Of a DNA stretch of 64,000 nt, positions 1 to 64,000 are shown in pieces. The notes beneath the pieces were generated by a model. It was not told the DNA's origin. It saw only the letters and a program-made list of their open reading frames with translations, and ran no database searches. Position 1 is the first letter of the stretch, and every line of letters starts with the position of its first letter. The position numbers and the translations under genes were made by a program. Source of the DNA: an uncultured Planctomycetota bacterium (GTDB lineage: Bacteria; Planctomycetota; Planctomycetia; Gemmatales; HRBIN36); NCBI GenBank assembly GCA_937944855.1, contig CALFAY010000039.1, positions 1 through 64,000 on the forward strand. Direction: 5' to 3'.

Positions 1-2
1 GG

Positions 3-788
3 CGAAGCGGTGCCAAGGAGCGCTACGAGCAGGAATGGCGCTTGGCCGACAAGCCCTCGAAGCAGATTCAAGTGATTGATGGCACCACAGTTCGAACACT
101 GATCGTTAGAGGCGATGACTTAGAGGGCCACTTGGATAGCGTAGAAACCGCTCACTGGCACAGCAGCAATCGACGACATCCGTGGTCCCTGGTGTTTGAG
201 TACTATGGCAAGCCTCTATCTCAGGTTATTCGCGATGGGGCTCTCCGAGAAGCTATCCCTGGCCGGGAGCGGGACAGAAGGCGGCTTGGCATAAACCAGG
301 ACGCCCACCATCGGCTCGAACTGGAGTTTGACGAGCAAGGGAGGCTCGTAGAGAAAGCCCTGTTGCGTCATTTGCCGCGGGACAGGGAGATGCGGCTTTA
401 CGAACGCCACGAGCTGGATGACTACCGCATGTGCAAAGACCATACGGGACGAGTCATTTATTTTCCGCATAAAGCAACGTTTACCCATTATGCAGGCCCT
501 TTATCCAATGGCACGCTCATAGATTATGTGACTTATGTAATGGAGATTACAAGGCTGGAGTGGAACATTGCAATCGAAGATGAGGTTTTTGTTCTCCAAA
601 TCCCGCAGGACGTGCGACAATACGACGCGGTGCACACCAAGGGCTGGATCAATCGTCCCGTGGAGGTCGGGCCGACGACGAAAACCCGGATCAGCATGTT
701 CCTTACTGTGAATCTGCTGTTGTTCGTCAGCCTGGCGATGCTGGCGGGATTCCTGTACTATCGCTCTCGGCGTCGCCGCACGGTCTAG
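3..788 (+). CDS. hypothetical protein with C-terminal membrane anchor (5' partial)
   Basis: I do not recognise the family. The reading frame is open to the left edge, so the true start lies outside the window; the TTG at 42 is only the first possible start inside it and has no clear ribosome binding site. The visible part is polar and charged. It ends in one hydrophobic segment (about 22 residues, containing NLLLFVSLAMLAGFLYY) followed by the basic tail RSRRRRTV. That arrangement fits a single C-terminal transmembrane anchor with an Arg-rich cytoplasmic tail and the rest of the protein on the other side. The gene ends 90 bp before the convergent kinase gene. Its function is unknown. Confidence 0.7.
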   Translation, partial: RSGAKERYEQEWRLADKPSKQIQVIDGTTVRTLIVRGDDLEGHLDSVETAHWHSSNRRHPWSLVFEYYGKPLSQVIRDGALREAIPGRERDRRRLGINQDAHHRLELEFDEQGRLVEKALLRHLPRDREMRLYERHELDDYRMCKDHTGRVIYFPHKATFTHYAGPLSNGTLIDYVTYVMEITRLEWNIAIEDEVFVLQIPQDVRQYDAVHTKGWINRPVEVGPTTKTRISMFLTVNLLLFVSLAMLAGFLYYRSRRRRTV

Positions 789-878
789 GCGATTGAGGGA
801 CAAAGCAGGGCCACCGATGTCAAAAACGACTCCGGTCAGCGTCGTGGTCGAAGGGTACGAGCAGGTGGGTTGAGGAGG

Positions 879-3548
879 TCAGCGGCCGAGCCGGATGACC
901 CAGACTTTGCCGCGGCGGGTGGCCACCGCCAGGTGCCGACCATCGCAGGCGAAACCGATGCCGCTGGGAATGCCGACCTCGCTCGGCGGTCGGTGACTGG
1001 TCAGCAGCCGACCCGAAAAACTCTCGACGAGGTACAACGTCCCGTCCAATCCCAGCGCCGCCGTCACCTCTCCATCCGGCGAGACGCTCAGATCAATGAG
1101 CGGTTGATCCGCATCGAATTTGCTCGTCAGGCTGCCGTCGGAGAGGTTCCAGAAGCGCAAGTGCTCGTCCAGGCTGGTAGTCGCGGCGAATCGGCCGTCG
1201 TGATGGATCGCCAGGGCGGTCACCTCCGAGTCATGTTGGCCGAAGCTGCGCAGTTGCTCCCCCTGCTCCACGTTCCAGAGCCGGAGCACGCCGTCTTGCC
1301 CGACCGAGAGGGCCTGCTGGCTTCCGGGCAGGAACTCGACGGCCTGCACGACCCCCATCCGCTCGTTCCTCAGAAGTCGGATCGAGGAGAACTCCGGCAC
1401 CTTCCAGAGGGACAGGACGCGATCTCCGCCCACGAGCAGACGCTTGCCATCCGGGGAGAACGCACCGCAGCTGGCGACGGTGGGGGGCAAGACTCCCACG
1501 GCCAGCATTTCCTGGCCGTCCTCGACGCCGTAAACCCGCACGCGGCGATCCCGTTCCGCCGTCGCTACCAGGAGCCACTGACCTTCCGGAGAGAAAACCA
1601 GTCGGCGGATCGAGTCCGGGTGGTTCCCTAACGTCCGCGGCTCCGCTTCCGGCTCGCCTTCGAGGTTCCACAACCAGAGTTTGCCGTTGGCCCCGGAGGC
1701 AAGCAGACGCGCATCGGGAGTGAAGGCAACTGCCTGATTCGGCCGTCGCGACGGAATCAGCCGGTCGCTGCCCAGCGTCAAGATCACGCTCCAGGAGTCC
1801 CCCTCCTTGCTTAATGGGGTTGCTTTGAATCGGTCGAGCACCGAGGGAAGATCGAGATAGGCACGGAGGGCCCGTGCGGCGTAGGGTGTTCCTTGATTGC
1901 GGGACAGGAAGGCGAGCAGGTCGCGGCGAACGCCCAGATCATGCGGTTCCGCTCGTCCGCAGCGGGAAGCCAGAGTCAGCCATTCCCGTTCCAGAGCGGC
2001 ACCGGCCGGAGGAGCGGCCCGATTGGGGGGCGGTTCAGGTTCCGGGGTCTCCGGCTTCGACACGGCCTTGGTGGCGGGCGGACTGGAGCCTGGCCCCGCT
2101 GAGTAGCCCCGCACGATGAACAGCAAAAGCCCAATGAGCGTGCCGGTCAGGACCGTGCTGGCGACACTGATGACGAGCCACACCGCGGCATTTCGCTGTG
2201 GCGTCGGCCGCACCCGGTTGCGGAAAGCGACGGGAGTATCGGCGAAACAGGGTTCCTCGGAGGCGACAGCGTCTGTCGGCTTCTCGACGGGGGGCGGCGA
2301 GGGCGGAGTCGGCTCGCTGGTCGCAGGTTTTTTGGGGCGGTGGACTGGACGGCTGGGTTCCGCAGGCGGATCCGATGGCGACGCAGCGGGCGAAGGGGCT
2401 TTTTTTGCCTCGGGCGAGCAGAAGGGAACGAGGGCCTCAGCCACGGCGGCTGCCGAAGCCGGTCGCTCTCCTGGTTCCTTCGCCATCATGCGGAGGACGA
2501 AATCGGCCAGTTCCCGGGGTGCCTCCGGCCGCAGGGCCGTCACTGGATCCGGCATTTCCATGCGGTGCTTGATGAGCTTTTCCATCAAGGTGCTGCCGGG
2601 GAATGGAATCCGACCCGTCAGCAGATGGTACAGAGTGCAGCCGAGGCTGTAGATGTCCGCCCGGGGATCCACTTCATGCGGCCGATGGGCCTGTTCCGGG
2701 GCGATGTAGTCCGGCGTGCCGATCACCAGGTTATCGCACGTCACCTGCGACAACGATTCCCCGCTGGCCGACCTCTCCAGCCGAGCTAATCCCAGATCGA
2801 GAATCTTGATCGTTCCCGGACCTGGATCGAGAGCCGGCAGAGACATGTAAGTCTGCGTCGGTTCGCTGCCGGAAACCTGCTGGCGTTGTTCTGCGGCTGG
2901 CGGGCTGGATTCGGTCGTCGTTTCGCTGGAACCTGCCCGGGTCAGAAACAGATTGGACGGCTTGATGTCGCGGTGGATCAGACCGCGCTCGTGGGCGTGT
3001 TGCAGCCCTAAAGCAGCCTGTCGGATGTAATCGCAAGCGCGATGGATCGGGAAGCGGCCGATCTCTCGGAGGAGCCGGGCCAAGTCCCCTCCTTCAACGA
3101 ACTCCATCGCCAGGTAGTAGCCGGAAGGGGCTTCTCCGGCGTCATACGCCTGAATGATGTTGGGATGGTGCAAGGCCCCGACGGCCTGCATTTCCCGATG
3201 GAAACGACTGACGGCCTTGGGATCGCTGATGCGGGCTTTGTGGATGATCTTGAGGGCGACGACGCGGCCGAGCTTGTGATGGCGGGCCTTGTACACCTGC
3301 CCCATACCGCCCTCGCCGATCGGCTCGAGCAGGACGTAGGCTTCGACCCGTAACGACGCTTGTTCGCCGCGGAGCAACTTGGCAGCCTGGAACCGGGTCA
3401 GCCATCCGCGGCCCAGCAACGTCCGCAGCAGCTCCCGCGGGTCCCGGGGTCGGGGCTGCATCGCTGCCAGTTCTTGCCATTGCGCCGGTTCGAGCAACTG
3501 GATTTCTTCCAGCGCATCCACCAGGCTGGCCACTGTCGCTTCTGGCAT
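879..3548 (-). CDS. Ser/Thr protein kinase with C-terminal WD40 repeats
   Basis: An 889-residue membrane-bound eukaryotic-type kinase. The kinase domain covers about residues 70-375: Gly-rich loop GEGGMG (79-83), catalytic Lys in VALK (K100), HRDIKPSN loop (H192-D194), DLG in place of DFG (251-253), then GTPDYIAPEQ. An extra stretch of about 50 residues rich in Ser, Glu and Gln separates HRDIKPSN from DLG. A Pro-rich linker (about 380-440) leads to one transmembrane helix (about 453-477). WD40-type repeats (FSPDGK, LWLWNL and LWNV motifs) fill about 600-889 on the other side. This kinase-TM-propeller layout is common in planctomycetes, where the propeller is assumed to sense or bind partners. 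The first about 65 residues resemble the short helical N-terminal module often seen in such kinases. The substrate is unknown. Confidence 0.93.
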   Translation of the reverse strand: MPEATVASLVDALEEIQLLEPAQWQELAAMQPRPRDPRELLRTLLGRGWLTRFQAAKLLRGEQASLRVEAYVLLEPIGEGGMGQVYKARHHKLGRVVALKIIHKARISDPKAVSRFHREMQAVGALHHPNIIQAYDAGEAPSGYYLAMEFVEGGDLARLLREIGRFPIHRACDYIRQAALGLQHAHERGLIHRDIKPSNLFLTRAGSSETTTESSPPAAEQRQQVSGSEPTQTYMSLPALDPGPGTIKILDLGLARLERSASGESLSQVTCDNLVIGTPDYIAPEQAHRPHEVDPRADIYSLGCTLYHLLTGRIPFPGSTLMEKLIKHRMEMPDPVTALRPEAPRELADFVLRMMAKEPGERPASAAAVAEALVPFCSPEAKKAPSPAASPSDPPAEPSRPVHRPKKPATSEPTPPSPPPVEKPTDAVASEEPCFADTPVAFRNRVRPTPQRNAAVWLVISVASTVLTGTLIGLLLFIVRGYSAGPGSSPPATKAVSKPETPEPEPPPNRAAPPAGAALEREWLTLASRCGRAEPHDLGVRRDLLAFLSRNQGTPYAARALRAYLDLPSVLDRFKATPLSKEGDSWSVILTLGSDRLIPSRRPNQAVAFTPDARLLASGANGKLWLWNLEGEPEAEPRTLGNHPDSIRRLVFSPEGQWLLVATAERDRRVRVYGVEDGQEMLAVGVLPPTVASCGAFSPDGKRLLVGGDRVLSLWKVPEFSSIRLLRNERMGVVQAVEFLPGSQQALSVGQDGVLRLWNVEQGEQLRSFGQHDSEVTALAIHHDGRFAATTSLDEHLRFWNLSDGSLTSKFDADQPLIDLSVSPDGEVTAALGLDGTLYLVESFSGRLLTSHRPPSEVGIPSGIGFACDGRHLAVATRRGKVWVIRLGR

Positions 3549-3829
3549 GCCTCGTCTGCCTCCGGACCCTGGGCCGGGTTGCTGCCGTTTCAGGCACTCA
3601 GAAGCATATTACTTCACGGTTTGGCCGCTCGCCACCGATCCGGCCCGGCTTCGCACCGAGCGGTCAGCCCGTCGGGCACTCCCAAATGCCTGATCCATGC
3701 CTGTTGTTGGAGAATTCCCGCTTTTGTCGGAGGCTGGAAGGCGGTATGCTACTAGCAATCGAGCTTTCGAGGATGCCAGCCGCCTGCGACCTGGCCTGCC
3801 TCTTACGACCGCTTTCCTGGAGACTTGCC
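3549..3829. other. divergent intergenic region
   Basis: 281 bp between the kinase start (minus strand) and the oxidoreductase start (plus strand). It should hold both promoters, but I see no convincing -35/-10 pair or repeat. The oxidoreductase frame stays open back to 3686. The upstream codons do not resemble an export signal, whereas the ATG at 3830 begins a Tat-type signal, so I treat this stretch as non-coding. Confidence 0.5.
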
Positions 3830-5266
3830 ATGACGCTGCTGACTCGCCGCCAGTTCCTTCAGAACTCTTCCCTGATCGCCGCGGCCGCGGCCGCTCTCGG
3901 TCCCTCAGCCGTGGCCGAGGAAGTAGTGCGTCCCGTCCGCAAGGTCGGCCCCAACGACCGGCTGCGGGTCGCCTGCATCGGCTTCAACGGACAGGGGAAA
4001 GCACATCTGGGCAAATTCGCTTCCCTGCCGGATACCATCGTGACCCACATTTGCGATGTAGATTCCCGCCTGGCCGCCGACGGCATCAAGCGGGTGGCCG
4101 AACGGCAGCAGAGGGAGCCGGTCTTCGTCCAGGACCTCCGCCGCATCATGGACGACAAGAACATCGACGTCGTTTCCATCGCTACGCCGAACCACTGGCA
4201 CGCCTTAGCCGCCACCTGGGCCATCCAGTCCGGCAAGGATGTTTACGTCGAAAAGCCGGTCAGCCACAACGTCTGGGAAGGCCGACGCATCGTTGATTTC
4301 GCCCGCAGGTACGGCCGCATCGTCCAGACCGGCACCCAGAGCCGCAGCAACTCCGGCATGCGGGAGACCATTGACTACGTCCGATCCGGCAAGATCGGTC
4401 GGGTCACGATGGCCTACGGCTTGTGCTACAAGCCGCGGCCGAGCATCGGCCCGAAGACGGAAACCCCCGTTCCGGAAGGAGTGGACTACGATCTCTGGCT
4501 GGGACCGGCTCCGGTCAAGCCGATCACTCGGCGACGCTTCCACTACGACTGGCACTGGTTCTGGGACTACGGCAACGGCGACCTCGGCAATCAGGGCATC
4601 CACGAAATGGACAAGGCCCGCTGGGGCCTGGCCAAGACCACCTTGCCGCGCTCGGTGTTCAGCTTCGGTGGTCGCTTCGGGTACGAAGACGCCGGCGAGA
4701 CGGCCAACACGCAGGTGTGCGTCTTTGATTACGAAGATGCGACCTTGATCTTCGAGGTCCGCGGCCTGCCGACCAAGGATTTCAAGGGGGCGAAAGTCGG
4801 CAACGTCTGGATCGGTACCAACGGCTACGTCGTCAGCCCCAGCTACGATGCCGGCATCGTGTACGCTCCCGACGGAACGGAAGTGGCCCGCTTCAAAGGC
4901 GACGGCGACCACTACGCCAACTTCGTCCAGGCCGTCCGCAGCCGCAAGTACACCGATCTGGCTGCCGACATCGAAGAGGGCCACATTTCCAGCGCGCTGT
5001 GCCATCTGGGCAACATCAGCTATCGGCTCGGCACCGTCAACCCAGCGGCCGCCCGGAATCGTGAGGTCGTCGAGGGCAAGGAGTCGCTGGAACGGATGCT
5101 CGCCCACCTCGAAGACAATAAAGTGGACATCGAAAACTTGCCCCTGCGGGTCGGCCGCAAGCTGCGCATTGATCCCTCGCAGGAGAAGTTCCTCAGCGAT
5201 CCCGAGGCCGATCAACTGCTCAGTCGAGAGTATCGCAAGGGCTTCGAGGTGCCCACAAAGACCTAA
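3830..5266 (+). CDS. Tat-exported Gfo/Idh/MocA family oxidoreductase
   Basis: A 478-residue NAD(P)-dependent dehydrogenase-like protein of the Gfo/Idh/MocA family, which typically acts on sugars or cyclitols. I chose the ATG at 3830 because it starts a twin-arginine signal, MTLLTRRQFLQNSSLIAAAA, with an Ala-rich hydrophobic core ending near ALGPSAVAEE. A Rossmann fold follows (VACIGFNGQG, about residues 47-56), then the family motif EKP (K142 is the usual catalytic Lys) and a GNQGIHEMD-type substrate segment. The length and C-terminal half match the secreted planctomycete subfamily. The substrate cannot be told from sequence. The gene stands alone: the next gene converges on it with only 33 bp between and no obvious terminator. 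Confidence 0.93.
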   Translation: MTLLTRRQFLQNSSLIAAAAAALGPSAVAEEVVRPVRKVGPNDRLRVACIGFNGQGKAHLGKFASLPDTIVTHICDVDSRLAADGIKRVAERQQREPVFVQDLRRIMDDKNIDVVSIATPNHWHALAATWAIQSGKDVYVEKPVSHNVWEGRRIVDFARRYGRIVQTGTQSRSNSGMRETIDYVRSGKIGRVTMAYGLCYKPRPSIGPKTETPVPEGVDYDLWLGPAPVKPITRRRFHYDWHWFWDYGNGDLGNQGIHEMDKARWGLAKTTLPRSVFSFGGRFGYEDAGETANTQVCVFDYEDATLIFEVRGLPTKDFKGAKVGNVWIGTNGYVVSPSYDAGIVYAPDGTEVARFKGDGDHYANFVQAVRSRKYTDLAADIEEGHISSALCHLGNISYRLGTVNPAAARNREVVEGKESLERMLAHLEDNKVDIENLPLRVGRKLRIDPSQEKFLSDPEADQLLSREYRKGFEVPTKT

Positions 5267-5299
5267 TCAAGAGGCTCGACCGCGCTGCCTTTGGACGAG

Positions 5300-6184
5300 T
5301 CACAGGTCCCGGCGCTTGATCATGGTGATCTGGTTGCCGGCTTCGTTGTGAAAGACCTCGTCCATGAAGGTGCGGATGAGCATCAGGCCCCGGCCGGCGG
5401 TGCGTTCGAGATTGTCGGCGGACGGCTCGGGCACGGCATGGGGATCGAAGCCGGGGCCTTCGTCCTGGATCACATAGGCGGCTTCCGAGCGCGATTCTTC
5501 GACAATCACCGTGATGCGGCGATCCCTGTACGGCTCCATCTGCCGACGCTGGGCCACCAGATGCCGCAGCGTTTTCTCATCAAATCCACCCGGCGGGGTC
5601 TGGATTTCCAGGTTGCCGTGGACGATGGCGTTGACCATCGCTTCGTGCAGGGCGACGGCGACGCGAATCATGCCGGTTTCGTCGCACAGGCCGATCTGGC
5701 CCAGTTTCTCCTGAAGATGGGCGATGAGCGGAGGAATGAGCGTGAGGTCGTTTTCCAGCAGGTATTGCGTCTCGGACTGCACCCAGCAATCGAGGAGCCG
5801 TTGTCGTTGCCGCCGCACCTGGGCGATGTTCAGGACGTTCTCCACGGTATCGCAGAGGTCCTGAGCGAGGTTGCGTTTGGGCACATAGCTGGCGGCTCCG
5901 CGTTGCAGAGCGGCGACGGCGATTTCCTCGCTGCCGTGGGCCGTCATCAGAATGACCGGAATGTGCGGATACTTCTTGCGGATCTCCGTGACCAGTTGCA
6001 GCCCGTCCATCTCGCCCATCTGGAGGTCGGTGACGACCACGTCGGGCGAGTGCTGCTGGATCATTTCCAGCGCTTCATTGCCGGCGTCCGCCGTCAGGAC
6101 GCGGACGCCTTCGAGCTTCTCCAAGTGACTGCCGGCGATCTTGCGATCGACGGCGCTGTCATCGACAACCAGAACCGTGGGCAT
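5300..6184 (-). CDS. response regulator with ATP-binding (HATPase/RsbW-like) output
   Basis: A 294-residue protein. An N-terminal receiver domain (acidic DD at 8-9, phosphoacceptor D53 in VTDLQMG, conserved T and K further on) is joined to a C-terminal GHKL ATPase domain (about 150-290). The ATPase domain has an N-box, EAMVNAIVHGN, and a G1 box, DEGPGFDP. No HisKA dimerisation/phosphorylation domain is present, so the output looks like an anti-sigma-factor-type Ser kinase (RsbW/SpoIIAB fold) rather than a histidine kinase. It is the last gene of a minus-strand signalling cluster, 51 bp downstream of the hybrid kinase. A link to a partner-switching sigma cascade is inference; no anti-sigma antagonist gene is in the window. 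Confidence 0.88.
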   Translation of the reverse strand: MPTVLVVDDSAVDRKIAGSHLEKLEGVRVLTADAGNEALEMIQQHSPDVVVTDLQMGEMDGLQLVTEIRKKYPHIPVILMTAHGSEEIAVAALQRGAASYVPKRNLAQDLCDTVENVLNIAQVRRQRQRLLDCWVQSETQYLLENDLTLIPPLIAHLQEKLGQIGLCDETGMIRVAVALHEAMVNAIVHGNLEIQTPPGGFDEKTLRHLVAQRRQMEPYRDRRITVIVEESRSEAAYVIQDEGPGFDPHAVPEPSADNLERTAGRGLMLIRTFMDEVFHNEAGNQITMIKRRDL

Positions 6185-6235
6185 GGGCTTGATCTCCTCG
6201 GGCCATTCTCATCTTGGCTTCACAGACGGCGGCGG

Positions 6236-8701
6236 TCAAGCATTCTGGGCTGGGACATCGGCTCGGGAAGCGTAAGCGGCCAGTTCCGGTCGCAGTGCTT
6301 CCCATTCCTTTTCCAGGGTCGAGCAGATTTCGGGCGAACACAGGAGATTGCGCTGGCGGCCCAGATGTTCGAGTTGCTCGGCCAGGCTGCGGGCCTGATC
6401 GGCTCCGACGTGGTCCAGGGAGCCTTTGAGGGTGTGGGCGGCTAACCGGACCCGGCCCGGATCGTTGGCCGCGATTCCGGCACGGATCTCGCTCAGAAGC
6501 CGCGGACACTCGTCGAGCAGCAGCCCGGCAATCTCCCGCAGCAGGGCCTCGTCGCCGCCGACGCGGCGCAGCCCCGTCTGCCAGTGGCAGTGTTTCGCTA
6601 ACCCGGGCAGCGATCCTACCTTTGCCTGGCTCTCCGCGTCGGCAACCGGCTGCACCACCGGGCTTCGCTTGTCGCTTTCAGGCGGAACGTGGCTTGCGGG
6701 AAGCGAGGGCGGAATGCTCTCGATCAAGTCGTACAGTTCCTGGGCGCGGATCGGCTTGGCCAGGTACGCATCCATGCCGGCTTCGAGGCAGCGTTCCCGG
6801 TCGCCCTTCATGGCATGGGCGGTCAGGGCGATAATCGGGATGTGCCCTCCGTGAACCGCTTCGCGGCGGCGGATGACGGCGGTGGCTTCAAGCCCGTCCA
6901 TTTCCGGCATCTGCACATCCATGAGCACGAGGTCGAACGGTTCCTGGTCGAGCAGGTCCAGGGCTTCCCGGCCGGTGCGGGCGACGCGGACCTGATGTCC
7001 CCGCTTTTGCAGCAAGGCGATGGCCAGCTTCTGGTTGACCGGGCTGTCCTCGGCCAGCAGAATCCGCCGCGGTCGGGGCAGGGCGGTTTCCGGGGGTCGG
7101 CCAAAACATGCCTGCTTGGGACGTTCAGACCCCGACCGACTCATCGCTTCCAGCATGGCCCGGCGTAGTTCAGCCTGCCGAACCGGCTTGGTCAGGTAGG
7201 CGGCAACGCCCAGTTCGCGGCAGCGTTTGGCATCGCCCGGCTGTTCGCTGGACGTGAGCATCATGACCGTCGCCCCGGCGAGATTGGCGTCCCGTTCAAT
7301 CCGCGTCGCCAGCGTGAAGCCGTCCATGCCGGGCATGTTGGCGTCGATGAGCACCAGCGGATACGGTTCCCCCGCTTCCGCGGCCGAGGTCAGGGCTTCC
7401 AGGGCCAGCGGGCCGTCCTCGACCGAGGTCGGCTTCATCCCCCAGCTGGTCAGCAATTCAGAGAGGATGCGGCGATTATTGGCGTTGTCGTCCACGACAA
7501 GAACCCGCAGCCCTTCCAGTTCCGGCACCCGCGGGGCGATGATCGGAACGTCGGCCGACGGTTCGGGTGCGAAGCGGGCCGTGAAATGGAACGTGCTGCC
7601 TCGACCGACCTCGCTTTCGACCCAGATGCGGCCGCCCATCAGTTCGATGAGCTTCAGCGAGATCGTCAGCCCGAGGCCGGTGCCGCCGTGACGACGGGTC
7701 GTGGACGTGTCGGCCTGAGCGAAGGCCTCGAAGATCACTTGCTGCTTCTCGGGCGGGATGCCGATGCCGGTGTCGCGGACGGCGAAATGCAGCGTCAAGG
7801 GCCGGTCCGGGTCAGCCTCATTCGCCTCGCCCATTTCGACCTGGACGATGACTTCGCCCTTCTCGGTGAACTTGATGGCATTGCCCACCAGATTCACGAT
7901 CACCTGCCGGAGCCGCAAAGGATCGCCGCGAAGGGCGTCGGGCACGTCCGGGGCGACGTGGCAGGCCAGTTCCAGACCGGCCTGGTGAGCACGCAGAGCC
8001 AGCGTGCTGATGGCGTCTTCCAGGCAGCGGCGGAGGCTGAACGGGATGGCTTCCAGTTCCAGCCTGCCGACCTCGATTTTGGAAAAGTCCAGAATGTCGT
8101 TGATGACGGCCAGGAGGGCCTCGGCCGAGTTCTTGACGATTTCCAGGTATTCGCGTTGCTCGCTGGTCAGTTCGGTAGTGAGGACCAGTTCGGTCATGCC
8201 GATGATGCCGTTCATCGGCGTGCGGATTTCGTGGCTCATGCGGGCCAGGAATTCGCTCTTGGCCCGGCTGGCGGCCTGAGCGGCTTCGGTGGCCCGTTGC
8301 AGGGCCAGCTCGGTCTGCTTACGTTCGATGGCGTAGCGGATGGCCCGGCTCAGGTCGGCACTGGTGACATGGCCCTTGACCAGGTAATCCTGGGCACCTT
8401 CATGCACCGCCTGGACGGCGATGCTCTCGTCGTCCAGACCCGTGAACACGATAATCGGCAGGTTCGGGGCTTTTTCCTTGGTCTTGAGCAGCGTGGGCAG
8501 CCCCTGGCTTTCGGGTAGGCTCAGGTCGAGCAGGATCACGTCGATGTTGCCCCGCGTCAGCCGTTCCAGCCCGCCGCTGAGCCGGTCGGCGCGCTCCATC
8601 TCGAAGGCGGCGTTCTCCACCTCTTCCAGAAGGATACGGATGAGGTGGGCGTCGCCGGGATTGTCTTCGATGAGCAGAACTCGGATCGGCTTTTCGTTCA
8701 T
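6236..8701 (-). CDS. hybrid sensor histidine kinase, REC-HisKA-HATPase-REC-REC-HPt
   Basis: An 821-residue soluble hybrid kinase. In order: receiver 1 (D59 in ILLDLSLP), a coiled linker, HisKA with H157 in [10 protein letters not shown], HATPase with GTGLGL box, receiver 2 (about 399-520, [10 protein letters not shown]), receiver 3 (about 543-665, [10 protein letters not shown]) and a C-terminal HPt domain with H756 in AAHTLKGS. There is no transmembrane segment and no obvious ligand sensor, so input probably arrives through receiver 1 from another kinase. I chose ATG 8701 because AGGAAG sits just upstream and the receiver domain starts within a few residues. An in-frame ATG at 8806 would give a 4-nt overlap with the previous gene but adds 35 unconserved residues and has no ribosome binding site. 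Confidence 0.93.
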
Positions 8702-8802
8702 GCTTCCTGCTTCATCTTTGCCCGCTTGCGCTTCAGCATGGCAAGTCGGGGCGGAACTGTCAACGTGCCCCGGCAGGGTGTGGGCGAAGTCCCAGTCCCG
8801 GG

Positions 8803-9267
8803 TCATTTGGGCGGCAAGCGGACCACCTCGAACCAGAAGTACTTGAGCTTGGCGACCACCTCCAAGAACCGTTCCAGATCGGGCGGTTTGGGCACATAGG
8901 AGTTGACGTGCAAATTGTAGCAGCGCAGCACGTCGCTATCGGCCGCGGAGGTGGTCAGCATGATGACCGGAATGCGCTTGAGGTCTTCATCCCGCTTGAT
9001 CTGGGCGAGCAGTCCGCAGCCGTCGAGCCGTGGCATGTTGAGATCGAGCAGGATCAGATCGGGCCGGGGGGCGAGGGCATACGGTTCGATGCGCCGCAGG
9101 AAGCGCAAGGCTTCGTAGCCGTCGCTGACCACGCTCAAGCGGCTGCCGTACCGAGTCTCGGCAAAGGCCTCCCGCGTCAGCCGGGCGTCGGCCGGGTTGT
9201 CCTCGACGAGAAGGACCTCGAACAGCGTTTCGCTCTCCGACTCCACGCGGTATTCTCCGCTGGTCAT
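8803..9267 (-). CDS. single-domain response regulator (Rcp1-like receiver)
   Basis: A 154-residue stand-alone receiver domain with no output domain. It has VEDNPAD (acidic pair at 22-23), phosphoacceptor D75 in [10 protein letters not shown], the conserved Thr in MLTTS and Lys in VPKPPD. The long loop before the phosphoacceptor and the [12 protein letters not shown] segment are typical of the Rcp1 group of receivers that pair with phytochrome-like kinases. Its start overlaps the stop of the preceding receiver gene by 4 nt (ATGA at 9264-9267), so the two are probably translationally coupled. Confidence 0.92.
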
Positions 9268-9704
9268 TCCGGGGGCAGCTTCACCACAGTCAGCCAGAAT
9301 TCCTGAACGGACCGGACTACGTGGATGAACTGTTGCAGGTCCACCGGCTTGGTGATGTAGCAGTTAGCATTCAAATTATAGCTTTTGAGAATGTCCTCTT
9401 CGGCCTTGGAAGTGGTCAGGACGACGACGGGGATGCGTTTGAGGTCGTCGTCGGCCTTCAATTCGGCAAGGACTTCCCGACCGTCCTTGCGGGGCATGTT
9501 GAGATCGAGCAGGATCAGATCGGGCCGGGGAGCGTGGGCGAAGGGGCCTTGGCGACGCAAGAACTCCATCGCTTCGACGCCGTCGAAAACTACACTCATG
9601 TTGACGTGGACTTTGCCTTCCCGCAAAGCCTCGACCGCCAGGCGGACATCGCCGGGGTTGTCTTCAACCAGAAGGATCTCCACGGGTCGGGTGATGCTGC
9701 TCAT
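9264..9704 (-). CDS. single-domain response regulator (Rcp1-like receiver)
   Basis: A 146-residue receiver-only protein, clearly a paralogue of the next gene downstream. Features are VEDNPGD (acidic pair at 14-15), phosphoacceptor D67 in [23 protein letters not shown] and the conserved Lys in YITKPVD. It overlaps its neighbours by 4 nt on both sides (9701-9704 with the kinase and 9264-9267 with the second receiver). This strongly suggests one transcript and matched amounts of kinase and both receivers. It probably passes phosphate from the PAS-GAF kinase onward. Confidence 0.93.
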
Positions 9705-11812
9705 GCTTCGGTCCCCTCCGCGGCCGGCAAGGTGAAACAGAACCTGGCTCCCTGCCCCTTGGCCGACTCGACCCAGATCCGGCCACCGTGCCGTTCCACG
9801 ATCTTCTTGCAGATGGCCAGGCCGATGCCGGTTCCGGGATACTCGTCGCGCGGATGCAGGCGTTGAAAGATGATGAAGATGCGGTCGAAATCGGCGGGGT
9901 CGATGCCGATGCCGTTGTCCTGGACCCAGATTTTCCAGAAGTTGCCCTGCCGCTGCGCCCCGACGTGGATGCGGGGCGCATCCTGGCCGCGGAACTTCAG
10001 AGCGTTGCCGAGCAGGTTCTGGAACAACTGCGTCAGCTGCACGGTGTCGCCGACCACCCGCGGCAGGGGGTCGTAGGTGATGCTGGCCCCGCTCTCTTCG
10101 ATGGCCAGCTTGAGGTTGTTCATGGCCTTGAGCAACGCCGCCTCGCTCGACGTGGGCACCAGCGGTTTGCCCCGGGTTCCCACCCGCGAGTAGGCCAGCA
10201 GATCGTTGATGAGCGTCTGCATCCGCAAGGCCCCGTCCACGGCGTAGGAGATGAACTCGTTGGCGTCGTCGTCGAGCTTGTCCTTGTAACGCTTCTGGAG
10301 CAATTGACAGTAGCTGGCGACCATCCGCAACGGTTCCTGGAGATCGTGCGAGGCGACGTAGGCGAACAACTCCAGTTCCCGATTGGAGCGGGCCAGTTCC
10401 GCCAAGGTTTGCTGCAACTTTTCCTCGGCGACCTTGCGGGCCGTCTCATCCCAGAAGATCACCTGCACGCCGATCACCTTGCCGGCCGCGTCCCACACCG
10501 GAGCCTTCAACACATGGACGTAGAGCTTGTCGCCGGCAGGCGTGACGTGGGCCTCGACGTCCTCGAAGACCTGCTGGGTGGTAAGGACCTTGCGGTCGTC
10601 GGCCCGGTACTTGTCGGCCAGGTCGGCGGGAAAGAAGTCGTAATCGGTCCGGCCCAGAATCTCTTCCAGGGGTTTGCCCAGGTTCTTGCAGAACATCTGG
10701 TTCGCGAAGATGAAGCGTCCCTCCAGGTCCTTACGGAGGATATTCAGGGGCAAGGTTTCGACGAGCGAATGGAACAGCGCTTCGGAATCCCGGAGGGCCT
10801 CTTCGGCGTGTTTGCGTTCGCAAAACTGGCCGATCAGGCTGCTCAAGGAGCCGAGAAGCTGGATCAAATCCGGTTCGCAGGCTCGGGACTGGTCGCTGTA
10901 GAACTCCAGGATGCCGGTGACGGCGGTGCGGGAAACGATGGGAACAGCGAAGGCAGTGCGCATCCTGGCGTCCCAGGCCGCCTTGGCCCGCGGCGAGCCG
11001 TCTTCGTCCAACAAATCACTGATCCACAGCGGCCGACCGGACTTCCAGACCTGGACGGGCAGTTCGCGCCCGGTCGGCTCCAGAACTTCCCGGCTGAGTC
11101 GGGCGAGTTCCGCGCTCTCGCCGTGTTCCGGCCACACGGCCAGGCAGTGCAGTTTGCCTTGACGGACTTCCCACATCGTCCCGAACTGGAGGCCGAGACT
11201 TTCGCAAGCCGCCCGGACCAGTCCCTGAGCAGCCTGATCGAGGGTGGATGCCTCGGCCAGGACGCGGACGACGGCGTACTGGGCGGCCAGATGCCGTTCC
11301 GTCCGCTTGCGGCGGGTGATGTCGCGGAACACCGCCACGCCACCCTGCACCTGCCCTTTCTCGTCCCGCAAGGGCCGAGCGGTCACGCTCAGCCACACGC
11401 CCTCCGGCCGCCGCCAATACCGCATGAATTCCTCGGCTTCGTCCACCTCTTCGCCCCGGATGGCCCGCGCCAGCGGAAGCTCGCTGGGGTCGTAGGGCTG
11501 GCCGTCTGCCCGGTACGACTCGTAGTTCTCGCTCCAGTTCTGATAATTGTCTTCTCCGACATTGATCCCAAGAATCCGGACGGAGGCCGGATTGTTGAGC
11601 AGGAACCGGCCATCCTTGTTGATAACCGCCACCCCGTCGCCGATGCTGTTGAGCACCGACTGAAGGATGCTCGTCTGCTGCTTCAACTCCTGCATCGCCA
11701 GTTCGAGCCGGTTGGCCTGATCGAGCAAGGTCTGTTCGTAGGACTCCACCAAGCCCTCCAGATAGCGGACTTTTTCCTGAAGGGCGGCAACCTCTTCCGT
11801 GGTCGTACTCAT
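9701..11812 (-). CDS. PAS-GAF-PAS sensor histidine kinase
   Basis: A soluble histidine kinase of 703 residues if started at the ATG at 11812; a TTG at 11845 would add 11. In order: coiled coil (about 5-45), PAS with PAC (about 45-170), GAF (about 175-335), second PAS/PAC (about 345-465), HisKA with H489 in [12 protein letters not shown], and HATPase with a [14 protein letters not shown]1-type box and [11 protein letters not shown]. The HDLQEPLR-type H-box is that of bacteriophytochrome-like kinases, although the GAF domain shows no evident bilin site. It heads a cluster in which two receiver genes follow with 4-nt overlaps. Confidence 0.92.
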
Positions 11813-12087
11813 GGCTGTCGGCTCGTTGACGTTGGGACGGGACAACCTTCAGTGGTTAGCCTAATTCGCCCACGGACGTGATGCAAGCCGCCGGCGGACT
11901 CGACTTGCCTCAGGCATGAGGGAGCGGACGGGAACTTCCAAACGGCCTTTCCGTTCGCTTTGCATATCGTAACCGGAAACCCAGCGGGGGACCGACGTCC
12001 GCCTGCTTTTCCGTGATCTGGACGTCTTCCTGGTGACACGGAGCAGGGGGGAGCGGAGGGCAGGCTTTGTTCGCGGAGACCGCTGTC

Positions 12088-12576
12088 ATGCCAACACGCT
12101 TCCGAACCAGCCGACGGGTCGAATTCGCCGACACCGACATGGCCGGCATCATGCACTTCGCCCGGTTTTTCGCCTTCATGGAAGAAGCGGAACACGAGTT
12201 CCTGCGGTCGCGGGGCTTGTCGGTGGTCATGGTCCACGAAGGCAAACGCCTCGGGTTTCCCCGTGTCTCCGCCCAGTGCGATTTCTTCAAGCCGCTCCGG
12301 TTCGAAGAAGTGGTGGAGATCGAGGTGACGCTGAGCCGCATCGGCGACAAGTCGCTCAGCTACGCCATCGAATTCCACAAGAACGGCGAGGTGATCGCCC
12401 GCGGCTCGCTGACCACCTGTTGTTGTCTTGTCAGCCCGGAAGGCATGCAAGCGATCAGCATCCCCGACGCGATCAAGGTCCGTCTCATGGAGCAGGAACC
12501 GGATTCCGTGAGAGCACCCCATCCTCGGGACGTGAGATCGGGTCCGACCGGGACTCCGGCGGAAGAACCGGCTTGA
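12088..12576 (+). CDS. acyl-CoA thioesterase, 4HBT hot-dog fold
   Basis: A 162-residue single hot-dog domain of the 4-hydroxybenzoyl-CoA/YbgC thioesterase type, which hydrolyses acyl-CoA. The family motif is visible near the N-terminus as RVEFADTDMAGIMHFARFF, with the catalytic Asp in the D-x-x-G helix region. I chose ATG 12088 because GGAG lies 9 nt upstream; a TTG at 12067 is an alternative. The last about 30 residues are rich in Pro and Arg and not family-like. They overlap by 92 nt, tail to tail, the end of the giant acyl-CoA dehydrogenase/ETF gene on the other strand. A shared role in acyl-CoA metabolism is plausible, but the genes are convergent and not an operon. Confidence 0.9.
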   Translation: MPTRFRTSRRVEFADTDMAGIMHFARFFAFMEEAEHEFLRSRGLSVVMVHEGKRLGFPRVSAQCDFFKPLRFEEVVEIEVTLSRIGDKSLSYAIEFHKNGEVIARGSLTTCCCLVSPEGMQAISIPDAIKVRLMEQEPDSVRAPHPRDVRSGPTGTPAEEPA

Positions 12577-15500
12577 GCGCGGCGATGAAGGCGGGCACCG
12601 TTTCAAAAAGGTCGCCCACCACCCCGAAGACCCGGGGCCGGGCCTGACGCCGGTTCAGGGTCATGATCGGCGCCTCGGGATCGCGGTTGAAGGCGATGAT
12701 GGTGGCGCGGGGATCGATGTAACTAAGGTGCTGCGGTGCGCCGCTGATGCCGACAGCCAGCAGAATCCGAGGCCGCACGCTGACGCCGGACTGCCCGATC
12801 TGCCGATCCACCGGCAGCAGCCGAAGCTCCTCCGTGACCTTGCGGGAACCGCCCACGGCGATCTGCGTCACGCCCAGCGACCGCAAGGCCCGCTCCAGCG
12901 GCACGATGACTGCTTCGTAGCCGTCACGGCTGCCGATGCCGAAGCCGACGTCGATGATGAAATCGGCGTCCTTCAACTGCGGCGTGCCGATTTCCTCTCG
13001 GACCCGGGCCAGCATGTCAGCCACGGTTTCCTTGGTGAACAGGGTCGTCGTGGCCGCAACCCAACGCTGTACCTCGACGCTCCCCGGCGGTGCCGGCGGA
13101 GATTCGGTCTCAGCCTCGGGCAAAAGCGCCATCCAGGCAGTCCGGCCTGATTCCGGAAAGAGTCTCCGTTCGACCGCCAATTTGGCGCGTCGGGTCACGG
13201 CAACCAACCCGTCGGAGGTTCGCCGAAGCCGGGAAACCCGGAGGACGACGTACCCGCTGTTGTCGAGACGACACGCCAGCCGCGGCCAGAGCGGCTCCAG
13301 CCAGCTTTCGCCCAACACGATTTCCGGTCGGAGTCCGGCGGCGGTCCAGGCCTCCTTCACGATGCGCTGCTTCCAGGCCGGGACGAGCAGGGCTTCCTTG
13401 GGAACTTCAAGAAGCACGATCCGAGACGCCCCCAGACGCATGGCCTGTCCAGCCGCGGCTTGTTGTGCCAGCGAATCTGGCGGAGCCAGGATCAAGACCC
13501 CGGCTTGCCGATCGGCGCTGAGAACGGCCCGGGCACCTTCGGCTAACCGGCCCTGCGAGTCGGTCGCAAGAACCGTCACAGTACGGGCATCGCGGAGCAG
13601 ACTCGGTTCGGAAACCGGCTCGATCTTCCCGAGGGAAACCAGGTCAGGCTCTGGCGCCTCGCCACCGATGCCCAACTGCTCCCGGAGCAGATCGGCTGCT
13701 TTGTCCACGTCCAACACGCTCTTGGCCGACGTCAGTTCTTCGCCGCCACGCTCAACAAGGCCTTCGACGACCCATGCACCTTCGGAGACGGGAACGGCTT
13801 GCGGCCAGGGCACGATGTCAAGCCGTGTATCCAGACCGGCGAGATATCCGTCGGTCGTGAACTCGCGCAGAGCAACCCCGGCGGGAACCTGGACAACGAT
13901 GGGCAGAGTTTCCCGCCGCAATCGCTTCGGTTCGCTCAGGCGAATCTCCGAAGCCGTGGCATCGTGTTGAATCTGGACTTGTGCCGTCCACGTCACTGAT
14001 TCGCAGCCGAGTCGGCCCGCCAGATGCAGGCCCAGCAGTCCATCCTCTGAGCGGCCGTCGCCCTGGGGAGCAACAAGCACATCGAAACGGCGGTGAACGG
14101 CTTGGAAATGGCGGACCAGGGCCGCTGCCGCTTCATAAGGTGACGCCAAGGCGAGCGAAGACCTTGAGGTTTCTGATTCCAGATCCGAAGCGACGAGGAG
14201 GGTCGCTGACTCCGCTCCGTAAGCCAATGCCTCCCGCAGTTGCAGGGCCAGGTCCGGACCGCCAACCGCGGCAATGTGCAGTTTCACCCACGCCGGAGCG
14301 GCGTCCCGAATACGCAGGGCACATTCCAGAGCCGAACGCGAAGCCGCTGTCATCCGCCAGGTCGCCGTCAGGAGCTGCCCCTGAAGGATGACTGGCCGCG
14401 ACGATGTCACCGGCTCGAACTCCAGCACCACGAGCACCGCGAGCGGGCGGGAGACCTGGGCTGACACGTTCGCTTCCGGGACCGCTTCGCCTGGCTGGAT
14501 GCGATGCAGAACCAGGCTCGCCGCCCGCACAGCCGGGGCATACTGGCCTTTGTTATGTCGCTCCAGCTCCAGATCGAAATGGAACAGGCGGGCCGCGGTC
14601 TCCCGTCGGCAGCGTTCCAAGGCTTCGGCGGCGCAGGAGGTGTCGCCGATCCGGAAGCGTTGCTGCCAGATCCACCGTCCCAGAACGCATTCCATCGCCT
14701 TGAGCCATGCCGCAGCCTCGGCCAGTTCGAAACAACTGGCCTGGAAGCTCGGGTTGTGGACGACATTGGCTCCGAACTGGCCGACCACTGCCGCCAACCG
14801 CTTGCGGAACGCTCCCCGCAGACCGAGGTATTCGGTGATCTGAGACCGAAAGGCATCCGGTTGCCCGGCGGCGCTGGTGGTGTCCTCCTTCCAGCGCGGC
14901 AGCACCTCCTGGACCAAGTGCGTCCAGATCAAGGACCGCTGGATCTCGTTGGTGCCTTCGTAGATGTTGAGGACTCGTGCATCGCGTTTCCGCTTCTCGA
15001 TCACGAACGCCTGGGTCTGTCCCGGCAGACCGTGCAGGTCCTCGGCCAGTTCGATCGTTTCGTGCAGGAGTTCCGTGACCAGGAACTTGGCGATGGAGGC
15101 CTCGATCCGCAGCGAGCGGGTGTGCGGATGCTCGAGTCGTCCGACCAGATCGAAGGCCAGCGCCTCAGCGAGATACTGATTCACCGCCAGCGGCCGAACC
15201 GGATCGGCGTCGCTGGTTTCGCTGGGTGGGTGCAAGTCCTGACACGCCTTGACGACGGTCTGGAGGCTGGCCAGCGAACTCATGGCGATGCCGGCCCGTC
15301 CGAGGTTGAGCGTTTCCAGAGCGTTGACCTGTCCGCGGCCTTCCAGACCCAGGACGTTTTCCCTTGGCACTCGGAGGGAGATCAGCGACAACTCGTTGGT
15401 CGGACTGCCACACTGGCCCAGCTTGCGTTCGTCCTTGCCGACGATCAGCCCCTCGGCATGCCGATCTACGAGGAAGCCGGTGACGCCCTCCTCGGTCCGG

Positions 15501-18500
15501 GCGTAGAGCGCCACCACGCCCATGACGCGGCCGTTGGTGATCCACATCTTGCTGCCGTTGATTTCCCAATAGTCGTACCAGAGCTTGCCGCCTCGCTCCC
15601 GAATCTGGCCGATGTCGCTGAAGTACACCTTGCGGGAGCCGTGCAGGTAGTAGCGGCGGCACTTCGGATTGTCGGTGTCGTAGTCGTACTCGTCGAACTC
15701 GATACGGCTGGCTGGGGCTTTGTCGGACCAGCGGTAGTACAGACCGTCGCTGCGCACTTCGACCCGTCGGGAGTCGAGCAGGACCCGCGGCTCGCGGAAG
15801 CCATGCGGAACAAACTGGAGGACGCCATCCGGGTCGCTTTCGATCGGCACGGAATGGAGCACGGCCCGACTGGCGAGGCGGGCGGTGTCCGAACCGGCGC
15901 TGGGTTCGGTCAGAGCGAAGGCGGAGATCTGTCCCGAAGCGATGAGACGCAGGTAAAGGTCGCAGGCCTCGGCCCGGCGGTCCATTTCGGCCAGCAGATC
16001 CGGAGCGACGGCGCAGGCGTGATGCCAGCCCTCCTCGGCATGGCGCAGTTCGACCCGGCAGCCAGACCGATCGTGTTCCCGCAAAGCCCAGGCGAGATTG
16101 TTCCAAGCCGTGACAAAGCGGTGGCACACGACCCGAGCCGCGGTCACACCGAGGATCCGTTTCTCGACCACCTCCCGCAGCGCCTCGACGCCCCGACGCA
16201 CCTCCGGCAAGGTGGCGCAAACCGAGAGCTTTTGCAGGTCGGCTTCGACCCGATGATGCAGATCGTGATCGGCGACGAACGCGGCCAGCTCTTTTTTCGC
16301 CTTGGGGATGTCCTTGAACCGGGCCAGGAAGATCGGCGTGGTGCCGAGGCTGGCATTCACCTGGATCGTCAAGGCGGTGGCGACGTCGGCTTCCCGCTGG
16401 GCGTTCTGCACCATCAAGTAATAGTCCGCCTTGCGCAGCCCTTCGCCGCCGAGTTCCTTGGGGATCAGGAATCGGAAACAGCCGTGCTGCCGCAGGAAGT
16501 CGAGGTCTTCCTTGGCTGGGCAGTGCCGATCTTCGAGCCATCTTTCGTAGGGTTTTCCATCCCTTGGCTGACCGAACTGGCCGCGGAACAGTTCCCGATA
16601 GCGCTGGTCAAGCTCTCGCAAACCGACGTCGCAGGATGCCATTTCCGGCGTCAGCCGCGGCACCGTGAAATCCGCTGGTTTCACCAGATAATCGCCCGTG
16701 TCATAGGGCAACGGCGTGGCGAGCAGCAATTCATACTCGCGCGTGGTGGGAGTGTCCGCTGGGCTCTGATTCTCTGCGACGAAGGAAACCGCTGCTGTCA
16801 GCGGCTTGCGAATCCGCTGTTCGACCTGAAGAACTTGGGCCGCGACTTCATCCACCCAACATTGCAGAAGGGCTGCGTCGGTCTCCACTGTTTCGGCCCG
16901 TTCGAGTCGGCGGTGCAGATCGAGGAGAAAGGCCTTGGCGGCCAGGAGGGCGGCCTCGAGACGCGCCAGGGCAAACAAAGTCTGGCAGTCACGAATGTGG
17001 TGGGAACGGGAACGAAGTTCGGCCAGACACGATCGGACGCGGTTGCGACACAGACGCAGCTGCTCCAGTTCGGGCAGGAGGGCCTTGCGCTGAGCGATCT
17101 GATCAAAAAGGGACGCTTCGTCGTCCCATTCGGACAAATTGCCGCTGGCCAAAAGCGTCTCGGCGTGGCCTCGCCAGACCGCCGGATTGGCCGGTCCCAG
17201 ATAACGGAACGCCGCTGCGTCGCGGTAGAACTTGGCCAGGATGTCATCCTCGGAGTAGCCCGTTCCCCCGAAAATCTGCCCGGCATTGTAGGCCACGCTG
17301 CCAGGAGCCGTGCCGAGCAGTTCCGCCGCCAGGGCTTTAAGCAGCACTGCCTGACGGACGCCAGAAGAGTCGAGCTGTTGCGGAAAGATTTCGTCGAAAA
17401 GCGCGAGGAGCCGCTGACGACACGCCATTTGCGCCAGCAGCTTTTTGACCGCGCCGAACTTGGCGATGGTGTCTCGGGCCTCGTCGTCGCTGTAAAGTCC
17501 TGGAAACTGAACGCGCGTCGCAGCATGTTCCGCGGCCCGCTCAAGCAGCGTGTCAGCCATGCCGTGGGCGATGGCTGTCAGGTCCGCCGACGTGAGCACT
17601 TTCCACCAGCTTTGCGGGGAGCGTAGAGGGCTTGGCGTTCCCGGAAGCAGCGACAGGGACCCCAGAGCGATCTTCTGCAATCCGGCTCCCCGCAAGCCGA
17701 GGGGAGCCAGAGGCTCGCACCGAACCTTCGACTCGTCAGCAGGCACTTCAACCAGCCGATCTTCGATGAGTACAAAGGTCCGGTCCGCCCGGGGAACGAA
17801 CCAGGCCGTGTTATCCCCGAAAGCGTCCGTCTGCATGACTCCCAAGGCAAGCCATTGGGAAGCGGCTTCGATGCCGGTCAAGTCGCGGGCCAGAAGATGG
17901 ATCGAAACCCGAAAGGCCAGTGACGGATCACGCGCCGCCAACTCGGCCAACAGGGCCTTGCGACGGACAGGATGCAGCGCCTGTTCCGTCGGACCAGACC
18001 TGGGAACCGAAGCGGCTAACGCGAGCAGCGCTTGCTCTTGATGCGGAGCCAGCCTCGGCGTGACGCCCTCGTGCCGGGTGCCTTCCGGTTCGAGATGTCG
18101 CCAGACGGCAGACGGTAGGATTTCGTCCAGGCTCTGGCCTATTTCGGCCCGTTGATTGGCTAATGCCGTGTCAGCGGGCTGGGTCAGCTCGCCGGTTTCG
18201 TTGGCGGTTCCGAGCACCTGCCGCAGGCCGGCCAAATGGTGCTGGCGAAGTTGTCTGGCTTCAGCAACCGCCCAGGCGAAACGCCGGTTCCTCAGCCACT
18301 GTGTCACCCGTCCGGTTCGCGCCGCCGCATCGCGGACCAGCTTCGACAGGGGCTCGGGTGAGTCGGACACAGCGCTGGCGAATCGTGCTGCCAAGTCCGC
18401 GGCGACTTGCTCGGCATAATGTCCCAGCCGGAGCAAGTAGTCGGCCCGAGCGGCATCGACAGTGCGCGGCTCCTCACCCAGGGCCTTGGCCAGGGCGTCG

Positions 18501-20767
18501 AGTTGCCGGTCCAGGGTGTCGATCAGTCCTCCCATTCGGCCGGGGAAGCCGTTTTCCGGGAGGGTCGCCCGGCTATTCGTCTGTCTGGGAGCCGGAGACG
18601 ACGCCGCAGCGGCTCGACAGGCGGCCTCCTGGACCCGTGCGGAAGCGGGCGATGTGACCGGATAGATGAAGCGATGTCGGCCGTCGCGGCCCCAGTCCAC
18701 CGCGTCCGTGGTCCGCCAGCAGGTTTCGCATTTGATGCAGTTCTCGTGGTTGACGATGATCTGAAGCTGGTTCTGCGGTCCCGGGCGGGCTTCGTACACA
18801 TGAGCCGGGCAGACGTGCCACAGGCCGTCCTGCACGATCTCGAAGCGTTTGTCGAGCCGCGTCGGCCAGTGGACGTGAATGTGCGAGCGGGCCGGAGCTT
18901 CGTAATGCAGTTCGCCCAGGCGGCCTTCCCAACTCGCCGCAGCCGATTCCCGCCGTACCGTCAGATCGCCAATGCTTCGACTGGCCGTCTCATACTCGCC
19001 GAGGTGGCCATGCCTGGTCGGACTCGTAGAGACGCCCAGCCGAGCCTGAACAAACCGCAGAAGCGTCACAAGCAAGGCGAACAGGGCGATTCCCGCTCCG
19101 GCGAAGCATCCGATCAGGCAGTCAAGCAGGTTGACTTGGCGGAACAACAGTGCGAAGGCCTCGCGGAGCTTGCTTTCGAGCGGTTCGTCGTCGTTGGCGT
19201 AGATGCGGCGGGCCGAGGCGGCCAGGACCGGCAGAAATCGCCGTGCCCAGCGGCGAACCAGCCAGGGAACGGCCTCCTGGGGGATTTCATTGCCTGCAAC
19301 GCTGAACGAGAACCGAATCTCCCCAGCCGAGGGAACGCCGACCCGCGGCAAGCCGGCCAGGTCGCGGAAAGCATTGAGCCAGCCATGAAGCAACAAGCGC
19401 CCGACAGCTGGGCGGCCGGTGATCTGCTTCAGACGCAGTGCTTTCCGCAGAGCTTTCCAGTCGTCACGCCAGGACAGCCAGCGCTGCGGACCCAACTGCT
19501 CGACCAGAAGGCGAACGAAGTCGAGCAGCCGACTGCGATTCCACCGCCGCGTCCGCGTCCAGACGTAGGCCGTCTTCAGGCACAGATCCACGTTGCCGTC
19601 GAAGAACCACTGGGTCCTTTCGACGTAACTGGGCCAGCGGCGGAGAAACTCCACGTCCTTCCACGCGCGGGTTTGCTGAAGCGGCTCCAGATAGTGCCGT
19701 CGCAGGTCCGCTTCGCTGAAGCTGCCCCCTTCGGCCCGGATGGCCTTGGCCGCTTCCACGAGGAGCAGCCCCATCCGCGTCGCCGGGCCGGTGTAGTTTG
19801 GGTAGGGGAAGTCAGTGCCGAGGGCCGTCGCTGCTCCGCCCACCGCCAGCCCGTCGCCGATCAGAATCGGGATGTCCTTGGCTCCGCCGCCCCGGATCAG
19901 CTTCGCTCCGTAGACGCCTCGCCGTCCCCCGCGGCACCAACGCTGCACCTCGGACAGGCTTTCAAACCATTCCAACAACAGATTCGGATCACCCTCGAAA
20001 TGGCGGGCCAGATGGTCGGCGGGCAGGACCAAGCCAATGGAGAGGCTTTGACGATTGGTGTAGATGAAGCCCCCCATGTTGAGATGCAACGGCCGACCCT
20101 TGAGCGTGCCGTTGCGCAACACGATCTCATAGGCGGCTCCTTCCTCCGGACCGAGGCCGAAATTGGCCTCAACCGCACCCTCTGGCAGTTCGATGACTTG
20201 CTTGATTCCATGCAAGAACGTCGGTTTGCCGTCGGCTGAGATCTGGCGCTCCAACCCTTCGCGCGTCACTAGATGGGAAGCATCCCCCTCGGCAAGGAAG
20301 GTCAGGTCGGCGTACAGCGGTCCGCGTTGCGTCGCCGCGCCGATGACCCGCTCACCGTCGCGGATCAGACTTTCCGCCGTGGTGTTGTTGAGCACGACGA
20401 CGCCATGCTGCACGGCCAGATGCGCAAGATGGTGATCGAAGATCGGCCGCAGGACCGTGTAGCAATGCCGAAAGGCTTCGGGATCCCGATACCGCATCCC
20501 GAACAGACTGTAGCCGTCGGAGACGAAGAAGCCGCGTTCGACCAGGCGGCGTTCCCAGGCCAGCTCCTCGACCGCTTGCGGACCCAGCAGCGATGGATGA
20601 GCGAGATTCTCGGCGAAATAGACGCAGCCGGACCAGTTCTCGGCCCCGGGAAACGGAGCGGCTTCGACGACGGCGACACGAAATCCGGCTTTGGCCAGTC
20701 CGATGCTCGCACTCAGACCCGCACACCCGCCGCCGATGACGAGCACATCGAATTGACTGGCTGCCAT
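12485..20767 (-). CDS. giant fusion: ETF-quinone oxidoreductase + two acyl-CoA dehydrogenase modules + EtfB + EtfA
   Basis: One uninterrupted frame of 2760 residues (about 300 kDa). Residues 1-520: ETF-quinone oxidoreductase/FixC-like flavoprotein with FAD loop VIGGGCAG (11-17). One hydrophobic helix lies at about 549-572. Residues 640-705: the ETF-QO/FixX ferredoxin module, with C653, C677, C680 and C683 spaced as in ETF-QO. Residues about 860-1190: acyl-CoA dehydrogenase-like module with QIFGGTGYSEDD and RDA (about 1163-1181) but no EGT Glu. Residues about 1345-1985: second, complete-looking dehydrogenase with TEPSAGSD (about 1615), INGSKMWITNG (about 1735) and YEGTNEIQR (about 1934). Residues about 2105-2330: EtfB. 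Residues about 2390-2735: EtfA with IGQSG and VGISGAPQH (about 2667). AAGGG lies upstream of the ATG. The chain would carry electrons from acyl-CoA through ETF to membrane quinone. It follows dnaJ by about 60 bp. Confidence 0.9.
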   Translation of the reverse strand: MAASQFDVLVIGGGCAGLSASIGLAKAGFRVAVVEAAPFPGAENWSGCVYFAENLAHPSLLGPQAVEELAWERRLVERGFFVSDGYSLFGMRYRDPEAFRHCYTVLRPIFDHHLAHLAVQHGVVVLNNTTAESLIRDGERVIGAATQRGPLYADLTFLAEGDASHLVTREGLERQISADGKPTFLHGIKQVIELPEGAVEANFGLGPEEGAAYEIVLRNGTLKGRPLHLNMGGFIYTNRQSLSIGLVLPADHLARHFEGDPNLLLEWFESLSEVQRWCRGGRRGVYGAKLIRGGGAKDIPILIGDGLAVGGAATALGTDFPYPNYTGPATRMGLLLVEAAKAIRAEGGSFSEADLRRHYLEPLQQTRAWKDVEFLRRWPSYVERTQWFFDGNVDLCLKTAYVWTRTRRWNRSRLLDFVRLLVEQLGPQRWLSWRDDWKALRKALRLKQITGRPAVGRLLLHGWLNAFRDLAGLPRVGVPSAGEIRFSFSVAGNEIPQEAVPWLVRRWARRFLPVLAASARRIYANDDEPLESKLREAFALLFRQVNLLDCLIGCFAGAGIALFALLVTLLRFVQARLGVSTSPTRHGHLGEYETASRSIGDLTVRRESAAASWEGRLGELHYEAPARSHIHVHWPTRLDKRFEIVQDGLWHVCPAHVYEARPGPQNQLQIIVNHENCIKCETCWRTTDAVDWGRDGRHRFIYPVTSPASARVQEAACRAAAASSPAPRQTNSRATLPENGFPGRMGGLIDTLDRQLDALAKALGEEPRTVDAARADYLLRLGHYAEQVAADLAARFASAVSDSPEPLSKLVRDAAARTGRVTQWLRNRRFAWAVAEARQLRQHHLAGLRQVLGTANETGELTQPADTALANQRAEIGQSLDEILPSAVWRHLEPEGTRHEGVTPRLAPHQEQALLALAASVPRSGPTEQALHPVRRKALLAELAARDPSLAFRVSIHLLARDLTGIEAASQWLALGVMQTDAFGDNTAWFVPRADRTFVLIEDRLVEVPADESKVRCEPLAPLGLRGAGLQKIALGSLSLLPGTPSPLRSPQSWWKVLTSADLTAIAHGMADTLLERAAEHAATRVQFPGLYSDDEARDTIAKFGAVKKLLAQMACRQRLLALFDEIFPQQLDSSGVRQAVLLKALAAELLGTAPGSVAYNAGQIFGGTGYSEDDILAKFYRDAAAFRYLGPANPAVWRGHAETLLASGNLSEWDDEASLFDQIAQRKALLPELEQLRLCRNRVRSCLAELRSRSHHIRDCQTLFALARLEAALLAAKAFLLDLHRRLERAETVETDAALLQCWVDEVAAQVLQVEQRIRKPLTAAVSFVAENQSPADTPTTREYELLLATPLPYDTGDYLVKPADFTVPRLTPEMASCDVGLRELDQRYRELFRGQFGQPRDGKPYERWLEDRHCPAKEDLDFLRQHGCFRFLIPKELGGEGLRKADYYLMVQNAQREADVATALTIQVNASLGTTPIFLARFKDIPKAKKELAAFVADHDLHHRVEADLQKLSVCATLPEVRRGVEALREVVEKRILGVTAARVVCHRFVTAWNNLAWALREHDRSGCRVELRHAEEGWHHACAVAPDLLAEMDRRAEACDLYLRLIASGQISAFALTEPSAGSDTARLASRAVLHSVPIESDPDGVLQFVPHGFREPRVLLDSRRVEVRSDGLYYRWSDKAPASRIEFDEYDYDTDNPKCRRYYLHGSRKVYFSDIGQIRERGGKLWYDYWEINGSKMWITNGRVMGVVALYARTEEGVTGFLVDRHAEGLIVGKDERKLGQCGSPTNELSLISLRVPRENVLGLEGRGQVNALETLNLGRAGIAMSSLASLQTVVKACQDLHPPSETSDADPVRPLAVNQYLAEALAFDLVGRLEHPHTRSLRIEASIAKFLVTELLHETIELAEDLHGLPGQTQAFVIEKRKRDARVLNIYEGTNEIQRSLIWTHLVQEVLPRWKEDTTSAAGQPDAFRSQITEYLGLRGAFRKRLAAVVGQFGANVVHNPSFQASCFELAEAAAWLKAMECVLGRWIWQQRFRIGDTSCAAEALERCRRETAARLFHFDLELERHNKGQYAPAVRAASLVLHRIQPGEAVPEANVSAQVSRPLAVLVVLEFEPVTSSRPVILQGQLLTATWRMTAASRSALECALRIRDAAPAWVKLHIAAVGGPDLALQLREALAYGAESATLLVASDLESETSRSSLALASPYEAAAALVRHFQAVHRRFDVLVAPQGDGRSEDGLLGLHLAGRLGCESVTWTAQVQIQHDATASEIRLSEPKRLRRETLPIVVQVPAGVALREFTTDGYLAGLDTRLDIVPWPQAVPVSEGAWVVEGLVERGGEELTSAKSVLDVDKAADLLREQLGIGGEAPEPDLVSLGKIEPVSEPSLLRDARTVTVLATDSQGRLAEGARAVLSADRQAGVLILAPPDSLAQQAAAGQAMRLGASRIVLLEVPKEALLVPAWKQRIVKEAWTAAGLRPEIVLGESWLEPLWPRLACRLDNSGYVVLRVSRLRRTSDGLVAVTRRAKLAVERRLFPESGRTAWMALLPEAETESPPAPPGSVEVQRWVAATTTLFTKETVADMLARVREEIGTPQLKDADFIIDVGFGIGSRDGYEAVIVPLERALRSLGVTQIAVGGSRKVTEELRLLPVDRQIGQSGVSVRPRILLAVGISGAPQHLSYIDPRATIIAFNRDPEAPIMTLNRRQARPRVFGVVGDLFETVPAFIAALKPVLPPESRSDPISRPEDGVLSRNPVPAP

Positions 20768-20828
20768 CCGTCGCCCTTTCGCGTTCAGACTCGCGCCGCG
20801 GCTTCCGGGTCGAAGGCCTGCGGTTCCC

Positions 20829-21950
20829 TTACGTCCTGGGAGTGTCCGAGCCTTTACCCCACCAGTCTTTCAGGAGCTCCAGAAAGGTCTTCTGCTGCGG
20901 GGTGACGTTTTTCTGTTCGATCTGCGCCAGTTCCCGCAGCAGTTCCTCCTGCCGTTTGGTCAGTTTGCGGGGGACTTCGATGACGATCTGCACAATGAGG
21001 TCGCCGTGTCCCCGTCCGCGGAGGTCGGGCATCCCTTTGCCCCGCAAGGGGATCTGCTGGCCGTATTGCGTTCCCCGCGGCAGAGTGATTTTCTCCCGGC
21101 CTTGCAGGGTCGGAACCTCGATCTCGGCCCCCAAAGCGGCCTGCGTGAAGCTGACCGGCACGGTGCAGATGAGATGCGACCCTTCGCGCTGGAAAAGCGG
21201 ATGTTCCCGGATTCGGACTTGCACGAACAGATCGCCGCGCGGCGCGCCAGCTTCCCCGGCATCGCCTTCTCCGCGGACGCGGACGCGGGTTCCCGTATCG
21301 ACGCCGGCGGGAATCTGCACCTCGATCCGCCTCCGCACCTCGACCATGCCCGAACCGTGGCAGCGTTCGCAGGGATCGCGGATGACCGTGCCCTTGCCGT
21401 CGCAGGTCCGGCAAGTGGTCTGCATCTGGATGAAACCGGCCTGCTGGATAAAGACGCCCATGCCCCGGCATCGAGGACAGGTCACGGGCCGTGATCCCGG
21501 ACGGATGCCGCTGCCGGAGCATTCGCCGCAGCGCTCCGCCCGTTCCACTTCCACGGTTCGCGTCACCCCCGTCGCCGCTTCGATCAGGTCCAGTTCGACC
21601 TCGACGAGAATATCCTGCCCGGCCTGCGGACCGCGCCGGCCGAAGCCCCTCATGCCGAACATCTGGGCGAACAGGTCGAACGGATCGACAGTCGGTCCGC
21701 GGAAGCCGCCTGGTCCGTTGCCTTCCAGACCGGCGTGCCCGTAGCGGTCGTAGCGCGCCCGTTTCTCCGGGTCGCTGAGCACCTCGTAGGCTTCGGTCAC
21801 TTCCTTGAAGCGGGCCTCGGCGTTCTCATCGCCAGGATTGAAGTCGGGATGGTACTTGCGGGCCAGACGCACATAAGCCGATTTGATCTGGTCCGGATCG
21901 GCGTCGCGGCTCAGTTCAAGAACTTCGTAATAATCCCGCTTCGTGGCCAT
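20829..21950 (-). CDS. dnaJ: chaperone protein DnaJ
   Basis: A 373-residue type I J-protein that recruits and stimulates DnaK. It has a J domain (1-68) with HPD in [10 protein letters not shown], a short G/F-rich region with GPGGFRG, four complete zinc-binding CxxCxGxG repeats ([32 protein letters not shown]) and the usual C-terminal substrate-binding halves. I prefer the ATG at 21950, with AGGGTGG just upstream; the frame also has a GTG at 21956. No DnaK or GrpE gene is in the window, and no CIRCE (HrcA) palindrome is visible upstream. The giant acyl-CoA dehydrogenase/ETF gene follows on the same strand after about 60 bp, so the two may share a transcript. Confidence 0.96.
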
Positions 21951-21989
21951 AACCACCCTGACCTGAAGACCCTTGGCATCTCCACCGAT

Positions 21990-22035
21990 CGGGAGGGGAG
22001 GGGCAGGGCAGGCTGCCCTGTCTCCCGAGAAACTC
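21990..22035. repeat. GC-rich inverted repeat between dnaJ and the redoxin gene
   Basis: A G-rich run followed by the perfect inverted repeat AGGGCAG-G-CTGCCCT and then a C-rich run. The inner loop is too small for a normal hairpin, but the outer G-run and C-run arms can pair. It lies just upstream of dnaJ on the minus strand and 150 bp upstream of the redoxin gene. A regulatory role is possible but unsupported. Confidence 0.35.
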
Positions 22036-22177
22036 GCAGTCCCTCCCGACTACAGATTTTACGGCACACTTGCAGATCGGGCGATGCCGAGTGAAACCTG
22101 GAGCAGCTCGTGCGGGTACGGTATGCTGATCCTCGTAGGCATCGCAGGCTCCAGAAGTGACTGTTCCGAGGTCTGCC

Positions 22178-24067
22178 ATGATGGCTTCGATACGGTTCCT
22201 TTCCTGTCGTGCCGCGATTCTCCCCGTGGTGATCGCCCTGGTCCTCATCCGCTCGCTTCCCGCGGTTCCGTCCGAGACCCAACCGCCGGTCGTGGAGAAC
22301 TTCACGCTCCCCGACATCCACGGCAAGCCCTGGTCGCTGCAAAGTCACGGCGGCAAGAAAGCCACAGTCCTGGTCTTCGTCTCCATCGAGTGCCCGATGT
22401 CGAACGCCTACCTCTTTGATCTGGCCGAAATGGCCAAGGAGTTCGCACCGCAGGGGGTCGCCTTCGCCGCCATCAATGCCAATCCGGAAGAAGACCCGAA
22501 ACTCGTCACCGCCCACGCCCGGGAATTTGGAGTGAACTTCCCGTTGCTTCTCGACCCGAAGCAGATCTCCGTCCAGAAACTCCGGCCCACGGTCAATCCC
22601 GAGGCCTTTGTGCTCGATGCCGAACGGAAGGTCCGTTATCGCGGCCGGATCGACGACGCCTACTCCGCCCGACTCGTCCGCAATCCCCAGGTCACCCGGC
22701 AGGACCTCAGGGAAGCCCTCAACGAGCTGCTGGCCGGCAAGCCGATCAGCGTACCCGTGACCAAAGCCTTCGGCTGCCCCATCGAGCCGGTTCGCACGGC
22801 CCGGAGCGAACCCCAATCATCCGATGTCACCTACTACCGCGACGTATTGCCGATCTTGCAGCAGCACTGCCAGGGCTGCCATCGGCCCGGCGAGGTCGGC
22901 CCGTTTTCGCTCATGACCTATCGCCAGGCGGTCAAGTGGGGCGAGGACATCAGAACATATACCCAAAGCCGCAGGATGCCGCCGTGGAAGCCGACCAATC
23001 CTTCGGGGTGGTTCCGCGACGAACGGCACATCAGCGACGAGGCCATCGCCACGCTGGCCCGCTGGGTGGACGCGGGGATGCCGGAGGGCGATCCTAAGGA
23101 TGGTCCGCCGCCGCGGAAATTCCCCGAAGGCTGGCAACTGGGCGAGCCGGACCTGGTTCTGACGGTCCCCGAAGAGATGACCATCGGGCCTACCGGCCCG
23201 GACCTGTTCCGCGTCTTCGTCCTGCCCACGGGCCTGACCGAAGACAAGTACGTCTCCGCCATCGAGGTCCGGCCGGGCAACAAGCGGGTCGTGCATCACA
23301 CCCTCAACTTCGTGGACACGCTGGGCCGCGGTCGCCGCCTAGAAGAGGCCGAAAAGAAGCGGACCAAGTCTGCCAGCGAACAGGATTACGGTCCCGGCTA
23401 CACGGTGCAGATGGGCATCGGCTTTTTCCCGCCCAACGGCAGCCTGGCCGGCTGGGCGCCGGGCAACGTGATCCGTCCTCTGCCCGAGGGCGTCGGATAT
23501 TACCTGCCGAAGAATTCCGACATCGTCGTGCAGGTCCATTACCACCGCACCGGCAAGGTCGAGAAGGACCAATTGCGGATCGGACTGTACTTCAGCAAGA
23601 CGCCGGTCCGGGAACGGCTGCAACCGATCGTGCTGCCCGGGCCGTTCCTGCGGATTCCGCCGGGAGACGGCAACTTCGTCGTCCGCGGGGCGATCCGCGT
23701 CAATCAGCCCGTGACGCTCCATCAGATCACCCCCCACATGCATCTGCTGGGCCGCAAGATCCGGGCTGACGTGACCTTCCCCGACGGCCGAAGGATGAAC
23801 CTCATCCAGATTGATGACTGGGATTACAACTGGCAGGAAACGTATTACTTCCAGGAGCCGATCCACGTTCCCGAAGGCAGCGTCTTCACGGTCGAAGCCG
23901 TGTATGACAACTCGGAAAGCAATCCGCTCAACCCCAATCGTCCGCCCAAGCCGGTCCGTTTCGGCGAACAGACTACCGACGAGATGTGCTTCGTCTTCCT
24001 CGGAGCGACTTCCGAGAAGCCAGGCCGAATCGCGGTTGTTCCCGCGTTGTCGTCAGAGCGACCGTAA
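22178..24067 (+). CDS. secreted redoxin / c-type heme / copper-monooxygenase-like protein (copy 1)
   Basis: A 629-residue exported protein. After a signal peptide (hydrophobic segment to about residue 30) comes a redoxin/AhpC-type thioredoxin domain (about 38-190) with a single Cys in SIECPMSN (C72) instead of CxxC. A cytochrome-type motif CQGCH (C231, C234, H235) follows in a short domain rich in MPPWKP. The C-terminal half resembles copper type II ascorbate-dependent monooxygenases: H373-H374 (VVHH), QVHYH, H520-M521-H522 (PHMH) and M603 (DEMC) sit where the two copper sites need ligands. I chose ATG 22178 because GAGG lies 6 nt upstream; a GTG at 22157 is less likely. The substrate is unknown. 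It has a close paralogue at 26017. Confidence 0.87.
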   Translation: MMASIRFLSCRAAILPVVIALVLIRSLPAVPSETQPPVVENFTLPDIHGKPWSLQSHGGKKATVLVFVSIECPMSNAYLFDLAEMAKEFAPQGVAFAAINANPEEDPKLVTAHAREFGVNFPLLLDPKQISVQKLRPTVNPEAFVLDAERKVRYRGRIDDAYSARLVRNPQVTRQDLREALNELLAGKPISVPVTKAFGCPIEPVRTARSEPQSSDVTYYRDVLPILQQHCQGCHRPGEVGPFSLMTYRQAVKWGEDIRTYTQSRRMPPWKPTNPSGWFRDERHISDEAIATLARWVDAGMPEGDPKDGPPPRKFPEGWQLGEPDLVLTVPEEMTIGPTGPDLFRVFVLPTGLTEDKYVSAIEVRPGNKRVVHHTLNFVDTLGRGRRLEEAEKKRTKSASEQDYGPGYTVQMGIGFFPPNGSLAGWAPGNVIRPLPEGVGYYLPKNSDIVVQVHYHRTGKVEKDQLRIGLYFSKTPVRERLQPIVLPGPFLRIPPGDGNFVVRGAIRVNQPVTLHQITPHMHLLGRKIRADVTFPDGRRMNLIQIDDWDYNWQETYYFQEPIHVPEGSVFTVEAVYDNSESNPLNPNRPPKPVRFGEQTTDEMCFVFLGATSEKPGRIAVVPALSSERP

Positions 24068-24179
24068 GAGATTGCCGTCCTGCCCAAGCCTTCGCGGAAC
24101 TTACCCGGAGGTTTCTTTGACGCTTTGGAACAAACCCCGCTACAATGGAGCCGCACCCTTGAGACTCGGGAGAGACGGA

Positions 24180-25061
24180 ATGAATCGAAGTTGGCTGCCA
24201 ATTCTGCCCGGCTTGGCGATGGCTTTGCTGCTCGGCGGTTCCGCCGTGCAAGCCGATCCGCCGCCGGGGGCCGAGGCCGAGGCCAAACCGGCCCAGCCCA
24301 GTTACCGGGTTCCTTACCAGTTGACGGAAACCAAGCACATTCTGGTTCGTGCCCGGATCAACGGTAAGGGGCCATACCATTTCATCGTGGATACGGGAGC
24401 ACCGGCCCTGTTCGTCAGCACCGAGTCGGCCCAGAAACATGGTCTGACGGCCGGACCTGACGGCTGGGCGGAACTGGACAAACTCGAAATCGAAGGCGGA
24501 GCAGTGCTGGAGAAGATCAAGGCCCGTGTCGAGACCCCGTTCCAGGTTTCGGGCATGAATGCGATGGGCCTGCCCGGCATCCGGCTGGACGGCATGCTCG
24601 GCTACACGGTGCTGGCGCAGTTCCGCATCGAACTCGACCTCACCAGGCCACACATGATCTGGACGCGGCTGGACTGGACGCCGCCTCCGCCTCGTCCCAT
24701 TCTCGACGGCGGACAAGCTCCCAATGAACTGGCCGCGATGGGCGGCCTGATGAGGCTGCTCCAGGTTTTCATGCAGAAGCGTCCCGAGCCAGTCTATATC
24801 CAGCGCGGCTTTCTCGGCGTCCAGTTGGCCGAGAAGGACGGCGGCGTGGTCGTCGACCACGTCCTGCCCGGCAGCCCCGCGGACAAGGCTGGGCTTCGAA
24901 GCGGGGACCGCATTCTCCGGTTTCATGAAAAGGATGTCGGCTCGCTGAAGGACTTGCATGGCCTGGCTGCCGAGCACGCATCCAAGCAAGAAGTTGCTCT
25001 GGAAGTGGAACGCGGCGGCCAAAAGCACGCTAAGACCATCCGGACGGAAAGGGGGCTGTGA
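24180..25061 (+). CDS. secreted retropepsin-like aspartyl protease with PDZ domain (copy 1)
   Basis: A 293-residue exported protein. Signal peptide: MNRSWLPILPGLAMALLLGG, cleaved near AVQA-DPP. The aspartyl-protease fold has a single active-site motif VDTGA (D71), as in retropepsin-like bacterial proteases that dimerise. A PDZ domain follows (about 205-290, FLGVQL, GSPADKAGL, GDRIL). The frame is open back to 23811, but the start at 24180 is set by the signal peptide and a GGAG upstream. It lies 3 bp before its paralogue, so the two are co-transcribed. The middle segment is Pro-rich (WTPPPPRPIL). The protease target is unknown. Confidence 0.88.
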   Translation: MNRSWLPILPGLAMALLLGGSAVQADPPPGAEAEAKPAQPSYRVPYQLTETKHILVRARINGKGPYHFIVDTGAPALFVSTESAQKHGLTAGPDGWAELDKLEIEGGAVLEKIKARVETPFQVSGMNAMGLPGIRLDGMLGYTVLAQFRIELDLTRPHMIWTRLDWTPPPPRPILDGGQAPNELAAMGGLMRLLQVFMQKRPEPVYIQRGFLGVQLAEKDGGVVVDHVLPGSPADKAGLRSGDRILRFHEKDVGSLKDLHGLAAEHASKQEVALEVERGGQKHAKTIRTERGL

Positions 25062-25064
25062 CCG

Positions 25065-25907
25065 ATGACGCTTCTGAGTGCCTTGCTGCTGCTGGTTCCG
25101 TTTCCCCCCGCTGATCCGCAGGTCGCGGTCGAGCCGCCCAAGGCCGTCGGCAAAGTCACGGTGCCGATGGAGATTCTCAAGAGCAAACACATTGCCGTCG
25201 AGATCAAGGTCAACGGCAAAGGGCCTTACCGCGTCATCTTCGACACCGGCTCGCCGGTCACGCTCTTGGGCAATCGCATTGCCCAGGACGCGGGAGTGAT
25301 CTCGAAGGACCAGGCCCGGACGCCGGCCCTGTTCGGCGCCCGCGGCATGGGCACGGCCAAGACACTCGCTCTCGGCGATCTGGTCGTCGAGAACATGCCC
25401 GTCATGGTCATGGACCATCCGGCCCTGCGGGCAGCCGCCCGGGCCTTGGGACCGCTGGAGGGCATCGTCGGCTATCCGTTCTTCAGCCGCTATCGCACCA
25501 CCTTCGACTATCAAGCCAGCACGATCACGTTCGAGCCGGTCGAGTACTCCGACGCCGCCGGAGCGGACCTGATGCAGATGGTCATGCTCATGATGAACGA
25601 CCGCAGCAATAAACCCATCCAGAAAGTGCAGTCGCCGCGGACGCTGTGGGGCTTTCGCCTCGAAAAGCCGACGGAAGACGAGGAAAGCGGCGTGGTGATT
25701 CGGGAGGTCCTGCCGCAAAGTCCGGCGGCCGAGGCCGGTCTGGAAGCGGGAGACCGCCTGTTGGAACTTGACGACGTCTGGACCGAATCAGTCGCGGATG
25801 CTTACCGGGCGGCTGGCGGCGTATCGCCGGGGCAGAAGGTGAAAGCGAAGATCAAACGGGGCGAGATGGAGAAGTGCGTCACCATCGTGCCCCGTGCGGG
25901 TTTGTAA
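25065..25907 (+). CDS. secreted retropepsin-like aspartyl protease with PDZ domain (copy 2)
   Basis: A 280-residue paralogue of the preceding gene with the same order: short signal peptide (MTLLSALLLLVPFPPADP), protease fold with FDTGS (D60) and a flap-like GARGMG segment, then a C-terminal PDZ domain (about 200-278, VVIREVLPQSPAAEAGLEAG). A Met-rich patch (DLMQMVMLMMND) lies between the two domains. It starts 3 nt after the stop of the first copy, typical of a tandem duplication kept in one operon. Whether the two act as a heterodimer (each gives one Asp) is an inference worth testing. Confidence 0.88.
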   Translation: MTLLSALLLLVPFPPADPQVAVEPPKAVGKVTVPMEILKSKHIAVEIKVNGKGPYRVIFDTGSPVTLLGNRIAQDAGVISKDQARTPALFGARGMGTAKTLALGDLVVENMPVMVMDHPALRAAARALGPLEGIVGYPFFSRYRTTFDYQASTITFEPVEYSDAAGADLMQMVMLMMNDRSNKPIQKVQSPRTLWGFRLEKPTEDEESGVVIREVLPQSPAAEAGLEAGDRLLELDDVWTESVADAYRAAGGVSPGQKVKAKIKRGEMEKCVTIVPRAGL

Positions 25908-26016
25908 GTCCGCCGGGGGAGGGTCTGACAGACAGGACTTTCCCGGGCGTGTCTTGCGGAGACCGATCATTTCCTCGCGAAGTCCGAGGATTCAGGGAAA
26001 GAGGGAGATTTCATCC

Positions 26017-27795
<1,779 letters not shown>

Positions 27796-27805
27796 GCAGT
27801 ACATC

Positions 27806-27848
27806 CCCCACCCTGCCCTCTCCCGTCGGGAGAGGGTTTGGTGAGGGA
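27806..27848. terminator. perfect GC-rich hairpin between convergent genes
   Basis: The 9-bp stem CCCTCTCCC / GGGAGAGGG with loop GTC (27816-27836) is followed by TTTGGTGAGGG. The flanks CCCCCACC and GGTGAGGG extend the palindrome imperfectly. It lies between the ends of the redoxin gene and the convergent ceramidase-like gene, so it may end both transcripts. The same kind of sequence occurs as a dispersed REP-like element in many bacteria, which is an alternative reading. The T-run on the plus side is only three bases. Confidence 0.5.
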
Positions 27849-27862
27849 AAAGTTGCTTGCTA

Positions 27863-29149
27863 TTAATCAGACAGCAGCTTGCCGATGGCGTCGGACAGGA
27901 GCTTTTCCGATTCGGGACTAACAAACGACGCACCCGGCTCGTAGCCGCCCTCGGCATAGGCAGCCGCAGTCGGTATATACCACGGACCGCCATCCCCGTA
28001 GCCCGCGACGGCCACGAACCGCTGCGGGCTGCATTTTTGCGCGTGGATTTGGAACTCGACGAACGGCTCCGCGGGCAGATGCACGATGCGAATGCCGTCG
28101 CCAAGCCGCAGACAGGAAAGCTCGATCGGGCGGTCATGGCGGGCACGGAAGGCCAACTCCATGGCCGCTCTGGCTCGGACTGCACGGGCAGCTTTGGCGT
28201 CGGCAAGGGTCTTTTCCAGGTCCTCGTTATCAGGCTGCATCAGGAGAGGAAACCGGATCGGATGGGTTTTCCAACCGACCTGGCCCGCTGCTACGCGCTC
28301 GGCCTTCTGCTCGGCCAGCAGCATCGCCTCGTAGATCCGCCGGGCCAGCAAAAAGCGGTTCGGCCTGTCGCCGTCGTTATACTTCCCCGCCGCGATGTTG
28401 CCGGCACAGCCGGAGAAGTAGAGGTGCAGTGTTTCCGTCTCCTTGGCCCGGGCTTCCCGCGCCAGGCCGACGAAATCGCTCGTCACCAGGCCGTCGCCGT
28501 AGTAGCTCATCGGATGACAGGCGTAGTAATGGAGCACGGCAAGTTGGCGGTCGTTTTGCCAGAACACGACCGTCTTCAGAAAAGGATCGATCAACCCCTC
28601 GGGCTGCGTGCGGGCCTCAGCGTCCCGACAAGCACTGGCACGCCACCAGCGGATCTTGCCGTCCGACCCGATGACGCGGCGATTGGAGGCGACCTTCTCG
28701 ACCTTCGCTTGCCCGCAGCCGATGTGCGTGACCCTTTCGGTTTTGCCCAGCGACTCTCGAACTGCGTCAGCCGTCCGCTGAACGACCTGCTCGAACCAGC
28801 GGACATCGAGCGAGCTGGACAGGCCGTGCTGTTTAGCGATGCGCTCTTCGGCTCCGAGATCGGCGAATGGGGCGTTGTGCTGATGGACGCAATGGACGGC
28901 GACGCGCTCCGGCGTGGTATGGGCGGCCTGGGCCAGTTTCTCCCTCCAGACGCGGGAGGCGTCATTGTTGATGCCGCACCAGTCCACGGCGCACAGCACG
29001 ATCGGGGCCTCTTCGCCGAGCAGGACCACCCCCTGAGCATAAAGCGGTTCCGTGACCGCAGCTGCCGGGGCGATCCATCCCCCGCACAGCGGATGACCCA
29101 GGGGAATCTGCGTGTCCAGCTTGAAAAGGGCGAGGTGCAGTCGGCTCAT
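27863..29149 (-). CDS. neutral/alkaline ceramidase-like protein
   Basis: A 428-residue protein resembling the N-terminal catalytic part of neutral/alkaline non-lysosomal ceramidases, a zinc amidase fold. Visible features are the opening (TQIPLGHPLCGGW), an HQHNAPF metal-binding-type motif, YYACHPMSYY and FSGCAGNIAAGKYNDG, which matches the CAGDxNP-like segment of this family. It lacks the C-terminal Ig-like domain and has no clear signal peptide. Planctomycete genomes hold many such ceramidase-like genes of unproven substrate, so hydrolysis of a ceramide is not established. It starts 7 bp after the stop of the upstream PVC-type heme protein gene, so the pair is an operon. Confidence 0.82.
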   Translation of the reverse strand: MSRLHLALFKLDTQIPLGHPLCGGWIAPAAAVTEPLYAQGVVLLGEEAPIVLCAVDWCGINNDASRVWREKLAQAAHTTPERVAVHCVHQHNAPFADLGAEERIAKQHGLSSSLDVRWFEQVVQRTADAVRESLGKTERVTHIGCGQAKVEKVASNRRVIGSDGKIRWWRASACRDAEARTQPEGLIDPFLKTVVFWQNDRQLAVLHYYACHPMSYYGDGLVTSDFVGLAREARAKETETLHLYFSGCAGNIAAGKYNDGDRPNRFLLARRIYEAMLLAEQKAERVAAGQVGWKTHPIRFPLLMQPDNEDLEKTLADAKAARAVRARAAMELAFRARHDRPIELSCLRLGDGIRIVHLPAEPFVEFQIHAQKCSPQRFVAVAGYGDGGPWYIPTAAAYAEGGYEPGASFVSPESEKLLSDAIGKLLSD

Positions 29150-29156
29150 GATCGGC

Positions 29157-32100
29157 TCACTTTCCGGCAGTCTCGAGCAGGTAAGCGATCAGGTCGGCCA
29201 GTTCCGACGGCTTGATCTGTTTTTCCAATCCCTCCGGCATGAGCGATTTGGAGGTCGCTTGAATCGCTTCGAGGTCCGAGCGTAGCAACTGATCTTCGGC
29301 CCTTTCCGCACGGCGGAGGATCAGACTGGTTGCCGTCTCGCTGGCAATCATGCCGGAGATGAGCCGGCCGTCCAAAGTGCGGGCTACGTAATTCAGATAC
29401 CGCGGATCAACTTCGCGGCTGGGGTCGAGGATATCGATCAAGAGGGTTTCTTTCGCCTTGGTCTTGAGCACCGCAGCGAGATCGGGTCCGACTTCGATGC
29501 CTTCATTTTCCAGGCGGTGGCACGAGGCGCAGTGCTGCTTGAAGAGCCGTTTCCCTTCGGTCGGGTTGCCGGGCAGGTCCAGGGCGACGCGGTATTCTTC
29601 GAGGACCTTTTTGCGGTCTTCCGGGACCTGAGCGGCGAGCAATTGGGCGGCTCGACTGCGTAGAGCGGCGTCGGGATGCTTGACGAGCAGATCGCGGCGA
29701 GCTGGGTCGAGTTGCACGGCAGGAATGCGATTCTTTTCCAGAGCGTCGAGCAGAAGCGCGAGGCGGTCGCTTCGGGCGAAAAGCATCTCCTGGGCCTCCC
29801 GGCGTGCCGACGGACCCAGGCTCGGCCAGGCATCCAGGACCGCCTCGACCGCAGCGGGTTCGTTCAAGACCGAAAGGGCCTGGATGGCGGCGGTCTGGAC
29901 CGCTACCGGCGTCTGCGGCGAGAGCAGTTCAACCAGGGCGTTGCCGACCAGATCGAAGCGGGCCTGGCCAAGCAGACGCACATACGCTACACGCTCTGCC
30001 TCACTGACCTTGTCCAGGGATGCGATGATGCGGCGGAAGAACACATGCAGTTCGTTGCCGATAGAACCAGCCGCATGATCCGTCCCATGTTCCAGGTAAC
30101 GCCGCAATGGTTGCCCTTTGCGGGCCAAGGCCTGAGCCATCCCTTCGAGCAGACGACATTTTGCCAGGGTGGGCGGCCCTTCTCCCCGCAGCGCATGAAG
30201 CAGCGATTCCTCGATCTGTTCCTTCGTGCCGGTACTGGCCAGCACGACGGCGACCCCCGCAAGCAGATCAGGATGGATGCCTTCCCCCCGTTCCCAGTTT
30301 CGCATCAGGTCGGCGGCGTGGGGCACGGCAGAACTGAGCACGGCGGAGCGGACCCACGGACTGGAGCCATCCTTGCGGGCCAACTCGGCTAACGCTGCCG
30401 CGGCTTCCGGGCCTTTCATCTCCCCAAGCGAGAAAGCGAGCTGGAAGCGAACCCGCGGTACTGGATCGTTAGCCAGGCGCAACGCAGCCTTGCGAACGCC
30501 GTCGTGTTTTTCGAACCACGGCTCCGCCAGGCGAAGGGCCTGCTCCCGAACCTGCCAGGTACGATCCTGGAGAGCATGCAGCACGATCCGCGGCTCCATC
30601 TGCCCCAGGCCATGCAGCGTCCACAGGGCGTGAATGCGAGCCTTGCGGTCGGGATGGTGAATGACCATGTCGGTCAGCGGCTCGGTGACCTCCTTGGCGT
30701 CCCGCTCGACGAACAGCCGCTGCGCCGTCAAGCGATGCCAGGCGTTCGGATGAGCCAGACGGCCAACCAAGTCCTCGTTGGGAACCTGGCTGAGTTTGGG
30801 TCGGAAATCTTCGGGCCGATAGCCGTCCGGAAGCTCGATCTGTTCAGGTCGGATTCGCCAGATGCGGCCGCGGTCCCGGCTATTGAGGTTGTACTGCTTC
30901 TGGATGTCTTCTGGCAGCGACAGCGGCGTCTCGATGATCTCCCGATAAAAATCGCAGACGTACAACGCCCCGTCGGGACCGAACGTCAGGAACACGGGCC
31001 GGAACCAGATGTCGGTGGAGGCGAGGAATTCACAGTCCCGCTCGCTCTCGTGCCGCTTGGCGATGAACGTCGCCCCGACAGGCAGGAGGACGTCCCGATG
31101 GATGAGGTTGTTGGCTGGGTCACCGACGAACACATTGCCGTCGAAGTCCGGGGGGAAAATGCCGCCGCGATACACGGTCAAGCCAGTGGCGCTGGTCATG
31201 TAGCCGCCGGGAACCAGTTCGGAGGCGGGCAGACGGCGATTATATTCGGGATCTTTGACCCGACGGCTGGTCCGCTCCAAACGCCACGGTTCGAACGGAC
31301 TGACGCGGAACACCTTGGCGGCCGGGGTATGCTCCAGGTTGCCGTCGGGGACGTCGGCGACGACGGCGGGTACCACGAGATGCGGGTTGCGCCGCAGATA
31401 ATGGTCCGGCAGCACGATGTGCCGGATGTGCTGGCTGTTGGTGCAGGTGAACCAGTTGCCCCAGTCGTCGGACGAAAGCCCGTACTGGCCGCCGCCCGAG
31501 GTCGGCTCGAAGCTCGCCGGATCGCGGGGATCGAAGCGGAAATGGCGTCCCCGCAACGACACCTTCTCTTCTCGTCCTGCCACGGACACCAGACTGTCAT
31601 TGTTGTTGCAGCCGTGGATGTGATTGTCCAGGTGGAATTGCAGACTGTTGACCATCCCCTGAATGTTCTTGGCTCCGAAGCCGGTGAGCACGACGCGGCG
31701 GACATCGGCTTTCCCGTCGTTATCCGTGTCGGAGCACCAGAGCAGGTCCGGAGCGTCAGCGACGAAGATGCCGCCTTTCCAGACGCAGACGCCGCACGGG
31801 AAGCGGAGATCGTCCACGAACACGGTCGCCGTCTCGAAATAGCCGTCGCCGTCGCGGTCTTCGAGCCGCTTGATCCGCCCCGGCAGGTTCGGTTTGCCTT
31901 CTCCAATGCCGCCGTTGGGATAGCCGCGCATCTCGACGACGTACATCCGTCCGTCTTCGTCGAAGCACATGGCCACCGGGTCAATTACCTCCGGCTCGGC
32001 AGCCACGAGTTCGACGCGGAAGCCGGGCACGATGCGGAACGTCGCCATCTCGTCCTTGGGCGAAAGCGGACTTTTAGGCGCGACTCCGGGCGGCGGATCA

Positions 32101-32165
32101 AATGCGCAACTGAGCGACGACAGTACCGCCAACGCCGACACAACTCCGAACACGCTTCGACACAT
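29157..32165 (-). CDS. PVC-type heme-binding CxxCH protein, membrane-bound dehydrogenase-like
   Basis: A 1002-residue exported protein. A hydrophobic N-terminal signal (MCRSVFGVVSALAVLSS) precedes a beta-propeller of the PVC membrane-bound dehydrogenase type (about 35-450, glucose-dehydrogenase-like, VAMCFDEDGRMYVVEM). HEAT-like helical repeats (about 500-830) follow, then a C-terminal cytochrome c domain with CASCH (about 876-880) and the distal ligand region. I chose ATG 32165; a TTG at 32183 would add six residues but the signal begins at 32165. Such proteins are a planctomycete hallmark and are thought to oxidise sugars or other alcohols in the periplasm. The enzymatic reaction is not proven. 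The ceramidase-like gene follows at 7 bp. Confidence 0.92.
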   Translation of the reverse strand: MCRSVFGVVSALAVLSSLSCAFDPPPGVAPKSPLSPKDEMATFRIVPGFRVELVAAEPEVIDPVAMCFDEDGRMYVVEMRGYPNGGIGEGKPNLPGRIKRLEDRDGDGYFETATVFVDDLRFPCGVCVWKGGIFVADAPDLLWCSDTDNDGKADVRRVVLTGFGAKNIQGMVNSLQFHLDNHIHGCNNNDSLVSVAGREEKVSLRGRHFRFDPRDPASFEPTSGGGQYGLSSDDWGNWFTCTNSQHIRHIVLPDHYLRRNPHLVVPAVVADVPDGNLEHTPAAKVFRVSPFEPWRLERTSRRVKDPEYNRRLPASELVPGGYMTSATGLTVYRGGIFPPDFDGNVFVGDPANNLIHRDVLLPVGATFIAKRHESERDCEFLASTDIWFRPVFLTFGPDGALYVCDFYREIIETPLSLPEDIQKQYNLNSRDRGRIWRIRPEQIELPDGYRPEDFRPKLSQVPNEDLVGRLAHPNAWHRLTAQRLFVERDAKEVTEPLTDMVIHHPDRKARIHALWTLHGLGQMEPRIVLHALQDRTWQVREQALRLAEPWFEKHDGVRKAALRLANDPVPRVRFQLAFSLGEMKGPEAAAALAELARKDGSSPWVRSAVLSSAVPHAADLMRNWERGEGIHPDLLAGVAVVLASTGTKEQIEESLLHALRGEGPPTLAKCRLLEGMAQALARKGQPLRRYLEHGTDHAAGSIGNELHVFFRRIIASLDKVSEAERVAYVRLLGQARFDLVGNALVELLSPQTPVAVQTAAIQALSVLNEPAAVEAVLDAWPSLGPSARREAQEMLFARSDRLALLLDALEKNRIPAVQLDPARRDLLVKHPDAALRSRAAQLLAAQVPEDRKKVLEEYRVALDLPGNPTEGKRLFKQHCASCHRLENEGIEVGPDLAAVLKTKAKETLLIDILDPSREVDPRYLNYVARTLDGRLISGMIASETATSLILRRAERAEDQLLRSDLEAIQATSKSLMPEGLEKQIKPSELADLIAYLLETAGK

Positions 32166-32291
32166 AAGGCAGGCTCTTTCCAAAGGCAGGCGCTATCAGT
32201 CCCGGTTGGCTCAGACTTTAGAGTAGCTGGACGCGCGGCAGATGTAAACGGGCTGCCCAATCAAGGCAAAATCCATTCCAAAGATGTGACG

Positions 32292-32534
32292 TTATTTCTC
32301 AGCAGTGGCAGGAGGATTCGTCGCAGCGGAGGTCGAACGAGGACGCCGATGGCGATGCGGACCTTGGAACGACTCATGGGCGGCATCGCGACGGCCTGAG
32401 TAGAAGCCGGTGAAGGAGCGGTAGCTGACGCCCAGGAACAAACCCAACCAGGGCCAGGCCGAGATGTGCCCAGCCAGCAGGATTGCAAGCGTCATATAGG
32501 CGATCAGGATCGCCCAGGGGAGTGTTACCTGCAT
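32292..32534 (-). CDS. small membrane protein, hypothetical
   Basis: An 80-residue frame beginning MQVTLPWAILIAYMTLAILL. Two hydrophobic stretches (about 5-22 and 27-43) are followed by a basic, polar tail rich in Arg, His and Ser. AGGG lies about 9 nt upstream of the ATG at 32534; a GTG nine bases further out is an alternative. No family is recognised. It sits alone in a 600-bp gap between gltD and the PVC heme gene, with about 245 bp of non-coding DNA on its 5' side. It could be a real two-helix protein or a chance frame in GC-rich DNA. Confidence 0.45.
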   Translation of the reverse strand: MQVTLPWAILIAYMTLAILLAGHISAWPWLGLFLGVSYRSFTGFYSGRRDAAHESFQGPHRHRRPRSTSAATNPPATAEK

Positions 32535-32740
32535 CGCTTGCACCCTGTCTGCGAGTCCTCCAATCCGTCGAAGATGGGTGACTGGCCCTATGACAAGCAG
32601 TTGACGTGCCAGGGCGTGGAGCGAGCACTTTCAGGTCAGATCAAGAAACCGATAGCCGAGTGGCGATTAGACGTTTCGACGTGCCCCCACAGAGTTCCGG
32701 CCCCAGCGCAACCGCAGCAGCATCATTCTCCGATGCCCAG

Positions 32741-32771
32741 GGTTAACAGGCAGTGTAAGGAGCCGTTAACC
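32741..32771. repeat. inverted repeat downstream of gltD
   Basis: GGTTAAC and GTTAACC are separated by 17 nt, and each core GTTAAC is itself a palindrome. The pair lies 9 bp beyond the gltD stop codon on the minus-strand side, with no T-run after it. It may be a weak terminator or a protein-binding site. The rest of the gap (32535-32740) shows no gene or repeat. Confidence 0.35.
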
Positions 32772-32779
32772 GCAGGGAC

Positions 32780-34267
<1,488 letters not shown>

Positions 34268-34268
34268 G

Positions 34269-39008
<4,740 letters not shown>

Positions 39009-39056
39009 GGCAGCGCTCGTGAAGCGAACTTACCTGGAATTACCGAAATCGGAATC

Positions 39057-39998
39057 CTAAGCCCTGGCAACCGAAGACCGACGTTTCAGCCGCGTCGTCC
39101 CATTGGCGGAAGGAGGCTCCGCCGAGGAACGCAGCAAGTCCACGAAGCGGGCCGCGCTGGCGTGCAGGGGATGACGGCGGTGGTAGATGATGGCCAGCGG
39201 CCGATACAGCGGCGGCCCCGCCAGTGGCACGGCTGCCAAAGAGCCGGCGGCGACCTCGCGGCGCAGCGTCGGTTCGGGGAGGAGGGCGACGCCGGCGTTG
39301 ATCTCGATCGCCTTCTTGATGTTCTCGATGCTGTCGAACTCCATGACGACATCGAGACTGACGCCGTGTTCCTTCCAGTAGCGATCCACTTCGCGGCGGA
39401 TGGCCAGCTTGCGGTCGAAGCCGACGTAGCGTTGTCCAGACACGTCCTCGGGCCGAATCTGCTTCCGCTGGGCGAACGGATGATTCGGCGAACAGGCCAG
39501 CACCATCGGTTCCTGTCGCCAGGGCAGGGCCACGAATTCCCGCTGACGGCGCGGGAAGGACACCAGACCGAGATCAGCCGTGCCCTCCGCCACCCGTTCG
39601 TACACCGTATCGGGATGCAGGTAGTCGATGTGGACCCGCACATGCGGGCAGAGCCGACCGAAACGCTCGAGGTAGTCGCCCATGTCGCTCAGGCCGACGG
39701 AGTAAATGGCAGCGACCTGGACGACGGCCGGTAGCTCCACGGCAGCGCGACGGATGGCCGCCTCCAGCTCGGCGTAGCGGTCGAGCAGATCGCGGCAGCC
39801 CTCGAAGTAGGTCAGCCCGGCCGCCGTCAGTTGCAGCGGACGCACGGAGCGGTCCACCAGCCGCACCCCCATCCGCTTCTCCAGATGGCAGACGATCTGG
39901 CTCACCGCCGACTGCGTGATCCCGTTGGCCTCTCCGGCGCGGGAGAAGCTCCGCAAACGGGCCACATCGCAGAAAACCTGGAGCGCTTCGATCTGCAT
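39057..39998 (-). CDS. LysR-family transcriptional regulator
   Basis: A 313-residue LysR-type regulator: winged helix-turn-helix at 1-60 (SFSRAGEANGITQSAVSQIV, LTAAGLTYFEG) and a periplasmic-binding-protein-like effector domain (about 90-290). It starts at the ATG at 39998, in a short AT-rich region. Its stop is 48 bp before gltB and it points the same way, so it probably heads a three-gene unit with gltB and gltD. LysR regulators usually sit divergent from their targets. GltC of Bacillus controls gltAB this way, so control of glutamate synthesis here is a reasonable but unproven inference. Confidence 0.93.
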   Translation of the reverse strand: MQIEALQVFCDVARLRSFSRAGEANGITQSAVSQIVCHLEKRMGVRLVDRSVRPLQLTAAGLTYFEGCRDLLDRYAELEAAIRRAAVELPAVVQVAAIYSVGLSDMGDYLERFGRLCPHVRVHIDYLHPDTVYERVAEGTADLGLVSFPRRQREFVALPWRQEPMVLACSPNHPFAQRKQIRPEDVSGQRYVGFDRKLAIRREVDRYWKEHGVSLDVVMEFDSIENIKKAIEINAGVALLPEPTLRREVAAGSLAAVPLAGPPLYRPLAIIYHRRHPLHASAARFVDLLRSSAEPPSANGTTRLKRRSSVARA

Positions 39999-40109
39999 GA
40001 CGACTCATGGTATCAATCCGTTTTCTAATAGCAAGATGTTCTTCCATCAAAAAATCTAATGTCCTTCCCAGGCTGATGTTTTGTTTCCTCTGCTTCGGCG
40101 CCCGGCACG
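39999..40109 (-). promoter_or_regulatory. AT-rich leader/promoter region of the LysR-gltBD unit
   Basis: This 111-bp gap is clearly richer in A and T than its surroundings, with runs such as AAAAAATCTAATG and a small inverted repeat GATG-TTCTTC-CATC. It must hold the promoter of the minus-strand LysR-gltB-gltD unit and perhaps the regulator's own binding site. No consensus -35/-10 pair stands out. Confidence 0.4.
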
Positions 40110-40577
40110 TCACGAGGCGCAAGGCGGGAGCCGGAGCAAGGCCCGTTCGATGATGCGGTTGTGATCGAAGGCCAGAGGCGGAAGGCGGTCCACGTCGAAC
40201 CACCCGGCGTGGGCGGCATCATCGCCGGCCTTGGCCTCGGTTTCCTTCTGATGCGGCAAAAGCATGGCCAGGTAGGCGATCGTCACGGTCCAACCGCGTG
40301 GGTCCCGTCCCGGATCGCCGAAGGCCCCGAACTGTTCCACTGCAATATCCGTAAGCCCGGTTTCTTCGGCCAGTTCCCTGCGGGCAGCCTGATCGAGCGG
40401 TTCGTTTTCGTCCACGAAGCCGCCCGGCAAGGCCCAGCGGCCGGCGAACGGCTCGTGTTTCCTCTGGATGAGGAGTACCTGCCAGCGGTTATCCCCCCGA
40501 CGGAAGACCGCCAGATCGACCGTCAGAGCCGGACGGGGATAGTCGTAGCAGTAGGGCGGACCGGGACGGGCGGACAC
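40110..40577 (-). CDS. Nudix hydrolase
   Basis: A 155-residue Nudix protein that cleaves nucleoside diphosphates linked to another moiety. The Nudix box is complete: GGFVDENEPLDQAARRELAE followed by ETGL, with the REUxEE core that binds magnesium. The N-terminal RPALTVDLAVFRR and the GWFDVDRLPPLAFDHNRIIE segment near the C-terminus resemble the ADP-ribose/NrtR-type group (the latter carries an extra DNA-binding domain that is absent here). It follows the PQQ-propeller gene by 12 bp on the same strand. The substrate is not identifiable. Confidence 0.93.
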   Translation of the reverse strand: MSARPGPPYCYDYPRPALTVDLAVFRRGDNRWQVLLIQRKHEPFAGRWALPGGFVDENEPLDQAARRELAEETGLTDIAVEQFGAFGDPGRDPRGWTVTIAYLAMLLPHQKETEAKAGDDAAHAGWFDVDRLPPLAFDHNRIIERALLRLPPCAS

Positions 40578-40589
40578 AATCGTTTTCCT

Positions 40590-41849
40590 TCAGCGCTGCT
40601 TGATGTCGTAGCACAACAGGATGTCCTGGTCGAGGAGGAAGAGTTTGCCGTTGGCGATGACCGGATGGGGCCAGGAGTTCTTGTTGCTGCGGTGCGGCTG
40701 GTCGAAGCGGCCTAGTTCCCGATACTCGTTGGGATTGGCCTCGATCAGATAGACGGGGCCGTTCTCGTTGCGGAAATACAGGCAGCCGTCGGCGTAGCTG
40801 ATGGAACCTTTGCCCGGCGTGCGGTTCTGCCATTTGACCTGGCCGGTGGACCATTCGATGCAGGTGAGAATGGCTTCGTCCGCCCCGTAGATGTGGCCGT
40901 CCACCAGCACCATGCCGCCGTGATGGTTCTTCATCTTGCGGGTGAAATACTGCTCTTCGGCGGTGAAACTGGAACCGTCGCGGCGAATGCGGGCCAATCC
41001 GCCGCCGGTACCGTAGCCGGAGGCCGCGAAGATCGCGCCGTCGTGGAACAGAACGGTGGAGCAGTTGGCGGTGTTGTTGTGTGGGGCGTCGTAGCGCCAG
41101 AGGAACCGGCCGTCCTCGGCGGCGACGCCGACGACTCCCCCGGCCAGGAATTGGACATACTGCCGTACCCCGTCCACGGTGCAGACGATGGGCGAAGCGT
41201 AATGGGCGCCGTCGCCTCCGGGCACCTGGGCCCTCCAGAGCACGGAGCCGTTGTTTTTGTCGAGGGCGACCAGGGTCGCTTCGTTGCCGCCGGGGGTGAC
41301 GATCACTTTGTTGCCGTCCACCAGGGGCGATTCGCTGTAGCCCCAGGTCGGCACCCAGCCTTTGAAGTCGCGGACGAGGTGTTTCCGCCAGAGGATGCGG
41401 CCATTGCGAATGTCCAGGCAGCACACGTCGCCGCTGACGCCTTCGACATACAGCCGGTTGTCGTCCACGGTCGGCGAGCAACGCGGACCTTCGCTGTAGC
41501 CGATGCCGCGATTGGCCGGGCCGAGGGTCACGGCCCAGATCTCCCGGCCGTTGTTCTCGTTGAGGCACCAGACGACCTCATTGTTGCCGCGAAAGCTCAT
41601 GCCAGAGACTCTGCCCCCGGCGACGGTCGGCGTGGCGTATCCGCCGCCGAGCCGTTCGGCCTTCCACAGCAGCTTCGGTCCAGCCGTCGGCCAGGTTTTG
41701 AGCAACCCCGTTTCGCCGGAACAGCCGGTGCGGTCCTTGCCTCGCCACTGCGGCCAGTCTTCTGCCCAGGCCAGGCCGCTTTGAAGGACAAGCGCTCCGC
41801 CCAGAAAGAACAGGGCCAGACTGCGTGCAATCATGCGGATGAAGGACAT
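40590..41849 (-). CDS. secreted PQQ-like beta-propeller repeat protein
   Basis: A 419-residue exported protein. The signal peptide is MSFIRMIARSLALFFLGGAL, cleaved near LAWA-EDW. It is followed by WPQWRGKDRTG, the characteristic start of planctomycete PQQ-type propellers. Several WxxxL/GxLLW-type blades follow (NGRILWRKHL, NGSVLWRAQV, TGQVKWQNRT). I chose ATG 41849, with GGAG 7 nt upstream. Residues for binding pyrroloquinoline quinone are not evident, so it may be a structural or assembly propeller rather than a dehydrogenase. The Nudix gene follows at 12 bp. Confidence 0.9.
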   Translation of the reverse strand: MSFIRMIARSLALFFLGGALVLQSGLAWAEDWPQWRGKDRTGCSGETGLLKTWPTAGPKLLWKAERLGGGYATPTVAGGRVSGMSFRGNNEVVWCLNENNGREIWAVTLGPANRGIGYSEGPRCSPTVDDNRLYVEGVSGDVCCLDIRNGRILWRKHLVRDFKGWVPTWGYSESPLVDGNKVIVTPGGNEATLVALDKNNGSVLWRAQVPGGDGAHYASPIVCTVDGVRQYVQFLAGGVVGVAAEDGRFLWRYDAPHNNTANCSTVLFHDGAIFAASGYGTGGGLARIRRDGSSFTAEEQYFTRKMKNHHGGMVLVDGHIYGADEAILTCIEWSTGQVKWQNRTPGKGSISYADGCLYFRNENGPVYLIEANPNEYRELGRFDQPHRSNKNSWPHPVIANGKLFLLDQDILLCYDIKQR

Positions 41850-41998
41850 GCTCAACTCCGTTTCATGTTCATGGGTCCGGGCGAAGGGAAGGCATCGCTT
41901 GCAGCATAGACCGGGCAACTCGCGCGGAGGGTTCGCCGGGAAGTTGTCCCGATTCCTTGGAAGGCCACATACCCTACATTAAGATTGCTCCGAAGCTG

Positions 41999-42037
41999 CG
42001 TCAAATCCGCGGTTGCAAAGTGGAACGCGATTTGACG
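41999..42037. repeat. inverted repeat upstream of gmd
   Basis: CGTCAAAT and ATTTGACG pair perfectly. Just inside them CGCG pairs with CGCG, with one bulged C, giving a stem of about 12 bp and a 14-nt loop. It lies immediately upstream of the 31-bp tandem hairpins. There is no T-run, so it is not a simple terminator. Confidence 0.5.
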
Positions 42038-42046
42038 GGTGGACTC

Positions 42047-43170
<1,124 letters not shown>

Positions 43171-43187
43171 GAGGTGGGAAGGCAAAC

Positions 43188-43213
43188 CCGCTCCCTCACG
43201 GTCGCGGCTCGGA
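43188..43213. repeat. dispersed 26-bp repeat at the hydrolase 3' end
   Basis: The sequence differs at two positions from the copy at 44882-44907 and resembles the head of the gltB copy. On the minus strand it codes the last residues SEPRP of the alpha/beta hydrolase and its TGA stop codon (43196-43198). Confidence 0.75.
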
Positions 43214-44206
43214 AGAGCGTTTTCCCGGCTCGGGAGGGGACATGCGGAGAAACTCGGCGATCTCGTCCACGACGCGGGGGTCGATCGGCATCTTGGGGGC
43301 GAGGTAGGCCAACTGCTGTTCCACCGGGTTGCTCGCCTTCTTCAAAACGTGATTGGTCCCATCGAGCACGACGAGCTTGGCGTTGCGGGCGGCCTCGTGC
43401 AGCCGTTTGGCATCGTCCACGCTGATCTGGATGTCGGCCGTACCCTGCACGATGAGGATGGGCATGTCCAGTTCGGCGATGATCTTGACCGGATCGTACT
43501 TAAACCATGAAATGACATAGGGTTGCACGCTGGGCCGATACAACGGCATCAATTCCTTGGGCACATCGGCTACGCTTTCGCCAGCTTGGAGCGATTTCAA
43601 AATCCGGTCGCTGGCCTGGTAAAGTTCCTCGGAAACTTTGCCCTTGAGCTGTTCCCGTAGGACGGTCGGGGCGTCCCGACCGGCCCCCGAAATGCAGATC
43701 AGACCGTCCGGCCGGGCTTGTTTCGCCGCCAACATGCCGATCAAGGCCCCCTCGCTGTGGCCGATGACGAACACCTTCCTGAAGCGGGGGTCGCCGCGCA
43801 ACATTTTCAGCCAGGCTGCGGCATCGGCCACGAAAGTCTCGTAACGCAAGTCCTCTTCGCGGCTCAGGGCGGAACGGCTCTTGCCCACGCCCCGTTTGTC
43901 GAAGCGAACGACGGCAATTCCTTTGCGTGCCAGACCCTCTCCGAGTTGTTTGAGCGCATCATTTTTCATCGCCGGTTGGTTGCCGTCCCGGTCGGTCGGT
44001 CCCGAACCGGCGATCAGCAACGCAACTGGATACGGACCATCGCCTTGCGGCAAATCGATGGTGCCTTCCAGGGTTCCTGTCGGGGTTTCCAGGCGGATCG
44101 GCTCCTGCCGAATCGGCGCACCATTCTCGTCTGTCCCGAGCGCAACATTCTCCCAGCCAAGCCAAGCTGTCAGAAACACGGCGATCAGGCTGAATGATGG
44201 GCGCAT
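43196..44206 (-). CDS. secreted alpha/beta hydrolase
   Basis: A 336-residue exported serine hydrolase. The signal peptide MRPSFSLIAVFLTAWLGWEN starts at ATG 44206; the frame is open further upstream without signal-like sequence. Features are the oxyanion-type region LLIAGSGPTDRDGN, the nucleophile elbow GHSEG (Ser near residue 151), the acid in PILIVQGTADIQI and the final His in GTNHVLK. It resembles the bacterial prolyl-oligopeptidase/dienelactone-type esterases fused to a short beta-rich N-terminus. The substrate is unknown. The C-terminal tail RSSEPRP is encoded by a dispersed DNA repeat. It follows the 4HBT gene on the same strand. Confidence 0.9.
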   Translation of the reverse strand: MRPSFSLIAVFLTAWLGWENVALGTDENGAPIRQEPIRLETPTGTLEGTIDLPQGDGPYPVALLIAGSGPTDRDGNQPAMKNDALKQLGEGLARKGIAVVRFDKRGVGKSRSALSREEDLRYETFVADAAAWLKMLRGDPRFRKVFVIGHSEGALIGMLAAKQARPDGLICISGAGRDAPTVLREQLKGKVSEELYQASDRILKSLQAGESVADVPKELMPLYRPSVQPYVISWFKYDPVKIIAELDMPILIVQGTADIQISVDDAKRLHEAARNAKLVVLDGTNHVLKKASNPVEQQLAYLAPKMPIDPRVVDEIAEFLRMSPPEPGKRSSEPRP

Positions 44207-44352
44207 TGTTCCCCCGTGAGCGCAACATTTTTCAAGAGACTGAACCGCACCCCGAGCCACCCCGACAACTGCCGATCAGGAGCCATGTCATCGTAGCACG
44301 CCACCGCCAAGCGGTTCAACGTCGGTCGCACCCGGGTTTGAGCAGCCGGTGG

Positions 44353-44823
44353 TCAGGGTCGGCGGACGAATGGCCGAACCGGAGCGAAACCGGCCTGGAC
44401 CTCGTGGATGCGTTCACACACCCACTTCGGCAACAACGCCTTGCGGCCGTTGGCGTAGTCGTAGGCGACGATGATTCCCTGCCCCTCGGCCGTCACCGCC
44501 TGAAGGTTATGGCTGACGACCAGGAACTCCATGCTGAAACGGTCCTCGCCCAGCGTCGCCACGGTGGCCGCGATGGACACGCTATCGGGATAGACCAGCG
44601 GACGGCGGAAGCGAGCCGACGTCGAATGCAGGATCGGGCCTATGCCCGTGGGCAGATGCGCCACTTCCCAGCCGAGTTTGCGGAAGTAGGCGATGCGCAC
44701 GTTCTCGAAGTAGCGGAAATAGACCGCGTTGTTGACATGGCCGTAGGCGTCCATCTCGCCCCAGGCGACGGCTTGTTGGAGGATGACCGGGTAGGTCTTG
44801 AGAACATCCATCGGTTGGTCCAT
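44353..44823 (-). CDS. acyl-CoA thioesterase, 4HBT/YbgC-like
   Basis: A 156-residue single hot-dog domain. The family motif is AVAWGEMDAYGHVNNAVYFRYFE, with the catalytic Asp in D-x-x-G-H-V-N-N. This is the YbgC/FadM-like group that hydrolyses medium- or long-chain acyl-CoA. It is the second such gene in the window and not a close copy of the one at 12088. The methyltransferase gene is divergent from it; the alpha/beta hydrolase gene follows 146 bp downstream on the same strand. Confidence 0.9.
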   Translation of the reverse strand: MDQPMDVLKTYPVILQQAVAWGEMDAYGHVNNAVYFRYFENVRIAYFRKLGWEVAHLPTGIGPILHSTSARFRRPLVYPDSVSIAATVATLGEDRFSMEFLVVSHNLQAVTAEGQGIIVAYDYANGRKALLPKWVCERIHEVQAGFAPVRPFVRRP

Positions 44824-44881
44824 ACTGGCACTGGCCTCCGCCGCATGGCGAGCCGAGATGGCCTCTGGATCGGGTTAGAAT

Positions 44882-44969
44882 CCGCTCCCTGGCGGTCGCG
44901 GCTCGGATGATCGGTTGCCGCTCCGATGATCGGTCGCGGCTCGGATGATCGGTTGCCGCCCCGACGCAA
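44882..44969. repeat. dispersed repeat with alternating 19-bp tandem units
   Basis: The 26-bp head (44882-44907) is shared with copies in gltB and at the hydrolase end. It leads into four 19-bp units in the order A, B, A, B' (44894-44912, 44913-44931, 44932-44950, 44951-44969). The two A units are identical. Each junction carries the near-palindrome CCGAT-G-ATCGG or a close variant. The array fills the divergent promoter region and ends 24 bp before the methyltransferase start. Confidence 0.8.
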
Positions 44970-44993
44970 TCGCGGCACTCCAGCGGGGATTGT

Positions 44994-45815
44994 ATGGAAA
45001 CGGAATTCCAGAGAGGATTTGCAGGGCTGGTGTTGGACTCGATCCAAGCCGATGCCGAATCTCGTCTGCGGGCCGAAATCGCCTTCCATGAAGCCCAGGC
45101 AGCCGCCCGTCGCCGCCACTTCGCCGAACATCCCGAAGATCTGCTCGTCAACGACGACGCCTACCTCGACCACGAATCCTGGGTCCGGTTCGCATTCGAT
45201 CTGTTGGGCGAAGTTTCCGGCAAAATGGTGCTTGATTATGGCTGCGGGCACGGAATGGCTTCGGTAGTGCTGGCCCGGCGGCGAGCGGAAGTCGTGGCTT
45301 TCGATCTGTGCGGCGGGTACGTCGCCGAGGCGCAGCAGCGAGCCGAGGCCAACGGCGTCGCCGACCGTATCGCCTTCGTGCAGGCCGCCGGGGAACGACT
45401 GCCGTTTCGGGCCGCCAGTTTCGATCGCGTCTGGGGTCATGCCGTGCTGCACCATCTCGATCTGGAACCCGCCTGCAACGAATTGGTCCGGGTCCTCAAG
45501 CCGGGCGGTTGGGCCGTGTTCTGCGAACCGTGGGGCGGCAATCCGCTGTTGCGCTGGGCACGCAATCACCTGCACTATCCGGGGAAGGAGCGGTCACGGG
45601 ACGAAAAGCCGCTGCAAGCCGCCGACCTCGCCGTGGTTCGCCGACACTTTCGAGAGGTGCAGATCGTTCCGCAGCAATTCTTCGGAATGCTGGGCCGAGT
45701 CTGGCCGGGGATGCCGGGTCGGAATCTACTGCACCGCTGGGACCGCGCCCTTCTCCAGCGGTTCCCCGGCTTGGGCCGATTTTCCCGGTATTTGGTGCTT
45801 TCTTTGCGCAGCTGA
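44994..45815 (+). CDS. class I SAM-dependent methyltransferase
   Basis: A 273-residue methyltransferase. The SAM loop is VLDYGCGHGMASVVL (about residues 78-92), the acidic residue after beta-2 is in VVAFDLCG, and motif IV-like FDRVWGHAVLHHL and LKPGGWAVFCEP follow. The long helical N-terminus (about 65 residues, ending in a tyrosine-rich NDDAYLDHE) and the C-terminal WPGMPGRNLLHRWDRALLQRFP segment are like methyltransferases of lipid or polysaccharide biosynthesis. The substrate is unknown. The start at 44994 is followed by ETEFQRGFAGLVLD; no strong ribosome binding site is seen. Repeats lie immediately upstream. Confidence 0.88.
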   Translation: METEFQRGFAGLVLDSIQADAESRLRAEIAFHEAQAAARRRHFAEHPEDLLVNDDAYLDHESWVRFAFDLLGEVSGKMVLDYGCGHGMASVVLARRRAEVVAFDLCGGYVAEAQQRAEANGVADRIAFVQAAGERLPFRAASFDRVWGHAVLHHLDLEPACNELVRVLKPGGWAVFCEPWGGNPLLRWARNHLHYPGKERSRDEKPLQAADLAVVRRHFREVQIVPQQFFGMLGRVWPGMPGRNLLHRWDRALLQRFPGLGRFSRYLVLSLRS

Positions 45816-45867
45816 CGCGGTTACACTGCGAGGTTGGGTCCCCGGTAGCTGTGGAACATCAGCAAGG

Positions 45868-46620
45868 ATGTCCGCTTCCCGCTTGGATGTAACCTCCTGG
45901 ATTCGCACCGTCAGATGCTCCCCACGTGTGCAGCTGGCGATGGCGTTCTTGCTTGGCGCGGTGACCACGCTCATCGGGCAGACCGCTTGGAAGGTCCTCT
46001 TCGTAGGGCATTCTCCGGCAGCGATTTCGACCGGCGAAACCGTGGCTCCCTGGCGAGGCATCGCCCCGCTGGATCTTAACAGCGCCACCGCTGAGGAGCT
46101 TCAGCACCTGCCCGGCGTCGGGGCGGGTCTGGCCAGCCGCATCGTCGCCCACCGGGACCGGCGGAACGGCTTCGACAGCGTTGAGGATCTTCTGGACGTG
46201 CCCGGCCTGGGACCGCGAATTCTGGACAGCCTGCGGCCTCGTGTGCGGGTCGAGGAACGCAAGAAGGATGCAAGTATCCCCGCCTCGGACGCTGCGGTTG
46301 CTCACGGGCCGAAAGAGATTCCGCCCCGGGAGCCGGAGGGTGCCCGGCTCCGCAAGCTCGAAGATTCGGAAAAGGCGGTGCTGGACGTGAATCAGGCTGG
46401 CATCGAAGAACTTCAGCGTTTGCCGGGCATTGGGCCGACACTGGCTTCCCGCATCGTCGCCGACCGTGCCGCCCAGGGACCGTTTCGCAGCGTCGGCGAT
46501 CTGCTGCGGGTTCGCGGCATCGGGCCGAAGACGCTGGAGAAACTCCGTCCCCATGTGCGGGTCGGCACCGACTTCGCCGACAGTCGCTCCGCTCGGGCCC
46601 AGGACACGCCCCCGCGGTGA
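45868..46620 (+). CDS. membrane-anchored ComEA-like protein with two helix-hairpin-helix domains
   Basis: A 250-residue protein with one N-terminal transmembrane segment (about 25-45, MAFLLGAVTTLIGQTAW) and two ComEA-type helix-hairpin-helix domains. They are LDLNSATAEELQHLPGVGAG (about 70-130) and LDVNQAGIEELQRLPGIGP (about 175-235), separated by an acidic/basic Pro-rich linker. ComEA binds incoming double-stranded DNA in competent bacteria, normally with one such domain; a DNA-binding envelope role is likely. The ATG at 45868 is preceded closely by AAGG, so the exact start is uncertain. The upstream part of the frame overlaps the methyltransferase gene and is not real. Confidence 0.85.
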   Translation: MSASRLDVTSWIRTVRCSPRVQLAMAFLLGAVTTLIGQTAWKVLFVGHSPAAISTGETVAPWRGIAPLDLNSATAEELQHLPGVGAGLASRIVAHRDRRNGFDSVEDLLDVPGLGPRILDSLRPRVRVEERKKDASIPASDAAVAHGPKEIPPREPEGARLRKLEDSEKAVLDVNQAGIEELQRLPGIGPTLASRIVADRAAQGPFRSVGDLLRVRGIGPKTLEKLRPHVRVGTDFADSRSARAQDTPPR

Positions 46621-46724
46621 GGGTGAATCTCCCGTCGGTAAGCCCAAAAAGTTGCTTGTCACGGCGGATCGTGGATAAACTACTGTCTGCAAACCTGTCC
46701 AGGGTTCATCGTGCGGGGGTCGTC

Positions 46725-47504
46725 ATGAGATCGCGCAGCGCAATCGCCAGTGCGTTGATGTTGGGCCTGCTGTTTGGCAGCGGTTGCGGCGAGCCAAGCC
46801 CGGCCCAGTATGCCGCTTCCAAGCTGCCTGGTCTGCTCAAGAAGTTGAAAGATCCCGACCCGGAAGCGCGGGCGCGGGCCACCGATGAAATCCGCGCCTT
46901 GGGCATTGCGTACACCAAGGAGGCGTTGCCCCATCTGTTCGCCAACTTCGAAGACGAGCACGAGAAAGCCCGGCGTTACGCTGCCGAGGCCGTAGCGTTT
47001 TACGGCGAGGATGCCATCCCCGGCGTGATGGAGGCGCTGAAAAGTTCGTCGGCGCGTCGCCGAGCGATGGGCTTTATCGCCCTGGGCACGTTCCCCGGCC
47101 AGATCAAGGTCAAGCTGCTCAAGGAAACCCTGCCGATCCTCAGTCAGGGATTGCAGGATGAAGATTTGGAAGTCCGCCGCTCTGCCGCCGCCGCGGTCCG
47201 CTTCCACGGTTCGTGGGCCAAGGAGACCCTGCCCCTGCAAATCAAGCTGCTTCAGGAGGAGAAGGACAAGGAAGTGTTGCAAATGATCCTGTTCAGTCTG
47301 TGTACGATGGGCACGGACGCCAAGGAGGCCCTGCCCATTCTCTACCGCATGCAGAAGGACGGGGTGGCCGATGAACGCCTCCGCAACCTTCTGGAACGGG
47401 CCGTCTTCTTCGTCGAAGGCAAAGACCAGGAATACGAAAAGGAATGGGCCGAGGAAGAGGCGAAGAAGCAGCAGCAAGGGTCCGCCCCGCCCAAGCCGGA
47501 GTGA
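46725..47504 (+). CDS. HEAT-repeat lipoprotein
   Basis: A 259-residue exported protein. The signal MRSRSAIASALMLGLLFGSG ends at a Cys (GSGC-GEPS), a lipoprotein-type cleavage site. The mature part is made of HEAT-like helical repeats (LLKKLKDPDPEARARATDEI, GLQDEDLEVRRSAAAAVRFH, and similar) with a charged Lys/Glu/Gln-rich tail. Such repeats bind proteins. It ends 2 nt before the multiheme cytochrome gene on the same strand, so it is probably a partner or scaffold for that protein. No enzymatic motif is present. Confidence 0.88.
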   Translation: MRSRSAIASALMLGLLFGSGCGEPSPAQYAASKLPGLLKKLKDPDPEARARATDEIRALGIAYTKEALPHLFANFEDEHEKARRYAAEAVAFYGEDAIPGVMEALKSSSARRRAMGFIALGTFPGQIKVKLLKETLPILSQGLQDEDLEVRRSAAAAVRFHGSWAKETLPLQIKLLQEEKDKEVLQMILFSLCTMGTDAKEALPILYRMQKDGVADERLRNLLERAVFFVEGKDQEYEKEWAEEEAKKQQQGSAPPKPE

Positions 47505-47506
47505 TC

Positions 47507-49474
47507 ATGGAGCCTGTGCCGGTGTCGTCCGCCGACTCCCCAGCACGAGTGACATATCCTTGTCAATCGCTGTCGGCGTTGGTCGGGGCGATGCTGCTGG
47601 CGGCAGTCCTGCCCGGCTGCGGGGGCGAGCGGGCTTCGACGTCCGGGCCGACCAGCTCCTCAAACCGGCCGGACGGCTCCGCCGCGCTCCCGGCCGCCGA
47701 TTCGCCGTGGCTCAATGCCCGGCCCGGGGTCGGCTACGTCGGCGACGACGCCTGCGCCAGCTGTCACGTCACCTACGCTCAGACCTACCATCGCCATTCG
47801 ATGGGCCTGTCGCTTTTCCCGGTGGATCAGGCCCCGGTCATCGAGCGCTTCGACGCCGCTGCCCGCAATCCGTTCCGGGTCGGCAACATCGAGTACGCCG
47901 TCGAACAGCGGGACGGAAAGCCCTGGCACCGGGAAACGCTCTTTGACGCCCGGGGCAAGGCCGTGGCCGAGGCCGTCGTCGAGATCGCTTACGCCGTCGG
48001 CTCCGGCGTCAGCGGCCGGTCCTATCTCATCAACCGCGACGGCTGGCTGTTGATGTCCTCGCTGACCTGGTATCCCCGCAGGCAGATGTGGGACCTGTCG
48101 CCGGGCTACAGCGTCCGCAATCATCACTTTACCCGGCCGATCCTGGGCGAGTGTCTATTCTGCCACTGCAACCAAGTCCGCCGCGAGCCGGAGGCGCTGA
48201 ACCGCTATCACGCCCCGATCTTCGACGGCTTCACCATCGGCTGCGAACGCTGCCACGGTCCCGGCGAACTTCACGTGCAGGCACGGCTGGCCAACGCTCC
48301 CTACGAGGGCATCGACCGCACCATCGTCAATCCGAAACACCTGGAGCCGGACCTGCGGGAAGCGGTCTGCCAGCAGTGTCATTTGCAGGGTCAGCATCGG
48401 GTGCCGCGGCCCGGTGCCGAGGTGTTCGACTATCGCCCCGGTCTGCCGCTGGACGAGTTCCTGACGGTGTTCGTGCGGCATCCCGATCTGGCGTTGGGGA
48501 ACAAGTTCGTCGGCCAGGTCGAGCAGATGTACGCCTCGGCCTGCTTCCGAGGCAGCAACGGAGCGATGGGCTGCGTGACGTGCCACGATCCACACTACCT
48601 GCCGCCCAGGGAAGAGCGTCCCGCCTGGTATCGGCAGCGCTGCCTGAACTGCCACGTCGATCAGGGCTGCTCCGCGCCGGCGGCCGAACGCCGGGCCACC
48701 CGGCCGGAGGACAACTGCATCGCCTGTCATATGCCTGTCAACGAGGCGAACATCGCCCACACGGCCTTCAGCGATCACCGGGTGCTGCGAAAGCCGTCTG
48801 CGGAAGCGTCGCCGACGCCGCGGCGTTTGCCGCCGGGAGAACTGCCCCTGGTGCCGTTCCGGGAACCGACCGATCCGCGGCGGCAGGCCGGTTTTCGCCG
48901 GGATCTGGGCGTCGCTTTGATGATGATGTCCGAGAACCATCCCGAACGCTTGCAACAGGAGTTGGCCCGGGCGGCCCTGCCGCTTTTGGCCGAAGTGCCC
49001 ATCGTCGAAACAACCGACCTGGTCGCCTGGGAGGCGAAGGCCAACGCTTTGTGGCAGTTGGGCCGCCACGACGACGCCGCTGAGGAATTCGCGGCCCTTC
49101 TGGAGCAAGCCCCCCGCCGGGAGACGGCGCTGGCCAGCGCCGCTTCGCTAGCCACCGAGACGGGCCGCTGGCGGGCCGCGCGCCGCTACTGGGAACAGGC
49201 CGTGCAGATCAACCCCTACCGCTGGAGGTATCGGCTCGGGCTGGCCACCGCCCACGCCCGGCAGTCCGACTGGCACTCCGCCTGGTACGAATGCCGGGCC
49301 GGGCTGCGCCTGCATCCGTTCAGTCCGGAATTGCGGCAACTGGCGATCACCTGCCAACTGGCCCTCGGGAACAAGGACGGCGCCCGCCGCGACCTGGAAG
49401 TCCTGATCGCCCTGGAACCGGACGCTGCCGAGCGGCACCGGCAATGGTTCGACCGACTCGCCGCCCAGCCGTGA
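47507..49474 (+). CDS. seven-heme c-type cytochrome lipoprotein with TPR tail
   Basis: A 655-residue exported electron-transfer protein. The signal ends in the lipobox-like VLPGC. Seven CxxCH heme-attachment motifs follow in the N-terminal two thirds: CASCH, CLFCH, CERCH, CQQCH, CVTCH, CLNCH and CIACH. The spacing is irregular, as in multiheme cytochromes related to nitrite or hydroxylamine cytochromes. The C-terminal third (about 455-650) is TPR-like. I chose ATG 47507, with GGAG 6 nt upstream. It forms an operon with the HEAT lipoprotein, 2 nt away. A redox partner is not in the window; external electron transfer is only a possibility. Confidence 0.9.
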   Translation: MEPVPVSSADSPARVTYPCQSLSALVGAMLLAAVLPGCGGERASTSGPTSSSNRPDGSAALPAADSPWLNARPGVGYVGDDACASCHVTYAQTYHRHSMGLSLFPVDQAPVIERFDAAARNPFRVGNIEYAVEQRDGKPWHRETLFDARGKAVAEAVVEIAYAVGSGVSGRSYLINRDGWLLMSSLTWYPRRQMWDLSPGYSVRNHHFTRPILGECLFCHCNQVRREPEALNRYHAPIFDGFTIGCERCHGPGELHVQARLANAPYEGIDRTIVNPKHLEPDLREAVCQQCHLQGQHRVPRPGAEVFDYRPGLPLDEFLTVFVRHPDLALGNKFVGQVEQMYASACFRGSNGAMGCVTCHDPHYLPPREERPAWYRQRCLNCHVDQGCSAPAAERRATRPEDNCIACHMPVNEANIAHTAFSDHRVLRKPSAEASPTPRRLPPGELPLVPFREPTDPRRQAGFRRDLGVALMMMSENHPERLQQELARAALPLLAEVPIVETTDLVAWEAKANALWQLGRHDDAAEEFAALLEQAPRRETALASAASLATETGRWRAARRYWEQAVQINPYRWRYRLGLATAHARQSDWHSAWYECRAGLRLHPFSPELRQLAITCQLALGNKDGARRDLEVLIALEPDAAERHRQWFDRLAAQP

Positions 49475-49482
49475 CCGGCTGG
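49465..49482 (+). terminator. hairpin spanning the cytochrome stop codon
   Basis: CCAGCCG and CGGCTGG form a perfect 7-bp stem around TGAC, so the TGA stop codon lies in the loop. No T-run follows, so this is a weak terminator candidate between convergent genes. Confidence 0.35.
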
Positions 49483-49518
49483 CGCGACGCAGCCTTGACA
49501 TAGGCTTGTCACAACGTC

Positions 49519-50961
49519 TCAGTCCAGAGGCGGTCCGAGTGCCCGCAGCAGCTTGCGGGCCTCGGCGGAATCTGGATCGGCGGCCAGGGCGGAACGGACC
49601 CAGTTGCGGGCCTCGCCGAGACGTCCGAGATACCCCAGGATGCGAGCATTCTGCAAGCGGACTTCGACGTTCCACGGCTGGTTGTGGGCGATGCGTCCCA
49701 GCCGTGCCACCTCTCGCAGCAGGCCGACCGTCTCGGCGAACTTCTTCTGCTCGGCTTCGGCCTGGGCAGGCTCGCCGGCGGCTCGATAGGCGTCAGCCAG
49801 CATGTGCCGGGCTTTTTCGTCGTGCGGCCGAAGTTCCAAGGCCCGTCGCAGGCAGGGAACAGCCTGCTGAGGTTCGTCCTCGTCGAGAAACATCTTCCCC
49901 ACCAGCCGCAGGGCCGGGACGTGGTGCGGATCTTCCGCCAAGGCGGCTTCGACCAGGCGCCGCGCTTCGGTTTTACGATGCACGGCCCACAGAGCGGCAG
50001 CTTCGATGGTGCGACAGGAGGGAGCGTTGCGCAGCCAGGGCGGAGCTTCCTTAAGCACTTCGAGGGCTTCCTGTGGGAATCCCTGATCGACGAGAAGTTG
50101 GGCCAGTTCTTCCCGGACCTCGGCGGCGACGTGCGGCTCCAGGCGGCGTTGCAAAGCCTGGCGGTAGGCGTCGATGGCCGAGCCTTCCCGAAGCGTGTCG
50201 CGGTAGATCAGTCCCATGACCCGCCACGGCCGGCCGTCGTCGGGGTCGAGCCGGGCCACCTGCTGAAGTTCGCTCAGGGCGGGACTGAGGGCGTTGAGGT
50301 CGATGTAGAACTGGGCCAGGCGGCGATGGGCTTCGACATGATCGGGATGACGCTCCACGAATTTTCGCAGGCGTTCAAGCAGGTCGGTCAGCGGAGCGGA
50401 GCGGCCCAGTTCGCGGAGCAGAGCGACGGCCTCGGCCAGCCCCGGCGTGGCCTGGTCGGCCGCTTCGCTTTCCTCGGGAATCTCGCCGAAGTCCCGTACG
50501 GCTTGGGCCAGGGCCGCCTCAGCCCGTTCGGTGATGGCTCGGCGCTGCTCCGCACACGGACCCAGGGCGGTCAACGGCGGCCACAGCAGCGGATCATGCA
50601 GCACGACGGCGCTGGCCAGACCGCAGGGGCAGGCGACGGCTCGGGCCGTGACGGCCACGGCATCGGCCGATTGTTTCGCCCGGTCGTTGCCCAGAAGCAG
50701 CCGACGCTGGGCCAGGAGGTCGCGGCCCTGTTGAAGGCAGATCTGGCCGAGAAGCAGTCGAGCCTGGTCGATCCGCCCCTCGGCTTCGAGCCGATAGGCA
50801 TACTGCTGGGCCTCAGCGTAGCGCGACTGGTCCAGAGCCTGGCGGGCCAGACGGATCCAGCGTGCAGACTGGTTCCGGTTTGCCACCACCGCCACCGTGG
50901 CCACACTGAGCGCCGCAGCTGCCAAGGCCACCGCTACGATTCGCCATTGTTTCCTGCTCAC
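49519..50961 (-). CDS. TPR-repeat membrane protein
   Basis: A 480-residue protein. One N-terminal transmembrane helix (about 7-27, IVAVALAAAALSVATVAVVA) is followed by tetratricopeptide repeats over most of the rest, including FVERHPDHVEAHRRLAQFYI, ALSELQQVARLDPDDGRPWR and LVGKMFLDEDEPQQAVPCLR. A segment with CPCGLASAVVL and four Cys in all lies at about 110-135. Function is unknown. It converges on the multiheme cytochrome gene with 45 bp between them and has a 370-bp non-coding region in front. It may sense or scaffold envelope proteins. Confidence 0.88.
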   Translation of the reverse strand: MSRKQWRIVAVALAAAALSVATVAVVANRNQSARWIRLARQALDQSRYAEAQQYAYRLEAEGRIDQARLLLGQICLQQGRDLLAQRRLLLGNDRAKQSADAVAVTARAVACPCGLASAVVLHDPLLWPPLTALGPCAEQRRAITERAEAALAQAVRDFGEIPEESEAADQATPGLAEAVALLRELGRSAPLTDLLERLRKFVERHPDHVEAHRRLAQFYIDLNALSPALSELQQVARLDPDDGRPWRVMGLIYRDTLREGSAIDAYRQALQRRLEPHVAAEVREELAQLLVDQGFPQEALEVLKEAPPWLRNAPSCRTIEAAALWAVHRKTEARRLVEAALAEDPHHVPALRLVGKMFLDEDEPQQAVPCLRRALELRPHDEKARHMLADAYRAAGEPAQAEAEQKKFAETVGLLREVARLGRIAHNQPWNVEVRLQNARILGYLGRLGEARNWVRSALAADPDSAEARKLLRALGPPLD

Positions 50962-51330
50962 AGATGCACCGGCTGATTCAAGTGGCGTCAGGCTTCAGGA
51001 ATGCTCTCCCCTCATGGTCGGAAAAACTTTCCTTTTCCGATGAGATTTGTGTTGACCTGACGAAAGTCGCTGTCAGAATAGGGGAATTAGAGGTGAGGAA
51101 CAACCGCTAGACGTACCCGAAGCGACCAGAACTGCTCCGGCAAGGAGGTCCTGACCGCATCAACGGAGGCTGGGTCCGCACCCCGTCTCTGAATGTTGGA
51201 CGTCGCTCGGCGTCGGCGGGTTCCAAGAGATTCTGCGAACAAGCGGTCTTGGCGTCGAAACCTTTCTGGGTGCCAGAGGCCCCCGGGAAGTATCAGGTTC
51301 AAGTCAGCTTTGGACGAGAGTGTGGCAAGC
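50962..51330. other. divergent intergenic region with palindrome and possible promoter
   Basis: 369 bp without a recognisable gene. It holds an 8-bp inverted repeat with a 7-nt spacer (TCGGAAAA / TTTTCCGA, 51018-51040), next to the start of the minus-strand TPR gene. A possible plus-strand promoter is TTGACC at 51052 and CAGAAT at 51074 with a 16-nt spacer. The plus frame is open back to 51193 but shows no signal or motif before 51331. Confidence 0.4.
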
Positions 51331-51834
51331 ATGAAAAACCGATCGTGGCGAATCCGACTGGTGAGCGCGGCGTTGATCGCGGGGGTGGCTGTTGTCTGGT
51401 GCGGATGTACCGGACGTGTGTCGCGGTCCACTCTGGATGCTGAAGCCCACATGCGCAACGCCGGCAAGGTTTACACCAAGTTCATGCAAGACAACCGCGG
51501 CCGGGGGCCGACCAGCGAGGAAGAACTGGCCAACTTCCTGAAAAAACTGTCGGACAAGGATCTCGAAACCCTGGGCATCAACCCGGCCGAAAAGGACAAG
51601 GTCCTGATTTCGCCGCGCGACGGACAGCCCTACGGCATCGTGCCCAATGTGGATATGACCTCGATGATGGGGAACAAGATGAAGTCCAAGCCGGGCGCCC
51701 CGAGCCGACCGCCCATCGCCATGTATGAGAAGCGAGGCTCCGGCGGCAAACGCTACGTCTGGTTCGTGGCGGGCGGCGGCGTCACGGAAATGGAGGAAGA
51801 GAAGTTCAAGGAAGAGGTTCCGCAGGCGAAGTAG
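51331..51834 (+). CDS. small lipoprotein, hypothetical
   Basis: A 167-residue exported protein. The signal MKNRSWRIRLVSAALIAGVA ends at CGC, giving a lipoprotein-type Cys. The mature part is about 140 residues, with helical AHMRNAGKVYTKFMQDNRGR, a predicted LISPRDGQPYG segment and YVWFVAGGGVTEMEEE. The TSEEELANFLKKL region resembles a conserved segment seen in planctomycete proteins next to DUF1559 genes. Function is unknown. It lies 182 bp before the first DUF1559 gene on the same strand. The start at 51331 is set by the signal peptide; no strong ribosome binding site precedes it. Confidence 0.8.
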   Translation: MKNRSWRIRLVSAALIAGVAVVWCGCTGRVSRSTLDAEAHMRNAGKVYTKFMQDNRGRGPTSEEELANFLKKLSDKDLETLGINPAEKDKVLISPRDGQPYGIVPNVDMTSMMGNKMKSKPGAPSRPPIAMYEKRGSGGKRYVWFVAGGGVTEMEEEKFKEEVPQAK

Positions 51835-52016
51835 AGCTGAGGAATGGGCGCGGCAGTTTTCCGTAAAGGTTGCGCCTTGATACTAATAAAAATGTTGTTA
51901 AGGTGAGGTGAAATGGAGAGGGAGCGGGAAATACGCACTTAAACGTCATCGTTCCTAGTTCTGCCTCTCCGCGGGTTTATTCGTGTTGTCTCCGTACACG
52001 TCTTGAGGAGGTGAGC

Positions 52017-53000
52017 ATGGTCAAGCATGGGTTTAGGCCGCGACGCGGCTTCACGCTCATCGAATTGCTGGTGGTCATCGCGATCATCGCAATTCTGATG
52101 GCTCTGCTTCTGCCGGCCATTCAGAAGGTCCGCGAAGCAGCCAACAAGATGCGATGCAGCAACAACCTGAAGCAGATCGGCATCGCACTGCACAGCTTCC
52201 ACAACGACTATGGCCGGTTCCCGACCGGCGGCTACGACTGGTGGGTGGGCATCGACTACGGTCAGTACTCCGGGCAACCCGTGGCCACCGGCGCACAGCC
52301 CCGTCAGGTGCCCTGGCAGACGATCGGCTGGATGCACCAGATCCTTCCCTACATCGAGCAAGACCACATCCACAAGATGTTCTCGATCGAAGAATGGAAC
52401 AATCCCGGCCCGATCTCTCGCACACCGATTCCGATCTACTACTGCCCCAGCCGTCGGCATCCCTACCACGTCAGCCCCAGTGGTCGGGCCATGAACGACT
52501 ACGCTTCCGCCATTCCGGGGTTCAAACGCTGGCCTGGCGACATCGACCCGTTCTGGTGGGGCGACGGGTATGACCATAACGGCGTGATCGCCCGCGTCCA
52601 CAGCGGCAACATGGTCCAGTATGGCCGACGCGACATCAAGATCACGTTCGCGCACATCATCGACGGCACGGCCAACACGGTGGTGGTCAGTGAGAAGTGG
52701 CTCCGCAGCGACCGCTATCTGGGCAACGACTGGATGGACGACTGCGGCTGGCTCAGCGGCTGGGATCCGGACATCATCCGCATGACTGCCATCCCGCTGC
52801 TGCGCGACAAGAACATTCCACCGTGGAATGTGTTCAATGACGAATGGCGGCAGGGCTTCGGTTTCGGTGCGGCCCATCCGGGCGGCGTCAATGCCCTGTA
52901 CGGTGACGGCTCGGTCCGCAACGTCTCGTACAACACGGACGAATGGATCTGGTGGCGGCTCGGTGATCGCCGCGACGGCGTCCACGTCCAGCAGGATTGA
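52017..53000 (+). CDS. DUF1559 prepilin-like secreted protein (copy 1)
   Basis: A 327-residue protein of the planctomycete DUF1559 family. The N-terminus is a type IV prepilin-like signal: basic leader, then [20 protein letters not shown], followed by [20 protein letters not shown]. The C-terminus carries the hallmark H-x9-DG segment, [16 protein letters not shown]. The protein is processed by prepilin peptidase and probably forms surface or pseudopilus material; exact function is unknown. ATG 52017 follows a perfect AGGAGGTGA. Its tandem paralogue starts about 250 bp downstream; the two are very similar throughout. Confidence 0.94.
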
Positions 53001-53037
53001 GCGACCGCGCTTTCGCGTGCATCAAACCAGCATTCCC

Positions 53038-53073
53038 AAGGGCCGTCGAAGCCTGTCTTCGACGGCCCTTTTT
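53038..53073 (+). terminator. intrinsic terminator after DUF1559 copy 1
   Basis: A 14-bp perfect stem (AAGGGCCGTCGAAG / CTTCGACGGCCCTT) with loop CCTGT and a run of five T at 53069-53073. It is the clearest Rho-independent terminator in the window. Confidence 0.9.
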
Positions 53074-53253
53074 GTCGAAAATGTCCAGACGGTTTCTTTA
53101 AAAACGCATTACACAGCTTGACTCGGAACTAAAAGTTGACGAAATTGGGAAAAGCCGAAGAAGCCATCGGGAGACTTCTTCGGTCAAGGCCACGGAGGGA
53201 AAACCTGTCGTTTTTTTTGTTTCAGACTCCTTTGATTTTGCCTGGAGGTAAGC

Positions 53254-54237
53254 ATGGCAACAGAGATTCGAAAGAGAAGACGCGGTTTCACCCTGATCGA
53301 GTTGCTGGTGGTAATTGCCATCATCGCGATCTTGATGGCCCTGCTTTTGCCGGCCATCCAGAAGGTCCGGGAAGCGGCCAACAAGATGCGGTGCAGCAAT
53401 AACCTCAAGCAGATCGGCATCGCGTTGCACAACTTCCACAACGACTACGGCCGGTTCCCGACTGGCGGCTATTCCTGGTGGACGGCTGTGGATTACGGCC
53501 AGTATTCGGGTCAGCCGGTTGCCAGCGGAGCGATGGCCCGTCAGGTGCCGTGGCAGACGGCGGGCTGGATGTTCCAGATTCTGCCGTACATCGAGTTCGA
53601 CCACATCTACAAGATGTACTCGATCGAGGAATGGGGCGCGGCCGGGCCGATGTCCCGCACGCCCATCCCGATCTACTACTGCCCGAGCCGTCGGCACGGC
53701 CAGCACGTCAGCCCCAACGGCCGGGCCATGAACGACTACGCCGCCGCCATCCCCGGATTCAAGAGTTACCCCGGCGACATTGAGCCGTTCGGCTGGGGCC
53801 ACGGGTATGACCATCAGGGCATCATCGCCCGGGTGCATGACGATCCGATCCAGAACTACGGCCGACGCGACATCAAGATCACCTTCGCCCACATCGTGGA
53901 CGGCACGGCCAATACCGTGGTCGTAGCCGAGAAGTGGCTCCGCAGCGACCGCTATCTGGGCAACGACTGGATGGACAACGAAGGCTGGGTCAGCGGTTGG
54001 GACCCGGACATCGTCCGCATGACGGCCATCCCGCTGCTGCGGGACCGCAACACGCCGCCGTGGAACAGCTTCAACGACGAATGGCGGCAGGGCTTCGGTT
54101 TCGGGGCGGCCCATCCGGGAGGGGTCAATGCCCTGTACGGCGACGGTTCGGTCCGCAATGCCGCATACACGATGGATGAGGTTGTTTGGTGGCGTCTGGG
54201 CCACCGCATGGACGGCGTCCACGTGCAGGGGGATTGA
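53254..54237 (+). CDS. DUF1559 prepilin-like secreted protein (copy 2)
   Basis: A 327-residue tandem paralogue of the preceding gene with the same length and motifs: [40 protein letters not shown] and [16 protein letters not shown]. Most residues match copy 1. Differences cluster in the middle, for example NNPGPIS against GAAGPMS in the central segment, and in the N-terminal leader. The ATG at 53254 has GGAGG 7 nt upstream. Each copy has its own downstream hairpin, so they may be separate transcripts. Expansion of DUF1559 genes is usual in these bacteria, but the role of the individual copies is unknown. Confidence 0.94.
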   Translation: MATEIRKRRRGFTLIELLVVIAIIAILMALLLPAIQKVREAANKMRCSNNLKQIGIALHNFHNDYGRFPTGGYSWWTAVDYGQYSGQPVASGAMARQVPWQTAGWMFQILPYIEFDHIYKMYSIEEWGAAGPMSRTPIPIYYCPSRRHGQHVSPNGRAMNDYAAAIPGFKSYPGDIEPFGWGHGYDHQGIIARVHDDPIQNYGRRDIKITFAHIVDGTANTVVVAEKWLRSDRYLGNDWMDNEGWVSGWDPDIVRMTAIPLLRDRNTPPWNSFNDEWRQGFGFGAAHPGGVNALYGDGSVRNAAYTMDEVVWWRLGHRMDGVHVQGD

Positions 54238-54282
54238 CGGGCCAAGCGAACCGTCCCTCAGCCGTCACGTCCCAAAAACCAG

Positions 54283-54313
54283 CAGGCCGTCGGATGGCGA
54301 GTCCGACGGCCTG
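54283..54313. terminator. bidirectional hairpin between convergent genes
   Basis: A 12-bp perfect stem (CAGGCCGTCGGA / TCCGACGGCCTG) with a 7-nt loop. On the minus strand it is followed after four bases by TTTTT, so it should end the TPR gene at 54359. On the plus strand the tail is only ATTGTTG. Confidence 0.75.
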
Positions 54314-54358
54314 ATTGTTGCAAGAGAGGCTCACGTTGCCCAGAAGGGCTGGGCTTCG

Positions 54359-55687
54359 TCACCGTTCCACCCGGGCCTTGGCTTTGCCCGCGGCGGCGAG
54401 GCGGTGGTTGCGAGCCGCGGCCTGATCCCCCAGGGTTTCGTAATACTCCGCCAAAGCGGCGTGGGTGGGCCCGTGATCGGGGTCCTGTTCTAACGCGCTA
54501 ACCAGCCACGGAAAAGCCTTGTCGTCGTGGCCCAGGGTCAGCAGGAGCCAACCGATCTCGTATCGGATGGCGACGTTCCGCGGCTCATTCTTCAGGTTGC
54601 GGAGCAGGCTGTCGATCCGCTTGAGCTTCTGATGCGCGTCCCGAGCCCGGGCATCGTATTTTTCGGCCTCGGCGTCATGGCCCAGTTCCCGGGAGAGCGT
54701 GGCCAGGGTGTTGAGGGTCTCCTCGTCGCTGGGGGAGAGCCGCTCGGCTTGACGCAGCCATGTCAACGACTCCTCGGTACGGTGCAGATCGGCGGCCAGA
54801 CGCCCCAGCAGGGCGAAAAGTTCCGCTGGCACGTCCGCATGGCTTTGCCGCCAGGCGTCGAGCAGGCGTAGCGCCTCTTGGGTCCGTCCCAGCGACCGTA
54901 GGCAGCGAGCCAAGGCCACGATCCTGACGGGATTGGCTGGATCAGCCTGGGCCACTGCTTCAAGATGCGGCAAGGCTTCGCTGTAGCGGTCGAGGCGGCG
55001 GAGCATGTCGCCGACGCGGAATTGGATCTCGACATCGCCCGGCTTGAGTTCGGCAGCGCGGAGATAGTCCTGGAGGGCGAGGTCGAGCTGCACTCCCTGT
55101 TCCCGGGTTCTGCCGCGAAGAAGCCAGGCTTTCCACGCGGAAGGATGTCGGTTCAGCCAGTGCGTCGCCCAACGGTCGGCATTGCGGAGATCGTGCAGAG
55201 CGAGATAGCCGAGCACGAGCGCCTCCAGGGCCAACTCGGCGTCGGGATGGTTGGCGGCGATCAGGGCTTGCAGGGTATCTTCGACCGCGTCCAGGTCTCC
55301 GTACTGGGCCAGTAGAAAGATGTTTTCGAGGTCCACTTCCTCGCGGGGATGTCCCGAGCGAGCTGCTTCCGCCAGTTCCCGCCGGGCGGAGGAGAGGTCG
55401 CCGAGCCGCCGCAGGGTCCGGGCCAGAAGAAAGCGCGTCCCCGCGTCGCCTGGGTGTAGTTGAACGGCCTGGCGCAGCAGTTCGGCAGCCCGGGGCAGAT
55501 CATCAGCTTGTGCGGCTTCCTCGGCGGCCCGCGTCAGTTGCCAGGCCCGGATGGCCGGAAGTGCCACGAACCAGGTCCCTACTGCGACGGCCACGACCGT
55601 TAACACAACCAAAAGCCCGTAGGCCAGCCGGGGTCCGAGGCGGATCGAAAGCAGCGAGCGCGATTGCGACGGCGGTGACGTAGCCAT
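54359..55687 (-). CDS. TPR-repeat membrane protein (paralogue 1)
   Basis: A 442-residue protein. One transmembrane helix (about 22-44, AYGLLVVLTVVAVAVGTWFV) precedes tetratricopeptide repeats to the C-terminus (ELLRQAVQLHPGDAGTRFLL, AAELKPGDVEIQFRVGDML, ALEQDPDHGPTHAALAEYY). Several segments align well with the gene just upstream at 55712, such as TLQALIAANHPDAELALEAL against ALKQRVETGHDDSELILEAL, so the two are tandem paralogues. It starts 24 bp after that gene, and they are probably co-transcribed. Function is unknown; an envelope scaffold for the nearby secreted proteins is a guess. Confidence 0.88.
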   Translation of the reverse strand: MATSPPSQSRSLLSIRLGPRLAYGLLVVLTVVAVAVGTWFVALPAIRAWQLTRAAEEAAQADDLPRAAELLRQAVQLHPGDAGTRFLLARTLRRLGDLSSARRELAEAARSGHPREEVDLENIFLLAQYGDLDAVEDTLQALIAANHPDAELALEALVLGYLALHDLRNADRWATHWLNRHPSAWKAWLLRGRTREQGVQLDLALQDYLRAAELKPGDVEIQFRVGDMLRRLDRYSEALPHLEAVAQADPANPVRIVALARCLRSLGRTQEALRLLDAWRQSHADVPAELFALLGRLAADLHRTEESLTWLRQAERLSPSDEETLNTLATLSRELGHDAEAEKYDARARDAHQKLKRIDSLLRNLKNEPRNVAIRYEIGWLLLTLGHDDKAFPWLVSALEQDPDHGPTHAALAEYYETLGDQAAARNHRLAAAGKAKARVER

Positions 55688-55711
55688 GACACAACGCCCT
55701 CTGGGACAGCG

Positions 55712-57205
55712 TCAGCGGCCCGAGCGCTCCGGTCGGAAGGGTTCGCGGAGACCCGGCAGCGTTTGCGGCGTGTAGGTCTTGGGCTGCTTGTCTGCCGTCT
55801 TGCCGCGATTGCGGGTCTGAAGTTCCGCGGCCAGACGGCGGGCTTCCGTATCAGTCGGATCGATCTGGAGCAGACTCAACGTCCACAGCGCCGCGTCCGT
55901 CTCGTCCCCCAGCCGCAGGGCCAGATTGGCCGCTTCCCGACGCAGGGCCAGCGTCTTGGAGCGGCGAGTGCCAGCGCTCTCCAGACTGGCGCCCTTTTCG
56001 TGTTCCAGGTCATAAATACTGCGACGGATTTCCATGAGCCGGCGGATGTCGCGTTCGAGCTCGAGACGTCGGCGGTTGTACGGCTCGGCCTCCTCGTTGC
56101 GTCCCAGCTCGAACAAAACGGAGGCCAGGACATGATTGGCGGTCAGATCGTGGGGGAGATACTGGATCGCTTTGCGTGCCCATTCCAGGGCCTCTTCCAA
56201 CTTCTCTTCGTCGCGGGCCAACTGGGCTCGGAGCAGCAGGGCTTCCGGATACTCGGGATCGCGGCGGAAGACTTCGTCCAGGCTTTTGCGGGCCTCGTCG
56301 TAACGCTGCAAAGCGCGTTGGCAGCGGGCCACGCCCACCCAGCCCGCCACGTCGTCGGGATGATAGCGGACGAGTTGCTGATACTGTTCCAGGGCCTCCG
56401 CGTAGAGCTTGGAATAGCTCAGGAGCAAAAACGCCAACTGGTGGCGGGCCTGAAGCTGGTCCGGTTTGAGTTCGAGGACGCGACGGTACTCGGCGACGGC
56501 GAGATCGGCTCGGTGGCGACGCTCGAACAGGATGCCCAGCAGCAGATGCGACTGCCATCGGTTGGGAAAGAGCTTCTGCCAGTACAGGGCGGTCACAAAA
56601 GCATCGGCCAGAAAATTGTTCTGCAAGTAGCCGGCGGTCAGGGCCTCCAGGATCAATTCGGAGTCGTCGTGCCCGGTTTCGACCCGCTGTTTGAGGGCTT
56701 CCTGGACTTCGCGGATGGAGCCGGACTGGGCCTGAATCAACAGCTTCTCCAGTTCAATGGCCGTTTCCGGCCAGCCCAGCCGCTGGGCCGCCGCCAGGGC
56801 CTGTCGGGCGGTGGCGAAGTCCCCGTCCCGGCGGGCGATGCGGGCCAGTTGGAAATGCACCTCAGGGCTGCGCGGCCAGACTTTGAGACACTCCTCCAGA
56901 TGCATGCGGGCCTGCTCGAAGTTGGAATCGCGCGCCGCCGACTCCATCTGCCGCCAGTGATACCACCCGCGAACCTGCGGCCAGATGAGGAAGTAGCCAG
57001 TGGAGACGATGATCGCCAGGCAGGCCAGCAGAAGTACGCAGGCCGTGAACGGTCGTTGACGCAGAGTTCCCAGGAAGCCCTGCCAGCGCATCCACGACTC
57101 GGCTTGCCGTGACGCTTTGGCGGTGCGTGCTGTTCCTGCCATGAGCGAGTCGCCTGGAAAATTCGATGAGCCGCCGATGAAACCCATCTGCCGACCCCGG
57201 CTCAT
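55712..57205 (-). CDS. TPR-repeat membrane protein (paralogue 2)
   Basis: A 497-residue protein from the ATG at 57205, which follows GGGAAGG by four bases; an ATG at 57142 is an alternative start (MAGTARTAKAS). One transmembrane helix at about 53-75 (FTACVLLLACLAIIVSTGYFL) precedes tetratricopeptide repeats (HLEECLKVWPRSPEVHFQLA, VLELKPDQLQARHQLAFLLL, DEVFRRDPEYPEALLLRAQL). The C-terminus is basic and Pro-rich. It is a tandem paralogue of the 54359 gene. The frame is open upstream into the fusA 3' end, but that part is not protein-like. Confidence 0.86.
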   Translation of the reverse strand: MSRGRQMGFIGGSSNFPGDSLMAGTARTAKASRQAESWMRWQGFLGTLRQRPFTACVLLLACLAIIVSTGYFLIWPQVRGWYHWRQMESAARDSNFEQARMHLEECLKVWPRSPEVHFQLARIARRDGDFATARQALAAAQRLGWPETAIELEKLLIQAQSGSIREVQEALKQRVETGHDDSELILEALTAGYLQNNFLADAFVTALYWQKLFPNRWQSHLLLGILFERRHRADLAVAEYRRVLELKPDQLQARHQLAFLLLSYSKLYAEALEQYQQLVRYHPDDVAGWVGVARCQRALQRYDEARKSLDEVFRRDPEYPEALLLRAQLARDEEKLEEALEWARKAIQYLPHDLTANHVLASVLFELGRNEEAEPYNRRRLELERDIRRLMEIRRSIYDLEHEKGASLESAGTRRSKTLALRREAANLALRLGDETDAALWTLSLLQIDPTDTEARRLAAELQTRNRGKTADKQPKTYTPQTLPGLREPFRPERSGR

Positions 57206-57246
57206 CGTACCTTCCCTATTCCTACCCGGGAATGGAGCCAGACACA

Positions 57247-57286
57247 AGGCCCGATCGGGATCGCATTCTGGCGTCCGATCGGGCCT
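57247..57286. terminator. 12-bp stem downstream of fusA
   Basis: AGGCCCGATCGG and CCGATCGGGCCT pair perfectly around a 16-nt loop, in the gap between the fusA stop (57327) and the next minus-strand gene. There is no T-run after it on the minus strand, so it is a factor-dependent terminator or processing site at best. Confidence 0.55.
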
Positions 57287-57326
57287 GGGAGGTGAGCATG
57301 CCTGCGATCTTCGTCGGCGGAGCGGA

Positions 57327-59435
57327 TCAACTGGCGGCTCGCAGGTCGGCCAGTTCTTCCTTGACCGGAGCGTAATGGCTTGGCTCCATCGTGAAGCTGG
57401 CCGTGCCACTGGAGAAGTTCCGCAACTCGCTGGTATAGCCCATCAGGCAGGCCAGCGGAACATGAGCGGTCAAAGCCGCCCGGCCCTTTTCCAGCATCGA
57501 GTTGAGGATCTCGCCGCGGCGTCGGCTGATGTCGCGGGTCAGGTCGCCGAGGTACTGACCCGGAGCCGTCACCTGTACCTTCATGATCGGTTCCAGCAGG
57601 ACCACGCCGGCCCGTTTAGTCGCTTCCAGAAAAGCCTCTTCGGCGCAGCGCTGGAAGGCCAGTTGCGAACTGTCCACTTCGTGATGCTTGCCGTCAATCA
57701 GGGTGCATTTCACGTCCACGAATTGGAAGCCGTACTTGGCTCCGCGACGGGCCGCTTCCCGGAAGCCCTTCTCGACGGCGGGAATGTACTCGCCCGGCAC
57801 GGCGCCGCCGACGATCTCATCAAAGAAGTACAGCCCGTTGGGATCGGGCTTCTCGCCCTGCTCCTCAGCGGCAGCCTCGAGGGCTTCGCGTTCCTCGCGG
57901 CTCAGCGGCTCCAGGCGCAGGACGATGACGGCGTACTGGCCCCGGCCTCCGGTCTGCTTGATGTAGCGGTTCTCCAGCTCGATCGGCTTGGCCAGCGTCT
58001 GTCGGTACGAGACCATCGGCTTGCCGGTCGTGACCTGGACCTTGTGGTCGCGCTGGAGCTTATGCACGGCGACTTCGAGGTGCAGTTCGCCCATGCCGCT
58101 GAGGATCAACTGGTTGGTTTCGTGATTGGTCCAGCAGCGGAGCGTGGGATCGTCGCGGACCATCTTGGCCAGCGCTTCGCTGAGCTTGGCTTCGTCCACG
58201 TTCTTGGCGGGGATGATGGCCTGCGAAATGACCGGCTCGGGAAAACGGATCTCTTCCAGGAGGATTGGCTGGTTCAGATCGCAGAGCGTGTTGCCGGTCG
58301 CCGTCTGCTTCAGCCCGACGACGGCGACGATGTCGCCCGGTCCGGCTTCGTCGAGCCGATCCCGCCGCGCTCCCATCATGCGGTAGATGTGGCTGATGCG
58401 TTCGGAGCGGCCGACGACGCTGTTGAGCACGGTCATGCCCGGTTCCAGGCGTCCGGAGTAGATGCGGACATAGACCACGTCGCCATGCGATTCGCTGACG
58501 GTCTTGAAGGCCAGGGCGGACAGAGGTTCGTTGGCTTGCGGCCGACGGCTGCTTTTTTCCTTGGTCTTGGGCGTGATGCCCTCGACCGGCGGACGGTCCA
58601 GCGGCGACGGCAGGTACTGCGTGATCGCGTCCAACAGCAGCCGGACGCCGTGGTACTGGAACGCCGAGCCGCACAGCACCGGGAACAACTGAAGCGACAG
58701 CGTGCCCTGACGCAGGGCTTTACGCAGGACGGCTTCGGGAACCGGCTGGCCCTCGACAACCAGTGTCAGCACCTCGTCACAGACGTGGGAAACGGCTTCG
58801 AGCAGCCGTTCCCGGGCCAAGTTGGCTTCCTCGCGGTACTGCTCCGGGATCTCCACCAGTTGGTAGCGGAGGTGTTTGGGATCGTCGGGGTCGTTGTGCC
58901 AGAACTTCATCCGCATCAGGTCAATGACGCCGCGGAACTCGCTGCCCTGCCCGGCGGGCAGAGCGCAGACGGCGACCCGGGCGCCGAGCTTCTGTTCGAT
59001 CTGCTCGACGCAGCCGAAGAAGTCGGCCCCGACGCGGTCGAGCTTGTTGACGAAGCAGATGCGGGGAACGTTGTGGCGGTTGGCCTGGTGCCAGACGGTT
59101 TCGCTCTGCACCTCGACGCCGCCCACGGCACAGAAGACGCCGACGGCCCCATCGAGCACGCGGAGACTGCGTTCCACCTCAGCGGTGAAGTCTACGTGGC
59201 CGGGCGTGTCGATGATGGTGATGCGGTGGTCGGCCCACTCGACGCTGACGGCTGCGCTGGAGATGGTGATCCCCTTCTCGGCTTCGAGCGGGTCGAAGTC
59301 GGTGGTGGTGTTGCCCGAATCCACGTCTCCGGCCTTGTGCTTGGCCCCGGCGAAGTAGAGGATGCGTTCAGTGGTCGTGGTCTTGCCCGCGTCCACATGA
59401 GCGATGATGCCAATGTTTCGCAGTTTCTCGATCAT
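57327..59435 (-). CDS. fusA: elongation factor G
   Basis: A 702-residue translational GTPase that drives ribosomal translocation. GTPase motifs are AHVDAGKTT (G1), DTPGH (G3) and NKLD (G4). Domains II-V follow, with GGRGQYAVIVLRLEP in domain IV and DVKCTLIDGKHHEVDSSQ. The switch I motif reads EKGITISS in place of the near-universal ERGITI. The ATG at 59435 starts MIEKLRNIGIIAHVD, with GGGTGA upstream; the frame is open to 59663 but not protein-like. The gene is not in a str operon (no rpsL, rpsG or tuf nearby), so it may be a second EF-G paralogue. Its own promoter probably lies at about 59677. Confidence 0.93.
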   Translation of the reverse strand: MIEKLRNIGIIAHVDAGKTTTTERILYFAGAKHKAGDVDSGNTTTDFDPLEAEKGITISSAAVSVEWADHRITIIDTPGHVDFTAEVERSLRVLDGAVGVFCAVGGVEVQSETVWHQANRHNVPRICFVNKLDRVGADFFGCVEQIEQKLGARVAVCALPAGQGSEFRGVIDLMRMKFWHNDPDDPKHLRYQLVEIPEQYREEANLARERLLEAVSHVCDEVLTLVVEGQPVPEAVLRKALRQGTLSLQLFPVLCGSAFQYHGVRLLLDAITQYLPSPLDRPPVEGITPKTKEKSSRRPQANEPLSALAFKTVSESHGDVVYVRIYSGRLEPGMTVLNSVVGRSERISHIYRMMGARRDRLDEAGPGDIVAVVGLKQTATGNTLCDLNQPILLEEIRFPEPVISQAIIPAKNVDEAKLSEALAKMVRDDPTLRCWTNHETNQLILSGMGELHLEVAVHKLQRDHKVQVTTGKPMVSYRQTLAKPIELENRYIKQTGGRGQYAVIVLRLEPLSREEREALEAAAEEQGEKPDPNGLYFFDEIVGGAVPGEYIPAVEKGFREAARRGAKYGFQFVDVKCTLIDGKHHEVDSSQLAFQRCAEEAFLEATKRAGVVLLEPIMKVQVTAPGQYLGDLTRDISRRRGEILNSMLEKGRAALTAHVPLACLMGYTSELRNFSSGTASFTMEPSHYAPVKEELADLRAAS

Positions 59436-59484
59436 GGTTTCACCCGGCACGATCAATGTGCCGCCAAAAAACAAACTGCCTCCC

Positions 59485-59505
59485 GCCGCTTTCTGGGAGA
59501 GCGGC
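59485..59505 (-). repeat. hairpin in the fusA leader
   Basis: GCCGCT and AGCGGC pair around a nine-base loop about 50 bp upstream of the fusA start codon. No known leader regulator is recognised. Confidence 0.35.
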
Positions 59506-59676
59506 GAAAGGACGAAACCCAACTCGCCAACCGGGAGAGGAGGCGGCTGCTTGGGGCGGCGAGCACGTCGTCGCCCATGCCGCCAAGCAGGATGGTCAAT
59601 GCTTCCCTGTTCCCGCGGCTCAGCCCGCCGAGGCCGCTTCGAGCGGTTCGACTGGCCCGTCATGCAGGAGTGTAGG

Positions 59677-59705
59677 ATTATAGTGTGAAAGGCTTCGGCG
59701 GAAAA
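59677..59705 (-). promoter_or_regulatory. putative fusA promoter overlapping the mocA stop codon
   Basis: A perfect TATAAT lies on the minus strand (59682 to 59677) with TTTTCC 17 bp upstream as a weak -35 element. The -10 box includes the TAA stop codon of mocA. Transcription would start near 59670, giving a leader of about 235 nt before the fusA ATG. Confidence 0.45.
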
Positions 59706-60322
59706 GGGTGAATCTCAGGGGAAGATTGCTGCTGAAGCAGGCGCTGGTAGTCTTCCGGCGTGTCCAGATCGGTATGGATGGCCGGGCTGGCCACGGCGAT
59801 TTCCCGAACCTCGCTGCCCTGGCTGCGGATGTAACGATGGATTCCGGTGCCGCTGGCCAGTTCCAGCACCGCCGCGGCATGATCCCACGCCAACAACACG
59901 GGATGGCCCCGCCGGCCTTCAAACGTCGGCACGAGGATCGAAGCGCGGGTCGAGCCGAATTCGCGGCACAGTAGCCGAACCGCTTCGGGAGCGAGCACCG
60001 GATGATCGGCCGGAGCCAGCAGCCACGCATCGCCGGGACGGGGCTGCCAGTGCGCCGCCATCCAGCGCAAGCCCGCCTGGACGGTGGTCTGCATGTCGGA
60101 GGTCGGCTCGGTCAGGTGCAAAACGCTCGCCCCGGCTCGCCGAGCGGTAGCGGCTATCGCCTCCGGTTCCGGCGGCGCGACGACGAGGAGGCGTTCTACA
60201 CCGGCCTGCCGAAACGCGGCAATGCAGCCTTCGAGAACCGTCTGGCCGCCAAGCGGCAGAAGCAACTTGGGCACGCCCATGCGTTCGCTGCGTCCAGCGG
60301 CCGGGAGAAGAGCGTGAATCAT
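59678..60322 (-). CDS. molybdenum cofactor nucleotidyltransferase, MocA-like
   Basis: A 214-residue nucleotidyltransferase. The start is MIHALLPAAGRSERMGVPKL, the sugar-nucleotide/Mo-cofactor transferase loop GxxxRMGxPKL. It continues with PADHPVL and a metal-binding D near the end (HTDLDTPEDYQ). This is the MocA/CoxC-like group that adds CMP to the molybdopterin cofactor. Its ATG overlaps the stop of the XdhC gene by 4 nt (60319-60322), so the pair is coupled and both probably mature a molybdoenzyme. No such enzyme gene is in the window. The C-terminal tail SPEIHPFPPKPFTL is not conserved. Confidence 0.87.
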   Translation of the reverse strand: MIHALLPAAGRSERMGVPKLLLPLGGQTVLEGCIAAFRQAGVERLLVVAPPEPEAIAATARRAGASVLHLTEPTSDMQTTVQAGLRWMAAHWQPRPGDAWLLAPADHPVLAPEAVRLLCREFGSTRASILVPTFEGRRGHPVLLAWDHAAAVLELASGTGIHRYIRSQGSEVREIAVASPAIHTDLDTPEDYQRLLQQQSSPEIHPFPPKPFTL

Positions 60323-61419
60323 GCCGGCAGCTCGTTGAGCAAGTGGGGCGGCCGGAGGTGCCCGGGCACGCCGCCGAGGTTGCGATGGGCGATCAACTCG
60401 GCGACGATGCTGACCGCGATCTCCGGCACGGTCTGCGAGCCGATGGGCACCCCCAGCGGAGCATAGACTCGGGCCAGGCTCTCCCGCCTGATACCGCGGG
60501 CCAACAGATCGTCGAAGATGAGCCGAATCTTGCGTCGGCTGCCGATCATGCCGACGTAGCCAGCCTGCGACTCGGCGAGATGGTACAACGCTTCCTCGTC
60601 ATGGCGGTGGCCGCGGGTCACGATCAGTGCATACGTCATCCGGTCGATGCTCTCCTGCCGCAGCCGTTGCAATTCCCGTCCGATGTCGCCGACGATGAGC
60701 CGAGTTGCGGAAGGAAAGCGGTCGGGATGGGCATAGGCAGCCCGATCGTCCAGGACCCAGACGTCGAAGTCGGCCTCGGCGGCCAGACGGGCTACGGCCT
60801 GGCCGACGTGACCAGCCCCCACGATCAAGAGGCGAATCCGGGGCAGCAGCGGCAGATAGGCCACACCCTGGCGGCAGTAAGGCCGAGGCCGTTGTTCCAG
60901 CGGAAGCAGACCGGAACTCAGGAACGGAGGTATGTCCCCATCGGGCCAGGCGGCCAACGGCGACCCCGTGGCATCGAAAAGGCAGCGTGCCCCCAGCGGC
61001 AGGACCTCGTGTGCCTGAAACACCAAGGCTTCGGTGCAGCCCGCGCCGCGCTGGGCGAGGTCGCGGAATCGCCCGTAGTAGCTCCGCAAGGCCCCCTCGA
61101 CGCCATGCCCGGGAAAAGGCGTGGCCAGAACGGCCATGCGTCCGCCGCAGATCAGACCATCATCCCAGCCGTAGGTGTCGTCGAGATGGAAGACAAGCAG
61201 TTCGCACCGCCCGCCGTCGAGAAGCCGCAGGGCCTTGTGCTTGACCTCAGCCTCGACGCAGCCGCCGCCAAGCGTGCCCCGCTGATCGCCATCGGCCAGC
61301 ACCAGCATCGCCGCCCCAGCTTTCTGCGGCGTCGAGCCGCGCGTCTCGACCAGCACGCACAGCACGCATCCGATACCGTTTTCCACCAACCGCATCAACT
61401 CGCTGAGGATCTCCCGCAT
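60319..61419 (-). CDS. XdhC/CoxI family molybdoenzyme maturation protein
   Basis: A 366-residue protein that binds molybdenum cofactor and helps insert or sulfurate it in xanthine dehydrogenase-type enzymes. The N-terminal XdhC domain shows CVLVETRGSTPQKAGAAMLV and TLGGGCVEAE. The C-terminal Rossmann domain shows IVGAGHVGQAVARLAAEADF and DDRAAYAHPDRFP. The Cys in GGGCVE is the residue that holds the cofactor in the family. The start is unclear: MREIL at 61419 fits family length, but ATGs at 61431 and 61479 are in frame and no ribosome binding site is clear. It overlaps the downstream MocA gene by 4 nt. Confidence 0.88.
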   Translation of the reverse strand: MREILSELMRLVENGIGCVLCVLVETRGSTPQKAGAAMLVLADGDQRGTLGGGCVEAEVKHKALRLLDGGRCELLVFHLDDTYGWDDGLICGGRMAVLATPFPGHGVEGALRSYYGRFRDLAQRGAGCTEALVFQAHEVLPLGARCLFDATGSPLAAWPDGDIPPFLSSGLLPLEQRPRPYCRQGVAYLPLLPRIRLLIVGAGHVGQAVARLAAEADFDVWVLDDRAAYAHPDRFPSATRLIVGDIGRELQRLRQESIDRMTYALIVTRGHRHDEEALYHLAESQAGYVGMIGSRRKIRLIFDDLLARGIRRESLARVYAPLGVPIGSQTVPEIAVSIVAELIAHRNLGGVPGHLRPPHLLNELPA

Positions 61420-61523
61420 GAGGTAGATCATAGCTGCTGCGGCCGCTTCCGCCAGCGATGCGGTTGTGGTCCGGTTCATAGTCGCCGAGGCGGACGGAGC
61501 AGCAGATCTGCCAGTCAGGCACG

Positions 61524-62555
61524 CTACTTGTCCGCTTGCGGCACGGGCATCGGCATCGGATTGGGCAGCAACTGGTAGGTGCCGACCTTCAAGCCGGCCA
61601 GCTGCTTTTGCACGCGGGACAACTCGGGGTCGTTCGGACCCTCGAAATCGCCCACGGTCACGAAGCTGGACCCGCTGGCATGCAGGACATAGGCATCGAA
61701 GCCGAACTTCCGGTCGCGGAGCAACTGGACCAGTTCCCGGGCTTCCCGCACATGATCGCCCTGGCGTTCGCCAGCAGCGCGGGAAGTAAAACTCGAGTCG
61801 CTGCTCCAGGGATTGATGCGGTCGAAGATGCTGGGCTTGGGGCTGACAGTGACCGTGCCTCCCCCGCAGACGCAGACCAGCAACGTCCATTTGCCCTTGG
61901 CCTTGACCAGGCTGTAGGGATCGGAAGCGTTGAGATGGGCCACCACCTTGTCTTCTTCGGAAAGCTCCTGGGGATTGAGGCCGGGCGATTTTTCCCCGGG
62001 CAGCAGCGGATTGCGGACCACGAAAGCCCGGGAGAACTGATTGACCATACCTGCCTGGCGAATCTTGCCGCCGTCGAGCCAGTTTGAGACGTTCTTGCGG
62101 TACTCCGGCGTGGCAATGAACAGGCCGGGACCCGTGGGCACGCTCTTGGGCGGCTTGAGCTTCTTGATCCGATCCAGGTCCTTTGAAGCGGCGTCCATCG
62201 TCTTGTAATGGCCGACGAGGACGCAGTATTCGTCCACGATGCGGAATTTCTTGACCGGCGCGTTGTTGTACTGGCGTTTCCAGTCTTCCAGCCGGCGGTC
62301 CCGCTCAGCCCGTTCCATCTCGGATTTGCTGTACCAGTAGGCCTGGAGCTTGTAATCCCGGCGGAGTTCATCGGTGAGGCGTTTGGCCAGCGTCTCGGCT
62401 TCGTCGCCGACAAAGCTGGCCACGAGGATCAGGTACGGCCCGTCCCGCTCGGAAAGCTGAAAGTCGTCCTGACGCCCCGTCAGAGGCTGAGCCAGCACGG
62501 GGCCGGCAGTCAGAAGGGCGGTGATGAAAAGGGATATCAGACTGCTTCGGGACAT
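61524..62555 (-). CDS. secreted protein with SPOR-like repeats, hypothetical
   Basis: A 343-residue exported protein. The signal MSRSSLISLFITALLTAGPV ends near LAQ-PLTG. Two regions look like SPOR domains, which bind denuded peptidoglycan glycans: YLILVASFVGDEAETLAKRL...FRIVDEYCVLVGHYKTMDA (about 40-130) and WTLLVCVCGGG...AYVLHASGSSFVTVGDFEG (about 220-320). The match is by pattern and needs a profile search. A Pro-rich C-terminus (LLPNPMPMPVP) follows. It sits 73 bp after rph and upstream of XdhC on the same strand. Function is unknown. Confidence 0.7.
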   Translation of the reverse strand: MSRSSLISLFITALLTAGPVLAQPLTGRQDDFQLSERDGPYLILVASFVGDEAETLAKRLTDELRRDYKLQAYWYSKSEMERAERDRRLEDWKRQYNNAPVKKFRIVDEYCVLVGHYKTMDAASKDLDRIKKLKPPKSVPTGPGLFIATPEYRKNVSNWLDGGKIRQAGMVNQFSRAFVVRNPLLPGEKSPGLNPQELSEEDKVVAHLNASDPYSLVKAKGKWTLLVCVCGGGTVTVSPKPSIFDRINPWSSDSSFTSRAAGERQGDHVREARELVQLLRDRKFGFDAYVLHASGSSFVTVGDFEGPNDPELSRVQKQLAGLKVGTYQLLPNPMPMPVPQADK

Positions 62556-62628
62556 CGCTCGGGTCCTCCCTGACGCCGTCGTGTCGGAATGCTGACGGAT
62601 CCTTTTGCGGCCAATCGGGTCGGCTTCG

Positions 62629-63387
62629 TTAGCAAATCTCCGACGGCGCGTCCAGAGGCCATTGCGGGCCGAACGCTTCCCGCTGAGCCTGGGAAATCTG
62701 CAAGATGCCCCGTTTGCCCAGGTTGATGAGTTGCTCCAGCTGGGCCACGCTGAAGGTGGCTTCTTCGCCGCCGGCCTGCACTTCGATGACTTCGCCGGAG
62801 CCGGTCATAACGAGGTTGAGGTCCACGTCCACGTCCTTGTCTTCCGCGTAGTCGAGGTCGAGCAGGGGGGTTCCGTCCCGCAAGCCGACGCTGACGGCGG
62901 CGACGTTGCTTCGGATGATTTCGCGGATGGGGCAAGGCAGCTGATCCTGAAGCGACAGCAAAGCGTCGAGCAGGGCCAGGCACGCGCCGTTGACGCTGGC
63001 GGTGCGGGTGCCGCCGTCGGCTTCGAGCACGTCGCAGTCAATCCACAGCGTCCGTTCGCCGAGTTTTTCCAGATCAACGACGGCTCGCAGACTGCGGCCG
63101 ATCAGGCGTTGAATCTCCACGCTGCGGCCGTCGATCTTGCCGGAGCGGTCGCGGCTTTTGCGAGGACGGGTGCTTCCCGGCAGCATTTCGTACTCGGCGG
63201 TCAGCCAACCCTTGCCTGTGCCGACGAGAAACTCCGGCACGCCGGCCTCGACGCAGCACGTACACAGGACCATCGTCCGGCCCATGCAGGCCAGCACGCT
63301 GCCGGCCGGTTGCCCGGTGAAATGACGTTGGAAGCGCAGGGGACGAAGGGCGTCCCAGGCTCGGCCGTCGGGTCGCTGTGCATTCAT
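62629..63387 (-). CDS. rph: ribonuclease PH
   Basis: A 252-residue phosphorolytic exoribonuclease that trims the 3' ends of tRNA precursors. Visible features: RPDGRAWDALRPLRF at the start, GKGWLTAEYEMLPGSTRPR with the phosphate/RNA-binding Arg region, EIQRLIGRSLRAVVDLEKLG, and the active-site Asp pair in LDLDYAEDKDVDVDLNLVM. The ATG at 63387 starts MNAQRPDG; a codon at 63423 in the same frame would add 12 unconserved residues. Its start is only 23 bp from that of the divergent exonuclease gene, so the two promoters lie inside each other's genes or the gap. Confidence 0.95.
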   Translation of the reverse strand: MNAQRPDGRAWDALRPLRFQRHFTGQPAGSVLACMGRTMVLCTCCVEAGVPEFLVGTGKGWLTAEYEMLPGSTRPRKSRDRSGKIDGRSVEIQRLIGRSLRAVVDLEKLGERTLWIDCDVLEADGGTRTASVNGACLALLDALLSLQDQLPCPIREIIRSNVAAVSVGLRDGTPLLDLDYAEDKDVDVDLNLVMTGSGEVIEVQAGGEEATFSVAQLEQLINLGKRGILQISQAQREAFGPQWPLDAPSEIC

Positions 63388-63410
63388 GGCGGTTACGGTA
63401 CACTGACACC

Positions 63411-64000
63411 ATGAGCACGGCAACGCGGCCCGCCTACATCGTGTTCGACATCGAGACGATTCCCGACGGGGAATTGCTGTCCCGGGTCCGCTATCCGGGA
63501 GAAAACCTGACGGCGGAACAGGCGGTGCAGCGCGCCCAGGAAGAAGAGAAGCACAGGCACGGCGGCAGCGACTTTGTCCCGGTCTCCTTTCAAATTCCCG
63601 TCGCAGTGTGCATGGCTCCCGTCGGGGCCGACCTCCGCCTCCAGGGACTGCACGCCCTCGACGAGCCGAACTACCGCACTTCCGCGATGGTGCACAAGTT
63701 CTGGAAGCTGATCAACCATCACGGGCAGGCCCGGCTGGTGACGTTCAACGGCCGCTGCTTCGACCTGCCGGTCATGGAACTGGCCGCATTCCGCTACGGC
63801 ATCAGCGCCGCCGGGTCGTTCGGCGAAGCCCGCAGGCGATTCGGCGAGCGGCACATCGATCTACTGGAGCTGCTCACCAATCACGGAGCGGTCCGCCTGG
63901 CAGGCGGGCTGGACCTGCTCTCGAAGCTGCTGGGCAAGCCGGGCAAAGTCGAGACCAGGGGGAATCAGGTGTACGAGATGTACCAGCGCGGCCAGCTGCG
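63411..64000 (+). CDS. PolB-type 3'-5' exonuclease (3' partial)
   Basis: The frame runs from ATG 63411 to the right edge without a stop (196 complete codons visible). It begins MSTATRPAYIVFDIETIPDG, the Exo I motif FDIET of DnaQ-like exonucleases with the catalytic Asp and Glu. An Exo II-like region has LVTFNGRCFDLPVMELAAFR (N-x-R-C-F-D), then HIDLLELL. This is the family described as PolB-associated predicted 3'-5' exonuclease. It is divergent from rph by 23 bp. The C-terminal part with the third motif is off the window. No strong ribosome binding site precedes the start. Confidence 0.9.
   Translation, partial: MSTATRPAYIVFDIETIPDGELLSRVRYPGENLTAEQAVQRAQEEEKHRHGGSDFVPVSFQIPVAVCMAPVGADLRLQGLHALDEPNYRTSAMVHKFWKLINHHGQARLVTFNGRCFDLPVMELAAFRYGISAAGSFGEARRRFGERHIDLLELLTNHGAVRLAGGLDLLSKLLGKPGKVETRGNQVYEMYQRGQL

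Follow-up and report, generated by a model that had tools for sequence, protein, structure and literature searches.

The window, by which we mean the whole 64,000-nucleotide stretch of DNA analysed here, carries on its minus strand a single frame of 2760 codons (12485-20767), which opens with an ATG at 20767, closes with a stop at 12485-12487 and contains no internal stops. Its product, referred to as W and used for all residue numbering, joins in one chain the parts of a dehydrogenase, an electron-carrier protein (ETF) and a membrane quinone reductase, which are normally separate proteins (Table 1). Both the unbroken frame and the order of its modules had been described in an earlier note that did not name the strand; the frame lies where it had been placed, and the order was borne out by Pfam, NCBIfam and PDB comparisons, by profiles built from the orthologues and by Foldseek. 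Pfam alone missed EtfB, EtfA domain I and most of the degenerate acyl-CoA dehydrogenase (ACAD), all of which were recovered with the orthologue-built profiles. At its 3' end the gene overlaps by ~90 bases (12485-12576) with a convergent thioesterase-like gene, and the orthologue in the SKYG27 MAG largely lacks the C-terminal ~28 residues. A conserved operon was considered and rejected, as the upstream DnaJ is absent at the other loci listed and the thioesterase neighbour seems to be limited to the genus. Elsewhere on the plus strand of the window we observed a pair of similar genes (22157-24067 and 25894-27795) whose products begin with an AhpC/TSA redoxin domain, joined in the first of them by a copper type II monooxygenase C-terminal domain, and also two aspartyl protease-PDZ genes that adjoin each other in tandem (24183-25907).

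Table 1. Features of the fusion gene and of its convergent neighbour, with positions in the window, residues of W and the basis of each assignment
Feature	Residues	Position	Strand	Basis
Whole gene (P0001), 2760-aa fused FixC/ETF-QO - ferredoxin - pseudo-ACAD - ACAD - EtfB - EtfA		12485..20767	-	Frame and orthologues
FixC/EtfC-type FAD domain of quinone oxidoreductase (GGGCAG, GAENWSG)	1-400	19568..20767	-	PDB 7koe_C, NCBIfam FixC
Insert of low conservation in the quinone-oxidoreductase part	401-636	18860..19567	-	Alignment
Hydrophobic stretch	552-570	19058-19114	-	Alignment
Single [4Fe-4S] ferredoxin part, C653/C677/C680/C683 invariant	637-705	18653..18859	-	Pfam Fer4_ETF_QO, alignment, dN/dS 0.01
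Helical linker domain 1, weakly conserved, no family assigned	706-904	18056..18652	-	Alignment
Pseudo-ACAD, predicted to be catalytically dead	905-1225	17093..18055	-	Orthologue profile, motif loss
R1085-V-Q-F-P-G, FAD-adenosine motif (human SCAD R297 equivalent)		17498..17515	-	10/10 conserved
Q1164-I-F-G-G-T-G-Y1171, FAD motif (SCAD Q365, G369)		17255..17278	-	Q1164, G1167, G1168 10/10 conserved
Helical domain 2, predicted all-helical	1226-1394	16586..17092	-	AlphaFold model; homologous stretch kept in G038
Active ACAD (predicted), lineage-specific insertions ~1480-1605 and ~1640-1730	1395-1960	14888..16585	-	Pfam ACAD domains, Foldseek target TM 0.7-0.8 to ACADs
ALTEPSAGSD, flavin/substrate-binding motif of active ACAD	1618-1627	15887..15916	-	Near-invariant; TEPxAGSD 10/10
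E1937 of IYEGTNEIQR, predicted catalytic base	1937	14957..14959	-	10/10 invariant; SCAD E392 equivalent
Helical domain 3, weak resemblance to the helices of the ACAD C-domain	1961-2105	14453..14887	-	Profile vs 1buc, E 0.002
EtfB module, nucleotide-site motifs lost	2106-2335	13763..14452	-	Profile vs CarD 3e-16, Foldseek, alignments
EtfA domain I	2391-2575	13043..13597	-	AlphaFold model, Foldseek
EtfA domain II, FAD site intact (SRKV, GQSG, SGAPQH, FNRDPEAP)	2576-2738	12554..13042	-	Pfam ETF_alpha, conserved block
4HBT acyl-CoA thioesterase-like gene, convergent, overlaps fusion 3' end		12067..12576	+	Pfam

The same module order in a single frame, for which a search of planctomycete proteomes had been proposed beforehand, was found in the SKYG27 MAG (76% identity), in the BJ17 MAG (46%) and in four genomes from other families of the phylum (G136, G078, G226, and G198; 31-32%). 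Because these independent MAGs carry full-length orthologues, an assembly error, a chimera or a hidden stop, of which the first and the last had been named in advance as grounds for giving up the reading, can be rejected, and the fusion gene is confirmed as real and not an artefact. A further orthologue (G045) has its 5' end cut by a contig edge, while fragments in G004, G023, G047, G152, and L007 match the fusion architecture and all end at contig edges; G152 and G047, considered as candidates for split genes, were rejected as both run off the ends of their contigs. A second copy in G226, which shows 100% protein identity over the overlap and stops at a contig edge, is likely an assembly duplicate. 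The fusion is carried by about 8 of the 294 sampled genomes of the phylum. The fragment on contig L007 (residues 1-1199, 34% identical) comes from a MAG labelled Nitrospirae, reflecting either a mislabelled bin or a transfer between phyla. A relative of 1329 aa in G038 (L027:3916-7902), which adjoins a FadB/FadJ-like gene, has retained the helical domains and, complete with its four Cys, the quinone-oxidoreductase part, and is devoid of both ACAD cores and of EtfBA, hence the parts of the fusion are not always needed together.

In comparison with SKYG27, purifying selection was evident in every module (dN/dS < 1, 0.01-0.33), with the lowest value in the four-Cys part (0.01), 0.16 in the pseudo-ACAD and the highest value, 0.50, in the linker between EtfB and EtfA. 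Judging from orthologue conservation and dN/dS, EtfB and EtfA domain I are fast-evolving parts of the fusion, and conservation peaks at the FixC FAD site, the four-Cys part, the R..QFPG and GGxxY motifs of the pseudo-ACAD, the catalytic motifs of the ACAD and the EtfA FAD site. These data also bear on whether ordinary separate subunits arise from the chain by cleavage or by internal re-initiation, which we regard as very unlikely: the weakly conserved linkers 706-904 and 2336-2390 (dN/dS 0.33 and 0.5) could be cleaved, and one weak GTG start with a Shine-Dalgarno-like sequence lies at codon 2582, but no other such internal start was found at the module joints and no sampled genome was seen with the parts as separate genes in the same order.

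Within the quinone-reductase part, residues 5-396 match NCBIfam FixC and PDB 7koe_C, and residues 637-683 match Fer4_ETF_QO, above the Pfam cut-off in the genome search, with the cysteines C653, C677, C680, and C683 exactly as the earlier note had listed them; the FAD domain and the four-Cys [4Fe-4S] part by which ETF-QO and FixCX proteins are recognised are therefore both present. The name ETF-QO given to this part in the same note fits its single four-Cys cluster on the same chain, whereas by sequence the first module is far closer to EtfC/FixC (2e-31 vs. 7koe_C) than to mitochondrial ETF-QO (1.7e-6 vs. 2gmh). ETF-QO (ETFDH) resembles the fusion in having FAD and one [4Fe-4S] on one chain and a Fer4_ETF_QO domain with matching Cys, and differs from it in being a separate protein, not joined to ACAD and ETF, with a much weaker sequence match than FixC. 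The best PDB match for the first module, 7KOE, is EtfABCX (FixABCX) of T. maritima, which has in common with the fusion EtfA, EtfB, a FixC-type flavoprotein, a ferredoxin part and quinone reduction (predicted in the fusion). That complex bifurcates, is built from four individual subunits and has two clusters in its EtfX (PMC10734219), while the fusion is a single chain with four Cys, has lost the EtfB nucleotide motifs and has ACADs added. The membrane helix noted before was found to be an inconstant feature: in W, SKYG27, G136, G078, and G226 residues 552-570 form a strongly hydrophobic segment that could aid membrane attachment, but in BJ17 and G004 this segment is largely missing.

The two ACAD modules differ in the motifs that they retain. 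A profile of residues 905-1225 matched VLCAD (8ca1, 3e-8) and butyryl-CoA dehydrogenase (8e-8), and in ten orthologues with identities down to ~30% the residues R1085 (in R-[VI]-Q-F-P-G, the RxQFG motif), Q1164, G1167, and G1168 (in QxxGGxGY) were present in 10/10. Position Q+27 of this module, the site of the catalytic Glu in SCAD, is occupied by G, A, P, T or L in 10/10, TEPxxGSD and WITNG are missing, and large parts are poorly conserved; when the sequence of W was read by eye, no Glu was seen at the helix-G position that LCAD uses. The active ACAD, on the other hand, keeps TEPxAGSD, KMWITNG, and YEG[TS] with E1937 in 10/10, has no RxQFG in its aligned C-domain, and is variable at the positions expected to hold Gln (E-27) and Gly (E-23), neither of which was found there in any of the ten. 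An RxQ motif assigned to the active module in a first motif table (W and G136) was discarded, being in W an RGQFG near residue 1396, outside the C-domain; the comparison of the modules rests on aligned positions and not on motif-table matches. Stand-alone ACADs from the same phylum and genome can carry all these motifs on one chain, with some paralogues deviating, and the Gln-to-Gly and Gln-to-Glu spacings in the fusion match those of human SCAD.

In human SCAD the FAD is common to both monomers, its flavin ring being held by one of them, while the adjacent monomer contributes R297, Q365, and G369, which bind the FAD at its adenosine end, and E392 acts as the base (PMC13027082). The motifs thus point to a feature newly noticed here, namely that the two ACAD modules would hold complementary halves of one FAD site and, since the pseudo-ACAD keeps the FAD half that the active ACAD has lost, they probably pair within the chain as a pseudo-heterodimer that has a single active site; it is also possible that the ACADs pair between two copies of the chain. 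A FAD site split between a live half and a partner half is found in ChsE4-ChsE5, a heterotetrameric ACAD of Mycobacterium tuberculosis in which the subunit with the catalytic Glu also binds the flavin ring of FAD and its partner binds the ADP-ribose (PMC11153573). The motif complementarity of the fusion places these same two halves on different modules, but ChsE4-ChsE5 is encoded by two genes and has a separate ETF, whereas in the fusion both ACAD modules lie in one frame, together with helical scaffolds, ETF and quinone reductase. The word degenerate, which had been applied to the first ACAD, is therefore apt for its missing catalytic Glu and lost flavin motifs and falls short where the invariant cross-interface FAD residues are concerned, as the module has not merely decayed. 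Among the alternatives that we weighed, the least improbable, although still unlikely, is that the pseudo-ACAD is a decaying duplicate with no catalytic role and that the active ACAD finds its partner in a second copy of itself or in another cellular ACAD. The loss of the catalytic Glu, TEPxxGSD, and WITNG and the poor conservation of large parts of the module would agree with such decay, but two invariant FAD-contact motifs across sequences as distant as ~30% identity, a dN/dS of 0.16 and the absence from the active ACAD of exactly those residues that the pseudo-ACAD keeps all speak for a retained function in the pair.

An AlphaFold model of both ACAD modules (pLDDT 75) matched ACADs in Foldseek with a target TM of up to 0.79. 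No significant match emerged when the profiles of the two ACAD modules were compared directly, or those of the three helical domains, so that these comparisons do not point to a recent duplication. Helical extensions mimic the dimer-dimer interface in VLCAD and methylsuccinyl-CoA dehydrogenase (PMC5798300), and by analogy the helical domains of the fusion may play this role. These two enzymes, the first of which is the closest match to the pseudo-ACAD profile, combine an ACAD core with helical extensions as the fusion does; they are, however, homodimers with two active sites, while in the fusion each chain would combine a live core with a dead one.

For the ETF part, a profile of residues 2095-2340 matched EtfBs, the closest being CarD (the EtfB of caffeyl-CoA reductase, 3e-16) and an Acidaminococcus EtfB, and the AlphaFold model of residues 2095-2738 (pLDDT 79) matched EtfA (1e-13) and EtfB (4e-10) chains in Foldseek, with a low full-length TM for EtfA that is expected if the orientation of the domains differs and is not a proof of it. 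The FAD site of EtfA domain II is intact, with conserved motifs and a Pfam ETF_alpha match over the cut-off (FAD domain at 2597-2682), and this domain, at the C-terminus, is among the best conserved blocks of the fusion. The fused EtfB is weakly conserved among the orthologues, and NPxD and AIDGDTAQVG, which from ETF structures we take to be the nucleotide-site motifs of EtfB, are lost in 10/10 fused EtfBs and kept in stand-alone planctomycete EtfBs. Because of this loss the fused ETF probably holds one FAD and does not bifurcate. Ordinary ETFs carry AMP in EtfB, and bifurcating ones a second FAD at the same place (PMC5691135). Bifurcation or confurcation by the fusion, as in EtfABCX or EtfAB-Bcd, with NADH and ferredoxin as reactants besides acyl-CoA and quinone, would nevertheless be in line with a quinone-oxidoreductase part closest to T. 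maritima EtfC and with the EtfB profile matches given above; we hold it to be quite improbable, as such an enzyme requires a second FAD in EtfB at the AMP place (PMC5691135), the motif loss in 10/10 argues against a site for this FAD or for NADH, and the four ferredoxin Cys stand against the two clusters of T. maritima EtfX (PMC10734219). The complexes EtfAB-Bcd and caffeyl-CoA reductase (CarCDE) are like the fusion in that ACAD and ETF are held together stably, and unlike it in being non-covalent, bifurcating and devoid of a quinone reductase.

The window's genome (94% complete) was surveyed together with 40 relatives, giving a set of 41 genomes of the order (G000-G040). PF00766 (EtfA FAD) and PF05187 (Fer4_ETF_QO) were found only in fusion carriers and only within the fusion; PF01012 agreed with the PF00766 result, but it fails on the window's own divergent EtfB, which makes PF00766 the better test. 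Within these detection limits, no ETF or ETF-QO other than those of the fusion was detected in the window's genome or in the 41-genome set. In the wider phylum, ETF domains were present in 211 of 294 genomes, and most of the matches listed lay in frames about as long as an ordinary ETF subunit. We also observed that most of the G000-G040 genomes have ACAD-like genes and no detectable ETF or ETF-QO. Three other ACADs and two 3-hydroxyacyl-CoA dehydrogenase genes are present in the window's genome, and the latter, like the 4HBT neighbour, agree with acyl-CoA oxidation and do not name the substrate. ETF-linked ACADs are able to run as reductases (e.g., caffeyl-CoA reductase, Bcd) and the lipid chemistry of planctomycetes is unusual, both of which would suit a fusion that runs in reverse and uses quinol to reduce enoyl-CoA for the synthesis or modification of lipids. 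We consider this the least probable of the alternatives, with the EtfB site lost and nothing seen of a site at which ferredoxin or NADH could drive electrons uphill, and with the 3-hydroxyacyl-CoA dehydrogenase genes in the genome and the FadB/FadJ-like gene beside the reduced homologue in G038 pointing towards oxidation.

Taken together, it is likely that the fusion is a single-chain acyl-CoA:quinone oxidoreductase with a FAD site common to its two ACAD modules, a prediction in keeping with the earlier proposal that one gene carries the parts leading from acyl-CoA through ETF to quinone, as each motif for cofactor binding and catalysis is present and conserved in the relatives. In the proposed mechanism, the active ACAD, with E1937 as the base, would oxidise an acyl-CoA, presumably a fatty acyl-CoA, and reduce the FAD, whose flavin end would sit in the active ACAD and whose adenosine end would be held by R1085, Q1164, and G1168 of the pseudo-ACAD. 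In EtfAB-Bcd, EtfA domain II carries the FAD and swings between its partners (PMC5691135). The corresponding C-terminal domain of the fusion, swinging on its linkers, could receive electrons one at a time on its FAD and pass them to the single [4Fe-4S], from which they would reach the FixC-type FAD and finally the membrane quinone, with EtfB serving as a structural and docking base without nucleotide. The channelling of electrons, the lower leakage to O2 and the tethering of the path to the membrane that had been suggested for such a chain may follow from this arrangement. The broader reading, which we regard as reasonably probable, is that of an acyl-CoA-to-quinone respiratory branch in one polypeptide, in which the live and the dead module share one ACAD site, EtfA acts as a tethered shuttle, EtfB is free of nucleotide and electron transfer is intramolecular, and which contains the only ETF/ETF-QO detected in the order.

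No published description of such a fusion was found in the open-licence literature, to which the search was confined, in line with the earlier note, whose author was aware of no protein with all of these modules. All the parts of the fusion are of known kinds; it is the single chain and the fused pair of a live and a dead ACAD that were not found described in that literature. An ACAD dimer has apparently been turned into a single-chain half-site enzyme, with a two-gene parallel in the mycobacterial ChsE enzymes, and the fused ETF seems to have given up AMP. Where the fusion is the only ETF detected in a genome, it may be asked how the other ACADs of that genome are re-oxidised. Whether the electrons of beta-oxidation reach the membrane by free diffusion or through an organised assembly is a long-standing question, for which a natural fusion with fixed stoichiometry offers a one-gene system and, for the relay from ACAD through ETF to the quinone reductase, a single cryo-EM target. 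If the proposed reading is true, the transfer of electrons from the fused dehydrogenase would be an intramolecular event.
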